Part shown: one piece after another, positions 1 to 64,000 of the stretch
Layout of the letters: each line of letters starts with the position of its first letter
How positions within the stretch are numbered: the first letter of the stretch is position 1
Source: Amyelois transitella
Lineage: Eukaryota; Arthropoda; Insecta; Lepidoptera; Pyralidae
Assembly: GCF_032362555.1 (NCBI RefSeq)
Contig: NC_083514.1
Span: forward strand, 5,565,001 to 5,629,000
DNA: 64,000 nucleotides
Direction of reading: 5' to 3'
Notes under the pieces: model-generated
The model's input: only the letters and a program-made list of their open reading frames with translations
What the model was told of the DNA's origin: nothing
Databases searched by the model: none
Program-made: the position numbers and the translations under genes

Positions 1-3000
1 TGGTGCCAGTAATGTAAGTAAAACATACATACGAGTACATACATAATGATCACGTCTATATCCCTTGCGGGGTAGACAGAGTCAACAGTCTTGAAAATAC
101 TGAAAAATACAACACAGCTGTATGGCTTTATGATGGAAAAAAGATTAAAATAAATAGATATTTTTTTTTTATGAAATTGTTATTATTTAGGATCTAACCG
201 GGATTTACGCCAGGAGGTAGAAGCGGAAAGCCTGGGAAAAATAATCTCCAATTACTGATCACTAATGACTTAGCAGATGTTAACGCCATTATAAGTACGT
301 GTCTGAAGTAAAAAATCGGGGTATTGGCTTTGCGTTTAAAGAGAATCCTTCAAAAAGAAAGAAGTGTATGTTTTGTATAATATCCTATAGTCTCGAATCG
401 CTCCCGTAAGAATTTTCTGAAAAACGTAGTCTAATAAATGTCTGCGCTGAATTTAATTCAAATCGGTCTGTTATGAATTTATTCGACTTTATTTATTCCG
501 ACAATTAATAAAAAGTTGAATATAATTAATCGTGTTCAAAAGCCAAAAATTATCGGTATGAATTGTAACGAAAATATCGAGTTTTTTCTTAGTACCTAAA
601 TGGTTTAATTTGTAGTACTTACGTAGACACATTTAGTTATTTTAATTATATAATTTTCAGGATCGGAAAAGACAGAAGTTATTATGAGAATCTCCTGAAC
701 AAAATCAATGGGTATGTAAATAAGTATATTATAAGTATTAATGTCGTGTATGGTACACGACAGCGATTGGAAATCTTAATTTCTTCAACATAAAACCTAC
801 TTTAGCTTCGCTCGTGCGAATTTGGCGCCACCTACAAAAGAATAAAGCTTTTTCGCAAATCCTACGGGAACTATAGGTTTTATCAAAATCAAAAATAGGT
901 ACCCTATGTCCTTTTCCAGACACTAAAATATATAAACGAGAAATTACAAAAAAAAATATGTTCCGTTAAAACGCGCGAAGAGCTAACCAACAAACAAACT
1001 TCCTTCCGCATTTATAATATTACTTAGTTGGGATAGGGATAGAATTGCCTACATTTAAAGGCAAAGTTTCCTTACGATGTTTTATGTCACCGAGTTTTGG
1101 TTAGAAATCAAGATTACAATAATTATCTTTTTGTTATTTTTGTTTTTACAGAGTATTATTCCCTGGGGGAGCTACATACTTCAACCAATCAGATGGCTAC
1201 GCAGACGCGGGTCAGCATATTTACCAAATAGCTGAGGAGCTGAACAGCCATGGAGACTATTTCCCGGTGTTTGGTACATGTCTTGGTTACGAGCTGCTCA
1301 TCATACTAGCGTCTGGCAGAGGCAAAGTGGAGAACAGGGAGCATTGCCGGTCTTATGGCAACATGCCTCTATATTTTACTGATGGTAACTAATTATTAAG
1401 CATATTACTTAATTTCTAGATTTCCAATTATTAGCCAAATTTTACTGTGATCTACACCTTCACATTGACGAGAACATGTAGGTGCGAGTATAGACTCAGA
1501 CTCGAAGAAGGCAGTAATATCGGTATTTATATTGTAAACCTTAAACGCAATAATAATTGTCGATTCTTAGACAGAAAAAAATCAATCAAGATTCATGAAA
1601 AAATAAAATTATTAAAAATCAAATCAGGAAATATACCTCATTCATATTTCCAGATTTTCGGGATAGCAAAATGTTCAGAAAAGCGCAAGAAGACGTGGTT
1701 ACTTCTTTGGCCAATGAAAACATCACAGTTAACTATCACCAATTTTGCATAATGGATAAGGTTCGTATTGTATTATTTTTATTATGTATTGCACTGCTTT
1801 TTGTGGTTTTTAATACCATCAAACCAACAAAACGAAAGGATCTTGAAAGGTCAAGAAAACTACGGCCGGTAGATTCCTCTTCAGAGACATTTGAAAATGA
1901 TAATAACAATTTTTTTTTCAACAGATTTCATTAATGAAATAGCATATGGAAACACAAATTGATTATCTGCAATTATAAGTACTTATGATTTCGAGCGATC
2001 GTTATCTAAGTAGATAGAAGTATTGTATACGTTGGGTTTTCATTTTGCTTTCTGATTTTATGTATAAATAATATGTGTAAGAGTATGTGTATGGAATAGT
2101 GTAAGAGAAGTATTGAAAGTTACCAAGCCAAATGAGAAGATTATTATGTTAGGTGATTTTAATGGATGGGTGGGTGTAAAGCGTGATGGATATGAAAAGG
2201 TGCTTGGTGCGTTTGGTGACGAAAAGGTGAATGATAATGGAAGAAGTGTATTAGAAATTTGTCTAGAGTGGGATCTTTTTGTGTCGAACTCAATGTTTCA
2301 ACATAAAGAGATCCACACCTACACAAGAGTGGAAGGTATTTTAAAAAGTATGATAGACTTTGTGATTGTAGATGAAAGATTGAAGAACAAAGTGCTGGAT
2401 ACCCGTGCATATCGCGGTGCTGGCATTGACTCGGACCATTTACTGGTGATATCCCGGATAAGGGGTATCTTCAATCGCTGGCGGCACAGGGTAAGGGAGC
2501 AAACGAGCGCTTTGGAAAGAGTAAAAGTAGAAAATTTGCAAGATATGGATGTAGGTAAGAAGTATATAAATAGACTGAAGGATGAATTTGAAGATTTAGA
2601 GGAAATGAGCGATATTGAAGATGGATGGAAGGAATTTAAAGAAAGAATTGTGAAAGTAGCTGTTGAAGTGTGTGGTGTAAGTAGAAGAAGGAAAGGAAAA
2701 AATCACAAAAATGCGTGGATGAGTAAAGATGTGCAAGAACTTGTGCGATTAAAGAAGAAAGCATGGCTGGATTTGTTAGCAGCAAAAGCTAACTTAAGAA
2801 TGCAAGAGGTTATAGATGAAGATGTGAATGAAGCACGTAAGGAATATAAGAAAATGAAAGATTTGGTTAAGAAAGCTGTGATTAGAAAGAAAGAAGAGTA
2901 TAAAGAGGATTTTGATAAAAGGCTATCAGAAGACTTTCAGTCAAATCTGAAAGTATTCTGGAAATCCGTAAGGTCAGCCCGAGGAAATACTATAACCAGA

Positions 3001-5406
3001 GAGCTGACTAGGATCAGATGCCAGGATGGTAGCGTTGTGAAAGGAGAAGAATGTGTACTAAAGATATGGAAGGACTATTTTGAAAGTTTATTTGAAAAAA
3101 AGGAAGGAAATAAGAAAGATTTCTGCTATAGCGAAGAAAAAGAGAATGAGATGGAAGGCGAAATTGAAATGTTCGAAATTGTGGAAGCACTTAAGAGTAT
3201 GAAAGCGGGAAAGGCTGCTGGGTGTGATAGAGTGTCGGTCGAGATGCTTAAAGCAGGAAAAGGCGTAGTAGCTAGTCAGTTGTACTGCCTTTTCAATTTG
3301 TGTTGGAGAAGCGGCCGAGTACCAAAAGATTGGTGTAAGGCTGTTATCGTGCCACTTTACAAAGGAAAAGGGTCACAGCTGGACTGCAAAAATTATCGTG
3401 GTATAAGCCTGCTTAGCGTCGTCGGCAAATTGTATGCTAAGGTATTGATTAATAGAGTCAGGAATGAAACTGATGACAAAATATGGGATGCTCAAGCGGG
3501 ATTTCGAAAGGGAATGGGATGTACTGATCAGGTCTTTTCCTTGCGGTGCATAGCCGAAAAGTTTTTGGCCAAGAGTCAAAAAGTCTATTGCACATTCGTA
3601 GATCTGGAAAAGGCCTATGACAGAGTTGAGAGGAATGAATTGTGGTCAGCACTTTCTATGCATGGGGTGAGCAGTCTCTTAATACGAGCACTGAAATCCT
3701 TATATGAGGATTCGAGTGCTTGTGTCAGGATAAACGGAGCGCACACTGAATGGTTTAAGATTGAGAAAGGCGTTAGGCAAGGATGTGTTGCGTCACCGTG
3801 GCTGTTCAACCTATTTATGGATAGCTGTTTGACAGATTTGAAAGAGTCTAAAAGTGGATTAAGGATGAATGAGTTACTCGTCAAATGTCTGCTCTATGCC
3901 GACGATCAGGTTATACTGGCGTCATCAGCGGAGGAGTTACAGGAGATGGTAAACTGTATGCATGAAGCTTTAAAAGAGAAAGGAATGAAAGTGAACGTAA
4001 GTAAAACTAAAACACTGGTTTTTGAAATGGAGAAAGAAATGACAGCATGTAATATTTTGATTGGAGGAGAAAAAGTGGAGCAAGTGAAAGAGTTTGTATA
4101 TCTAGGATCAAAGTTTACATCAGATGGCAAGTATGATAGTGATATTGAAAGGAGAGTGAACGCGGGGAACATGGTGAATGGAGCTTTGCATGCCTTTATG
4201 AGCAGTCAGAAACTATCCAAAAAGGCTCGACTGGCTGTGCACAGGGGCGTGTTGGTCCCGACATTAATGTATGGGAGTGAAAGTTGGGTATGGCAAAAGA
4301 AGCATGAAAGCAGAATAAATGCAGTGGAAATGAGAGCGTTAAGGAGTATGATGGGTGTGAAATTGAGTGACAGGATAAGGAACAGCGTGATAAGGGAATG
4401 TTGTGATGTGAAAGAAGATGTAGTTACAGGAATAGAAAAGGGTATGTTAAGATGGTTCGGTCATGTGGAGAGGATGAATGAAAGCAGGTTGACTAAGCAG
4501 ATATACAAGGAGAGTGTGGAGGGAAAGGTCGGAGTGGGAAGACCTAGACGAACGTATCTTGATCAAATTAAGGACGTCCTGGTAAAGGGTCAGGTCAAAA
4601 GTACCCGAAACCGCCGAGCTTGTATGAAGAGAGTTATGAATGTGGACGAAGCGAAAGAAGTATGCAGAGATCGTGGCAAGTGGAAAGAGGTAGTCTCTGC
4701 CTACCCCTCCGGGAAAGAGGCGTGATTTTATGTATGTATGTATGTATAATATGTGTATGTGTTTCTCTAATAGGAAAAAATCTATCTGTTCCATATTTGT
4801 TTTACAGAATATGGAGGCTTACAACTTGACTAAAGACTGGCGCGTCACTTCTCACTCGAACGATGATCGTGGAATCAAATTTATCGCTTCTGTTGAACAC
4901 AAAAGGTAAATATAGATAGTTCTATGTCAATCTCTTACTTACTCTCTAATCTAATCTCTTACTTGCATTGATATTCTATCAAACCACTTCGTTAAGCCTA
5001 ACAGGTTACTTTAACAAAGATTTGAAAAGAAAATTTCAAAACATAGGTTATACTAAAAATTATAAACGAAAAGGAGAAAAGAATTTTGAGTTACTTTAAT
5101 TTACAATAAATATATATTATTTTTCCTAATTACAGGTATCCCTTTTACGGAGTCCAGTTCCATCCAGAGAAAGTTCCCTTCGAGTGGAGTAAGAACTATC
5201 CTCGATCATACAAAGCGCTGAAAGCGAATAGACATTTCATGGATTTCTTTGTATCGGAATGTCGGAGGAACCTTCATACGTTTGCCACGGAGACAGAAGA
5301 GAATCAACATTTGATATATAATTACCAACCAAGATTTACAGGACTAGTGGGTAGTTCCTATGAACAATGCTATTTTTTCGAACCTAGGTCAACTGCCAAA
5401 TTGTGA
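1..5406 (+). CDS. GGH: Gamma-glutamyl hydrolase, copy 1 (5' end outside window)
   Basis: A lysosomal or secreted class I glutamine-amidotransferase-like hydrolase that trims poly-gamma-glutamate from folates. Six exons match copy 2 in length and phase: tail of exon 1 at 1-13 (donor gtaagt at 14), then 661-711, 1152-1384, 1654-1760, 4808-4905 and 5136-5406 (TGA). Exons 2-5 are 51, 233, 107 and 98 nt in both copies. The nucleophile Cys lies in FGTCLGYE (exon 3) and the catalytic His and Glu in VQFHPEK (exon 6). The reading frame is intact through every junction. Intron 4 (1761-4807) is about 3 kb because it holds a LINE in the same orientation; without the insert it would be about 370 bp. The exon 4 donor (gttcgt) is weak but is GT. 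The signal peptide and most of exon 1 lie upstream. Family assignment is firm; activity and localisation are inferred. Confidence 0.9.
24..136 (-). mobile_element. SINE fragment (3' half), in intron 1 of GGH copy 1
   Basis: Carries the (catacatac) tail followed by atcacgtctatatcccttg and ggggtagacagag, the 3' end of the SINE family most complete at 48,352-48,605. The 5' half is missing. It sits just inside the intron after the exon 1 donor. Confidence 0.75.
2080..4725 (+). CDS. Endonuclease-reverse transcriptase ORF of the LINE (N-terminally truncated)
   Basis: The frame is open from the first base of the insertion to TGA (881 codons), with no start codon of its own at the 5' edge. Numbering from 2113: the C-terminal part of an AP-type endonuclease (GDFNGW at residue 14, then a SDH motif near 107) is followed by a reverse transcriptase. 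That has the NYRGISLLS finger motif, QAGFRKGMG, catalytic FVDLEKAYDRV near 495, GVRQGC and the YADD box at 595-598. The C-terminus has a basic region with WFGHVERM. No RNase H was recognised. RTE is the best guess for the clade from domain order, the minimal 3' UTR and the tetranucleotide tail. The protein would be made only if transcribed from a neighbouring promoter. Confidence 0.88.
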   Translation, partial: RVCVWNSVREVLKVTKPNEKIIMLGDFNGWVGVKRDGYEKVLGAFGDEKVNDNGRSVLEICLEWDLFVSNSMFQHKEIHTYTRVEGILKSMIDFVIVDERLKNKVLDTRAYRGAGIDSDHLLVISRIRGIFNRWRHRVREQTSALERVKVENLQDMDVGKKYINRLKDEFEDLEEMSDIEDGWKEFKERIVKVAVEVCGVSRRRKGKNHKNAWMSKDVQELVRLKKKAWLDLLAAKANLRMQEVIDEDVNEARKEYKKMKDLVKKAVIRKKEEYKEDFDKRLSEDFQSNLKVFWKSVRSARGNTITRELTRIRCQDGSVVKGEECVLKIWKDYFESLFEKKEGNKKDFCYSEEKENEMEGEIEMFEIVEALKSMKAGKAAGCDRVSVEMLKAGKGVVASQLYCLFNLCWRSGRVPKDWCKAVIVPLYKGKGSQLDCKNYRGISLLSVVGKLYAKVLINRVRNETDDKIWDAQAGFRKGMGCTDQVFSLRCIAEKFLAKSQKVYCTFVDLEKAYDRVERNELWSALSMHGVSSLLIRALKSLYEDSSACVRINGAHTEWFKIEKGVRQGCVASPWLFNLFMDSCLTDLKESKSGLRMNELLVKCLLYADDQVILASSAEELQEMVNCMHEALKEKGMKVNVSKTKTLVFEMEKEMTACNILIGGEKVEQVKEFVYLGSKFTSDGKYDSDIERRVNAGNMVNGALHAFMSSQKLSKKARLAVHRGVLVPTLMYGSESWVWQKKHESRINAVEMRALRSMMGVKLSDRIRNSVIRECCDVKEDVVTGIEKGMLRWFGHVERMNESRLTKQIYKESVEGKVGVGRPRRTYLDQIKDVLVKGQVKSTRNRRACMKRVMNVDEAKEVCRDRGKWKEVVSAYPSGKEA
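2080..4745 (+). mobile_element. RTE-like non-LTR retrotransposon (LINE), 5'-truncated, in GGH intron 4
   Basis: The insertion is flanked by a perfect 12-bp direct repeat, ataatatgtgta, at 2068-2079 and 4746-4757. It ends in a short (TATG)n tail right after the stop codon, typical of RTE-clade LINEs. The 5' end falls inside the endonuclease domain, so the copy is dead-on-arrival, yet the remaining frame has no stop or frameshift. Together with the perfect duplication this points to a recent insertion. It lies in the sense direction of the host gene. Confidence 0.92.
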
Positions 5407-5629
5407 TAAATAGATCTAAGTATTTAGAAAATGAAAGTCTAAAATATTTTTTCCGTCAGTTCTGAACTTGTTATTTTTATAGATTTTTTAAGTAATAGTC
5501 AGTAGATTTTTTCAATAGGTTTCATCAAAATAGTTTAAAAGCAAACCAAAAATTTGTGATAAAAATGTATTTATATGATGAAGTGTAACAAAACTTTTTT
5601 AATACACCACACAAAGCTAACAGTTATTT

Positions 5630-5788
5630 TTATGAGCCCAAACTGCCGTTCTTCTGATGATCAGGAACTGTGTAGTCATAGTCCATTGGTGGTTTACACG
5701 TTACATGGGTAACGTTCCCGTGCAAGTGCGGAGTAAAAACCTGATTTACCCAAACCAGGATTATCGTCATCGGCGGAGCCTGGTACCT
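5630..5788 (-). other. Exon-like open frame (orphan terminal exon candidate)
   Basis: Read on the minus strand, a pyrimidine-rich acceptor-like sequence ending ttcttaag at 5789 leads into about 52 codons and a stop. The translation contains PPMTIILVWVNQ, a hydrophobic stretch, followed by FTPHLHGNVTHVTCK and a DYDYTVPDH tail. Composition is protein-like rather than random. No partner exon was found, and it sits next to a common lepidopteran repeat motif, so it may be a captured or relict exon. I do not recognise the protein. Confidence 0.25.
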
Positions 5789-6397
5789 CTTAAGAAACGT
5801 GAGGAATGACAATGATGACTGTCCCGTTGCTGGGCAAAGACCTCCTTTTTTGCACTTTTATTCCCTTGGAAAAGACCCTCCGATTCTGCTCTATCCCGCC
5901 AGATCGCCATTTTGCTCTTGGACCGCCTCTATTTTTCATCTTTACCAATTTTGGTAAATTAATTATTATACTTTAGAAATGTTAGTTTAATAATTGCTGA
6001 AATGGAATGGAAAAACTAGATAAGAAATTTAGTAAAATTTACTTTTTAATAATTTTAGTCAGTTTGTTACCTTAACACTATTGTGATGGGCAACAAAAAG
6101 ATTTACAAGTTTCTCTTCAAAATCTTAACTTGTTATAGTCAAATTTATTACTTAGCAAAATATATCAACTTTATTCATTATTAAGTATTCAATGTAATGA
6201 ATGCTCTGAGTAATCTATTTTTTTAAATAGATAAATGTTTTATATATATTGATTAAACACATAGCTTAAATTTTAAGTGTTTCAATTATCTTACCTACAA
6301 AATAATGTTTGATGTAAAAGCAAGATACTTCGTTTCTTTAAACGAAATATCTATAGTATAGCAGTTACCTATCTCAAAAACAATTACATACAAAAAA

Positions 6398-6604
6398 ATC
6401 ACGTTTATATCCCTTGCGGGGTAGACAGAGTAATCAAACAGTCCCAGAAAAACTTACTGAGATTCAAATAGTGGCAGGTTGCTAGCCCATCGACTAAAAG
6501 ATGAATCCCAAGTTTATAAGCTTAGTTGCCTTTTACGACATCCATGGGATAGATAGATGGAGTAGTCCTATTCCTTTTTCTATTGGTGCCGAGAATAATA
6601 TGGC
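6398..6604 (-). mobile_element. SINE copy
   Basis: Near full length in reverse: cccttgcggggtagacagag, then aggttgctagcccatcg, then ccttttacgacatccatggg and a decayed 5' end reading ttggtgccgagaataatatggca. Confidence 0.8.
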
Positions 6605-6930
6605 AATCAGTTACAATCATAGGAATCGTTATATAAATAATATCTATTGAATCATAGATATCGTTTGGTCTGAACATAAGTAGTTACCTAGGTTACAACA
6701 TGAAAAGTCTAGTTAGTGTCGATTACTTATATCACTTAATCAGTAATAATTAACCTCTTTCCAACATTTTAAACAGGAACAAAATTCGTCTACAACTTTC
6801 CGAGATTAGCCCATATATACAGACAGAGATATAGGGAGACTTTATAATAAGTGATAGTAGAATACTCCTTGCCCTGCAAAATATACCAGTCATCCAACTG
6901 CTGAGAAGTTCTTCCGTATTTTATAGATTA

Positions 6931-7139
6931 CTAGAGGCCGCCCGCGACTTCGTCCGCATGGAAACCCTATCAATCCCGCGGGAACTCTGGGATAAAAAGT
7001 AGCCTATGTGTTATTCTGGGTCTTCAGCTACCTACATACCAAATTTCATGGTAATCGGTTCAGTAGTTTTTGCGTGAAAGAGTAACAAACATCCATACAT
7101 CCATACAAACTTTCGCCTTTATAATAGTAGTAGGAATTA
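6931..7139 (-). mobile_element. Helitron-like non-autonomous element (Lep1-type)
   Basis: In reverse it runs from the lepidopteran 5' signature ctactattataaaggcgaaag, through a 'tactgaaccgattaccatg' block and 'ggctactttttatccc', to cgcgggcggcctctagtaa, a GC hairpin followed by a CTAGT-type end. This layout is known for short Helitrons in Lepidoptera. Exact ends and the A/T target were not verified. Confidence 0.6.
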
Positions 7140-7867
7140 GTTCTACATTGATCAAGTAGTTGTCTAACCTTTAAGTGAAATAAATCAGTAAATATATAAG
7201 TTAAATAGAAATAACGAATAATTCATTTATACTAATTATATTAGGTATAAAGCTGAAGAGTTTGTTTGTTTGAACGATCTAAACTCAGGAACTACTGGTT
7301 CGAATTGAAAAATTATTTTTGTGTTGAATAGACCATTTATCAACGAAGGCTTAAGGCTATATAACATCACGCTGCAACTATTAAGAGCGAAGAAATAATG
7401 GAAAATGGAAAAAGAAACGGGGAAAATTATTCCTCCTTGAGGGCTTCAATGATGCCCAAAATAACTATTATTTATTTATTTAATATTAACTATGACTCAA
7501 AAATCCAATTTTATATTTCAAGTAACTAGGACTCAAAAAGTTTGTAAAATCTCAGACTTGGGAAATTGTCAGACCCCAGGCCCCGAACAACTGTAAGGAG
7601 TATCCAGGTGTGCGGAGGTTGTAACTGCGAACACGATAGGTAAGAGAAAGAGACTTGGGAACAGCCATAACACAAGTTACATCATGGTTTATTTATCTAA
7701 AGTTACATCATAGAGGCGAAGACATAATGTACCGATTGCTACAAGCGGACATGATTAAAGTTTCGGCAATGATCAAAGGAAATGTAAACAGCTTTATCTA
7801 AAATGTAACTGAAATCAGTTGTTTAGATCTCTATCATCGTAATTGCAGTGATAACTTCGGGTACATA

Positions 7868-7882
7868 ATGGCTAATTGTTGA
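7868..7882 (+). promoter_or_regulatory. Upstream micro-ORF in GGH copy 2 leader
   Basis: ATG GCT AAT TGT TGA, five codons including stop, ends 5 nt before the main ATG at 7888. If included in the transcript it could lower initiation at the GGH start. The transcription start is not established. Confidence 0.35.
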
Positions 7883-7887
7883 AAAAA

Positions 7888-10800
7888 ATGTTTCAAAGGG
7901 TAGGCACAATGATGTTGGCTACGCTATTTGCAATTTGTTTGTTACAAAGCAGCTATGCTGCAGTTATTTTCACTGAAGAGTTGCCTATAGTCAATGATCG
8001 GCCAATAATTGGTGTGTTGTCTCAGGAACAGTCATTTTATTTGCATGGTAAATATCCCGAAGAGAATTACACTAGTTACATTGCTGCTTCGTACGTGAAG
8101 GATGTGGAGGCGGCCGGAGCTAGGGTGGTGCCTATATTGTAAGTACTTAAAACTTAAATAAAATAAATATAATTTACTATTTAGGTACTTTAATTTAACA
8201 TAAGGAAAAGTAAGTAACTTAAAAAATATAAAAAGAATATAAATATTCTTCCTTACAATATCCTACGTAATTATTGTGAAATTTTTCTTATGCAAACTAT
8301 AGATTTTCTTGTGTGATTTGAACTTTAAAACAACAAAACATAGGCTTGCTATATGTATCGTAGATCTGTATATATTTTTACATTAACTTGGCGAAAAGTA
8401 CTAATACTAAAATCTTTTGAATTCGTTGTATTTGGAATGCTATAGTTGTTTATATCATTAACTTCTTCCTATTTTTGAAAACTTTACTATCCATAGTCAC
8501 TTATTTTATTTTCTTTATTTCAAGGATCGGCAAAGATCGTGCTTATTACGAAAATCTCTTGAGCAAAATAAACGGGTAAGTAACAAATTTTGTTATTTCA
8601 CGCATTTATTCTTTGTTTATACTTAAGACTCGTGTGCGAAAAATTTACAAAAATATACACAATAAGCAGTCTTTTGGCTAAAAGCATAGTCAGTTAATTA
8701 GCGTAAAATAAGAACAACAACATACAAGTACAGAAAAAAAATAGATAAATAATTGTATACTCAATTGAACTTATTTGAAACAAAAAATATGTAGGTACAT
8801 ACATTAAAACTTTTCCAAATAAACGACCTAACAATATCCTAGTGTGCTGTTCCCTGGTGGAGCTACTTACTTCAACCAATCAGATGGCTACGCTGATGCT
8901 GGCCAGCATATTTATGAGATTGCCCAGGAGTTAAACGACGCCGGGGACTACTTCCCAATCTTCGGCACCTGTCTTGGGTTTGAGCTGCTCATCATTATAG
9001 CATCAGGCCGGGGAGACGAGGAGAATAGGATCAGGTGTTACTCCTATAGCAACATCCCATTGGATTTCACTGATGGTAAGAACTCAAACTGCGTAATATA
9101 TTAGTTCCTACTAATATTATAAATGCGAAAGTTCGTAAGGATATATATTTGTTACTACATACATACCTACATATAGTCACGTCTATATCCCTTGCGAGGT
9201 AGATATAGCAATAGTCTTGCCAAGTCTGAAAGTTTGAGATTTAAATAGTGACAGGTTGCTAGGCTGGCGCCTACAAGAAGAATCCCAAGCTTCTTAGTTT
9301 TTGCCTTAGTCGCCTTTTACGATAATGTAAACGGCAAGTGAAAGAGATGAAGTGGTCCTGTTCTTTTTTCTCTTGGTGCCGAGAACCACACGGCACTTAA
9401 AATGTCTGCCATATATCGGCAAGCGCAGAGTTGGAACACTACTTAGTTACTAGATGATCATACGAAGTTACGAAGCTAGCGGGTAGAAGCTGGATGCTTC
9501 CAAATAGTTCAACGTGGAAATTGTGGGAGGCCTTTGTTAATTAGAATACTTAGAGAATTTCTTAAAATTGAGATCATGTTTATTACAACGTACGGGTTTG
9601 AGTACCTATCTATGGGTTACCCCATTGGGGTAGCTATCGGCCAGGCAGCTGACTATAAAAAATGCAAATAAGTTAATTGCATAAAATTTATGACAGACAT
9701 TCAGTGGCCCACAAACCCTAAATCTCACTGGTTGAAATGCCAATGGGAATCCTGATTGGCCAAACGCTTTGATGAGTAGGAGAGAGATAATTTTGCCTCA
9801 AATATTATTCTACAAAAAGAAGCAGTTGATGTGTATTTAAATCTGTTAAGTTGCAAATAAACTTTATTTAATTGATAATAAACTATTTTTATTGATAATA
9901 AAATTTCATTTTAATTATAGATTTTCGTGACAGCAAGATGTTCAGAGATGCGCCGGATGATATTATCAACCTGTTAGCTACAGAAAAAGTCACTGTGAAT
10001 GCTCATCAATTCTGTATTGTCGATGAGGTTAGTATGTATAGCCACATTGATCCCTTATTAATTGCTAATAAGAATTTTTCATATAAGTGTATTGTTTGGT
10101 CATTTGGTCTAACATAATATACCTAGCTTAGTTGAAAAAAGCTTGATCAGCTTGTTTAACAATACAATATTCTTCTCTTTACGATATTTATTCTCTATTT
10201 GCTTTATTTCGTAACACTTACTTTTCCGGGGGTTGTCATATTCGTACCAAAAAAGATATTTTTAGTTAGGTCAACAATAATTCTAACTGAATACATTTTT
10301 ATTAAGTGTATTTTTTTTTCAGAACTTAATTTCGCATAATCTAACTGAAGATTGGCATGTATCATCTTATTCTGATGACGACAATGGTGTAAAATTTATT
10401 GCTTCAATTGAACATACAAGGTTTGTATCAAATCATTATCTTTTCTCTCTCAATATTTCCCTTAAGTATAAGTGCGCGTCGCGCCATTTTTCGGTGTTTA
10501 CTTTTTTGTTACGATATTAGGTACTCTACTCTCTGGGCTTAGCACAGATATGTATATACCACAGCAAAAATTGATCATAGCAAACACTTATAAATGACAG
10601 ATATTCACTGATAAATCTAAAACAACTTATCTAATTTTTATTTGAATAATGGAACACGTTAGTGAGAAAATAAGAAACTATAGCATTGCATGTGAAAAAT
10701 ATCCAACGTTCCCGGAACTTTAGTATAAACGTGTTTTTCATTCACAGATATCCATTCTATGGCGTGCAATTTCATCCGGAGAAAAGTTCATTTGAATGGA

Positions 10801-11021
10801 AACTTTCCAAGAACTATCCTAGCTCAATAAACGCTGTTAAATCGAACAGATATTTCATGGACTTCTTTGTAAGGGAGTGCAGGAAAAATACGCACTCATT
10901 TGCGAGTGCTTCCGAGGAAAACCAATACTTAATATACAACCACGAGCCGAAGTTTACCGGCGTTCTGGGCAGCGCATATCATCAATGTTATTTGTTCGAA
11001 CCGAGAGGAACGTCGTCATAA
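7888..11021 (+). CDS. GGH: Gamma-glutamyl hydrolase, copy 2 (complete)
   Basis: Folyl-poly-gamma-glutamate hydrolase. Exons: 7888-8138, 8525-8575, 8843-9075, 9921-10027, 10323-10420 and 10748-11021, all GT-AG, giving 337 codons, close to vertebrate GGH (about 318). The ATG at 7888 is chosen because the frame is closed by TAA at 7873 and the next residues form a signal peptide ([12 protein letters not shown], probably cleaved near SSYAA). The nucleophile is Cys144 in FGTCLGFE; catalytic His256 and Glu258 lie in VQFHPEK; the family motif FPGGATYF starts near residue 104. An N-terminal signal fits lysosomal or secreted use. Copy 1 lies about 2.5 kb upstream on the same strand; the pair is a tandem duplication. 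Introns hold a SINE (9157-9395) and other repeat-like sequence. A polyadenylation signal follows the stop. Confidence 0.95.
9157..9395 (-). mobile_element. SINE copy in intron 3 of GGH copy 2
   Basis: Full-length reverse copy from the catacctacat tail and cacgtctatatcccttgcga to the 5' terminus ttggtgccgagaaccacacggca (read on +). A Helitron-type fragment (tattataaatgcgaaagttc, 9115-9134) lies immediately before it. Confidence 0.85.
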
Positions 11022-11069
11022 GTTTTGAGTGTGCTTCAGCAACCAATTTTGCGGAAAAATAGTTTTACT

Positions 11070-11075
11070 AATAAA
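11070..11075 (+). terminator. GGH: Polyadenylation signal of GGH copy 2
   Basis: AATAAA 48 nt after the TAA stop, the only canonical signal close to the end of the gene. Confidence 0.7.
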
Positions 11076-12362
11076 AATATGACCGATACTTTTGTTTGGA
11101 AAACACCTTTTTTAACTATTTATTTTAAATGCTCAAAACTTAAGATATGTAAGCGAAAAGGTAAACCCAGCTAAAAAAGAGCGGAATAAAAAACGCCAAG
11201 TTAAGAAAACTTTGATGACATTTCTGGCCATCTGGCGTGCAATGACCCTTCACCTAAAAAGAAAACATATTTTTGGGTAGTTACCAAATCAAATGTACAT
11301 TTTCTAAGCTCCATTGCATAATCTAAGCTCCATTTCAGGTACATACTAAATATTCCAAACTGGTGTGTCACATGAAATAACGTTACCAATATAGATTTAT
11401 TCGCGGGCAAAGTCCACAAATAACCGGTGGCTGGTTTTGAATGGTTGAGACCGGGGTGTCAGTGTCCCGCCGCGGAGCCACCGGCCCGAAATAAACCGTA
11501 ATACCTGAAGTATTGTTACGCAAGCTTTACTTTATTGAGAGGTCATGTAACTATCTTATTTTGTTTTAATATAATACAATACAATATTTTCAACTAATAA
11601 GGTCGTGTAACTGTCTTTTAAAATCGAATTATAGAATACTGAACTTTGGAAAATATCTCTCGTGTATATTTATTACTATGCGAATGAAAACGATAAAATG
11701 ACTGTATTATATGTTAAAAGAAGTTATTGTTCTGTTATGCTTTATTTGATTTACTTTTTCTTTCAATTTCCGTTTAAATTAAATAATAATTTTAATGATT
11801 ATTTTTCTTCCTGCTAGTATTAATTCTGGTTGTACTCGTATGCAGATTATGTCCGTGTCCGAGGTCCATCCATGACCACGATCCACGTTTCGCGGGTTTT
11901 TTACTAAATGCATACCATATCGAATCGGTTCAGCGGTTTAGTTATGAAAGCAGAACAGACAGACTTTCGCATTTATAATATAAGTAAGGCATTTACTAAG
12001 GGTCATACGCATGCGATTACTAGACTCTTGTGTAAACGGCGTCCAAGTTTTGCAAAGCTTCATACATATATTTAAATACAGTTTCTGTATAAAACCTTTG
12101 GGAGTAAGTAATGAAGTTTCCAAAGTTTGCTTGAACTGACCTGAACTTTTGCAAGTTTCTTAAGTTCTATTTAAGAGTCACCCAATAACAAACGTTCCCT
12201 GATGTTTCATTTACGAGTATAGCGTATCTTTTTGGAAAATTTACTCGTATTTGTTGGTCAATAGAGAGGTCAACAACCTTCACTTGAATGTCAGTCGCAG
12301 CTCATATCGATATGATTTTCGCTAACACGCCAGGCATACGTTAGGTGTATAACGGGAAGAGC
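11076..12362. other. Intergenic, Helitron remnant, no gene seen
   Basis: At about 11,840-11,990 a decayed Helitron-like stretch reads cgaatcggttcagcggttta and agactttcgcatttataata in reverse orientation. Around 11,307-11,337 'ctaagctccattgcataat' is partly duplicated in tandem. Confidence 0.5.
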
Positions 12363-12412
12363 CATTTATAATTAAGTAGATACCTACTTAGGTATCTACT
12401 TAATTATAAATG
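12363..12412. repeat. Perfect palindromic hairpin, 24-bp arms
   Basis: Arms 12,363-12,386 and 12,389-12,412 are exact reverse complements, separated by 2 nt (ct). The arm begins catttataattaagtagata. With so small a loop this is nearly a cruciform-type palindrome. Confidence 0.9.
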
Positions 12413-15400
12413 ACATTTCAATGATTCATAACAAAGTATACATTATCCATTTTGGCATCGGTATATGCCTTGTTACTGTTGTAATCCTAAATGAAATAAT
12501 ATCTATTGGGAATCACAGGTCACAAATTCTATATATAAATAACCGTATTCCTCTAATATTTGGTCCTACAATTAAAGTCAGTTATTAAATTAACACGCAT
12601 TATCTTTTAAGTATTAGCATTATATTTCGGTGCCCGTCAAAGATTATTTTAAAAAAATCTTACAAGTGAGAGCCAAATATTTATCAGTATTTCAGAAAAT
12701 CTACTTAATGGATTTTCCAGTAATACTTTTTCTTACACCTGAATAATGCTAATTTAAAATACAAATGTTATCTCCGGCAACAAGTGATATATATACTGAT
12801 TTAAATTTTTTGTTATTGAAAGTTTATTCCAAGAAGCTCGGGAAAAAGCTGCACGTGCAGGATACGGATAAATTCCTGGAAGCTTTAACTAAATTAAAAG
12901 CTGCAGGAAGCCAAAGGCATTTTTTTTGCAAAATATTTACTCTCGATATTAAGTTAATCATAAATTTATTAAAAAAACTAGTACAATACAATTAACCAGT
13001 ATTATTAAATAAATTAATAGTGGTATGGCCTGTATACATAGAATAGTTTTGAAAGTACTGTACAATACAACCTAATTCAAGGGTTTTTAGATAAGACGAG
13101 GCCTCCCGTCTTACTATTGACTATGTCTGACTTATAATGAATAAAGATCGGATATGTACATATATTACATTCTTAGAAGACTAATTTTTAGTTTGAAGTT
13201 AAAAAAACGAATTGCTAATAAATCAGGTGAGACAGGCAGTCTACCTAAAAAAATTAATAAATATTAATGCCGATCCCGATTAACGCTAACGGAATTCCAC
13301 TCGGCTTCATAGTACGAAACTACGATATAAAAAACCTGAAAATACTCATTATAATGTGAGCTATTAATTTATTCTGACATTTACACTATTTTGCAATATG
13401 AAAATCTACTTTACCTATAATCTATGCCAATGGAACGACTATAGGAACAATTTCCAACAACTGAAAGTTCTTTTGCAAATACGCTATTCATTAACTCGCA
13501 TTGCTGCAATATTTTTCAGTAAAAGAAACAAGCTACGAAAACATCGTATCGTAGAGCGTCTACGGTGTCTACGGACCGCGTAGCGTTTACCGATTTTCCT
13601 TTTATAAATTAACAGTTTTCTGTTTATTTCACTCATATATAAAATGCTTGACCGATATATAAACGTGTCAATATACATATATTTTTTTGATCATGTGCAG
13701 ATTTGACGTCAATACATATGTCCCTTATGGAGACTATGTATAAAAATATTGAATCATTAAAAGAAAAATGGATACATAGACTATATTAACAGATATTTAC
13801 AGATTAAATAAAATATTTCTTAATTATAAGTTGCAATCAAAAATTGATATCTGTAATATAATCCAATATTAATGAAACAAAATATATACAGGTGTAAACA
13901 AAGTGTACGAGTAGAATTTGCGTAGCAGTGTTGGATGCTGATAGGAAAAGTTAAATTGTAAAATAATCGCCTGTGTTCACTGGTTGTTGGCAACAGGTAT
14001 ATGAACTAATGAAAATATAGAATTAGCCTTAGCTTATATTAAAATTATGATTTATAATAATGCAGTAAAGTCCACATCGTGGGTTCAAACGATATAATGT
14101 TAGTACCATATTTAATCACGTAATGTTCTAAAGGTATATTGTAGTTCTTATCTACGAGTATACTAATATAATAAAAGGTAAAGTTTGTATATTTGTGGGA
14201 AACACTGAACTGATCACTAATATTCATTCATCGTTAAAAAGATACATTATCTGTTATATATTATAATTCATTTTCTCTTATCCATAGAGATATAGTGGTA
14301 CTTCTGTGTACTCACATTTTGTGCATGTAGTTTAGGATCATGAACCTGTACGAACGCTATGGGATTTGAAAGTTTTCTCATATTGAACATTCATACTGAA
14401 CATTTGGAAAACAGGTGAACAACCGACCATTATTGGTATTTTGATTACCAATAAATCCTTTGGGTACATATTTAAATTAATTCATTTACGCTTATATTAT
14501 TTACAAGATTTTGTGTATGGATTAATCAGATGAAAATCATCACTTTTTTTAAGTAATAAGGAAATAAGAACGTATCTAAAGTACCTACTAAAAACTATGA
14601 AAATCAAATCCTTACAGTAAAACCACAGGTCAATCTTGCAAGAGTACCTATGCAGAGATCGTATCAAGTGGAAAGATGTAGGCTCTGCCTACTACTCTCA
14701 ATGACGGGATACTTTGTATGTTAAGTTTTCATAAAAAGTTTTTATAGGAAAGTCAATTTTATCATCTTGAAATAACAAGAACGCCTTATTAATGATAAAA
14801 CTAAGATTCAGATTGTAATAAGTTGTTGGTCTTTCACGTAAAAAAGGAATCCCAAGTTAATAAGCCTATCTTTTTTTGTCCTATATGAAATGCGCCGGAA
14901 AAATCGACATAATTTTTTTCTGCGCTTCCAGACCAGCATTTTATGCTACAAAACAGGTTAACAATCTTTGCACACATGGCGGCCGTTGTATTGTAACATA
15001 AACCCGGTATGTCAACTTGAACTAATAACTGTTGGGTAGAGATTTCATAAAAGCAAAACCATGTGTCATCAAAGGAAATGTAAATATTTATCGCTATATA
15101 TGTCAACGTTCGCACTTTATTTTGGAGTACTGTAGTGTCCTAAAAAGATATGAAGCACACATTTTTATCTATTTAATAACTATGGTTTTCTATATTTTTG
15201 TCCTTAAACATTATATTTAAGGAGAAAATCTCTGAAGGAGGAATATGTTGTCATCGTCTAATTTATTCGAAACCTACTTATTTATGGTTTTAACAGCCCC
15301 GTGGTCCAGAAGGTAAGGAGTTTGCCAACAAAGCTGAGGTTTTAATCTTTTAAGCATTCTACTCTTTTTTAACCGATTAAAAAAAACAATTATGCAGCGA

Positions 15401-18164
15401 TGTTAATGATTCTTTTGTTGCCTAAAAGAATAATGTTTATTTGAAACCCACTCGGCAAAAAAGCAAAAGAGAGAGGTGTTGTGTAACAAACTTGTTAGAC
15501 TAAAGCTCATTAGGGTTGAATATTCTATGTACGTCATAGAGAAAAATTGCAATTATCTATTTATAGATTAAGTAGCTGCTCGTGGTTAAGCCCACGCAGA
15601 TTTTTTTTCAACGAGTTCACTTTGCTCTTCTTCGTAGTTATGTATAAGCTCCTGAGGGTTGTTTACGGATATAAAATACCGATATATTTATAGGTCCTCT
15701 GGAAAGAAAAAAGTTCACTGAATAAACAGCGCAATCTGCATCTTGGTCGGTTGACAAAATTTCAACGAGTATTAAAGCCGTCAGAATAATAGGTAAAAAG
15801 AAAACTTTTTATTTTTTTATGTTTACCTGTGAATTGATTTAACATTTTCATTATTAATATTGTACTGTTATTTGTACAATAACATAGTACAACATTGGAG
15901 TTAATTTGTGTTCCGATTGTTAGGTTTCTGTAGGTCTTGGTCTAATGCTTTTAGTATACGTAACGGGTTAATGCTTAATTAGAAACTGGGGCGGCAAGGA
16001 AATGTGACGTAGATTGCACATAACGTGGACGTGGTCTTTTACACCTGTACTCTGACATGTGTTTGAATTTAATTTAATTTATTTTTGATTTTCAATAAAG
16101 GATTAAGTTTTCACTTAATTATGGCAAACATTATACTCAAATTAACACGCTAATATCCGGAATTACTACACGGATTTTGATGAAAATTTTGAGTTGCGTA
16201 GCTTTTTATACTTTGACAACATTAAGCTCAATTCAATAAGTCCCGGGTGAAGCTCTATTTAATGAAATTCATCTTAAAAGGATGCCTAGAATAGATCTGT
16301 GGTGCTGCCTTGTTATTACATTTTATTTTTGTTTAAAAGTAATGTATTAAAATATTATAATATAATCCCTGAAACGGTAAATTAAAAAATTAAAAGTTTA
16401 AAAATAAATAATGCAGTTTTATTTTCAATAATTTACGACATCTAATAATCCAAACTTGAACTTCTTAAAAACGAAAAGCTAAACTTAAAATGAATATGGC
16501 TGACAAGGCTAATAACTATGTTCTTAATTTCCTGCACAATGTCCGTACCACACCACGAGCTAGAGAAAAATGAAGTCAAATCATTTTCGTATGGGTCTCA
16601 TCGTGGAAGTCCTCTTTATGACAGGATATCCTTCATTAATAACCGGAAATTCTTTTTCCTTCCTGATTAATAAACTTATAGTAGGTTACTACATATATCT
16701 TAACATTAAAATATATTAAACTTTTATTTTATATTTATGTTGTAAGTACTTGCGAAATTGCGAAAGTTTGTAAATATGTAATGAACATGTGTGCTTCATT
16801 TTTAATAAATTAATATGATATACCAAAATGTACTAATTTATTAATAAGGTAAAATCACAAAGTAAAAAATAAATAATTAAATAAAAAATAAAAAACATCT
16901 TACAGCTACATACAATAAAGCTTACAGGTACATTAGAATGGGCCTACAAATAACACGCGAGTGACACCGCGGGCCGGGAGGCAATACGTATATAGGTACA
17001 TAAGCGTATACGTAACATACAAATAGAAAGTTTATTAATGCCCGAAATAGTATGAGCAATGTTTGATTCTCCGTTGTATCTCTGCTCCCTGCGGGATTGC
17101 GGGTTTATCCCGTTCACGGGCCCTACCACGTGCGGGCTCTAACCTACTTAGCAAGAGCTAGGTTCAATGTGCCGAGTAAAGATATTACAAATTATTTTTG
17201 GGAACCTTTAAAACTGTAATCTTAACCTATTATGGTTTGTATTGTGATGGAATTTGATAATCTAATTTAATTTTTTTTTCATGATTGCTCAAAAATAGAG
17301 TAGCGGTTAATTTTACTGTGTATTATTAATTACAATGAGTTTCATTACCAACTACCTGCCTGATATCAACCATCCTTGGGTGCCTCCGTGATAATTCCTT
17401 TATTTGAAGACGTTACGGACGCTTGGTTTCGTAGCATAGTGGCGGAGAGTGCAACAATACACGCAAGGTTGAGAAAGGTTTTTGTATCGCCGGTCAGACT
17501 GACGAACACGTTTTAATATATTATTCTCACTCTTGACACAATGCTCCTTTGGGAGTTAAAAAAAAAACCCTGGGCGAATGCATACGTCATTATTTCAAGG
17601 AAACTCGTTCACAAAAGTTTCGGCTGTGCGTTGATATTTAGATGTCAGTCACCTTTCCAATTTTAATAGAGACTATATTTGCGCGGAGTTTTGCTTGCGT
17701 GGTAATTTCCAGAAAAAAATTGTCTATCGTTTTATTCTGTTTCTGGCTTATCTTTTTAATGTTCGTATAAGTAAGTACAAAGTAGCTTTCGAGTCTTATA
17801 GTGTGACGATAAAGTTAGAATCGAATTGATAATTTTACTATTTTATAATTATTAGAAGATTTTTTATTGAGCCCGCAAGGTTAATCCCTTTTTGATTATC
17901 TTAGCTTAGGGCGTCTGGAGGTGAATATCCTATTATATAATAGCCAATAATAATATTAGGCGCTTTCCTTCAGGCAATCCGTTACAGATTGAATTACCGG
18001 TATTATATTCCCTCACTTTTTCGGACTCTTTGGCTTCTAGGAATAAAATGCTTTTAACTTTGAGTGAAATTTAACACCCAGGGGTTCATAATCGAATGAA
18101 AATTACAAAAGGGCAACGGCTCTTCGCCCGCCATTTGCATTTATTGCAGTAAAGGTAAATAAGT
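12413..18164. other. Long AT-rich intergenic stretch
   Basis: Contains a LINE tail fragment (14,648-14,722), a CRE octamer TGACGTCA at 13,704, and a GC-richer tract at about 16,920-17,150 (gcgggattgcgggtttatcc) that may be an unclassified repeat. No gene or tRNA is supported. Confidence 0.5.
14648..14722 (+). mobile_element. LINE 3'-end fragment
   Basis: Reads ctatgcagagatcgtatcaa and ggctctgcctac, matching the last coding part of the LINE at 2080-4745 (around 4660-4710). The tail is decayed. Confidence 0.65.
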
Positions 18165-18222
18165 TCTGTCTACCCCGCAAGGGATATAGACGTGACTTTA
18201 TGTATGTAGGTATGTATGTAAG
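18165..18222 (+). mobile_element. SINE 3'-end fragment
   Basis: Only the last part is present: tctgtctaccccgcaaggga, tagacgtgactttatgtatg and a tatgtatg tail. Confidence 0.7.
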
Positions 18223-18317
18223 TTCTACGTATTTAACGAAACATGCTTTTACTATTCCCTTTCATTTTATCGATAAAATATGCTCAACCATGTGCCAAGT
18301 GGTTTACGAAACTTTAA

Positions 18318-18662
18318 AATAGGATCACTCCATCTCTTCTTCCCCATGGAAGTCGTAAAAGGCGACTAAGAGAATAGGAGCATATTCATAAAGTGAAAGT
18401 TTCTATGCTGGCCTGATAGCGAAGAAAACACATAGTGTTTTCCAGTTGCTTCTCTACCCATACAGTTTGTAAAAGATAATCAAGGGAAAAGGATAATTAA
18501 TTTGAAACTCTTCTTTTAGGCGATGGGCTAGAAGAACTGACATCTGTCACTATTTGAATCTTATTTTCACCATTTAGCCATGACCTGAACGTGATCTTAC
18601 AGTATTTTATGGGTCTTGTAAGGGATAAATATGTGATTGTATGTATTTATGTATGTATATGA
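18318..18662 (+). mobile_element. SINE copy interrupted by unrelated sequence
   Basis: The 5' half (aggatcactccatctcttct, gtcgtaaaaggcgactaag) ends near 18,380 and the 3' half resumes near 18,505 (cttcttttaggcgatgggct), with about 125 nt of other DNA between. The tail is (TATG)-like. Confidence 0.7.
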
Positions 18663-20709
18663 AGTCAGGTCAATGAACTTCAAGCATAGAGAACAGCAAA
18701 TCGATCCATTATATGTCGAAGAGGAAGTGCTGCATGATTCATCGACTTGCATTCGTGGTCAACGGACCATGACAATGTTTGCTAAGGGTGAAATGGCGGG
18801 GGAAAAATATTTTGTTGCTAGTAGAGATTACTTAGCAAGTTCATTGATTTAACTTATAACAGATTTTTTTAATGAGGAGCCATTATAACACTACAGATTA
18901 AAAAATAACGTTCCTCTTTTTTTTCTCTGTCTGTATGTATGCGTTCATTTCGAAAAGTTGTGGAAGGATTTTGTTCCTGTTCTAAAAGTTGCAAAGAGGA
19001 AAGTTCTAAGGAAATATCTATGAATGCTACTCGTGCAAAGCAGGGGCGGGTCGCTAGTGTGTGCGTACAAATGTATAAATTATTATTCGTTGATCTTAGT
19101 TGCGACCTCTCTGAGGAAGACGAATCTTGACTCGCCTACGATCACAATTCGCTCACGAGTGTTAAATTCAGATTTTTTTGTTAATGTGTCACTGTAGGAC
19201 TTGCCGTTTGACCTCCGTGACCTACTGTATATCTTACATGCCGGTTGTTTTGTTTATTTTTAGGGAATCCCTAAATACAACATTTCAAACAAACACATGA
19301 GAATTACTTGTTGACAACAGACAATATTTCGCCTTTGTCAATTATAATTATTTTGAAGAATATTTGAAGTGAGTACTAGTTTTTTGTTATTTTTTAACTT
19401 AATTGCCTCCTGCAATAACATTCTAAATAAATCTGAGACAGACCTTTTGCATTTAAATTAAGAATTAAGGTTTGATTTGGGATACGAAAGCATAGATAGG
19501 TTATTTCTGCATCAAATATGCAAAATGCTGAATGCAGAATATACAAAACGGGATATCTTTTAGTCAACCAGCAAACAAATTAAAAGGAGGTTAACGTGAT
19601 CTAAAAATGTAATGTCTTTTATATTATGGAAAATGTAAGTACACAATGGCGATCCGAGGGGTCGACGTCCTTTTGACCTTGGCTTTTCCTTATAAAGGCT
19701 TTATTTATTGTAGCCAGATAAATGTTAGCACCCTGTTTATTGGATCGCTGTGACAGGAACGAACGTGACAAACGTTAATTGGGCATTCGTGGACGGAAGC
19801 ACCCTATATTTGCATTGAATTAAAATATTTAAATTCTTTCTCGAACATTCTACAGTTTCGTTATTTTAGTTGAAATACGAAAAAAGTGTCAAAGTTTGAA
19901 AATTTTGGTAACACACGTAGTTCGAAGCAAGTCCATCAATATTAAATTGCTGATTCCGCTCGTCATCAATGCATTTACATCAGCTATCAAGAACTTTCAT
20001 TTTAAGTTGTTTTATAATTTAAGAAATTTATAATACTTAAGTAGTGTATTAGAATCGCATCGAATAAGCATGGTGGCGCAAATATTTTTCAGAAAATCTT
20101 TTCAAGACTGCTAGTTCATCCTGGGGCAGCTATTCAGAATGAGCTTTGTGAGAAGCTAAGTATAAAAGCTCCATTCCTTAGTAAACAGATGCTTAGAGGT
20201 TTTAAAAGCACCTAAATTATGATGGATGTTTTGGTTAATGTTTAGAAATATTCTAGTTTATTGAACTTATAAAATTGTTAGTTAGCTGTTAACTGAAGCT
20301 CCGCCAGCGGTAATCTTTTAGAGATTTTCTCGTTCTCGTGGGAATTTGTAGAATATCCTGTCTGATGATTTTGTTAACCTATGATGATTTTGTCAAATAT
20401 CTTTAAAATCGACACAGTAGTATTTTTTGTTATTTGATCTTTCCTACCTACTCGAGGTATTAAAGAGAGAAAAATATTGGTAGAAATAGCAAACAATCTG
20501 AAACTAAGTTTTAGGAATACTGAGCTTTTCAGCTAGAGATGAAAAAAAATTCAAAAATTGAGATTGCGACGTCCTTTTATCTATAATTATTACATTTCAA
20601 CGATATTTATGTATGAGTCTAAAACATCTCTTCTATGTATTCTAAGTATGAATCTAATTATTTATCTATATAACATAATAAGGATAAAATAAATAGGTGA
20701 TAAGACAGA
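18663..20709. other. Intergenic, no gene seen
   Basis: AT-rich sequence without recognisable genes or complete elements. The short open frames here lack coding character. Confidence 0.5.
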
Positions 20710-20712
20710 TAA

Positions 20713-22760
20713 CACAGGCCTGCAAAAAAAAAAATTTTTTGGTGCAGCCCTGTTAGTGTCTATGTTCGATAAAGTAGGTAATGTAGATTATTGCCTAACG
20801 CCATTTTAACTCATCAGCTGTAGTTTTCGTTCTACCCTCGTTTTCAATTTTTGCCTGTCTTGGTCGTAAAAAGTCATTATTACAATAACATCGATTAAGT
20901 TTATGTTGATATTTCATTATGGCTAGTACGTCCAGATGTTGTGTTAACAATCCTGATCAATTTTGTTATGTTTGTGGTCAATTCATACTGAAAGGTCAGC
21001 GCAAATCAATTACAAACACGGTAAATCGTTTGTATTTTGCTTACTTCGGAATTGAAATTCGACAGCAAGATAAAGTGTGGGTGCCTCATAGTGTTTGTAA
21101 AATATGTGTTGAACATTTGCGACAATGGGAGAAAGGTACACGCAAGTCTTTGAAGTTTGGAGTATCTATGATTTGGCGAGAACAAAAAAATCATTTTGAC
21201 GACTGCTACTTTTGTATGACTAATACGGTGGGCATCAACAAAAACAATCGCCATAAATGGAAATACCCTAATATTCCTTCAGCACAAAGACCTATTCCTC
21301 ATTCAGAAAATGTTCCAATACCAACTTTTCACCAGGAAGTGCAGCAATCTCACGAGGATCAAGTTGAAAAACCGGTTTCTTCTGAAGATGATTACTTTAA
21401 ATACTGCGAAAAAACATCAAATCCTAAGCCTTTTTCGCAGAAAGAGCTTAATGACCTTATCAGAGACTTAGATCTTTCTAAGGAACGTGCTGAATTACTG
21501 GCGTCAAGATTAAAAGAAAAAAACTGTCTTACTGCAGATGTTCGAGTGTCTATATATCGCACGAGAGAACAAAGTTTATTGCAGTTTTTTTCATCTGATG
21601 AAAATTTTGTGTATTGCTGTAATGTGAGTGGTTTGCTAACTTTCATGGGTTTGCCAACCTATCAGCCCAATGAATGGCGTCTCTTTATTGACAGTAGTAA
21701 ACGAAGTCTCAAAGCAGTTCTCCTACATAATGGAAATAAATATGCTCCCGTTCCAATTGCTCATTCGACATGTGTGAAAGAAGAATATGAGGTAATTTCA
21801 ATTCTGTTACAGAAAATAAAATATTTTGAACATGTCTGGGTGATCTGCGTCGACTTGAAGATGGTTAATTTTTTACTGGGCCAACAGAGTGGTTATACTA
21901 AATACCCATGCTATATTTGTCTCTGGGACAGTCGAGCCAAATCACATCATTGGACTCAAAAAAATTGGCCAATGAGAGATGCTCTTGTTGTTGGGGAAAG
22001 AAACTTTATAAATGAATCCTTAGTTTCAAGAGAAAAAATCATTCTTCCGCCATTGCATATTAAGTTAGGGCTAATGAAGCAATTTGTTAAGGCTCTCGAC
22101 AGAAATGGGCAATGTTTTCAGTTTATTTCACGGAAATTTCCTGGTTTAAGTACTGAAAAACTGAAAGCAGGGATCTTTGATGGACCTCAAATACGTCAAT
22201 TAATGAAAGACACCGCTAATTTTGAGACTTATATGAACGAACTGGAAAGACTTGCATGGAAATCTTTTGTAGCAGTTACACGAAATTTCCTCGGAAATCA
22301 TAAGGCTGAGAACTATGTTAACTTAGTAGAAGAAATGCTAGTTTGTTTCAAAAATTTAGGGTGTAATATGAGTATAAAAATACACTATCTCCATAGCCAT
22401 CTGGATCATTTCCAACACAATTTAGGAGATCTAAGCGAAGAACAAGGAGAACGTTTCCACCAAGATATAAAAACGATGGAGAACAGATATCAAGGAAGAT
22501 GGGACGTTCATATGATGGCTGATTATTGCTGGGGAATCATGCGAGATTTTCCAAGTCAATTTCATTCCAGGAAATCTTTCAAAAGGCAATTTCTTGATGT
22601 CTAATGCCAATAAAGTTTTTTTTTGTGAAATTTATGTTTTTATTTATATCGAAAACTAGAGCTGATAGAAAAAAACTGATAACATTTTTGATATCACCAT
22701 GTAAGACTTATTTAAAATCAGGTCCAAAACCCCCGGCATCAAAATCGTTGTAGGCCTGTG
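20713..22760 (+). mobile_element. Complete DNA transposon, CACAGGCCT termini, TAA target duplication
   Basis: The left end cacaggcctgcaa (20,713-20,725) and the right end, read in reverse, cacaggcctacaa (22,748-22,760) agree at 12 of 13 positions; similarity continues weakly inward. The element is flanked by TAA at 20,710-20,712 and 22,761-22,763. It is about 2,048 bp with a single intact intronless gene. CAC-type ends with a 3-bp duplication recall the CMC (CACTA/Chapaev) group, but the assignment is open. Confidence 0.8.
20919..22604 (+). CDS. Putative transposase with N-terminal zinc cluster (561 aa)
   Basis: Single-exon frame starting MASTSRCC; the ATG is 206 nt inside the left terminus. 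Cys pairs at 16/19, 60/63 and 96/99 form a probable zinc-binding DNA-recognition region, broadly like insect ZAD domains. The middle (about 110-200) is low-complexity and charged. The C-terminal half looks like a D-D-E nuclease fold: FIDSSKRSLK with Asp258, ICVDLKMV with Asp312, followed by CYICLWDSR (Cys331/334) as in several eukaryotic transposases, then LPPLHIKLG (His380) and LSEEQGERFHQ with Glu507, 508 and 511. The catalytic role of these residues is inferred from spacing. Terminal repeats bracketing the gene support transposase over a host gene. The frame is intact, so the copy may be young. Confidence 0.8.
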   Translation: MASTSRCCVNNPDQFCYVCGQFILKGQRKSITNTVNRLYFAYFGIEIRQQDKVWVPHSVCKICVEHLRQWEKGTRKSLKFGVSMIWREQKNHFDDCYFCMTNTVGINKNNRHKWKYPNIPSAQRPIPHSENVPIPTFHQEVQQSHEDQVEKPVSSEDDYFKYCEKTSNPKPFSQKELNDLIRDLDLSKERAELLASRLKEKNCLTADVRVSIYRTREQSLLQFFSSDENFVYCCNVSGLLTFMGLPTYQPNEWRLFIDSSKRSLKAVLLHNGNKYAPVPIAHSTCVKEEYEVISILLQKIKYFEHVWVICVDLKMVNFLLGQQSGYTKYPCYICLWDSRAKSHHWTQKNWPMRDALVVGERNFINESLVSREKIILPPLHIKLGLMKQFVKALDRNGQCFQFISRKFPGLSTEKLKAGIFDGPQIRQLMKDTANFETYMNELERLAWKSFVAVTRNFLGNHKAENYVNLVEEMLVCFKNLGCNMSIKIHYLHSHLDHFQHNLGDLSEEQGERFHQDIKTMENRYQGRWDVHMMADYCWGIMRDFPSQFHSRKSFKRQFLDV

Positions 22761-24129
22761 TAATGTATCACAATCTTTAGAATAAATAGGATAAATAAAT
22801 TACGTATCTAAAAGAAAACCGGTAGGAAATCGCGAATCTGGCTCAGGAAATAAATCAACGTTTCTCCATAGGCCCGATATACTCGTAACAATACGAAACA
22901 CGTCCAATAACACTGTTATTTATTACTTTCGTGTATCGTACAAATACTACTTGTAAGTTTTGGGGAGCTTCTCACGGGAGCGGTTATTGACCCAATAAAT
23001 TATTAGCGTTGTTGGTAAACGGTAATGTATAACGAGGGCATTATGCGTATTTACATAAGCGTAAAACAAAGTTTTACTGCTATCTAGGCTGTTATCTTTA
23101 AGCGAAAGTTACCCAAAACGCTTAACTTTCCTCTCAATTCCATTAAGTAGTACTCATATATAAGAGATATATCTGTGAAATCCAAATCTTTTTCTTTTTA
23201 TTAAAAGAGTGACAAGTAGCATTAAATCTACATCATTGGTGAAAATATCTTTTCTGATAAAACGTTTACGAAATCACCTTTGTCATTTCAAATAATAATA
23301 CCGCCAAGTTATCACAAACTTTTTGAATTATTAAATTATTCCGTGTTCAACGAAGGTCTCACCTTCCAAAATTCTGTTTGAAAGATATTGAAGAAAGTTC
23401 TTGGGCGCTGAAGCTTAGTTGGCCTAGTTCCTGAAATAGCTTACAGAAATATCTGACGGTCGTTGACATTTTTCTGTCTAAGTTACATCAAGATGAAGCA
23501 TTTTACTTTGCCAGTCTGTTTTCTTATCAAGACGGGAGGCAAAACAACTTGTGAACTTTGTTGTGTGTTTTTTGGGAACAAATTTAAGCTTTGGAACACA
23601 GTCTTATGGTTTACGTCAAATCATATCATCTTTAAGCTCCGTGGTGACTTTCGAAGCAAGTTATTTGAATACAATATTATGTAACCACAGAAATTTGATT
23701 AATATTATTCTGATTTCTGTGTTTTATCAAGATCGTGACAATGTTTTTTCTTGTTAGTTTATTTCCTTTTTTTCTTATTCATGTCCTGCTGATGTTTATA
23801 TGCCTCTCCGTCTTTAGGTAGTTTTGTTATAAGCGGTAAGTGGTATCCACAGCGTTGGTCTATTATAAGTTTTTAGATCACCAGATCATCGTCAGTTCCA
23901 GCAGCGAGCAACAATTATTTAACTCCATTCCAACTTATTTCCAAAAAAGGAATAAGTAAAACATTAAAAATACTCGTACCTTAAAATAGTTCTTAGTCCA
24001 AATGGAGTTTCAACGTTGCAGAGAAAAAAGGAATGACTCGCTTTTTCTTTTTGTTTCTAATTTCTGGCAGTAAGACAAAAGAAGCGGCATTATGGGTATA
24101 AAAAATTATCCGGTAGTTCCCGTCATTTT

Positions 24130-24360
24130 AGAATAGGGCCACTCCATATCATTGCCATGGATGTCGTTAAAAATCGACTAAGAGAAGGCTAATAAACTTG
24201 GGACTTTTCTTGTATCTATCTGACTATCAACTAAAGTGACTATTTGAATTTTAATTTCATCGTTAAGCCATACTTCTGACCTGACCTTTCAGTTTTTTCA
24301 AGACTGTTGGCTCTTTTTACCCTACAAGGGATATAGATGTAATTATATGTATGTATGTAA
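24130..24360 (+). mobile_element. SINE copy
   Basis: From aatagggccactccatatca through gactatttgaattttaattt to ttttaccctacaagggatat and a tatgtatgtatg tail. The first ~25 nt (the gtgccgtgtgg head) are missing. Confidence 0.8.
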
Positions 24361-25044
24361 TATTTTGTTGTGTGTTGTTGTTATAAAGTCTGTGTACTAC
24401 ATAAAGCTGTTTCGATAGGTAAAGTACTTAACCGTTGTATATCTATTAGATACGAGTATGAATAATCCATTTGCGGTAACATGATATTTTACCGAAGCCG
24501 CGGCTGGCATTCCCAAGATGCCCTATATTTAGGTCGCGGTTGGAAATATTCCACCTCGAATGTTCCAACTGCCCTAAAAATTTACCTAATAATATCTCTT
24601 AACTAAGCTCAAAATATCAAATCTCTTGATTTCTCTGTGACTTTAATTATGTTCTTAAATAAGTATCATTATCTAACGTTTGAATTCTCTCCGCTCCCTG
24701 GTAACACGTCAATTATAAAGTTATAGTCTATGGGATACCGTGACGTAAAGTCATTCACCCTGAAACGAGTGCGCTCAGTGAACAAGAGGGGATGTTGTGA
24801 GATCCACACTTCATAGACAAAGGTGATATATTTAAACTTGCGACCTATTGTGACGTCATTCTAGAACTCTTGTTTCATCTACAATGGAAACTTTTATTTA
24901 TACATGTTTACGTCAAGCGCATCGTCAATACATTTTGCCGATTACATAGTGACAATAGACACCTTCTGCACATATCGTGATCGGGAAATAAATTATATAC
25001 CAATTGAGCTAAAAAAATGGTGTTATTTTAAAAGGTGCATGAGC

Positions 25045-25200
25045 ATTTACGTCCCTATATCACATCATTAATCTTTACAGGGTAGAAGAGCTGATAGCCT
25101 AGAAAAGACTAAAAGAGTAACAGATTGCTAGCCTATCGCCTTAAAGAAGAATCCTAAACGAATGTACTCTATGATAGCAAAATTACATCATAATGATCCT
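25045..25200 (-). mobile_element. Decayed SINE copy
   Basis: Recognisable by cagattgctagcctatcgcc and aaagaagaatcctaa; both ends are degraded. Confidence 0.55.
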
Positions 25201-25675
25201 CCTTCTTAGTCAGGCAGAGATTCTTATAGTGTTCAATTAAAATATAGTATGTATAGAACCCAATTACTTAATACACAGTCCTGTGGGGCCGTTTCTTAAT
25301 AAAAATGTAATTTGAATTAGAGGAATGAATGGTTTCAGAGATAAATACTTCAGCGGTCGATGTGGGTTCAGAGGCCACTTGTAATTTATACAAGTGTTTT
25401 TTCTTCATTAGCTGATTGTATTTGTTGGTAGAAGTATAGAGTGAAGGTATCTAACGGTAATGCAAATTGGAGAAATATATTAAGTGAATGCAACTGCAGA
25501 AAGATATTGTTAGCATATTGGATAAATAATTGGAGGGTCTGTTTAAGTGGTAAGTTCCTCGAAGGTCCCCCTGTAAGGTCAATTGGGAGATTATTCCCAA
25601 TACCCATTTTTGATTTAGGACCAGCACTGTAGTATATCCTTATAAACAAAAAAAATATCACAAAAAACAAAATAC

Positions 25676-25738
25676 AAATTAATATAGAAATAAAACGACT
25701 ATAGAGTTGATATAGTCGTTTTATTTCTATATTAATTT
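25676..25738. repeat. Perfect hairpin, 28-bp arms
   Basis: Arms 25,676-25,703 and 25,711-25,738 are exact reverse complements around a 7-nt loop (gagttga). The arm ends aaaacgactata. Confidence 0.92.
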
Positions 25739-25906
25739 CTATCAATCCACCTCCTTTTTTGATGCCGGTTGAAAACGACAGCTCGACGACTGATCTGACA
25801 TAGTGAGTCATCAACTAACTTAGGCGGGGCTCTCAGCCTGTAGACGAAAGATTCTAAAATACCATGTACGTATTATTAATGCACTACAGGAAAACCACAC
25901 GCTTAG

Positions 25907-25974
25907 TGGTTTTTGACTTCTTTAATCTAGAAGAGGTAGTATGCACTCTTCTAGATTAAAGAAGTCAAAAACCA
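25907..25974. repeat. Perfect hairpin, 29-bp arms
   Basis: Arms 25,907-25,935 and 25,946-25,974 are exact reverse complements around the 10-nt loop gtagtatgca. It lies 169 bp after the previous hairpin but shares no sequence with it. Confidence 0.92.
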
Positions 25975-27808
25975 TCGTATCCATTTAATATAATGATACT
26001 TTTACCCAGTCAAGGTAATTTTGGGGAAGACTAGCAATGAACTAACCATGAAAAAATATGTTAATGGGTGATTAGAAAAATTATCCGATTTAATATAGAT
26101 AGGTATGAAATAATAAAAAGATACATAACATTCCATTACTTTTTCATCTCTTCTTGACTAACAAATGTTATGAATTTGATGGGCACAATTATTGAAATGA
26201 AACCCTACCTTGGTGAGACCTTGGATGTTGTTGTAAAGGACAGTGTTTTATATTCAATCGAGGGCTCTCTATTCAATGCCGACAAGAAAAATATTTTTCA
26301 TTATATTAAAAAATACGGGTTCGGGATTGAACCGAAGTGCTAATCAATACTCTAATGTTGAAGGAAATAACAATAAGGGTTAAGTTTCCTTCCTCGGCAA
26401 GGTTGTGGAAGTCAGATGGGAGTGGTTTTGTGTAAAAACATTACTTATCTACAAATAGGTCCGGGTCACGGCTCCTCTCCAGAGAGGTGAGAGACTGAAT
26501 GTAACCGGGGCTAAGTCACGAGGATGTTTATTTTATTTTATTTATTTATGTAGGTACAACAAGAAAAATTAGCAAAAAAAAACTTAAAATAAAGAGAAAT
26601 TCAGTACAAGGGCACTACTTATTTCTAGAGAAATTTCTTCCAGCAGGCCCACGACAGGAAAGTGTAAAGAAAGGCATTGGCTTGTGTACATACCTAATAT
26701 TTAATATAGTTTATGTTATCATTTGACACGGTCACGCCCAGAAAAAGTATTTAAAAAGCATTAAGAAATACTAACAGATTAAGGATAGATAGAGTTCTTA
26801 CTAGTTAAATTGGTCAAAGAGGTGCCCTGTTCGCAAGTCCACTAGCACCTTTTCATAACAATGTTGAATGATTGTGTGAAAAATAAGATTTTAAGAATTA
26901 GGAATACGCGAGTTCGTAGTACCATTTTTTAACAATCTGACCTTTTCTAACATACCATATAGATTTTTAGATTTTCTAAGGAAATGAAAATAAATACCTA
27001 AGCTAATTATTGTGCAGGCAGTGTAAACAAACCTTCGTTACTATTTATAGACCCTGGCTTGTTGTGGGCCCAGGGTTTCTCCATTGACGCCAAGCCATCG
27101 ATCGCAGGCGTGGCCCGGGCTTGCACCAGCTCTGACCCAGTTTCCACGCTCAATGAGAAGGGAAGGGGGAGGTCATCAGCTCTGTAGCAATTGGGAATAA
27201 CTCCAAAAATATTACATTATTAAAAATAAAAGATATTTTAGTCGTTGAAAGAGTAACCATGAGCGTATTTGAGAGTAACTTACCTAACTGTCGACTGTCG
27301 CAACCTTTGCAGGGGCATCTATCCCATGTTAGATCATGGCTGCAAACGATGTTCTTAACCATAAGAGCATCGGAACTCCTGCAAACGTTCATGGCACCTG
27401 TGCCTGCATCGTGCTTCTAGGCATTTTTAATAGAACACCAGCGCTCCTAGCCCATGAAGTAAATGTCTTTTTAGATTTTAGACAAATAAGCGGTTCGAGT
27501 AAAATAAATCAGTTCTATTTATTTGATATCATTCATAGATTCAGGGAGCAAGTCCATAATCTTCTTTTTGATCAGTAGATTTTTTTTAACTCTACACAAT
27601 CATCCAACTTATGTAGTATATGTATATTTATTTTGTATGCCATATATGTATATCTATAGTCATACTTATGTATGTAAACTATTATATGTAAGTGTATTAA
27701 GTAACCCATTATTCATATTTATGTATATTTGTTTTATAGTTATCGCACTCAACATCCATCTCAGTTTGGTCCAAAGGTTCGACTGGCAGAGAATGCCTTG
27801 GGGCATAA
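25975..27808. other. Intergenic, repeat remnants
   Basis: Includes 'ggttgtggaagtcagatggg' (26,402-26,421), a repeat motif also seen at 39,595, and a LINE/SINE-tail-like repeat (26,524-26,690). A GC-rich patch lies at 27,045-27,160. An exon-like antisense frame ends in a good donor (gtaagt near 27,280), but no gene could be built. Confidence 0.45.
26524..26690 (-). repeat. Interspersed repeat, copy A (AATA-rich tail)
   Basis: Inverted relative to 40,298-40,466, with long shared blocks such as cccacgacaggaaagtgtaa and agtacaagggcactacttat, ending in an A/T tetranucleotide-type tail. Probably a retroposon 3' end. Confidence 0.7.
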
Positions 27809-27864
27809 AGTCCACATGTTGTACATTTTATGTTTATGCACGTAAAATGTACAACATGTGGACT
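27809..27864. repeat. Perfect hairpin, 22-bp arms
   Basis: Arms 27,809-27,830 and 27,843-27,864 are exact reverse complements around a 12-nt loop. The left arm continues a retroposon-like 3' sequence (gactggcagagaatgccttg, 27,781-27,800), so only one arm is ancestral and the other looks like an inverted copy. Confidence 0.9.
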
Positions 27865-28029
27865 GATGAGTTAAAATAAATATCAAAATTTTCTTTTAAA
27901 TGAAAATTTTGAATAACGAATAATTTAAATGTTTTCGTGCAGCAAACATATTAAAGTTAAAGTCTTAAGTATTTATTCAAAAAGAAATATAGGTACTCAT
28001 GAGAAATTGAAACTCAAAAAATGAAAATC

Positions 28030-28310
28030 TGGGGTTATGCCCATAGCGGAGGCGCGAAGGACATATCCCTGCGTCGCGGCTGCAGCGAGGGAGGTCTTTG
28101 ACCGCGCGACCTAGTTTCCATCGCTGACGTCACAGATACGCCTCCATGACGTCACTCGCGGGCCTCCGCGAGCCCATTCAAAACTAGAGCACAGCCTCGC
28201 TCCCTGCACCCGAGCCCCCTCACCTTCGTACATCCATACATACGTATAATTGTCATCAGGTACAGTACAGGCGGAGGTCATTTCTCTCAGTGTCCTCTCT
28301 TTTCTGTTTA
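28030..28310. promoter_or_regulatory. GC-rich island with two CRE palindromes
   Basis: Strongly GC- and CpG-richer than its surroundings (gcgaaggacat, gaccgcgcgacc, ctcgcgggcctccgcgagc). TGACGTCA occurs at 28,125-28,132 and 28,147-28,154, 22 bp apart, the spacing of about two helical turns. A tctctcagtgt initiator-like sequence follows at 28,284. This looks like a promoter or enhancer bound by CREB/ATF-type bZIP factors; the target gene is not visible here. Confidence 0.4.
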
Positions 28311-28595
28311 TACGAGGGATAAGGTCATAATGGACGTCATAGCGAAATAAAAAAAATATGTAGCAATCAAATTGTTTGAAATTATTTGGACATAGTGTAA
28401 GATTATTGTTGTAGATAAGTAAAACAAGGGTATGATACCATACTATTCTTATTTTTATACTATATAATAAGTAGTAAATTATACTATATAATACTAAAGA
28501 ATAATGTACGCGTATGAGTATAAAACAGACGTGCTAAGTTAAAAAGAGTTTAAGAAGAGAAAAAAAATACAAGGGTTGAATCATTTAAAAATAAA

Positions 28596-28795
28596 TATAG
28601 TCACGTCTGAAAATACTAAAAAGACACGTTCATCTGTAAGGCTTTTTGATGGAATTGAGATTCAAATAGTGACAGGTTGCTAGCTCATCGCCTACAAGAG
28701 GAATCCCAAGTTTATATCCTTAGTCGCCTTTTACGACATCCATGGGAAAGATATGGAGTGGTTTTATTATAAAGTACCGAAAACTATACGGCACA
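28596..28795 (-). mobile_element. SINE copy with internal deletion
   Basis: Retains agtgacaggttgctagctca and cgccttttacgacatccatg but lacks the cccttgcggggtagaca block next to the tail. Confidence 0.8.
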
Positions 28796-28928
28796 ATAAT
28801 TAATTATTTTAAAATAATTTTTAAAAGAGACAGAAACAGCCAGTCAGTCATTCCAACAGCTAAGTTATTATTAATTTTTGGGTTGTAAGTTAAGAATATT
28901 GACATGTCTCATGTGCTTTTTAACATAT

Positions 28929-31900
28929 CGTCGGTTTAATTATCAGAATTCGTAACTCCGTTAGGAAAAATTTTACAGGAGCAGGTAAAAACCAATTATT
29001 TCAGTAATTAATTGTTATTTTTTAACGTGCACTTGCATTTTGAACTAAAATCGAACAAGGAATTGATTTTTCTGGTTATTTTTAATTTAGTAACAGTGAA
29101 TATCTAAGAAAATGGACTTACGAACTTTTCTACGTGATTTTATTTGGAGTTACGAGGTGTAAAATGGAGTTAGCATTTTTTATCTTTGAATATTTTAAAA
29201 TGATATTGGAATTACGCGGTATTACCACAAACTAAACACTTCTTCGATAGGTATAATGAAAAATGCCAGATAAAACTTAAGTATTATTTATTTAATGCAA
29301 AAAGAATGTCTGTTATACAGATATAAAACACAGTTTCTAAACTTAAATCTAGTAGCTTGACTTAACTTATAAGGCGTAATCAGTCTCAAAATTAGGTTTT
29401 AAAAGTCTTAGGAACAAAATACGTTTCTTAACTATCTATTAAATTTATCAAAAACAAAACACAGTTGTGAACTATGTTCACGTAAATGAGGTAAGTTCTT
29501 ATATAATTAGTTAACATCTTATCATACCTATAGGTAACATTAAGGTTTTTATGGCAAAATCAGTCTCAACGTTTTAATGCGATTTTTAAGGAACAAACAA
29601 TCATTATTTTTATTATTAGTATACCAAAGAAACTAGTTAGCAAACATAACATTAATCAAATAAAAGAAAATATCGATAACCGTTTTAAAAATGAGGTAAA
29701 TCATCATAAAATTTGTGGTAATCTTTTTCCATTGAACTTTTCAGTTCCTGGAGATCCATGTATTTGTCTTTTGTAATTTGCAATCTTGCGGAGTACAGCG
29801 GAGGTATATCATTCCATGGCACGAAGCATATTTTTTTAATCCTGATAGGAAGCTCTTCCCAAACAATACTCGAGTGTCTTAACTTGTAAACAATCTTTCC
29901 TTCGGAATACTTCAGAGCTCTCAGATTTGTGACCACGGGATCACCAGACTTTTTCCCCGGTCTTATAGACTTGTAAAAAGTCAGGGTATTCTCAATGTTT
30001 TTGAAAAAATGATGATAAAGATACTCAACTTCATAAGGACTTTTCTTGCAGGCTGTTTTGGCCAAATATGCATAATCTGCTGGAACATTTATCTTTTTGT
30101 GCCTCATTGCTCTCTCTATGACGGAATGCATACTGTCGCACTCCATCTGGGTATGTCCTTTTTCAAGAAACTTTTGAACGACAGTGATCTTGTGCTGCAT
30201 GCTAAAGTTGAGCAACGAATTGGCCAGTACAACATTTCTGTTTTGATATGTACAGCCATCACTGTATAAAATCAGTTCCTGCCCATCAGACATGGGGTGT
30301 TGATTTATGAACTTTCCCAGTGCAGTTACAATTATAGTAGAAAATTCATTACTTGAAAGTTTTCCTTCACATTCATTCCAGATGTAACAATATCCTTTGT
30401 TTCGTTTAACGTCATACAGAGTAAAATTGTGTACAATAAGTTTTCTTTTGTAGTACAGGGAAGAAACATTTGATTGCGGGCTCAAAAGCACAGACTGTAA
30501 ATCCATGGTATACACTTCGTTATTCGAGGAAGTGTCTTTTGTCAATTCATCGCGAGCTTCTTTTTTCATATCTTGATGTATCTTGTAGTCGGATTCTGTA
30601 ATATTTTTCGTTTTAAATGACTCACAAGTTTCGCACAGGTCTTTTTTTGGTCGAAACAGCGATAAGTTTAGCTCATCAAAAATATTACAAAAAGTGGCGA
30701 TGCTTAAAGGTTCAGCATTTTTTTGAGAGCAGAAGTCTTTTGTATAAGCCTTGTATAACTGGGATTTTGATGTCCATAGTGGTTCTAAATATAGTTTTGA
30801 AGAATCCTTACGACAATAGTGTGATTCCAGTTTGGGTAGGGAATCGAAAAATCGTCGTAACTGTTTCTGCGGCTCCGCCTTGACATTATTTTTTGGTATA
30901 TTTTTCGGTGTGCCATCATCGCATATAATCCATTTTTTGATAACCCATTCGCCAACACTCAAACTGTTTAGAAACATTCTTTTGCACACCCGATATCTGT
31001 TCCCTTTGCTATCCGAGAGATATAATTCCACAGAATTTTCTCGTCTTGAGGATGTTCCAGCAGATCTGTTTCTTTGTTTTTGTTTACAAACAGACAACAT
31101 TTTGATGAAAACTTTCTTTTCTTTCCACGTCATTTTCCAAAAATCTTTGAAGCATTTTTGTCGCTCTTCTTCTGGTATTTCTTTACACTGTAACTTTGTA
31201 TTACCTCTTGAACTTAGCTTACAGTTGCATCTGTCTTTAATCTTTCTCTCATTCTTGATCTGTACGAAACGCCATTTATCGTCAACTTTTTTCTTGCCCA
31301 AATATGGTTGACCTTTCTCCCTCTGATCTTTATTTTTATTAACGCTCCAATCCTGAGGACGACTCTTTTTGTTTCTTTTCTTTTCAGTTGTTGTCATAAT
31401 TTGTTCGGGAAAATCATGTTGGTGACTTAATGTAGTGCCTGATGAACAGGTAGCCTTTTCAGAAACATCCTGGTAATTCTTAATTGTCTCATCATTTACT
31501 GAAATATCATCGTTAAGAGATTTAGGAACAGATGATGTTAGATATTTTTCTGATAGGCCCAAAGTAGTCTCGTTCGTCAGTGTTTCTTGAGAGTCCATCG
31601 TAACATCCTGTTCTAAAATATTACAATGAATGTCAGATGTAGTCGGCATAATTATAGAATCGTTTAATATGGAGATACTGCACGTCGAACTACTTGTTGA
31701 TCGTTTTCGGAGAGATCCGTCACTGCAGATAATTATATTTGTTGGAGTGCCGCAAATGCGTACTTTAGTCGGGCTATTTTCCTCTTCCTCTAATAGCAAA
31801 GAACAATCTGGCTGTAATGTATAAGACCCTGGTTGAATTTTTGATAATTCGATATCCGGCAAAGCAATTTGATTCGGAATATTTCGGCAAAGTATTGGTT

Positions 31901-32599
31901 CTGATACGCCATGGTCAACGTTTTGGAGTATTTTTAAAGTTCGAGGATTTTTATACATGATAGTTGTTATATCTGAAAAATAAATAAACAAATTAAGCTT
32001 CCTAAAGCTGATTAGGTGTAATAGACTCCTACACAAAGTATGCAAGCATTTCGGAAAGTATGAGTAGGTACCTAGTATCATCAAACGAAGCTTCAACATC
32101 CTTTAATAATAATGACAAACAATAAAATCAATCAAATAAAACTTCGTAACTCCTTAAGCAATTTACGTATTCTTACCCCAAACAAAAAAATAAAACATCG
32201 TAAGTCCACTGTAATATTTATTTTCCTTTTTGTCGCATTCTAGTTAATATTTCGAGGTTCATTTTTATTTAATAAGCTTTATAATTATTTACCAAACAAA
32301 AGGAATACATAATAAACGTTAAAAATAAAAGTTTACGTACTTTTTTCTAAAGAGCGCACGCACGTCCTCCCCTTGCACAAGCAAAGCCGTACTGAGCGCC
32401 GGAGATACGCACATTGGGTAAGACAAAATGGCGGCTTGGAGATAAGTGTTTTTATTATACGTCGATAGCAAATTTTGCAGTATTTTTTGGGAAATAAGAA
32501 GTATTCCATCTGGTAGGTAACCAAATGCACCACTAGATGGCATCAAAAGTCAAATTTCGTATTTTTGTGGAGTTACGCATTCTGATAATTAAGCCGACG
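28929..32599 (-). mobile_element. Complete DNA transposon with 31-bp TIRs, ATAT target duplication
   Basis: Left terminus 28,929-28,959 and right terminus 32,569-32,599 are inverted repeats matching at 29 of 31 positions; they start cgtcgg and end gtaactcc. ATAT flanks both sides (28,925-28,928 and 32,600-32,603). Inside, the octamer core recurs symmetrically: ggacttacg at 29,114 and ggagttacg at 29,146 on the left, cgtaactcc at 32,145 and cgtaagtcc at 32,199 on the right, as expected for transposase-binding sites. One intact gene runs leftward. The 4-bp duplication and D-D-E/D-like protein suggest a Sola-type superfamily, with low certainty. Confidence 0.9.
29685..31958 (-). CDS. Transposase of the 31-bp-TIR element (757 aa)
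   Basis: The ATG at 31,958 (MYKNPRTLKI) is preferred because a splice-acceptor-like sequence (tatttttcag on the minus strand, just upstream at about 31,975) suggests a 5' non-coding exon; an in-frame ATG at 32,099 would add 47 residues. The N-terminal third is Ser/Thr-rich with a basic patch (KKRNKKSRP). A Cys-containing DNA-binding-like region and a CETCESF cluster precede the core. Core motifs: TMDLQSVL (Asp486), a KL.VHNFTLYD block, LILYSDGCTYQNRN (Asp567) and EKGHTQMECDSMHS (Glu606/Asp608). Such D, D, E/D spacing is that of an RNase-H-fold integrase. No stop or frameshift interrupts it. Related proteins are often annotated as uncharacterised in arthropods. Confidence 0.85.
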   Translation of the reverse strand: MYKNPRTLKILQNVDHGVSEPILCRNIPNQIALPDIELSKIQPGSYTLQPDCSLLLEEEENSPTKVRICGTPTNIIICSDGSLRKRSTSSSTCSISILNDSIIMPTTSDIHCNILEQDVTMDSQETLTNETTLGLSEKYLTSSVPKSLNDDISVNDETIKNYQDVSEKATCSSGTTLSHQHDFPEQIMTTTEKKRNKKSRPQDWSVNKNKDQREKGQPYLGKKKVDDKWRFVQIKNERKIKDRCNCKLSSRGNTKLQCKEIPEEERQKCFKDFWKMTWKEKKVFIKMLSVCKQKQRNRSAGTSSRRENSVELYLSDSKGNRYRVCKRMFLNSLSVGEWVIKKWIICDDGTPKNIPKNNVKAEPQKQLRRFFDSLPKLESHYCRKDSSKLYLEPLWTSKSQLYKAYTKDFCSQKNAEPLSIATFCNIFDELNLSLFRPKKDLCETCESFKTKNITESDYKIHQDMKKEARDELTKDTSSNNEVYTMDLQSVLLSPQSNVSSLYYKRKLIVHNFTLYDVKRNKGYCYIWNECEGKLSSNEFSTIIVTALGKFINQHPMSDGQELILYSDGCTYQNRNVVLANSLLNFSMQHKITVVQKFLEKGHTQMECDSMHSVIERAMRHKKINVPADYAYLAKTACKKSPYEVEYLYHHFFKNIENTLTFYKSIRPGKKSGDPVVTNLRALKYSEGKIVYKLRHSSIVWEELPIRIKKICFVPWNDIPPLYSARLQITKDKYMDLQELKSSMEKDYHKFYDDLPHF

Positions 32600-32603
32600 A
32601 TAT

Positions 32604-34829
32604 GAAATAAATAGTAGTTTTTTTTGTAAAATTCTTATTTAACAAAAAATGCTGTAGTATTATAAATTTCCTGAAGTCGAATCTAATTATAATTGAAGAG
32701 AGAATAGGCTTTTAGATTTGGAGTAGCAATTGAAAATATCTATTTATAGGAACATCCTTGACACGGTTATGCCAAGGGGTCGTGCCCTTTAGAGGGTGCA
32801 GTCGTAACTTCGAAGGTTTATTCAATGATTTTTCCTTTGAAGAATTAACTTCATTTGGAGGGCATTCTTTGACCGTATCTCTTAGAAAACTCTAGAAATT
32901 CATTGGCTCTGTCAAGAGCGTGAATGCGTATTCAATCGCTGCATTTCTGAATTCATTTCGTTACAGCGAAAGGTGATTTTGAATTGATTAATTTTTGAAT
33001 TAAGATCTGCTACTTTTATATAGCTTCATAAGTTTATACCATACAAGTGCGATAATAAAATAGGATTTTAGGCTTTGTGTTTACTTCTCGGTATGGTGTT
33101 GTTTACGAAAACAAGCCGTGACGTATTTATTACCTACTTGTCTTCAAAAGTATTTATGGGTATTTGTCTTAAACCGCTCCAAACATTTTGTAAAAAAAAA
33201 TAAGATTAAAGAAGTTACTATTTTTGAAGTATAGGTTTGATATTATTTGTGCCAAATTTCATCAAACTATATATAGTCCAACAATATTTGACTTTCATCG
33301 TTAGAAACAAAACCACTAATAACAATAACAATTTTCCACATTATAAAATGGTTAGTTTGAAAACAGATATCTCTCAATCTTTCTCAAACCGCCGAAATTT
33401 TGGTATAATCGACCGCAGTTCTAGATAAACATGACGGCTTAACCAAAACACTCTCATTCTCAGTCGCCAAAGAAGTAGACAAACAACTTCTTCGTTCGTT
33501 AATCCCCACTTTTCCCCGGATCTCGTAACTAGGTCATGTGCGAACTTAATCCTACGGTACATCAAAAAATTCCTACCTAAGGTTGCGAAACGACCTAGTC
33601 CTACTTCCCCGGGTGCAATATTGCGTCATAAAAGTTTAACTGCAGCGTTTTCTTCACTATGAACTAACTGACCGTGATTGAAACTCATTGCGAAATAAGG
33701 ACGATATTGGCTGAATTTCTTATTAAAAAAGCATAGCATAGAGACCGATATTTGGAAATGTCTACGGAAGCGAAACCTAGCCCAAAACTAGTCATAAATA
33801 AATAAAAGCTTCTAAAACGCATGGAGGCACTGTGTCCAGGGTACTGGTAGTACTTTCCGGGCAAACAAGTCGCCATCTCTCCAAGTCCCGTTGTAACCAG
33901 GCGCGTTGGTTGTATTATGGGTTTAAGTTCATCTTCGTATAGTGAGTGTGCTTAGTTTTTGTGACCTTTAAAAGCCTTGAAATGGTCATTGATACTAAAT
34001 ATTAACTGTTCAGAAGGTTTTGAATGCCCATAATTCTTTAAAGCCTAACGGCAAAGGTCTTCGCTTTCTTTTACCATTAATTAAGTCGAGAGTACTATAT
34101 TCTCATTAAGTCAAAAATCTCTAATCATTGCACCATTTTCTTCAACGACGTGTCATAAATGACTAATATAAAAATATTTTCTACTCTAATCATATAAAGT
34201 AAGATCAATTTAACATTATATTTTTCAAAATATCCAAATTACAGTAAAGAAATACTACAATTATGGGTCATTATACTGTATATTAGTAATGTCACCTTGA
34301 ATATTTTTTGTAAATAGATAGCCTTTCAGATATTTGAGACTTCTCCGAACTGTTTTTGCTGAAGCTATTTTACCAATAGACTTTATTTTAATATAAGTAA
34401 CCATAATGAGTGGTTTCTCTAGGGTCAGTGATCTTGAATAAAAGTGGTTTACTTTTTATAGTAATGAGTGTCCTATAAGTAAAAGTAATGTTTATTTTAT
34501 CCCAATATAACTGTTTAATGAACTCACAATGGTTTCACAATGAAAGATGAGCAAAGAGGATTGATAGTAGTAGTGAAGAAAATTGCAGAACAAGCTACGT
34601 AAATTATTGCACTGTATCGTATTGCATCGCAGCACTTACACATAGAACCATGTGTGAAACTTAACAAGGGTTAATATTTGCCCATAAAAGCTTCATTTCA
34701 AGTTTCCATAGCTTGATAAAAAGCAGACTTCTACTACGCCTTTAAGGCCATCGATAGAACACACTAGATAGTGACTTTTATTTTGCATTTGATGCAACTT
34801 TTTGAAAGGACAATGACTATTTTTGACGC
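32604..34829. other. Intergenic, no gene seen
   Basis: AT-rich sequence without recognisable elements. Confidence 0.5.
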
Positions 34830-34880
34830 GAAGGACCACGCGGACGAAAGTCATAACGACTTTCGTCCGCTTGGTCCTTC
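34830..34880. repeat. Hairpin, 23-bp arms, one mismatch
   Basis: Arms 34,830-34,852 and 34,858-34,880 differ at one base; the loop is ataac. The arm contains gcggacgaaagtc, GC-richer than its surroundings. Confidence 0.9.
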
Positions 34881-36195
34881 TTATATTTGAAAGAAATTTT
34901 TTTGTAAGACGAATATCGTACAAATAGGGAATTAGCGTAGCCTCTCAATGAAGTATTTAAAAAATCTTCCACGGGAGTGAAACCAACAAAATCTAATTTC
35001 TCATTGTAGGTGCAGTTCTCTTAAAATAGACTTTACCACTGGTGTGGGAGTTACTCGTAAAGGAGCATTATCAAGTAACTAGTTATCACGTGACAGAAAT
35101 AGCTGCGGCTAATTTGGAGACTGCTTCTTCATATGTACTCTAAAATAAGAATAGTCATATCGTATATCATAGTACCCAGTTAATCTTTAATGCAGATGTC
35201 TTAAAAGCTTTAAGAAAAACGAAGGCTGCGTCCGTATGGACAACCTCCACCTTATATAGACTTCAAAAAAAAGTCTAAATGAAATAAGAATAAGATGAAG
35301 ATAAACCTAGTAAATTTCCTTATATACAAAGATTCACAGGCATATATTGTAAATTCCTACTTCCCTACTTAATATTATAAATGCGAAAGTAAGTCGTTTC
35401 TGCCACGCTGTGTCTGTAACGCTTTTACGCCTTAACCATTGAACCAATTGATGAAATTTTGTCCAGATATAGAGATGACCCATGACCCTGAGTAAGAACA
35501 TGCGAATTTAATTGCGAAATAAGAAACCACGCAGACAAAGTCTCTATATTTTTTCATACTTGCTAATTTTTGTCTTTTCTTTTTCTATGGTCCATTTTGC
35601 CTCTGGGTATTTTTGATGTCATTTCTCTATCTGTGAACTGGTTTTCAAGAAAAAACTATCCAGTACTTTTTGGGTTTGTTCTTGAAAAGTAAAAGCAACG
35701 TTTTATATTTTTTTTATTATAAGCAAGGATTATTTTGGAATGAATGAACACGAAAACAAGTCATTTTCTATTAAATACCGTAAAATGCCCGTTTTCAATT
35801 CATTCATAGATTTGAATAAATATTGCAAATATTTATTCTATAACCACTAGTCACGTTACAGAGCATGCGACGATATGAACTTGACAAGGAATTGAATGAA
35901 ATTTCTCTAAAAATGCGGGGAAGAAGTCGTTTTATAATACCTTGTAACGACAGTCACGTTATTCGCCACGCAGTTTCTCTCTCTATTGAAGCGTCCAATA
36001 TACTAGAAGTTCTCTCTTGTGGGTTCTGAATCTTAAGAAAACGACCATTTCAACTTTTCCCGTGAATATCGTCAGATGAGGTTGATGAGCACAATTTTAT
36101 CCCTAGAAAGACGCTAGCAGGACATACCAACATATTGGGGGACAAATACTAAGTAATACGATTGGATCTGTCAATATGACTCAATTATTCTTCGG
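34881..36195. other. Intergenic with Helitron-like fragment
   Basis: 35,362-35,545 is the only recognised element; nothing else is supported. Confidence 0.5.
35362..35545 (+). mobile_element. Helitron-like (Lep1-type) fragment
   Basis: Starts tacttaatattataaatgcg, followed by 'cgccttaaccattgaacc' and 'gatgaaattttgtcc', the forward order of the family seen in reverse at 6931-7139. The 3' half is lost. Confidence 0.6.
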
Positions 36196-36246
36196 AAGTG
36201 TCATTTAAGTCCGTATGTTGGGTACATACGGACTTAAATGACACTT
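36196..36246. repeat. Perfect hairpin, 23-bp arms
   Basis: Arms 36,196-36,218 and 36,224-36,246 are exact reverse complements with a 5-nt loop (tgggt). Confidence 0.92.
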
Positions 36247-36905
36247 AATCGACTTATGAATGATGATACTGTAGATGATTCTCTCTCATGACAACGTTAT
36301 AATATCTACACTCATGAAAATAATTATACAATTATAAACTGTCGCACAATGTAAGGCAAAGAAGAGGAACCATAAGTTCCATTTGTCTTGACCGTAATTA
36401 GTTCTTCTACGACAAGCATAGTCTCAAATAAAATCAACTTTGTTGTATAATTAAAAATAGACCAACTTGAAAAATATCAACTCAAACTCAAACTCAAAAT
36501 ATGTCAACTGGTCTTAAAATCATCTTACGTTATTTTATGATTATAGTATACTAATGGCTATAGTATCCATAATCATATATAATAAGTAAGTTTATAATGT
36601 TTCAGGGAATATAAGCATATTGTTATAGTTAAAATAAATACTATATCAAGATGAAATTCACGATAATGCTATTTAGTATTCAACACTGAATACTCAGTTG
36701 TGCTTTTATTGGTTTACTTTTATCGTGACACGTCGTAGAATTTTACTGAAGTAAAAGTATGAAACACGTGACTTAAAGGGCTCTCGCCTTTGCTCAGACG
36801 AAATCCTTGTTCTCAAACTTTCAAAGTCAATTTTTTTTTTATATTTTTTGGGTTGTTCCCTGGTTGGTTGGATGCATGGATCTCGCTTTCTCATGACCTG
36901 CTTAT
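36247..36905. other. Intergenic, no gene seen
   Basis: Contains only a short 'ctcaaa' microsatellite near 36,481-36,497. Confidence 0.5.
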
Positions 36906-36961
36906 TTGTTATTTTTACTTTCCTACAAATGTCAAAATTTGTAGGAAAGTAAAAATAACAA
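36906..36961. repeat. Perfect hairpin, 25-bp arms
   Basis: Arms 36,906-36,930 and 36,937-36,961 are exact reverse complements with a 6-nt loop (gtcaaa). Confidence 0.92.
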
Positions 36962-38428
36962 CAGTTGTAAGCAATAACAAAATATAATGCATTATTCTAC
37001 ATGCACGTTCCCGTCACCACCAAAGGTTTTTGTGTAGTAGTAGTAAACAAACGAAGAATAAAAAGCGAAAGTTATTTTTTTAAATAATAGTTGACATCCT
37101 TTGCCGTCGAGTCACGAGTTATAGCCTCCTGTCGGAAGGCACCGGCGGCCTCGTGAAAGAAAACGAATAAAATGTCTCATGCTTCAGGTGGAAAAACACG
37201 AGAGGCGATTATTGCAGCTATTGAAACGAATTGGTCGCAGTCTATCGTAGTAGGTTATTAATAAAAATAATATGTAGTAAGTATGCAATAACGACTAACT
37301 AGACTAGGATATGTGGGTATTTAAGTAAAATGCATGGAATAGAATAGAATTTAATAGATTTTACATACATACATATGGTCACGTCTATATCCCATGCGGG
37401 GTAGACAGAGCCAACAGTCTTGAAAAGACTGAATGGCCACATTAAGCTATTTGCCTTAATGATAGAATTGAGATTCAAGTAGTGACAGGTTGCTAACCCA
37501 TCGCCTAAAAAAGAATCCCAAGTTTGTAAGCCCTTAGTCGTCTTTTACGACATTCATGGGAAAGAGTATGAAGTGGTCCTATTCTTTTTTGCATTGATGC
37601 CGGGAACCACACGGCCATATAGATTTATTTTCAAAATAAGTTACAAGGTATCACTTATTGACGTACGTCACATCATGTACTACGCTATTAAGTTTTATTG
37701 ATGTAAGTGTACTGTAGCTGCTTTTTATTTTCCTTGAGTATAAAATGGAAACAAATAAATAATAATTACTCATTTGAACTAAATGATACTCTAGATGACT
37801 TTAACAGACAACGTTATAATATCTACACTCGTGAAAATAATTATACAATTATAATGAAATATGGCACAATGAAAGGCATTTTGGAAAGGACCTATTAGTT
37901 CCATTTTATCACGCAAAGAAGCTTTGAGGAGAAAATACTGTGACGCAAGTATATAAATATATCAGACGGGCGAACTCATGAACTAAAGCTAGTATTGTAT
38001 AAATTTTCATGTTATTCAAGTTCGACAAAATGTATTTATATTTATGTAGATCACAACAATCTCAATATTTTCTCTATTTACAATTTGAGTTTGCTTCACA
38101 ACACAACAAATTGTGTTTGGGGAAAATTCGTCGTGGCGATGTGAGTGGGCAGTATTTACAAAAGATGAGTCTTACGAGATTTGGGGTAGAACGTAATTGT
38201 TGACGTCATTTTGTCCTGAGATAATATAATTCAAGTGGATATTGTCAGGTCAGTGTCACGCCTTCGGCTATTCGACTACGCAGTTTGTTTGCTACGCTGT
38301 AGAGCCTCTACGAAGTGTTGTAAACATGAGAAGAAATGTTATGCACTGATAGGATTATGTTTACGGTTACACGGACACGGTAATTACGGATAAAGGTAAT
38401 GGTACCCTTATGGGTAAATGAACAAATA
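36962..38428. other. Intergenic with one SINE
   Basis: Holds the SINE at 37,363-37,615 and a CRE octamer at 38,201-38,208. Short open frames at 37,700-38,200 are AT-driven and lack coding character. Confidence 0.5.
37363..37615 (-). mobile_element. Full-length SINE copy
   Basis: Runs in reverse from catacatacatatggtcacg to cgggaaccacacggc. An 8-bp repeat, atagattt, at 37,354-37,361 and 37,619-37,626 is a possible target duplication. Confidence 0.88.
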
Positions 38429-38458
38429 TCGAGTCGCTAGGCTGGCCTAGCGACTCGA
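38429..38458. repeat. Perfect palindrome, 14-bp arms
   Basis: tcgagtcgctaggc and its reverse complement, separated by tg, 38,429-38,442 and 38,445-38,458. It lies 10 bp left of the MITE. Confidence 0.88.
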
Positions 38459-38468
38459 AGGGCAGCCT

Positions 38469-38600
38469 CCATAGTACGGCATACCCTACGCTGTTTTTAT
38501 CGCGCGTAGAACTATTGCTGATTTGATTTTTATTATAACGTAAAACCGGACAGCGATAGTTTATCGCGCGATAAAAACGTCGGGTGGGCCATACTACGGG
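38469..38600. mobile_element. Foldback MITE, about 132 bp
   Basis: The outer ~53 bp on each side (38,469-38,521 and 38,548-38,600) are imperfect inverted repeats sharing gtttttatcgcgcg and outer ends close to ccatagtacgg. There is no coding capacity. The target duplication is not clear, so the superfamily is unknown. Confidence 0.65.
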
Positions 38601-38697
38601 CGTTGGTGTTGAAATTTAAAGACAAATCTTAAGTCTTGCGTGAAGTCAGCGCGGACTCAGTCCTACCTAATTACTTACTATATACCTTGACCAAAAC

Positions 38698-38868
38698 GGG
38701 GACGTCCTGGCGAAAAGGAGGGTCGAGAGTCCCCTCAACCGATGCTTGCATGAAGGCAGTTGTGAATTAAGATTAAACGAACGGGAAATGCAAGAATCTC
38801 TGCAAGTGGCATGATGTAGTCTCTGTTTGCCCTTTTGGAAAAAAAGGCGTGATTTTATGTTTGTATGA
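38698..38868 (+). mobile_element. LINE 3'-end fragment
   Basis: Aligns by eye with 4571-4745 of the LINE in GGH: ggacgtcctggcgaaa, then caagtggcatgatgtagtct, then aaaggcgtgattttatgttt. Coding sequence is decayed. Confidence 0.75.
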
Positions 38869-39627
38869 TCCCATATAAACCTACATATCTCGCCTGATAA
38901 TCGTCACAGTAAACAACAATCATGAGATTAGCTTTGTACATAATTCGTAATATGATCTTCAATCCCATTGAAGTATGTTTACGTGTTATATTAAGAATGA
39001 GACGTAGATTGTAAATTGGTTTAATTACTCGTACCACCTTAATGACATACAAAGTGTGAAGTGTTAATTTCAAAGCGGTGGGTTGCCTACTTTTATCCTA
39101 AGACGCAATATACCCAGTGTAGGCGTTTTATTCTCATATAGAGGAATCTCCTAGATATTTTTATTGAGTCTTTTACCTTTGAGTCGTAAAAATAGCTTTA
39201 TAAACACCAGATAAATAAAGATCCCCATCTTTCTAGACGAATTATAATTACAAATGGGCAGCTAAAGTTATTTGTACCTTTATGGAAGGTATCCTTTGAA
39301 ATGGGAATGAATCGCCAAATTACTTTGGCTTCTGTTGACATATATACATAAATTGGAAAGATTGGGTTCATATTTTAACCGACTCCTTACAAGAAGGTTC
39401 AGTATGAGACCCGAGGTATTTTGTAAAATTTCTCAGCCCGCGTGCCATACTACAGGGGCAGGTTACAAATTTTCTCAGTCCGATTTTGATAAATCTTGAA
39501 AATGAGATTTAATGATAATATGTATTTATTTTCTGAAGTAAACCTGCATATTTGGGAATCTGGATGTGTTAACATGATCCAATATGCGTAAGGTTTCGGA
39601 AAAGGTTGCGGAGGTCAGATGGGTAAC

Positions 39628-39812
39628 ATACATATAATCACATCTTTATCTTCAATTAATTAATTAAAATTTAATTGAAATTCAAATAGTGTTAGGTTGC
39701 TTGCCCATCGTCTAAAGAATCAAGTTTATTACTATGTCCCTTAGTCGCCTTTTACGACAAACATGTGAAAGAGATGGAGTGGTCCTATGGTAAAGTGCAG
39801 GGAACCATGACG
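39628..39812 (-). mobile_element. SINE copy, decayed
   Basis: Contains gtgttaggttgcttgcccat and cttagtcgccttttacgaca, ending at a damaged head, cagggaaccatgacggg. Confidence 0.75.
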
Positions 39813-40297
39813 GGATGCCACCAAAACTAATGCCAGTATTTTTTAATATGGATGGATACGGAACCTTGAATTGTATGATAAAGATATTTGTAAAATATTT
39901 TGTAGATAAACATTTTTTTCATTATTTGTTCATATTATTACGGTACTTACCTACCGCTGTGTTTTTTTTGCTTCGCAAGATTTTCAAAATAAATCTGTAT
40001 ATCAGGATCATTTTTACACTCAATTGTCTGAATGTTGCCCGGGTCGTGGTCTCCACGGGAGGTCACATTATCAGGCTTGGTTAAACCACAGGAGGTTTAA
40101 TTAATAAAGTTGGTTGAACTTACCCTTAGTGATCAACAGATAACGGTAAAATTATTTATTACTCGATATTAACGGCAACTCCGTCCGCGGCAAACTAAAA
40201 TCCGATGTATTCCCGTTTCCGTGGTCCAGAAAAGTAGAATTAGTTGATTCTTAAATACTTTGTCTGTGCAAAATTTTGCAAACAAGCTTTATTAATG

Positions 40298-40466
40298 CCT
40301 TGTTTTATTAATGCCAATCCCCTTATTTACACTTTCCTGTCGTGGGCCTGCTGGATGAAATTTCTCTTGAAATAAGTAGTGCCCTTGTACTGAATTTGTC
40401 TTTATTTTAAGTTTTATTTCTAGTTTCCTTGATGTACATAAATATATAAATAAATAAATAAAATTA
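40298..40466 (+). repeat. Interspersed repeat, copy B (AAAT tail)
   Basis: Reverse-oriented partner of 26,524-26,690: ttacactttcctgtcgtggg, agtagtgcccttgtactgaa, and an ataaataaataaataaaa tail. No flanking duplication was defined. Confidence 0.7.
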
Positions 40467-41049
40467 ATAATCTGTTTCAAAATTTAGTTTAAGTGGTTCC
40501 AAACGAACGAATATAGTTACATATATATATATACAATAATCGGTACGGTAATGTTTTGTAAGTTATAATTAAAAATATTTCTTTGAAATGCGGCTGAAAA
40601 TATTGCATTACATAAATATCAAGGAGTCAAGCTATGTACGATCGCGTTCATATCTGCAGTCATAGTTTTAAAATTCTTACGGGTTAAAATAGCGTGCACT
40701 GTGGTTCCAATAGATACACACACACATGCATATTTAAAAAGAATAAATATTTCATCAAATGAATACGGTCTTTAAAACCAATGATTACTAAGAAAAACAG
40801 TTTATTATTCTATGACATAATAACATAACAAAACAGAAAGAGACGGTAATCAACGATGGCCGAACTGGGCCCGATAATTGTCGATCGAGATATCGTCGTC
40901 TCTCATTATTTGCATAAGATTTGCCTATAGATGGAAGCCTGCGACTGCCAGACTTATGACATTTCAATAAGGTTGAAAGTTTATCTGCACACGACCCTAA
41001 CGTAGGTAGTGGTTCCTTTGAAAGTTATTGGGTAGCAATTTTATTACTT

Positions 41050-41100
41050 GTGTGAGCAAGTGAGATCTAAGATATATTAGATAATCTCGCTTGCTCACAC
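41050..41100. repeat. Hairpin, 17-bp arms, one mismatch
   Basis: gtgtgagcaagtgagat (41,050-41,066) faces its near reverse complement at 41,084-41,100, with a 17-nt loop. Confidence 0.85.
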
Positions 41101-41564
41101 TCGCTTGTTCTAGTTACTAGCGTTACTTGGATTTCGAAGTTATTCAAGGAATTTTTTTTCCTATTAAAAAAAAAATTGTGTTACTGACAATTTTTAATGT
41201 TTCAAGGTGCCATTTGAACTAAGTAACTGACTGACTAACTAACTGATATCTAAGAATTACAAACACGGAAAGTTGTCTTCAAACACGGAAATCAGCAAGA
41301 AATATTAAACAAGAGGGAGAAAATAAAACATTCAATAATTAAAATTAGTAAATTTTATTGAAACAGTTTACCTATAGTTTTGTTTACATATTGATGATTA
41401 TATAAAGCTATACATACAACATATTACACTAATTGTATCATCTACTTATCTCCTGTTATTAAGGTTACAGCTTAATTATTCGTTTTCATAAAGAAAAGAT
41501 ATTGAAGCTGTCCTTAAATACTATCTAAGTAATTAGTAGTTTTAATATAAACTGGCAGAACCTT
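41101..41564. other. Intergenic, no gene seen
   Basis: AT-rich; contains a small direct repeat 'caaacacggaaa' at about 41,260-41,290. It may include the deleted 3' end of the adjacent mariner relic. Confidence 0.45.
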
Positions 41565-42215
41565 TCACGCACTATATGGACTCGATGCACAGGGCACAAA
41601 TGATATTGTTGGCATATCATCAATCGGATAAATATACCGCACAGTTGGTAACATGGTTTCTTCCAGCACTTGCACATAATGAGCAGCTGTAGCGCGTCCT
41701 GCTATCCACACCTGTTCCCCAGGTCCAGCAGCACTCATCCAGCCCCACATATTTACAGATATGTGTCCAGACTCCATATTTGGCACAATATTTTTTTCTT
41801 CATACCGAGTTGCATTTCTTCGCCATAAATGAAGCCTACCGTGTAGTGATGACATAAACGAACTTTTCGTCCGTAAATACCGCTTCTTTCCAGGCAAAAT
41901 CCAAATACTGCCCAGCAAATTCTAAACGTCTTTGCTTATTTATTTCGGATAAATACGGCTTTCTTGCTGGCTGTCTGTGGTGTAGTCCCTCACGATGCAA
42001 ACTCGACGAACAGTAACCACTAATGTGTCGAACTGTTCCGCAAATATTCTGGTCGGTATGAAGCCATTATTTTCGTACTGTTCCACCATGGATCTCCGCT
42101 GTGTGGCTGTCGCTGTGTTGATTATTAGCGGACGACGGTCGCTGCGCGGTCGACTTTTTACACTACCCTCTTCTTGATGGCGCGTTACCCAACGTTTCAC
42201 CGCTTGTTGTTTATT
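41565..42215 (-). pseudogene. Tc1/mariner-family transposase relic
   Basis: Read leftward: a helix-turn-helix and linker (KRWVTRHQEEGSVKSRPRSD), then RLEFAGQYLDFAWKEAVFTDEK with the first catalytic Asp, then TRYEEKNIVPN, VNMWGWMSAAGPG and YVQVLEETMLP. At least two frameshifts are present (near 41,955 and 41,865). The block that should hold the second catalytic Asp (usually QDN) reads VPCASSPYSA and ends in a stop, and the following part of the family domain is absent. The copy cannot make an active enzyme. A possible outer end (gtgtgaggatatcc in reverse, near 42,343-42,356) has no partner on the other side. Confidence 0.85.
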
Positions 42216-42529
42216 GTGTTATTTGTGTGAATGTGTGAGTGGTAGCAGCGGTGCAAGCTATAAAGTTTTGCGAACTATGACTGCAATTATGAACGTGACC
42301 GTACGTCAGAGAAGCCGCAGTCGTTACTGTTTCGTCGTAAAATAGGATATCCTCACACTATTTTAGTATATTTTATTTTAATGTTGACATTAAATTCTTC
42401 GGCGTAGGCATCTATGGCGTAGCCAGCCAGCCAGATATGCAACAATACAGCATATTTTAATATTAGTTATTGATGCTAATGATGAAAACGATGGATTTAA
42501 ATAAGTATCTCACGGATGTCGAAAAAGGT

Positions 42530-42622
42530 GACTTAGAATTATTCCAAGTTTAGTAGGCTTTTTTTTCGTCATCTTTTACGACATCCGTGCGAGTGATATG
42601 GAGTGGTTCTATTCTAAAATAT
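42530..42622 (-). mobile_element. SINE fragment (5' half)
   Basis: cgtcatcttttacgacatcc and gatatggagtggttctattc identify it; the tail half is missing. Confidence 0.6.
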
Positions 42623-43072
42623 GGAAATGTCCTGATTCTGAGTAAATTATTAAATTCACAGGGTAAAAACAAAAGTAAAATCAGCATTTTATTTTAACAG
42701 CATAGGTCGAGTATAACTCGTTCTATGTGGATGGGCCGTTAGATGTAGAATAGCTACGTGATTTCCAGTCACGAGTTTTTTCACGAGAAATTTTAAAACC
42801 AAGGGGATTCGTCTCTATTTAGTATGGCATTTATGTCGATTTGGTCAATGCAATGAGTTGAAGATAAGGCAAAATGTGTTATATATACATAATTTTTAAT
42901 TCAGAGGTTTGGGCGGCCGTGGAAGATAAATCGATTATCGGAGTATCAAATTCCATCAAAATCGGTTCAGTAAATTTTGAGTTTATTCATAACAAATAGT
43001 AGTTTAATTTGAACTTAAATCAAAATTTCAGTACACTCTGTACATAAATCTTTTTAAAATTGGCAATCCATA

Positions 43073-43092
43073 ATATATATATATATATATAT
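43073..43092. repeat. (AT)n microsatellite
   Basis: About ten AT units. Confidence 0.9.
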
Positions 43093-44277
43093 TTTTCTTT
43101 TTTCAATATTAAATCTCATAAATATATAAATCTCCCGTGAACAATGTATTCTCCCGTCCACATTCTATTCTAAGTATAATTTAATATTGTGAAGTTGACG
43201 TTGTTGAAGAAAATGTTGCAGTGCAGTTTGTTACCGCTTCTTCTGCACTGACGCCTTGGAAGCGGCAGTAAACTTAGTTTTTAAGTAATTTATTTGACGT
43301 CAACCAAGTTGTTAAACCATACGACAATTATTAAGCGATATAATAATATCCTATAATAATGAATAAAAAATTTTGAATTTTGAATTTTGAAATATAGAAA
43401 AAATATTTTCTCTTTATAAGCGACTTAAGATTTAATCACTAATATGTCTGTATTAATTACTGCGATAGTGAAGTTAAATTATGAGTAATATGAAATAATT
43501 TAATAATATGACCCAATAAAATATATTTTGATTTGTATTCCATAACTAGGTCTTATCTTAATTGACAGCCATAGTCTGCCATTGGTCTGTTTCAAAGGTA
43601 GTGTAGTCTATCTACATACATAAGACAAATAATAAGAAAAAAATGTAGAAACAACAGATTTTTTTACGGAATATACACATGTTTTAAAAATTTTTGATAT
43701 TCTTACAAGGCAGTGTGTACCACTGTAGTTATACGACACAAATAAAAACTTCGAAGTAATTACCAACTAATATTTTTAAATGTTTAAAATAAGTTTTACG
43801 AAAAGCAGATCCAATTACAAAGTCACGTGGTCACATGGCCCCAATTAAATAAACAAGCACGTTTCTACTTTTGACTTCATTTGAGTGTTGTTGAATTCAT
43901 AAGATTTCATTAACACGCGAAAACGTAGACTAATAATAACTTATATCGGAAACATTGTAATAAAAATGAACATATTCATTCAAATCATTTAATAAGTAAC
44001 CAAAAGCTGTATGATTAATGTTAAATGATATATTTTACCAATTAGAATCCATTGAATGGGGCTAATGTAATAATTTAATTCGAATCAATTTTAATGTTGT
44101 AATTATTTAGAAATCTTAATGTGGCGATAGCTATATAAATCATTAGAATTAAATATCTATGCATTTCGGGAAAAAACACAAAAATAGGAATAAGAAAAAA
44201 AATCTATGAATATCTGATCGAATATTTAAGCTGGTTAATCGATATGTCAGCCATCTGTTCATATTTACAGTATTTCC

Positions 44278-44345
44278 ATACATACATGTATACATAAAAT
44301 CACGCCTTTTTTCCCGGAAAAATAGGCAGTAACTATCTATGAATG
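44278..44345 (-). mobile_element. LINE 3'-end fragment
   Basis: In reverse it reads gcctatttttccgggaaaaa, ggcgtgattttatgtatac, the terminal codons and tail of the LINE family at 2080-4745. Confidence 0.75.
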
Positions 44346-47240
44346 TTATGGTACAATGTTTTTGCTTTAGCTTCTTGACATAAACATTATAAAATTCGGT
44401 AAGTACATATTACGAACACTTACCTACTAAGAAGGATGAACTTACCTTCCCTTTATCGCGAAAAAGTACTGTTCGCGTGATTTTCAAGCAAGAAAGCAGG
44501 TATTTTAAACAGATAAGATCTGCAAAGTCTATATTTATGAAGACCATTGAATGTTTGTGAAGGACGCCAGGCGCATCCTCCAAGTGTATCCAGGTCATGG
44601 CGGGCGCAGATTAGCGCTCGTGACGTAGGTCTGGCCCGAGCTTCTATTGGAAGAGCTATCAAACTTTGCCAATATCGAACTGATGATCACCAAGCTCCCT
44701 GTGCATTTTCGTTTCCCATCGACGGACTTTAGTTTGGTTGCACCTAGCTACACTAAACTTTAGTTAATAATAATTATAACTATTTTGTAATATGAATATT
44801 CTTCTTGATCGTGTTTTTCATTTCTGAAGGTCGTGTCCACCCTGAAAAGCTTTGACAGATCCGTTGACGAGCTGTTTTCAGGGTGTTCTGTCTTCAGTTA
44901 TATTGTTTATGCTGAAAATATCACAATTTATATGAGCCCATAAATTAGCTGGCAGGGGTTTGAGATATGTCATTAGGAAAAGAAAAATTAAAATTGAGGA
45001 ATTACATAAAATGCATGCTAGATGCGGTAATTACAAATGCGGTACCTTGTGTTTGTTGCATGACTATTGTAATGTATCTATGCCTACATCAGTATGTAAG
45101 TGCGGTTTGACCCACTTAGCGTTAGTTAGCACCAATCGACCTATTCATTCATCATTCACATAGGGCGAGGGGTGATGAAGAGGGAGCTGGTGTGCAATGA
45201 CGTCACTGCTGGTAGCTTTAAAAATTACTCCCCTCACCTCTCTACAGCTGCAGTCCTTTCTCGTGACCTACTAACCCAAAATGGGATCCAAGTGACGTAG
45301 GCAGTTGTACACCCGCCCCAACATGTTGCTACATGGTGCCTACTGATTGTATACTGTTGCGGCAAAACCTTAGGGGACTACACCCAGTTGCGTTTTCAAT
45401 GAAAGTTTCTACGTTGTCGGTGTACTTGTGGTATATTCCTGTATGTGCGTGTTGAGGGTTAAATGAGTTTGTGTGTGTGTGGCCAAGGCTTGTGCAGATT
45501 TCCGCCATCTTTGACGCAATTTCGTTTGATTTAATGTAGACCATCAGGCTTTACTATTACGGTTCCTTATACACATTTCCAAAAAAAGTTACACTTGGCG
45601 GCTTAAAGCTATTTTTAGAGCGTTAAATTTACTTGAGGCCGAATGAAAATCAACGCGATGTTATTTTTAACTAGGTACCCTTACATTTTGATGTAACCAG
45701 ACTTAGGTAATATTGTGGAATTAACTGAACAATTGGCACAGTTACCCGACTCACATCGTGCATAATTATTTAAAACATTATCGTTACAAAAGTTAATTTT
45801 CATTAATGTATTTATTAATAATGAATTTTACTGAAGTGCATTTAATCATTAGCAACTGATTAATTAAAAATGCGCAAAAGGAATAAATAGTGTGGACTTC
45901 CTTGAACCTCGCTCGTGGTGTCCTGTGACGCTGATTCGAAGTAACCTGAGTGAACATTGGCATAATTTATGATCGATATGTCAGCGGGTGAGTTCAGTAT
46001 GTCGAGATAACTCCACGCGTGTGATGCTACGTTTCCATTTGGTCACGAGAAAATAAACATTCCTTCACCACTACTCCACCCACTTCTTAGAGATTTTAAC
46101 AACTATAAAAAAAAATATATATATATATATATTGCATCAGATGTGGTTCCGCGCAGAAAAAGCACTAAAGCACAGATAAATTGAAGTTTCCTTGAGCCTA
46201 TAACCTGCAGTTTTTGATTTACAAACTTTGTTTTAAATCGAAAACTTCTTTTATATGCCAGGGAATAATATTATTAGTATTATGACATTTTAATTATTAC
46301 GGTTTTCACCAAATGACTGACCAGTTTTTAGTCAATCTTCCTCCTCCTTGACCTCCTCCAAAATTCTTTTGCTATAAACATTAACGTTATATAAAATTGC
46401 TCTGTATGAGCGATGGGAACGATGGAATTTAAAAATATCAATTTGAAAAATATATTTTATTTCCTGCACTTCATATATCCACGTACTATTTGGTTATTTG
46501 ATGATTTATGATTATTAAAATACAAAAATAAAACTAGGTTATAGGTATATATGTATTTGCGTAGATGTATAATTTTCAGGTTACGACAGCATGAACGTCT
46601 AATGGAAATACACACGATAAGACCTCGTTCGGCCGACGAACCTTATTTTCATATTATTTAAATTTATTATCAGCATCTCGCATATTTTAAGTAAATTTCT
46701 CGTCATTATATGGATAACGCAATTGGATCTTATCACTATTTTACCATAAATTATTATCAATGGCAAAAAACCTTCGCACAGGAAATACATCTTTCTCCAA
46801 GATAGTACATATACCTTTTCCGTTTGTAGTTGTACCTGCTTGGTATTTTACAATCTAGTGCATTGAACATGCCCTAGTTAGGACTTGGTAATTTTAATAT
46901 TGGTAAATCTTTAAGTTTTGTAAGCAAAATTGCAAACTTACTCTAGTTTTTTTTATTGGAATGGAATGAGACAAACCTTATTAGCATTTCCCAACAAAGT
47001 AGATGAACGAGATTATAACACTAATAATATTTTGATCGGCCTTAACTTTACCTTCGCATAGGTATTACGTCAAAGCAGATTTATTAATAGAGGTTTCGAG
47101 GCGGAGGTTCGTCGCTATGCCCAGATGCAGCCTTCAGGCTTTCCAGATCAATAGGTGCATCGAGGTCGTTCACCCCAGTGCTGTCCTTGTCCAACTTTGA
47201 GCATAAAATAGACTATTTCTACATGGGAAGTAGTACACCC
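44346..47240. other. Intergenic with scattered GC-rich patches
   Basis: At 44,550-44,700 a GC-richer stretch gives exon-like frames on both strands. At 44,839-44,884 accctgaaaa and its complement form an imperfect hairpin. At 45,170-45,320 a promoter-like patch has a CRE octamer (45,198-45,205) and ctttaaaaatt. (AT)n lies at 46,115-46,132. No gene could be assembled. Confidence 0.45.
46115..46132. repeat. (AT)n microsatellite
   Basis: About nine AT units after an A-run. Confidence 0.9.
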
Positions 47241-47283
47241 TAAAAAGAACATCAAAGGTAGTTGATCTTTGATGTTCTTTTTA
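47241..47283. repeat. Perfect hairpin, 17-bp arms
   Basis: taaaaagaacatcaaag (47,241-47,257) and its exact reverse complement (47,267-47,283) around gtagttgat. Confidence 0.9.
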
Positions 47284-47309
47284 TGGTTTACCTACTTGAT
47301 CCTTATGGT

Positions 47310-47465
47310 TTCAAATTCAAATTCAAATTTCTTTATTTTTCTCCACAATCTAAACATGACACACACTTATAGTAAAAATTACACGGTTTAACTTATTTAG
47401 GTATGATTGTGAGAGACTGGTGTCTGAACTAAGCAGAGCTTGTATCTCAGTACACCAGCCTCTCC
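47310..47465 (-). repeat. Probable retroposon 3' end with AAATTTG-type tail
   Basis: Begins with tandem 'aattca' units (caaattcaaattcaaattt) and ctttatttttctcc, a common 3' tail style of lepidopteran LINEs in reverse, followed by 'gagagactggtgtctgaact'. Class is uncertain. Confidence 0.35.
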
Positions 47466-47734
47466 CCACGAAGTGTATACAGCACAACGGTTTGTAACGA
47501 TTATATAAAAAAATCGACCAATTTCGATGTAAAATTTAACAAAATGATTCAGATGACGTTCAGCTGTATGAATTATTGTGGCATTGAGACGTAAATAATT
47601 CTACATTTCAAAAGCCTTTTCACTGACGAACACTTTCATTTAAATTGAGACTAGAATTTAAGCATGCTGATATACCTATACATTCATATTTATGTCACGT
47701 GTTTGTCCTCTGTACAGTGTCTTGTTGTTGTTTT

Positions 47735-47830
47735 TTACGAGGTAGACAGCAGCAACAGTCTTTAAAAACTCTAAGGCCCCTTTCAGCAAGATGGCCTAAA
47801 GGTGAAAATTAAGATGGTGATATTAATAGT
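47735..47830 (-). mobile_element. Decayed SINE fragment (3' half)
   Basis: Residual gaggtagacagcagcaacag and an aagatggcctaaaggtgaaa segment match the tail-proximal part of the family. Confidence 0.5.
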
Positions 47831-48351
47831 AGATATAAAAAATGTTAATTATGTGGAAATCTAGAATAATCTTCATATCCAATCAAAATCAAAATATATA
47901 TAAAAAAAATATATAATCATTCATTAATAATTTTCGTATAAAATAGTGCATTCATTAATATAAAAAACAGTTAAAGTGAAATAGTAAATTGAAAATATTT
48001 CTATGATTTCTACTGAACAGTTCACGTGCCTGACGAACGTAGGCGGGCCATGTGTGTCCTGCAGGTGACTTGTTTCACGAGAGAAAACAAATTCACTTCA
48101 TATTTTGAATGATTGTACAGAAACATATTTATTCCTTTATCCGATACTACAGTACGCCCGCGGCTCCGCACGCGTACAACGAAAAATCCCGTCAATATTC
48201 TAAGAAGTTTCTCCTATAATGCTCTCATTCATGACTTCCATTAGGAACTTATATGCCTATATAATTTTAAATCTATATACCCTACTGTTGCTTGGGCTGT
48301 AGTTGATATGTCAGTTAATCGGTCAGTTTTCTTTATTGTATTTAGAAAAGA

Positions 48352-48605
48352 AAGTGCCGTGTGGTTCCCGGGACCAATACAAAAAAAATAGGACCACTCC
48401 ATCTCTTTCCCATGGATGTCGTAAAAGGCGACTAAGGGATAGGCTTAATTGGGATTCTTTTTTAGGCGATGGGCTAACAACCTGTCACTATTTGAATATC
48501 AATTCTATCATTAAGCCAAATAGCTGAACGTGGCCATTCAGTCTTTCAAGACTGTTGTCTTTGTCTACCCCGCAAGACGTGACCATATGTATGTGTGTAT
48601 GTAGT
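48352..48605 (+). mobile_element. Full-length SINE, reference copy
   Basis: Complete in its own orientation: head gtgccgtgtggttcccggga, body actccatctctttcccatgg and tcgtaaaaggcgactaaggg, core ctgtcactatttgaatatca, 3' region ttgtctaccccgcaag, tail tatgtatgtgtgtatg. The 3' region resembles the 3' terminus of the LINE family here. No clear RNA polymerase III A/B boxes were confirmed, so the promoter origin (tRNA or other) is unknown. Confidence 0.88.
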
Positions 48606-48751
48606 CAGAAACAATAGTTACAATACTTCAATGCCATGTTCAACTGGTTTAGATTCGGAGATAGTAAGTTTTTTGTTTAGGAGATTGCTTGTCCCTTGCT
48701 TGGTAAGAATCCCAAATCTAAATGAATGACTTTAATAAACTGCGAAGGGTG

Positions 48752-48836
48752 AAGTGAAATAAGTATGCAGGAATCGTGGCAAGTGTAAATGTATGGTCTC
48801 TGAGTACACCTATGGGAAAAGGATGTGATGTTATAT
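48752..48836 (+). mobile_element. LINE 3'-end fragment
   Basis: agtatgcaggaatcgtggca and ggaaaaggatgtgatgttat correspond to the last codons and end of the LINE ORF. Confidence 0.65.
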
Positions 48837-50377
48837 CATCATCATCCAAGCGTGTACCCGGTTGCATCTTTAGCGGTATTGTTTATCTAACCTAGGTGAT
48901 TTGGCACGGTCATGACTACGTAATTCAACGTCACAGAACGTCTATGGTCTGACCTCTGTAGCACAAAAAAACAAGACCAGACAGACCCAAGCTTAGGGTA
49001 GGTTATTTTTGTTGTTGCTTAGGAAAGCTTAACTTTGTTTAGTTTCATTTCAAAAGTCATCGCAGGAGACGAATATTGTAGGCGCAGAGACTACATTTTA
49101 AATTTGCCACGATCTTTTCATCTTAAAATTCCTTGGATGGATCATAGGATATAAAAATTTATTAAAAGACCTACACAATTCGTGGCTTTGGGTTTATGCT
49201 CTTGACATTTTGTAGGCGTTTGCATTTATCTGATTTGTTTTCGTATGTATAAGCAGAAGTTAATGGATTATGTTATGAAAAAAAAATCTAAGGCACAGCG
49301 AGATTACCTAAATGCCCCCTCTTTGTTTACTATTGGTCAATTTGGTAATTGAAGGACATCTAAAAATAGATTTTATTGGCGTGAAGAATAAATAAACTTG
49401 TCTAAATAAAATATTTCAATGTTCAGTGACATGTAGTTTGGTGATTAAGTTTTTTGCAGTTTATACTGTGTCAGTTCTGAAATAACCCAGATCTTTTATT
49501 TTTAATAGTTTTCTGGCTGTGCTGTGATACGCTAACTACTTATTTACTACGATGCACTGTTGAAATAATTGACTTCGGGGACAAAGGAAGGAATATATAA
49601 GACAGATGTTATTTTTCAGTATTTTATTGAATACGAAAGTTTCTTACCTCGCAATAAAAATTACTTACATCTATTTGATTTAATATTTAGACTATCTACG
49701 GTATACGGCAATATCAACTGGTTAATTTGATAAAATAATTACTTATCAACAGACAAATAGTCCATCTAGGTATATCAAATTCGAAATGGCGCAAAGAGAT
49801 GATTAGAATTATTTTATATTCCAGCAATTAGATTACACTATGAAATGTGTAATTACGTTGTAAAATGCTTTAAATTCCACTCAGCTTAATGTGATTATAA
49901 GGTACACAACTCTTATTATAATAGTATACATATAACTAGGACTACTTAGTGTAAAAACTTGGAAAGGCACTATACTTGAATAACTAAACAAAAGTATTTA
50001 AACGAAAAATTTACAAGAACGTAGTAGTTATGTTACATCATATCAATGTTTTCAGTAGTATAGTTAATTTCAGTTAAAGTGCTGTAAGTTTCATATTAAA
50101 TGAAGTTGAAATGTTTGTGTTTATGGTGATTTAACATTTTAGACTAAAGTAACAAATTGTTGTTCATAGGATGCAATTTGATTTAAAGAATGATATCCTA
50201 GTTAATAAATTAACATTGATAGTTAATCCTATGTAAAGTTTTTCCTAATAATACTGTTAACAGACTGTCAAAGAACAAACACCGAATCGGTCTACACTTG
50301 TGTTAATAAATAATAATCATTACTTGGACAACACTAATTGTCCCAAAAGTATTTTTAAATTTAAGACGATTCACAGC

Positions 50378-50464
50378 TCATCTTGCAGCAGGGCTGCGGA
50401 AGGGCGCGCCGGACCTGGGCTCACGCGGCATCACCTCAATCTTGGTCCTCGTTGAAGACATCAT
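50378..50464 (-). other. GC3-rich 28-codon frame downstream of the Ser/Arg gene
   Basis: Minus strand MMSSTRTKIEVMPREP... to TGA. Most third codon positions are G or C in an otherwise AT-rich area, so it looks like part of a coding exon. It lies 147 bp past the stop at 50,611 and could be a last exon of an alternative splice form (donor gtacgt inside the upstream gene) or a separate microprotein. The acceptor is poor. Confidence 0.25.
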
Positions 50465-50610
50465 TACTTCGACTCAGTCGCCCTGGTTTCAGCAATTTTA
50501 TCTACTGATATGATGAGAACATATCTCTCTAGTGCTTCTTATACTATTCGTAATTCTTAACCAGTCTTTAAATTCCGCCCGTGATCGTTCCGAAAGACGC
50601 AGTAGTTTGC

Positions 50611-51195
50611 TTATCGGTTGAGGCCCAATGAAGAACAGCATACTGTGTGACGTGGTACTCTCTGCGTTGGCAGACCGGAAAGGCCACGTACGTATGTGTA
50701 AGTAACTGGAGGACGAAGAATTCTCTTGGGCTGAGCCTGTTTCTTTGGTTGGCGTGCACGTTCTGTCGGTGAACAGGATTGAGAACGCGAAGTTAGGTTC
50801 AGGCTTTGGAACACTCTTCTCAAGGAAACAGTAGAACGATGGCGGCGATGGTTGTCGGAGCCGTCGCTACTAGAATCGCTAGCTGAGCACGATGACCGGT
50901 CATCAGATCTTCCTTGTTCACAGGATACACTGTCACTGCTGCTCGAGCTGCCCAGAGAATCTACATCGGTTCCGCGTCTTGACAATTTTCTGCTCAAGGC
51001 TTTAAGAAGCCTTCCACCACGCGGCGCAGCAATAGGTTCCGTGATTTCCTCCATTGGTGGGCACACAACAATCTTCGGCGTGTTGGATTCGCGACGAGAG
51101 TTAGTCTTTGAGCCTCGCTGTCGTACACCGTTGACGGGCAGATCACCGCTGAACTTTTCACTTGCCACAAAGTCGACGCCTAGTATATTTTTCAT
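50611..51195 (-). CDS. Small Ser/Arg-rich basic protein (194 aa), function unknown
   Basis: Single coding exon from MKNILGVDFVASEKF to a TAA stop. Residues near 60-75 (GGRLLKALSRKLSRRG) are strongly basic. Residues about 78-115 are a Ser/Asp tract (SLGSSSSSDSVSCEQ, SSCSASDSSSDGS). Then comes a second basic segment (NHRRHRSTVSLRRVFQSLN) and PKRILRPPVTYTY. There is no signal peptide or membrane segment; the composition suggests an intrinsically disordered, phosphorylatable nuclear or cytosolic protein. Codon choice is more GC-rich than the flanks, supporting real coding. A TATA box and initiator-like start lie about 170-205 bp upstream. I do not recognise the family. A further 28-codon frame downstream leaves the C-terminus uncertain if splicing occurs. 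Confidence 0.75.
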   Translation of the reverse strand: MKNILGVDFVASEKFSGDLPVNGVRQRGSKTNSRRESNTPKIVVCPPMEEITEPIAAPRGGRLLKALSRKLSRRGTDVDSLGSSSSSDSVSCEQGRSDDRSSCSASDSSSDGSDNHRRHRSTVSLRRVFQSLNLTSRSQSCSPTERARQPKKQAQPKRILRPPVTYTYVRGLSGLPTQRVPRHTVCCSSLGLNR

Positions 51196-51390
51196 AAGTC
51201 CGTCAGTAATATTACTTTCGATATTCGAAACAGCCGAAACTTCGGCGAACTTGCGTGAAGATTCTGATTTAAGATGACTTTTTTTATTTTTGTAAACTTT
51301 CCCGCAGATCGTGTGTTATTTTGATTAGAGAGGAGAAAGATCGCTTCACAAGGTGTGTTACGAACTGGTGTTGGGCGGGCGGCGGTGGGC

Positions 51391-51399
51391 TTTATAAAG
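51391..51399 (-). promoter_or_regulatory. TATA box of the Ser/Arg-rich gene
   Basis: CTTTATAAA on the minus strand, about 30 nt before an initiator-like CCAGTTC (start near 51,365). This leaves a leader of about 170 nt before the ATG at 51,195. Confidence 0.6.
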
Positions 51400-54300
51400 G
51401 ATATCTAGCACATGCGCATTACGGACGGAGGCTGTTCATGCATCGGTACACGTAGGTTCATAGTTGCAGGCTTGTAGTCGCCAGGATACTGCCCCTCTCC
51501 CATATGATTAGTTAGTCGGAATGATATAATGTCAAGATCATCTTATAAGAATATATTTTTAAAACGTATTCTTGAATACGATTGACTTATGGAAAAATGT
51601 TTATTTTGGGTGGTTAATATGATTTGCTTCATTTTAATTGATCTTTGTTTTAACTTAGAAGACTCTGAACACAATTCCGGAAAAGGCAGGAGGAACAAAT
51701 GAACCCAACCCAGTTTGGATTAGGTTTTACACATTCATTTGCCTAAACATGTAGACAACCCAAATTGTACCGATGTTTTTCATCACAGTTCATGATTTAG
51801 ATTAGTATTGTCACATGTCTATGTTTCTGATATATCTCTGCACTGACATTTTACAAATAGATTTATTGTACAAATGCAATTTTACTTCCAGATGCGTACA
51901 AGTAACGCAGAGTATCAATCTTATATAATTCACGACTAATAAAATATTTCTGTTAGAGTTCAGCTTTGTGTAATCTTATGAAGTTTCTTAATGGATTCAA
52001 AGTGTGACCAAACACACGTGACGTGCACGGCGCATGTTTTTTGTTTTTGGTTTCTGTCACAAATAACGTGAAGCATAGGAGAAACATCTCAATTTTAACT
52101 TTGGCGTTGCAGTAGACATTTCGTTGTATGTCAATGTTTCTCTTCTGATTCAATCAAAATGTCAAAGTTTTCTCTTAGGTAGCTTCTTGAATATTTCATA
52201 TTCTGTTTTATTTCAGCAAAACATTTTTGTCGCTTACTTTACTTAAAATTATTTTTTTTATTATAGAAGAAGAAAAACTGATTTCAGTTTTTCCATGAAG
52301 GCAGTGATGACGACGGACGCGGTAACACGTGACGGAAATATTTTCTAGTTGTATTCACGCAACATTTGGTAATAGACATTTTAGATAATTAATATTTATT
52401 CAATATAGATGAAAGAGTTAAAAGATTTGTATGCTTGTTTTTTTGTAACCAATTTACTTAAAAACTTCAAAGTTGATTTTGATGATATTTGGCACAATAT
52501 GAATAAACTCAACAATTATATAACCGATTTGAGGACATTAATCGCGGAGACAGACAAAACATATAGGTGAACTTTTATTACTTAAAGGCTATTTTATATT
52601 TCTATCTTCAGAAAGCTATAAGAAATAATTTAATAATATTATTATAACTGAACGGAATTCTATTTGTTTAATGGCCACTTACAATTCTTACATTTCGCTA
52701 GTCATATCCTCTCGTGGCACGTTTCTGTAAATTGAAATTTACTTCTAAGGATTCCGAATGTTCTAACATCCGACCACAGCCACCTGTCGACAATCATCAC
52801 ATTATTAACCACTTAAAAAAATTAGTTCCTTATTGTCGGGATCTAAAGCGCAGAGGTTATGTGCTTGTTGTTGAAATACAAGGTCCTAGTTTCGATAAAA
52901 AGCCAAACTTTCTGATTAATGTGTCTAGGATGTTAATCTTTTAAATATATCAAAGACAATATGTTATCATTCATTAGAATTGGATCGAGCTCTGGAAGTT
53001 AAAAGTAACGCATATTTATATCTTCCGGGGCTGCACTGTGTGGATTTTTTTAGGGTCTTTCTTACCGGATGCTTTCGTCATAATATTCTGTAAGCTTAAT
53101 TTCGCAGAAATTCATTCGGTTATTTTAGCTGAGCTTTAATATAATACTATACACTGCTTGGATGTACAGGTTTCCTCATGATGTTTTCCCTATGATAGGT
53201 TGGTTAGGTTTATCTGTCCTTGAATATACTATTTAATTCAGAAAAGAGTCATTCATACAGATTATTCACCGTCATTGTCTTATGACTAATATCGTTCATA
53301 ACCTGATAATTAGATAGACATTGTGTAACAGAATCGATGTCGGCTCGATGCCTGTTTATCAATATAAACAGTTGCATAACCTATACCATAATAAGCAGCC
53401 GAATTTAAGCATAATACAATTCTACTTCGATCATTGTTGGATACCCATAATTACGTAGTTCATTAGTTTGCCAAAATAGATTCCGGAGAGTTGAAAGTTG
53501 ATTAATTAGTGAACAGCGTAATTTTAAAGCTGGAGTTGCGTTACGAATGTAATCTCTCATATTATGTGATAGTATTAGGCTGATGTTGCTATCAGGCAGT
53601 CATCCTCAAAGACTTTGCCAATTTTTATGTAATTATATACATGCTCATAAGTGGGTCGCGAATTTTAAAGTAAACAGCTATGAATTCAATAAGTTATTTT
53701 GTAAGAAAAGAGTTATTGTAAACTATTATTGTCATACGTAATGTAACTTATAAGTGAAAAACTGTACAATGACATTTAAAAGTAATTTTAGACGTCAAAA
53801 TATGTATAATTGACCTTATTACGAAATTGAGAAATAAAGAAACTCGAAACACCGCCAAGCGTAACATTAGGCGCGGACTGAATGTATAATTACTTAAATA
53901 CATAGTCCCCAGAATAGACGCCACTGGGACAAGCCAGGGGGGTGGTGCAGAGTGCATCTACCTTTTGTAGTATCTGTATCATTCTCCAAACATGACGAGT
54001 AACATCATTATTCCAAAGATGACGGACGTCGCTGCAGCCGAGGATTGGGCTATTTTAGAACCATTGTTCGCAATTGCATGTTTAGCGACTGCGCATATTG
54101 ATGCTCTTGCTTAATGTTTACCAGTGCTGGTCACTAATCAACATTGACATTTTTTTATAAGAGAAGCACAAATTTCATCACCTGAATTTACTCCCTCTGT
54201 GATCTATACTTATATGCAAACAAAAATTATACCAACCTTAAAAACCTTTAAACGGATTGGTATATTTTTTGTTTTACAAAATTATTGTAGAGAAATTTAC

Positions 54301-55657
54301 TAATATACAGGGTTTTAATAATATTAGGTACAAGAATAATCTGAACATTTAAGGGTAGGCTCATTTTTTTTCTGTGTTAAATACCCGTAACCTTTATTAA
54401 CGTACTCATGAGAAATTGTGATTTCTTGTCAGATTTTTAAATTGGCTAAATCTATACATCTTGTTTCTACACGAATATTTAACTTCATTGTACAAGATGA
54501 TGTAAAAAAAAATATTCTCCCTTAACCCCGTGTTTTAGCAAAAATCTTCCACTTTCCCACAAACCACTGTACATAATGCGACAATTTGGAAGAATATAAA
54601 ATTTTGTCGATCGATATAAGTAATTCAACGAAATGGATTTTTAGTAAGTCAGTTTTTAAATGTCCGTAAATTGATTTTCATCTATAATTATAGATTTCTA
54701 TTAAAGAATTTTAAGCGCGCAATTCGCACGTAGTTCTTATTTGAGTCCCAAACTCATTGGAAACTTAGTTTCAGTTAACTTATTTATGTTATGTTTAGCT
54801 ATTTCGGGAAATAAACGGTCTATAATTATTCAGTAATAAACAACTGGCTCCAATTTGTATAAGGTGTATATATGAGATCGTACATGCTTTTAAAGAACAT
54901 AATGAAAATCAATGTTCTCTGTGCAATATTATCACAAAGTTGATACTATCGCTGCAACATACGTTTAAACAGACCTTCCAGATGTATGTACCTACTTGTT
55001 GTATGTTTATGGCACCCGAGTAGGTACATATATAGCATTTAATATATCCATTTATTGTATAGCCGTTTGTTTTTCAGGAAAACTTTCCGACCTGTGTAAT
55101 TTACAATTTACAAAACATACGATGCAGAAGTTAACAACAACGTGTAAATAGAAACTTTCACATTTATTTTTTAAAGGATACTTTTTGCAGATCTAGTCCC
55201 TCAAATTTTTCTTGAAATGTACAAACCAAAAATGAAAGTATTATTTGAAATTTGTTTATGGACAAATAAATACCTACAAATGATTATCAATATAATAAAA
55301 AACTTCCCTTTATTATTGCAAGCAGCCTTCAAAAACCCCGTAAAAATGTACTTCCATTGTCCATTATTTTTTGTAGTCTTGAAATGGACAATTACTTATG
55401 TAAAGCAGGGGCGGGGCAGCTAATCGAATGTCAATACTTATGAATAAATTAGTGTCAGTCATCTTTTGCTCTATTTTTTGTCTTGATAATAACTAGACTA
55501 CTAATTAAGGAGGCAACTTAAAGATCACCTGTTTTGGCAATGTATGACTTCATTTTGCGAACAATACAATGGGCTTCCGTACTATACTAAGACTTGTCGT
55601 TAGAATGTCAACATACTGAAATATCATTGTATTTGAAGTTCAAGGCTCGGTTTTGGG
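51400..55657. other. Intergenic, one exon-like frame
   Basis: Mostly AT-rich unique sequence. Only the candidate exon at 52,702-52,944 stands out. Confidence 0.5.
52702..52944 (+). other. Exon-like open frame (orphan exon candidate)
   Basis: A good acceptor (ttcttacatttcgctag, ending 52,701) opens a frame SYPLVARFCKLKFTSKD..., with HHIINHLKKLVPYCRDLK and YVLVVEIQGPSFD, running to TAA at 52,944. Composition looks protein-like, but no start codon or partner exon was found. It could be a relict exon or part of an unseen gene. Confidence 0.22.
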
Positions 55658-55665
55658 TATATATG
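55658..55665 (+). promoter_or_regulatory. TATA box of small secreted gene A
   Basis: TATATATG, 65 bp before the ATG at 55,723. Confidence 0.65.
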
Positions 55666-55722
55666 ACAGTAGGATTCTAGGTCCAGCATACTACTTGTCA
55701 AAGTAATTTGCAATCATCCACA

Positions 55723-56243
55723 ATGTTCTATAAACTGGTAAGTCATAACCAAATTAAATAATATATACGTATTTTATAGGTTAATTTCTAATGGTAAAAA
55801 AGTTTGTGCCAGCTGCTTTCCTTCCCGTGCAAATTGTACAAGTCAATCAACGGAATGGTAGGTAATAAACTTGGGATTCCTTTCCTCTATTGGCGACGGG
55901 CTAGCAACCTACTATTTGAATCTCAATCATATTATTCTGCCCTATAGCTGAACGTGGCCTATTATATTTTCGAGACTGTTGGCTCTGTCTACCCCGTAAG
56001 GAAAAAAAGTGATTATATAAATATATATTTCAGTTCGCCCTGTTCGCTTTGGCGGCTGTAGCCCTAGCGGCTCCCAACCCCAAGCCCGCGCCTGCGCCGG
56101 CGCCCGCGCCCGCCCCGCAGTTCCTGACGTACAGCGCGGGCCTGGACTACGTGTACCCCGGCGCGGCCGTCCCGTCCGTCGTGTCCCCGTACTCCGCTCC
56201 GCTCGCGTACTCCGCCCTGCCCGGTGCCGTCTACTACCGCTGA
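55723..56243 (+). CDS. Small secreted Pro/Ala-rich cuticle-type protein A (74 aa)
   Basis: Exon 1 is five codons (MFYKL, 55,723-55,737, donor gtaagt). Exon 2 is 56,034-56,243 (acceptor atatttcag), joined in phase 0. The product is a signal peptide (FALFALAAVALAAP, cleavage near the Ala-Ala-Pro) followed by an NPKPAPAPAPAPAPQ run and a Tyr/Pro/Ser/Ala tail, LDYVYPGAAVPSVVSPYSAP, ending in VYYR. Such short secreted proteins are typical of insect cuticle or the neuropeptide-like-4 group; there is no Rebers-Riddiford chitin-binding domain. Exon 2 is extremely GC-rich at third positions. The intron carries a SINE whose tail abuts the acceptor. Gene B on the opposite strand has an almost identical exon 2. 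Confidence 0.88.
55862..56012 (+). mobile_element. 5'-truncated SINE in the intron of gene A
   Basis: aataaacttgggattccttt through gctgaacgtggcctattata to ctgtctaccccgtaaggaaa, tail decayed to an AT run that leads straight into the splice acceptor of exon 2. Confidence 0.85.
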
Positions 56244-56303
56244 AAACTGGAAAAGATCCCGTATCTGATATGACCGATGATAAACCGATTGAATTTATGA
56301 GCA

Positions 56304-56309
56304 ATTAAA
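56304..56309 (+). terminator. Polyadenylation signal of gene A
   Basis: ATTAAA variant signal 60 nt after the stop. Genes B and C use the same variant. Confidence 0.5.
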
Positions 56310-57036
56310 CTTTTTTTGGCATATTTTTTTTTATTTCATTCTCTAGTACAAGACCCAGTTTATTCCAAATATAAAATAGGCTGGAATATCGACAGGCAGC
56401 CAAACCCGCAGCATTCTTTATGGGGACTTGTGGTATACTATGAGAGATCTTCCCAGAGTTCCAGCGGAAAGCGGAATAATAGGATTTAGAGGGCTGGCGA
56501 ATACTTTTATTGAAAAGGACTGAACCGGCAAAGTATTCATAGTCCAGTCCAGGAAGGAAAGATGTTAATTTTGGTTGTGGCTAAAACTATCGCCAGAGAG
56601 CGCAGACAACGAACTAAAACTATTATCAAATAAACCAGTATTAGTCACTTATGTTTACGTAGTCTCAGTGGCACCTTCGACCACTGAGCTAAAATTATGA
56701 CGGCTGTTCGATTTGTTTTTTTTTTTAGATAACGAGACATTTTGAATTTTATTTTATGACATTTTCGTCTCTTGCCTCTATCGAACTTATTAGGTATCTA
56801 CCAATGCAGTGGGAAACATGAGTTAACCTCTAGAATTCATAATAAAATCAATCAAAATAGGTCTGAACTAAATAGTGATACTCGTTACTAACAAGCGACC
56901 ACTCAAATCCATTCCGAAAAAGTTTAAGTAATGTTTCCGTAAATGTAAAAATTAATAAAGAAGAATAATTTTTTCATGATGATAACATTACTTGGTTTTT
57001 TCGGAAATTTGAGTGAGTCGCTTACTAAGAATAAAC

Positions 57037-57195
57037 TCATACATACAATATAAACACACATGCAATCACGCCTTATCCCTTGCAGGAAAAACAGAGCCAA
57101 TAGTCTTAAAAAGATTGATAGGTCACTATGGCTTATTCATGAAATTTAGATTCAAATAGTGACAAGTTGCTAGCCTATCGTCATAAAAAGAGCCT
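57037..57195 (-). mobile_element. SINE copy, 5'-truncated
   Basis: Tail catacatacaatataaac, then atcacgccttatcccttgca and agtgacaagttgctagccta; ends at tcataaaaagagcc. Confidence 0.75.
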
Positions 57196-57635
57196 TTCTA
57201 TTGATTAAATAGAATTAATAAATAGATTTCTAAATTATTTATAAATTAACACATAACAAATAACAATAAATAAAACGTATTTCATATGTATGTTCCTTAT
57301 GTTCGTGGTATATTTAAATGTAAAAATAAAATAGTATTTCATCATGTAGTTTTCACAAAAATACAGAAACTACTTATTATAAATATTTTAAACATTGGTA
57401 ATTAAAATTACGATAACGACTAATTGTTTTGTAAAGTCATATATTTTTTAAAAGGTTGGTTCACATATGAGACTTTCTAAAAATTTCTTGTGGTGCTAAT
57501 TCGGTTCAATTACCTATATCAACAAGATTGATTGAGGGAGATTACAATAACTTACAGCAGATAATTCAAAAATATTAAATATTAAACAACTACCAATGGG
57601 GCGCGCGGATTTCACATCTATGACATAATAGTACC

Positions 57636-57888
57636 TACATATGGTCACGTCTATATTCCTTGCGGTAGACAGAGTCAATAGTCTTGAAAGGACTGAATGG
57701 CCACGTTCAGCTATTTGGCTTAAAGATAGAATTGAGATTCAAATAGTGACAGGTTGCTAGCCCTTCGCCTAAAAAAGAATCCCAAGTTTGTTAGCCTATC
57801 CTTTAGTCGCCTTTTACGACATCCATGGGAAAGAGATGGAGTGGTCCTATTCTTTTTTGTATTGGTACTGGGAACCACACGGCATATA
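57636..57888 (-). mobile_element. Full-length SINE with 13-bp target duplication
   Basis: Reverse copy from tacatatggtcacgtctata to gggaaccacacggca. The perfect direct repeat acataatagtacc lies at 57,623-57,635 and 57,889-57,901, proving retroposition and defining the element ends. Confidence 0.93.
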
Positions 57889-58212
57889 ACATAATAGTAC
57901 CAACAAATTTATTGCATATAGTCGAGTAAAATTACCATATAATAAAATTACGACGCCGTACATGTCTATGGGTAGATAGAGCACAGATAAGATTTTTTTT
58001 TTGCGAACAGTTACCTAGGTAGCTTGAAGTTAACGTGCAATGCATACACATTATAATGACGAGTATTATTTGGCATATATATTTTTTCCTACTGCGCAGT
58101 TATTACGGCACAGATGATATAAGAAGTTTACAAAGAATATATTATCGTTAAGAATTTATTATATGTATGTAGCTGTCCCTGGATTATTCTTTAGTTTATT
58201 TTTAAAATAATT

Positions 58213-58333
58213 TATGAACTTGAGATTCTTCTTTTAGGCGATAGGCTGTCACTATTTGAATGGCAATTCCATCATTTAACCTGTCTACTCAGCAAGGGAT
58301 TTAGACGCGATTATATGAATGAATGAATGAATA
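58213..58333 (+). mobile_element. SINE 3' half with GAAT-type tail
   Basis: gagattcttcttttaggcga, tgtctactcagcaagggatt, tail gaatgaatgaatgaat, a variant of the usual TATG tail. Confidence 0.75.
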
Positions 58334-58461
58334 TAATTTTCAAAGTTGATTCAATTCCTACCAATAGTTAATTTTGTTCAAAACATTGATGAAATAATTG
58401 CATCAATAAACAAAAAAACTGCCTGAGATATAATGAAGTGCACATTATTTAGGCGAGCTAG

Positions 58462-58468
58462 TATAAAA
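58462..58468 (+). promoter_or_regulatory. Isolated TATA-like element
   Basis: TATAAAA about 66 bp before an ATG at 58,528, the same spacing as the neighbouring secreted genes, but the frame that follows (MNLICYYDVSIN...) is short and not recognisable. It may be the relic of a lost paralogue. Confidence 0.25.
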
Positions 58469-59082
58469 CGTCCCGTAAAAACGCTATTTAAGTGTGACGC
58501 CACAACTAAGTTTTTGTTCGCTTCATGAACCTTATTTGTTATTATGATGTCTCAATAAATGTAGTTTTATTTTTTTTATTCATCGGCGACATAGTTTTTT
58601 TTTAATTAGATTTATTCAAAGTGGTCTTTCCCATCTTATTTTTAAATGAATATAAAATATACATACATATATAGGGTCAAAATTTAAACTAAAAATTCCC
58701 GTAACGTATTGAATAGGGCCTCCTGGTGGTATTCCTGTTTACATTCTCACATCTCTGTAGAAAGTCCGGGATGCACCTTTGATGTTGATCTTGGCCTGGA
58801 TTGCGTAAGTCAGGTTTTGACACGAAACGATCCTCGTCTTACCTTCGCAAACCACGATGTTTCCATCACCGTAAGTCAGTCTTTGTTGCCATCCCTATAA
58901 AATATTTGAAATCCTTTCCAATTATTGGAAATCCTTTACAATTTTCAAATGTCAGCTTTATCTGTCATTTACAATGTGAACAGAATATTTTGTGTATCAA
59001 TTAATTAGCTATTACTTTTCCAATAAGTTTTACTAGACTTTTTGTGACTAAATAATGAAAAAATATATATGCACATTAAAAT

Positions 59083-59088
59083 TTTAAT
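59083..59088 (-). terminator. Polyadenylation signal of gene B
   Basis: ATTAAA on the minus strand, 58 nt past the stop. Confidence 0.4.
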
Positions 59089-59146
59089 TTCTAGTTATTG
59101 GTAGATACATCATAGTTCGTTGCGGATATTGGTTCTATTTTAGATT

Positions 59147-59859
59147 TCAGCGGTAGTAGACGGCACCGGGAAAGGCGGAGTACGCGAGCGGAGCGGAGTA
59201 CGGGGACACGACGGACGGGACGGCCGCGCCGGGGTACACGTAGTCCAGGCCCGCGCTGTACGTCAGGAACTGCGGGGCGGGCGCGGGCGCCGGCGCAGGC
59301 GCGGGCTTGGGGTTGGGAGCCGCTAGGGCTACAGCCACCAAAGCGAATAGGGCGAACTTAAACAAAAATAAGTAACAATTAATTTTGTAACTATTAGTTT
59401 AACCCATATGCCAAGCCAGTAAAGATGGACAAGTTCTTCTATTTCGTATGTTCTTGACAGAGCGATCGTTTAGATCAATATTAATTATAAGTACTGATCT
59501 AAACGATCACACACTCTCAGTTATCACAAACACAATTGATTATACAAGTGATTAAAAAACTGTGCTAGAGATGCAAGGTTCGCTAATAATCATATTTGTA
59601 TATTTAGTAAGAAATCATTTAAGAAAACAGAACATTTTCTTATGCTCAATACAATTGTTGGGTCAGAACATTATATCGGGATAATTATGGCATAACTTAC
59701 GATATATTTTATGAAAATATGAGAGATTTAATTGCGGAAAAACTATACGCATTTACGTGTGGTTAAGTCGTTTATGATCTTATTGCTGTTAAATGTAGAA
59801 CAGAGAAATAACTTCATCATATTTCAAAATAATTAAGTACTTACGATTTTGGCGAACAT
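59147..59859 (-). CDS. Small secreted Pro/Ala-rich cuticle-type protein B (74 aa)
   Basis: Exon 1 is MFAKI (59,845-59,859, donor gtaagt on the minus strand). Exon 2 is 59,147-59,356, joined in phase 0 after acceptor tttgtttaag. The protein is MFAKI-FALFALVAVALAAPN..., with the same NPKPAPAPAPAPAPQ and VYPGAAVPSVVSPYSAP blocks as gene A and VYYR end. Only four of 210 exon 2 bases differ from gene A, giving two amino-acid changes (Ala/Val in the signal peptide, Leu/Phe near the end). The intron, leader and 3' UTR show no such match. The TATA box and a five-codon first exon are shared architecture. Probable cuticle or extracellular matrix component. Confidence 0.9.
59464..59508. repeat. Perfect hairpin, 14-bp arms, in gene B intron
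   Basis: gatcgtttagatca (59,464-59,477) and its reverse complement (59,495-59,508) around a 17-nt loop. Confidence 0.85.
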
Positions 59860-59912
59860 GTTGCTAGTAAGTACTGACTCTATTGAATCATAGTTGTTAC
59901 TAATATTGTGGA

Positions 59913-59921
59913 CTATATATA
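59913..59921 (-). promoter_or_regulatory. TATA box of gene B
   Basis: TATATATAG on the minus strand, 62 bp before the ATG at 59,859. Confidence 0.6.
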
Positions 59922-60930
59922 ACAAAATATTAACCTTGATCTAAACAGCATTTGTACTTGCTCCATATTGTCTAAGATGACAACATTAAAGTAGTACTTG
60001 GAGTACTGAGGTCGATGATCCCTGATCTCGTTAAATGTTTTACATCCTGTCTGTCCTTATATGGATTTGATTGTATGGATTAATTTATATAACAATAGCC
60101 CGGTTTCAATGAGGCTTCTCATTTGTTTACTTCGATAATCTACTTGGGCAGACTTTTTTCTTTTATAAGACTTCTTTATGACTTCTTGTATGATTGGTTT
60201 TCTTATTAAAGAGAAATAAAATTGGTTATAAAAGTACATTTGCAAGAAATTATTAAAAAGAGTATCTATTAAATGGATTAGTTACATTAACTTTATGTAA
60301 TCGACACATTAAGAGGATCTTTAATTACAGGAAAAAAAGTAACTGAACTTATTTGAGAGCAAACAAGACATGAAGTACGAAATTGCAATTTTTCATTAAT
60401 TTTAATATTATTTACTTACTTAAAATAATCATTTTAGAAACTTCCTCTCCACAGTGTTGTTCAACATATCACGTTTCCCGATTATTCCTTCTGAAATATG
60501 GAAAATAGCACCCTTCCTAATTTGTTGTAATAAGTTCATGTTATATCCAAAGAGTAGCTATACGTATAAGCATAACGTTAAAGCTAAGCGGTCATTGCCG
60601 TGTATAGTTTGCAAGGATAAACTGACAACTTTAGGGATACTAATTAGTGGTTGGAGCAAAGCAATTAACTCCTCTGTTCGTTTCCAAAAGGAAACAGACG
60701 CTTTAGTTGTGGTCAACTAAATAGGGAGATTTTAAGTGATGTCTTTAAGTCGCCAACTCATTTGAAATACTAACTTTTAAGAATAAACAAAAGCCATCTT
60801 ATTTAGGATGTTGATCGCGTACTTGCTGCGACTGTGCGTCCATACTCATAATTTACATTGATTCCCAACTGACATTCGTATGTATATTTATTCCGTTATT
60901 GTTCATGAGAATCCAAGGACGAAGTCCACC
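59922..60930. other. Spacer between genes B and C
   Basis: AT-rich, no element or gene recognised; an open frame at 60,454-60,720 has no start codon or coding character that convinces. Confidence 0.5.
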
Positions 60931-60938
60931 TATAAATA
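60931..60938 (+). promoter_or_regulatory. TATA box of gene C
   Basis: TATAAATA, 31 bp before an initiator-like ACAGT (60,962) and 98 bp before the ATG. Confidence 0.65.
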
Positions 60939-61028
60939 TTGCAGGAATAATAAAAATAAGAACAGTCTGCTTTGTAAACTAAAGCCAGTGTTACAGGAAT
61001 TCCTTGATTAACCTCAAAAGTTACAATT

Positions 61029-62308
61029 ATGTTTGCCAAATTGGTAAGTTGTTTCCTAGAAGGGTTTTGATTACTATTCACAGATATATGTAAACAGGAT
61101 CTATATTTTGCCTTCTTGTCGCACTGGTATTTTTGTTGGATTGGATTCTTCTATATTTACAGGAGTAATAGTAACAGGATCTATATTTCTGCCTTCTTGT
61201 CGCTCTGGTATTTTTGTTCGATTAGATTCTTCTATATTATGTACTCCTGTGAATATAGAAGAATACAATCCGGCTTTTGCCATAATAGCTATATGTGTGT
61301 CAGATTTCAGTGATCGCCTTGGGGTCTCAGCGGATCAGTTAATTATGTGAAAATTAACTGATCCGCTGAGATATAATTAGGCTAAGAGCCAAGCCTAAAA
61401 AGCCTTTGAAGCCAGAGAAATTCTAGCATGAGATTCGAATAGTATAAAGAATCATAAATTAAAAGCTATTTTGAAAACCTGTTTATCATTATGATATGTT
61501 TACCACGTATTCTCAACGAAGTATTTGTTTCAAAGAAAAGCGGAAGTTCTTTGCAGATTTAAAATTAAAATTCCAATAATACTTGACCAATGATATGGCT
61601 ATCGGACACCAAACCTCCCTGGGACGTTAGCTTAAAAAAAAATAGTCTTTTTTTTCTTTTCACATTCTTTTACAAAATCCTAATAATGGGTCCACACCCT
61701 GTTCCTATACTAACCATCGATACATACAAAACCTATTATTTGTTTTAATTGACTTGTGTATTAAGGTTATGTTCCAATTTCTTTAATCGGAATTTCAAAT
61801 AAAAAAGTGTAAGCAAAACAGAATCCTTATAAGACATTACTTTGTAAGAAATATTATTTGTATTAAAGATCTGACACAAAAAGGTATCTGCATTTTTGCA
61901 CAATACTAGTGTCTTCATTATTTTAATTGGTCTTCTTTCTCCTGGTGTTTTTCTCGGTTATAGGTAGGTAAGGTTACCTCACTGGAGTGCGCCTTTTGAC
62001 CATGATCCTGAATAGGTAAAGTCAGGTTTTTACACCTCCGCAAGCTTCGCAGGTTGGTGATTATTCTAGTAGTATTAGTTAGCTATAAGGTTTATCTAAG
62101 GTACTGAAATAAAATCTTGTTACAGGTATTTTTATTTGCACTGATCGCTGTGACTTTCGCCCGTCCTCAGTACTACCCTAGCTACGGCTACAATGGCTAC
62201 AGTTCTGGTTACCCCAGCTACTACGGATATTCCGGATATTCGAGCCCCCTAGGATATTCAGGATACGGTTACGGATCACCTTATAATTACGGATATGGAT
62301 ATTACTGA
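61029..62308 (+). CDS. Small secreted Gly/Tyr-rich cuticle-type protein C (65 aa)
   Basis: Exon 1 is MFAKL (61,029-61,043, donor gtaagt); exon 2 is 62,126-62,308 after acceptor cttgttacag, phase 0. The signal peptide VFLFALIAVTFA ends before RPQYYPSYGYNGYSSG, followed by SGYPSYYGYSGYSSP and a YGYGSPYNYGYGYY end: a GY-rich low-complexity protein with no cysteines, like insect cuticle GYR/GGY proteins. Shares the split of exon 1 after five codons with genes A, B and D, so the four are a related cluster even though mature regions differ. Polyadenylation variant ATTAAA at 62,434. The intron holds a minus-strand repetitive frame (61,101-61,283) and a perfect hairpin. Confidence 0.88.
61093..61283 (-). 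repeat. About 80-bp tandem duplication encoding a repeated peptide (intron of gene C)
   Basis: Two units start at 61,093 and 61,173 (aacaggatctatatttt and aacaggatctatatttct). A further partial inverted copy lies near 61,239-61,262. On the minus strand a 60-codon ATG-to-stop frame (61,101-61,283) repeats NIEESNPTKIPVRQEG with few changes. Both units stay in frame. This may be a fragment of a coding minisatellite or a relict exon. I do not recognise the protein. Confidence 0.5.
61325..61371. repeat. Perfect hairpin, 20-bp arms, in gene C intron
   Basis: tctcagcggatcagttaatt (61,325-61,344) and its exact reverse complement (61,352-61,371), loop atgtgaa. Confidence 0.92.
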
Positions 62309-62433
62309 GTTTTAATGTACATTTTGATCTCTACTAACTGCCGAAATGTTTTGTCCATTTTGTTTCTTTATTTTTATTTTTTGTTGCCAATGTGATATAT
62401 TTTGTAATTATTTGAATATTTTTAAATGTAACA

Positions 62434-62439
62434 ATTAAA
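62434..62439 (+). terminator. Polyadenylation signal of gene C
   Basis: ATTAAA 125 nt after the TGA stop. Confidence 0.5.
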
Positions 62440-62895
62440 TATTTTAGTTCGCTATGTGAGTTTTATTTGTTAGGTATTAGTATGTTTGTTCTCCTTTAGA
62501 TTTGTTTTATTGTTTTCAGAAGCATTTTATTTTATATAAGTGCTAGAGCTATTTATTATCATGTTCTTGAAAATGCCCTCTTTAGGTTATGCAGACCACA
62601 GATATTAATTTATCAGATTTTGCTAAAATGCCGTTGGCATATTCAGTTTTTTTTGTCTTAAGTATACCTTTGATAGGATACCGATCGATCTTGCTTTATA
62701 GTCATAACGACCATAAAGTAGCGATCCTAATCTTGGACCCTATAATTTCATATGCGTAAGCGGTGATGGGTGACGCCTAACACGGATGTCGATTATCTTA
62801 GTACGTACAATGAATACATTTATTATTTTGAAGATCAAGGACACTTTTTGTCACATACACTGAGACAAGTACCGGGCGTGGTCGTTCCCATTTCG
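62440..62895. other. Spacer between genes C and D
   Basis: No feature recognised apart from the promoter region of gene D. Confidence 0.5.
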
Positions 62896-62903
62896 TATAT
62901 AAG
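62896..62903 (+). promoter_or_regulatory. TATA box of gene D
   Basis: TATATAAG, 66 bp before the ATG at 62,962. Confidence 0.65.
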
Positions 62904-62961
62904 ACAGTACAAACTTATCACATTTATTACTTGTGGTCACTCCTCAAAGTAAAACTTCAAC

Positions 62962-62976
62962 ATGTTCTTCAGACTG
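62962..62976 (+). CDS. First coding exon of small secreted gene D (continues past window)
   Basis: MFFRL followed by donor gtaagc, in the exact format of genes A-C and with the same TATA-to-ATG spacing. No second exon with a signal-peptide-like start is seen up to 64,000, so the intron is at least 1 kb or the exon lies outside. Confidence 0.6.
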
Positions 62977-64000
62977 GTAAGCATTTTAATAATTAGCTTA
63001 AGTTATAATAAAAAATACAAGATAAAAAGGTATACGACTGAACAAGAAATAATTCAGAAAAACTTTTTTAGATATGTGGTAAATTGTTTCTTTGCTTGTA
63101 AAATTACATAAATTAAAACAATATTTTACCAACCTTGATAACATAGCTTTGATAACAAATGCGCTGTTATGGGTATGTATATGACATGACAGTTTATGTG
63201 CAAACAATATTTTTAATGATGTCCGATTTATGGCCATCTGTGAAAAAATAAAGATCGAGGCTTGTAATTTGCCGATAAACTAACTGCCAAGCGTTTGGCA
63301 AAATATTTTATATGGTTTAAATGTATTGCTGATGGAATATAAAATATTAGTAGGTATGCTTGTTTAATGTCCATTGATCTAAGCCCAACTGTATAAGATA
63401 CCAGTGAACATTTTACTTATACGGTTAAATTACATATTGAAAGGTTCTTAGGTAAATTTTTGATCTTATATCGCACTTGGTCTAAGGTTCTTTTGATGTT
63501 CGGGCTAGTGCATATTGGCAGACCACGTTCACACCTCAACGCAAATTGCCGGTGACATTTACGCGACCGCTTTACTTTATCACGCGTAAAATATCGTAAC
63601 ATTTTTGCTTTATAAATGTAGTAGCTGTAGACTTCGCTACAATGCGCAAAGATAACATTAAATATGTCAGATTTTTAATGCTGTATAAAAATTTTGCAAT
63701 ATTTATACAAGCCGTATGACTGACGCTAGCCTAGTTAGGGTATCCTAGTAATATTCTAGTTATAATACAACATTAACAGTTGAAATACAACAGTGCAAGT
63801 ATTTAAGTCGCTTACTCAGGTTTTATACCTACTCGCTAATATCCACAAGAAGATAACGTGAGTGATAAGTAATAATACTTTGGTGAACTTTGTGAGATAC
63901 TTGTGGCCAATCCAAGGCGAAGAAAACAGTTTTTCTCAGATTAATAATGCTAGAATTATATTTATCTCTTTTTTAGAAGTTTCATTTTAGATTAATAAAT
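62977..64000. other. Probable intron of gene D, no other feature
   Basis: AT-rich sequence without recognised repeats or exons. Confidence 0.45.

Follow-up and report, generated by a model that had tools for sequence, protein, structure and literature searches.

Chapaev elements are described as having CAC/GTG termini and target-site duplications (TSDs) that are generally 3 to 4 bp long, and as encoding transposases with characteristic C(2)C, LH and H(4)H motifs, which are present in the silkworm transposase (PMC4079192). In the same description, all Chapaev3 elements examined lie within TWA TSDs between an A and a T, as confirmed by empty sites, and most other Chapaev3 appear to be single-exon, unlike the two-exon Garfield of the silkworm (PMC4079192). 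Garfield is an insect Chapaev3 family with members listed in Lepidoptera, of which the silkworm element Garfield_BM measures 2,289 bp and encodes 556 aa (PMC4079192). Conan, found in tenrec and lizard, falls into the same Chapaev3 group (PMC4079192). A complex N-terminal zinc finger named Chapa has been reported for Chapaev3, as well as for Chapaev, TransibSU and RAG1, where it occupies the N-terminal part (PMC4411706).

Here, we describe an element of 2,048 bp at 20713-22760 of the window, the whole 64,000-nucleotide stretch of Amyelois transitella DNA that was analyzed (GCF_032362555.1, contig NC_083514.1, positions 5,565,001 to 5,629,000, forward strand). With a probability of roughly 0.93, we read it as an autonomous-type cut-and-paste DNA transposon of the Chapaev3 group (CMC), a placement made by printed hallmarks and not by a tree. 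We favor Chapaev3 because the ends, the A-TWA-T duplication, the C(2)C, LH and H(4)H motifs and the size all equal those hallmarks. An earlier sequence-only reading of this DNA had left the superfamily uncertain, with a hint of CMC from the termini; the hint proves right, and the uncertainty gives way to the agreement with Chapaev3. The clear match to a described superfamily that the same reading had named as grounds for abandoning its verdict exists on hallmarks and not through a direct sequence tree.

The element has inverted ends CACAGGCCT, a TAA duplication and one frame of 561 aa. Only two exact matches to CACAGGCCT occur in the 64-kb window, at 20713-20721 (+) and 22752-22760 (-), in inverted orientation. 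They belong to a 13-bp terminal inverted repeat with one mismatch, CACAGGCCTGCAA / CACAGGCCTACAA, whose left copy, CACAGGCCTGCAA, starts the element at 20713-20725 (+) and whose right copy, at 22748-22760 (-), reads TTGTAGGCCTGTG on the plus strand. The TAA duplication flanks these ends at 20710-20712, with an A just upstream, and at 22761-22763, with a T just downstream. A subterminal inverted copy of the left-end motif lies at 20735-20753 (-), 84% complementary to 20714-20732, and could possibly act as a second transposase site or as an aid to end recognition. The transposase gene is a single open frame without internal stop at 20919-22604 (+), has relatives elsewhere in the genome, and is followed four bases after its end by an AATAAA (22609-22614, +) that may serve as a polyadenylation signal. 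Ends, TAA duplication and intronless 561-aa gene are thus present as first read from the letters, and the ends recur at eight genomic places.

Garfield_BM and the window element are alike in CAC/GTG ends, A-TWA-T context, motifs and protein size, a comparison with the published description of Garfield rather than between aligned sequences (PMC4079192). They differ in gene structure: in Garfield and Merrow, the transposase is split between two exons (77-78 plus 477-484 aa in the listed rows), against one 561-aa frame here (PMC4079192). A single coding exon is also found in Conan_ET, which is smaller, with 1,865 bp and 461 aa against 2,048 bp and 561 aa (PMC4079192). Both latter values agree with the Chapaev3 range of about 2.0-2.5 kb and 556-562 aa, with sister frames in the same genome of 549 and 560 aa.

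In the A. transitella genome (327 Mb, 33 contigs), C10, which carries the window, starts with a CCTAA repeat of the kind found in insect telomeres, and C33 (15,205 bp) looks mitochondrial, with tRNA-Gln a short way ahead of an ND2-like frame, a tRNA order that would suit Lepidoptera. A search of this genome with the transposase yielded 78 scored matches among 193 candidates, which is a lower bound. The window copy (L001) belongs to at least eight insertions (L001-L008, hereafter group A) that share 96.7-100% protein identity, and retrieval of the genomic copies, a check proposed with the sequence-only reading, confirmed CAC...GTG ends and a 3-bp TSD in eight of eight. The uninterrupted 561-aa frame is kept in two of them, L001 and L002. 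A single internal stop interrupts the frame in each of L003 and L004, L008 has a frame break and a stop, the frames of L005 and L006 shift near codon 26, and L007 is an internally deleted copy of 1,313 bp that retains its TSD. The ORF of the window copy is intact, as it would be in a host gene derived from a domesticated transposase rather than in a mobile element. Such a gene is hard to reconcile with eight dispersed, near-identical copies that each have a TSD and of which six have broken or shortened frames, or with the same repeats existing both occupied and unoccupied (see below). Also against it, the window copy and L002 show nearly the same dN and dS (0.0067 and 0.0060; few changes), as would be expected of copies drifting after insertion. 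We reject the host gene on the dispersed TSD-bearing copies and the unoccupied sites, and put its chance close to nil.

The mobile family so defined is young: DNA divergence within group A averages 0.86% (range 0.20-1.37%, 28 pairs). Set against the six or seven other members of group A that span each position, the window copy differs by 10 private substitutions and by a one-base gap; seven of the 10 lie in the ORF and five of those seven change an amino acid, so that its own activity is not assured. The suggestion that the element is intact and may be recently active therefore suits the family, and its sister families even more, and is not specific to the window copy. L005 and L006 occupy two different sites on C32 with TSDs of their own, are both frame-shifted at the same codon and differ by 0.20%; at least one of them therefore probably moved with a broken frame, with transposase acting in trans. 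A search for MITE derivatives of group A with its left 206 and right 156 bases led to seven and eight places, respectively, all within the eight known copies. No MITE burst is seen for this group, the search counts being lower bounds.

We sorted the related copies into four further groups: B (L022-L038), C (L039-L042), D (L010, L011, L013, L015, L016, L017 and L019) and E (L009, L012, L014, L018, L020 and L021). By this sorting of our own, at least five Chapaev3 groups coexist in the genome, with protein identities of near-full-length copies to the window transposase of about 61-63% for D, 61-62% for E, 49-50% for B and 48-49% for C. All 17 fetched group-B copies are 2,093 bp long and diverge by 0.04% on average (maximum 0.14%, 136 pairs), and in L022 and L023, the two that were read, the 549-aa frame is intact; group B looks very recently active. 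The four fetched copies of group C show a mean divergence of 0.09% (six pairs) with an intact 560-aa frame (L039), and at least 18 matches to the group-C protein span the whole 560 aa at 99-100%, 17 of the 18 without a stop. As candidates for present-day activity, groups B and C rank above the window copy. An in-frame TAG seen in group-B matches was considered as read-through, an intron or the amplification of a dead copy, all of which we rejected: translation of L022 shows it to be the natural stop after the 549-aa frame, past which the search alignment had run. Ends in group E were obtained for three of six copies in a scan that required equal TWA repeats, and are not counted as evidence. 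Two group-E copies, L018 and L020, have CACTGGTCAACA ends like those of group B, while their transposase stretches are up to 70% identical to that of the window, against 49% for B; end exchange or shared ancestral ends are possible.

Using end patterns derived from the copies themselves, with at most three mismatches allowed, we found both termini for 35 of the 36 copies examined in groups A-D, the one exception being L016, whose left end was not found; two further end combinations for L006 (2,843 and 3,364 bp) were dropped as spurious before counting. The left end begins with CAC in all copies of groups A (8/8), B (17/17) and C (4/4) and in five of six in group D, where L011 begins with GAC, and the right end is GTG in 35 of 35. 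Exact 3-bp repeats flank 33 of these 35 copies (A 8/8, B 17/17, C 3/4, D 5/6), L041 in group C and L019 in group D being without a clean duplication. The duplication is TWA in 27 of 35 (A 8/8, B 11/17, C 3/4, D 5/6), and the repeat lies between an A and a T in 8/8 group-A and 16/17 group-B copies, a preference for A-TWA-T. The remaining six of 17 group-B duplications are ATA, TAG (twice), AAA, TAT and TGA, a looser choice than is reported in the published account (PMC4079192). We regard group B as a strong candidate for being active today, with less strict target selection.

Unoccupied counterparts of these insertions also exist. The joined flanks of 33 copies, compared with the window and 42 loci, gave joint-spanning matches for two, both from group B. 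Those of L023 (TAG duplication) match a repeat with no gap over 231 bases; those of L024 match an unoccupied stretch of the window itself (43211-43387), where the alignment has small gaps, none of them at the joint. A genome-wide search with four group-A copies found empty sites for two of them, L005 and L006, and returned only their own flanks for the window copy and L004. With L006, two unoccupied places match at 99% (one spanning exactly 300 bases for the 300 of the joined flanks, the other 299), followed by more diverged relatives; with L005, 16 matches tie at the top, each spanning 300 bases for 300 at 99%, among 40 listed matches of 67 candidates. From the repeats together with the unoccupied sites, it follows that the duplication is 3 bp and that the elements were truly inserted; mobility counts among the features shown here. 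Thirty-two of the 40 listed L005 matches lie on C32 (12.4 Mb), which is very repeat-rich and which, as a guess, is possibly the W chromosome.

CACTA and Transib ends resemble CAC...GTG, which counts for an origin of the element in some other CMC or Transib-type branch (Chapaev proper, Mirage, CACTA/EnSpm or Transib). Ends of this form are likewise given for Chapaev generally (PMC4079192). Set against such an origin are the 3-bp TSD shown by the unoccupied sites, the A-TWA-T context in eight of eight group-A copies, as described for Chapaev3 (PMC4079192), and a protein whose size and motifs fit Chapaev3. Transib in particular is set aside because the TSD here is 3 bp, against the 5 bp printed for the Transib-type element TransibSU (PMC4411706). 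We consider membership in another branch improbable and retain Chapaev3.

The transposase itself was compared across six proteins, those of the window, L002, L009, L011, L039 and L022, which are 49-98% identical to that of the window. At its N-terminus (20919-21233, +), six cysteines in three pairs, C16/C19, C60/C63 and C96/C99, are invariant in all six proteins, as is H92. This cluster is a probable Chapa zinc finger, which it fits in place, and bears a weak resemblance to zf-AD; as regards the likeness to Chapaev, Transib and RAG1, no RING finger was seen in the window protein. The putative DDE catalytic region (21690-22481, +) holds the Chapaev3 motifs C331/C334, L379-H380 and H489-x4-H494 together with D258 (codon 21690-21692), D312 (codon 21852-21854, both counted from the ORF start) and E508 or E511 as the candidate third acidic residue. 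D258, D312, C331, C334, H380, H489, H494, E508, E511, H514 and D516 are invariant in six of six transposases and L379 in five of five. Positions that vary include H492 (D in 1/6), E507 (D in 2/6) and E521 (K in 1/6). The cysteine pairs, D258, D312, CxxC and H380 picked out from the letters of the window alone thus hold throughout; of the EEQGE motif noted with them, E508 and E511 stand, while its E507 is D in two proteins.

Database searches with the protein gave little. A Pfam-A search of the whole window protein matched no transposase model and returned sub-threshold matches only (zf-AD, E 0.0028, 18.3 bits; DUF2750, E 0.05), sequence searches of the PDB gave nothing credible, and no homologue was found in viral contigs, prokaryote genome contigs or phages, as expected for an animal element. 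The lack of a match to any Pfam transposase model, PDB chain, viral contig, prokaryote genome or phage could point to an undescribed superfamily of DNA transposon; the prokaryotic and viral collections, however, are unsuitable for finding relatives of an animal transposon, and the Chapaev3 hallmarks match one by one. We reject a new superfamily on the match to the printed hallmarks and regard it as very improbable. For the Chapaev3 transposase, structure prediction had been proposed as a test for an RNase-H fold; the full-length single-sequence AF2 model (pLDDT 38, pTM 0.23) is too poor to show one and gave no confirmation. The same model (pLDDT 38) places strands at 253-258 and 305-310 and a helix at 507-524 that spans E508/E511. 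A strand ending at D258, another just before D312 and a helix at E508/E511 would fit an RNase-H-type DDE enzyme, a likeness that proves nothing.

We propose that the N-terminal zinc-finger cluster of the transposase most likely serves to recognize the CACAGGCCTRCAA ends and that the element would be excised by an RNase-H-type active site formed by D258, D312 and E508 or E511, with both the fold and the third acidic residue putative. Hairpins form in the RAG and Transib cousins. Insertion would then occur with a 3-bp stagger at A-TWA-T, repair of the gaps giving the TWA duplication, and frame-broken copies would have been moved in trans.

The N-terminal cluster raises the question of a link to the ZAD of insect zinc-finger proteins: the two could be homologous, a Chapaev3-type transposon having been either the source or the recipient of ZAD, an idea we hold to be unlikely. 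zf-AD is matched by five of five whole transposases (best E 0.0012) and by five of six N-termini (best E 2.3e-4), with scores that fall under the curated cut-off in every case where it was shown, and the N-terminal 105 aa of the window protein score 21.7 bits, below the gathering cut-off of 28, and hence do not count as zf-AD by the Pfam criterion. For profile comparison, 15 of 20 zf-AD loci were tried, of which L058 and L059 had no pattern match and L048 and L050 were left out as C2H2-like, giving 11 ZADs from the same genome. Local hhalign against these 11 gave a score of 25.3 and a probability of 42.7% with two CxxC pairs in register, and none of 30 column shuffles with cysteines fixed reached that score (highest 22.0, 19.5%). 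Global mode, run without shuffles, counts against homology (score 20.3, probability 10.9%). The second half of the cluster also has a competing match to BIR, with C-x2-C...H-x6-C spacing (Pfam, three of six members, best E 0.051; PDB, E 0.56), and a PDB profile search with the N-terminus had no ZAD chain among its matches. The fold lends ZAD no support either: with an N-terminal model of pLDDT 51, Foldseek placed none of 209 listed matches at E <= 0.001. In the excerpts returned by a literature search, no report was found that links ZAD to Chapaev or Chapaev3.

The window contains other probable mobile elements. An 805-aa stop-to-stop frame at 29685-32102 (-) has a weak match to DUF7869 (E 1.4e-5, below cut-off) and 59 matches in its own genome, of which three, itself included, are 99-100% identical over the full length; it is probably another mobile family. 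An 885-aa stop-to-stop frame at 2068-4725 (+) has a reverse transcriptase domain (RVT_1, E 2.9e-41) and is probably a non-LTR retrotransposon. GC skew is strong, at 0.42, over 2001-4000.

Our analysis settles a doubtful annotation, in that the element fits Chapaev3, a group for which horizontal transfer between species has been reported (PMC4079192). The ZAD link, if true, would be relevant to how a large class of insect zinc-finger transcription factors arose. With at least five Chapaev3 groups, two of which (B and C) are almost undiverged and have intact frames, the A. transitella genome is a good place to seek a currently active Chapaev3.
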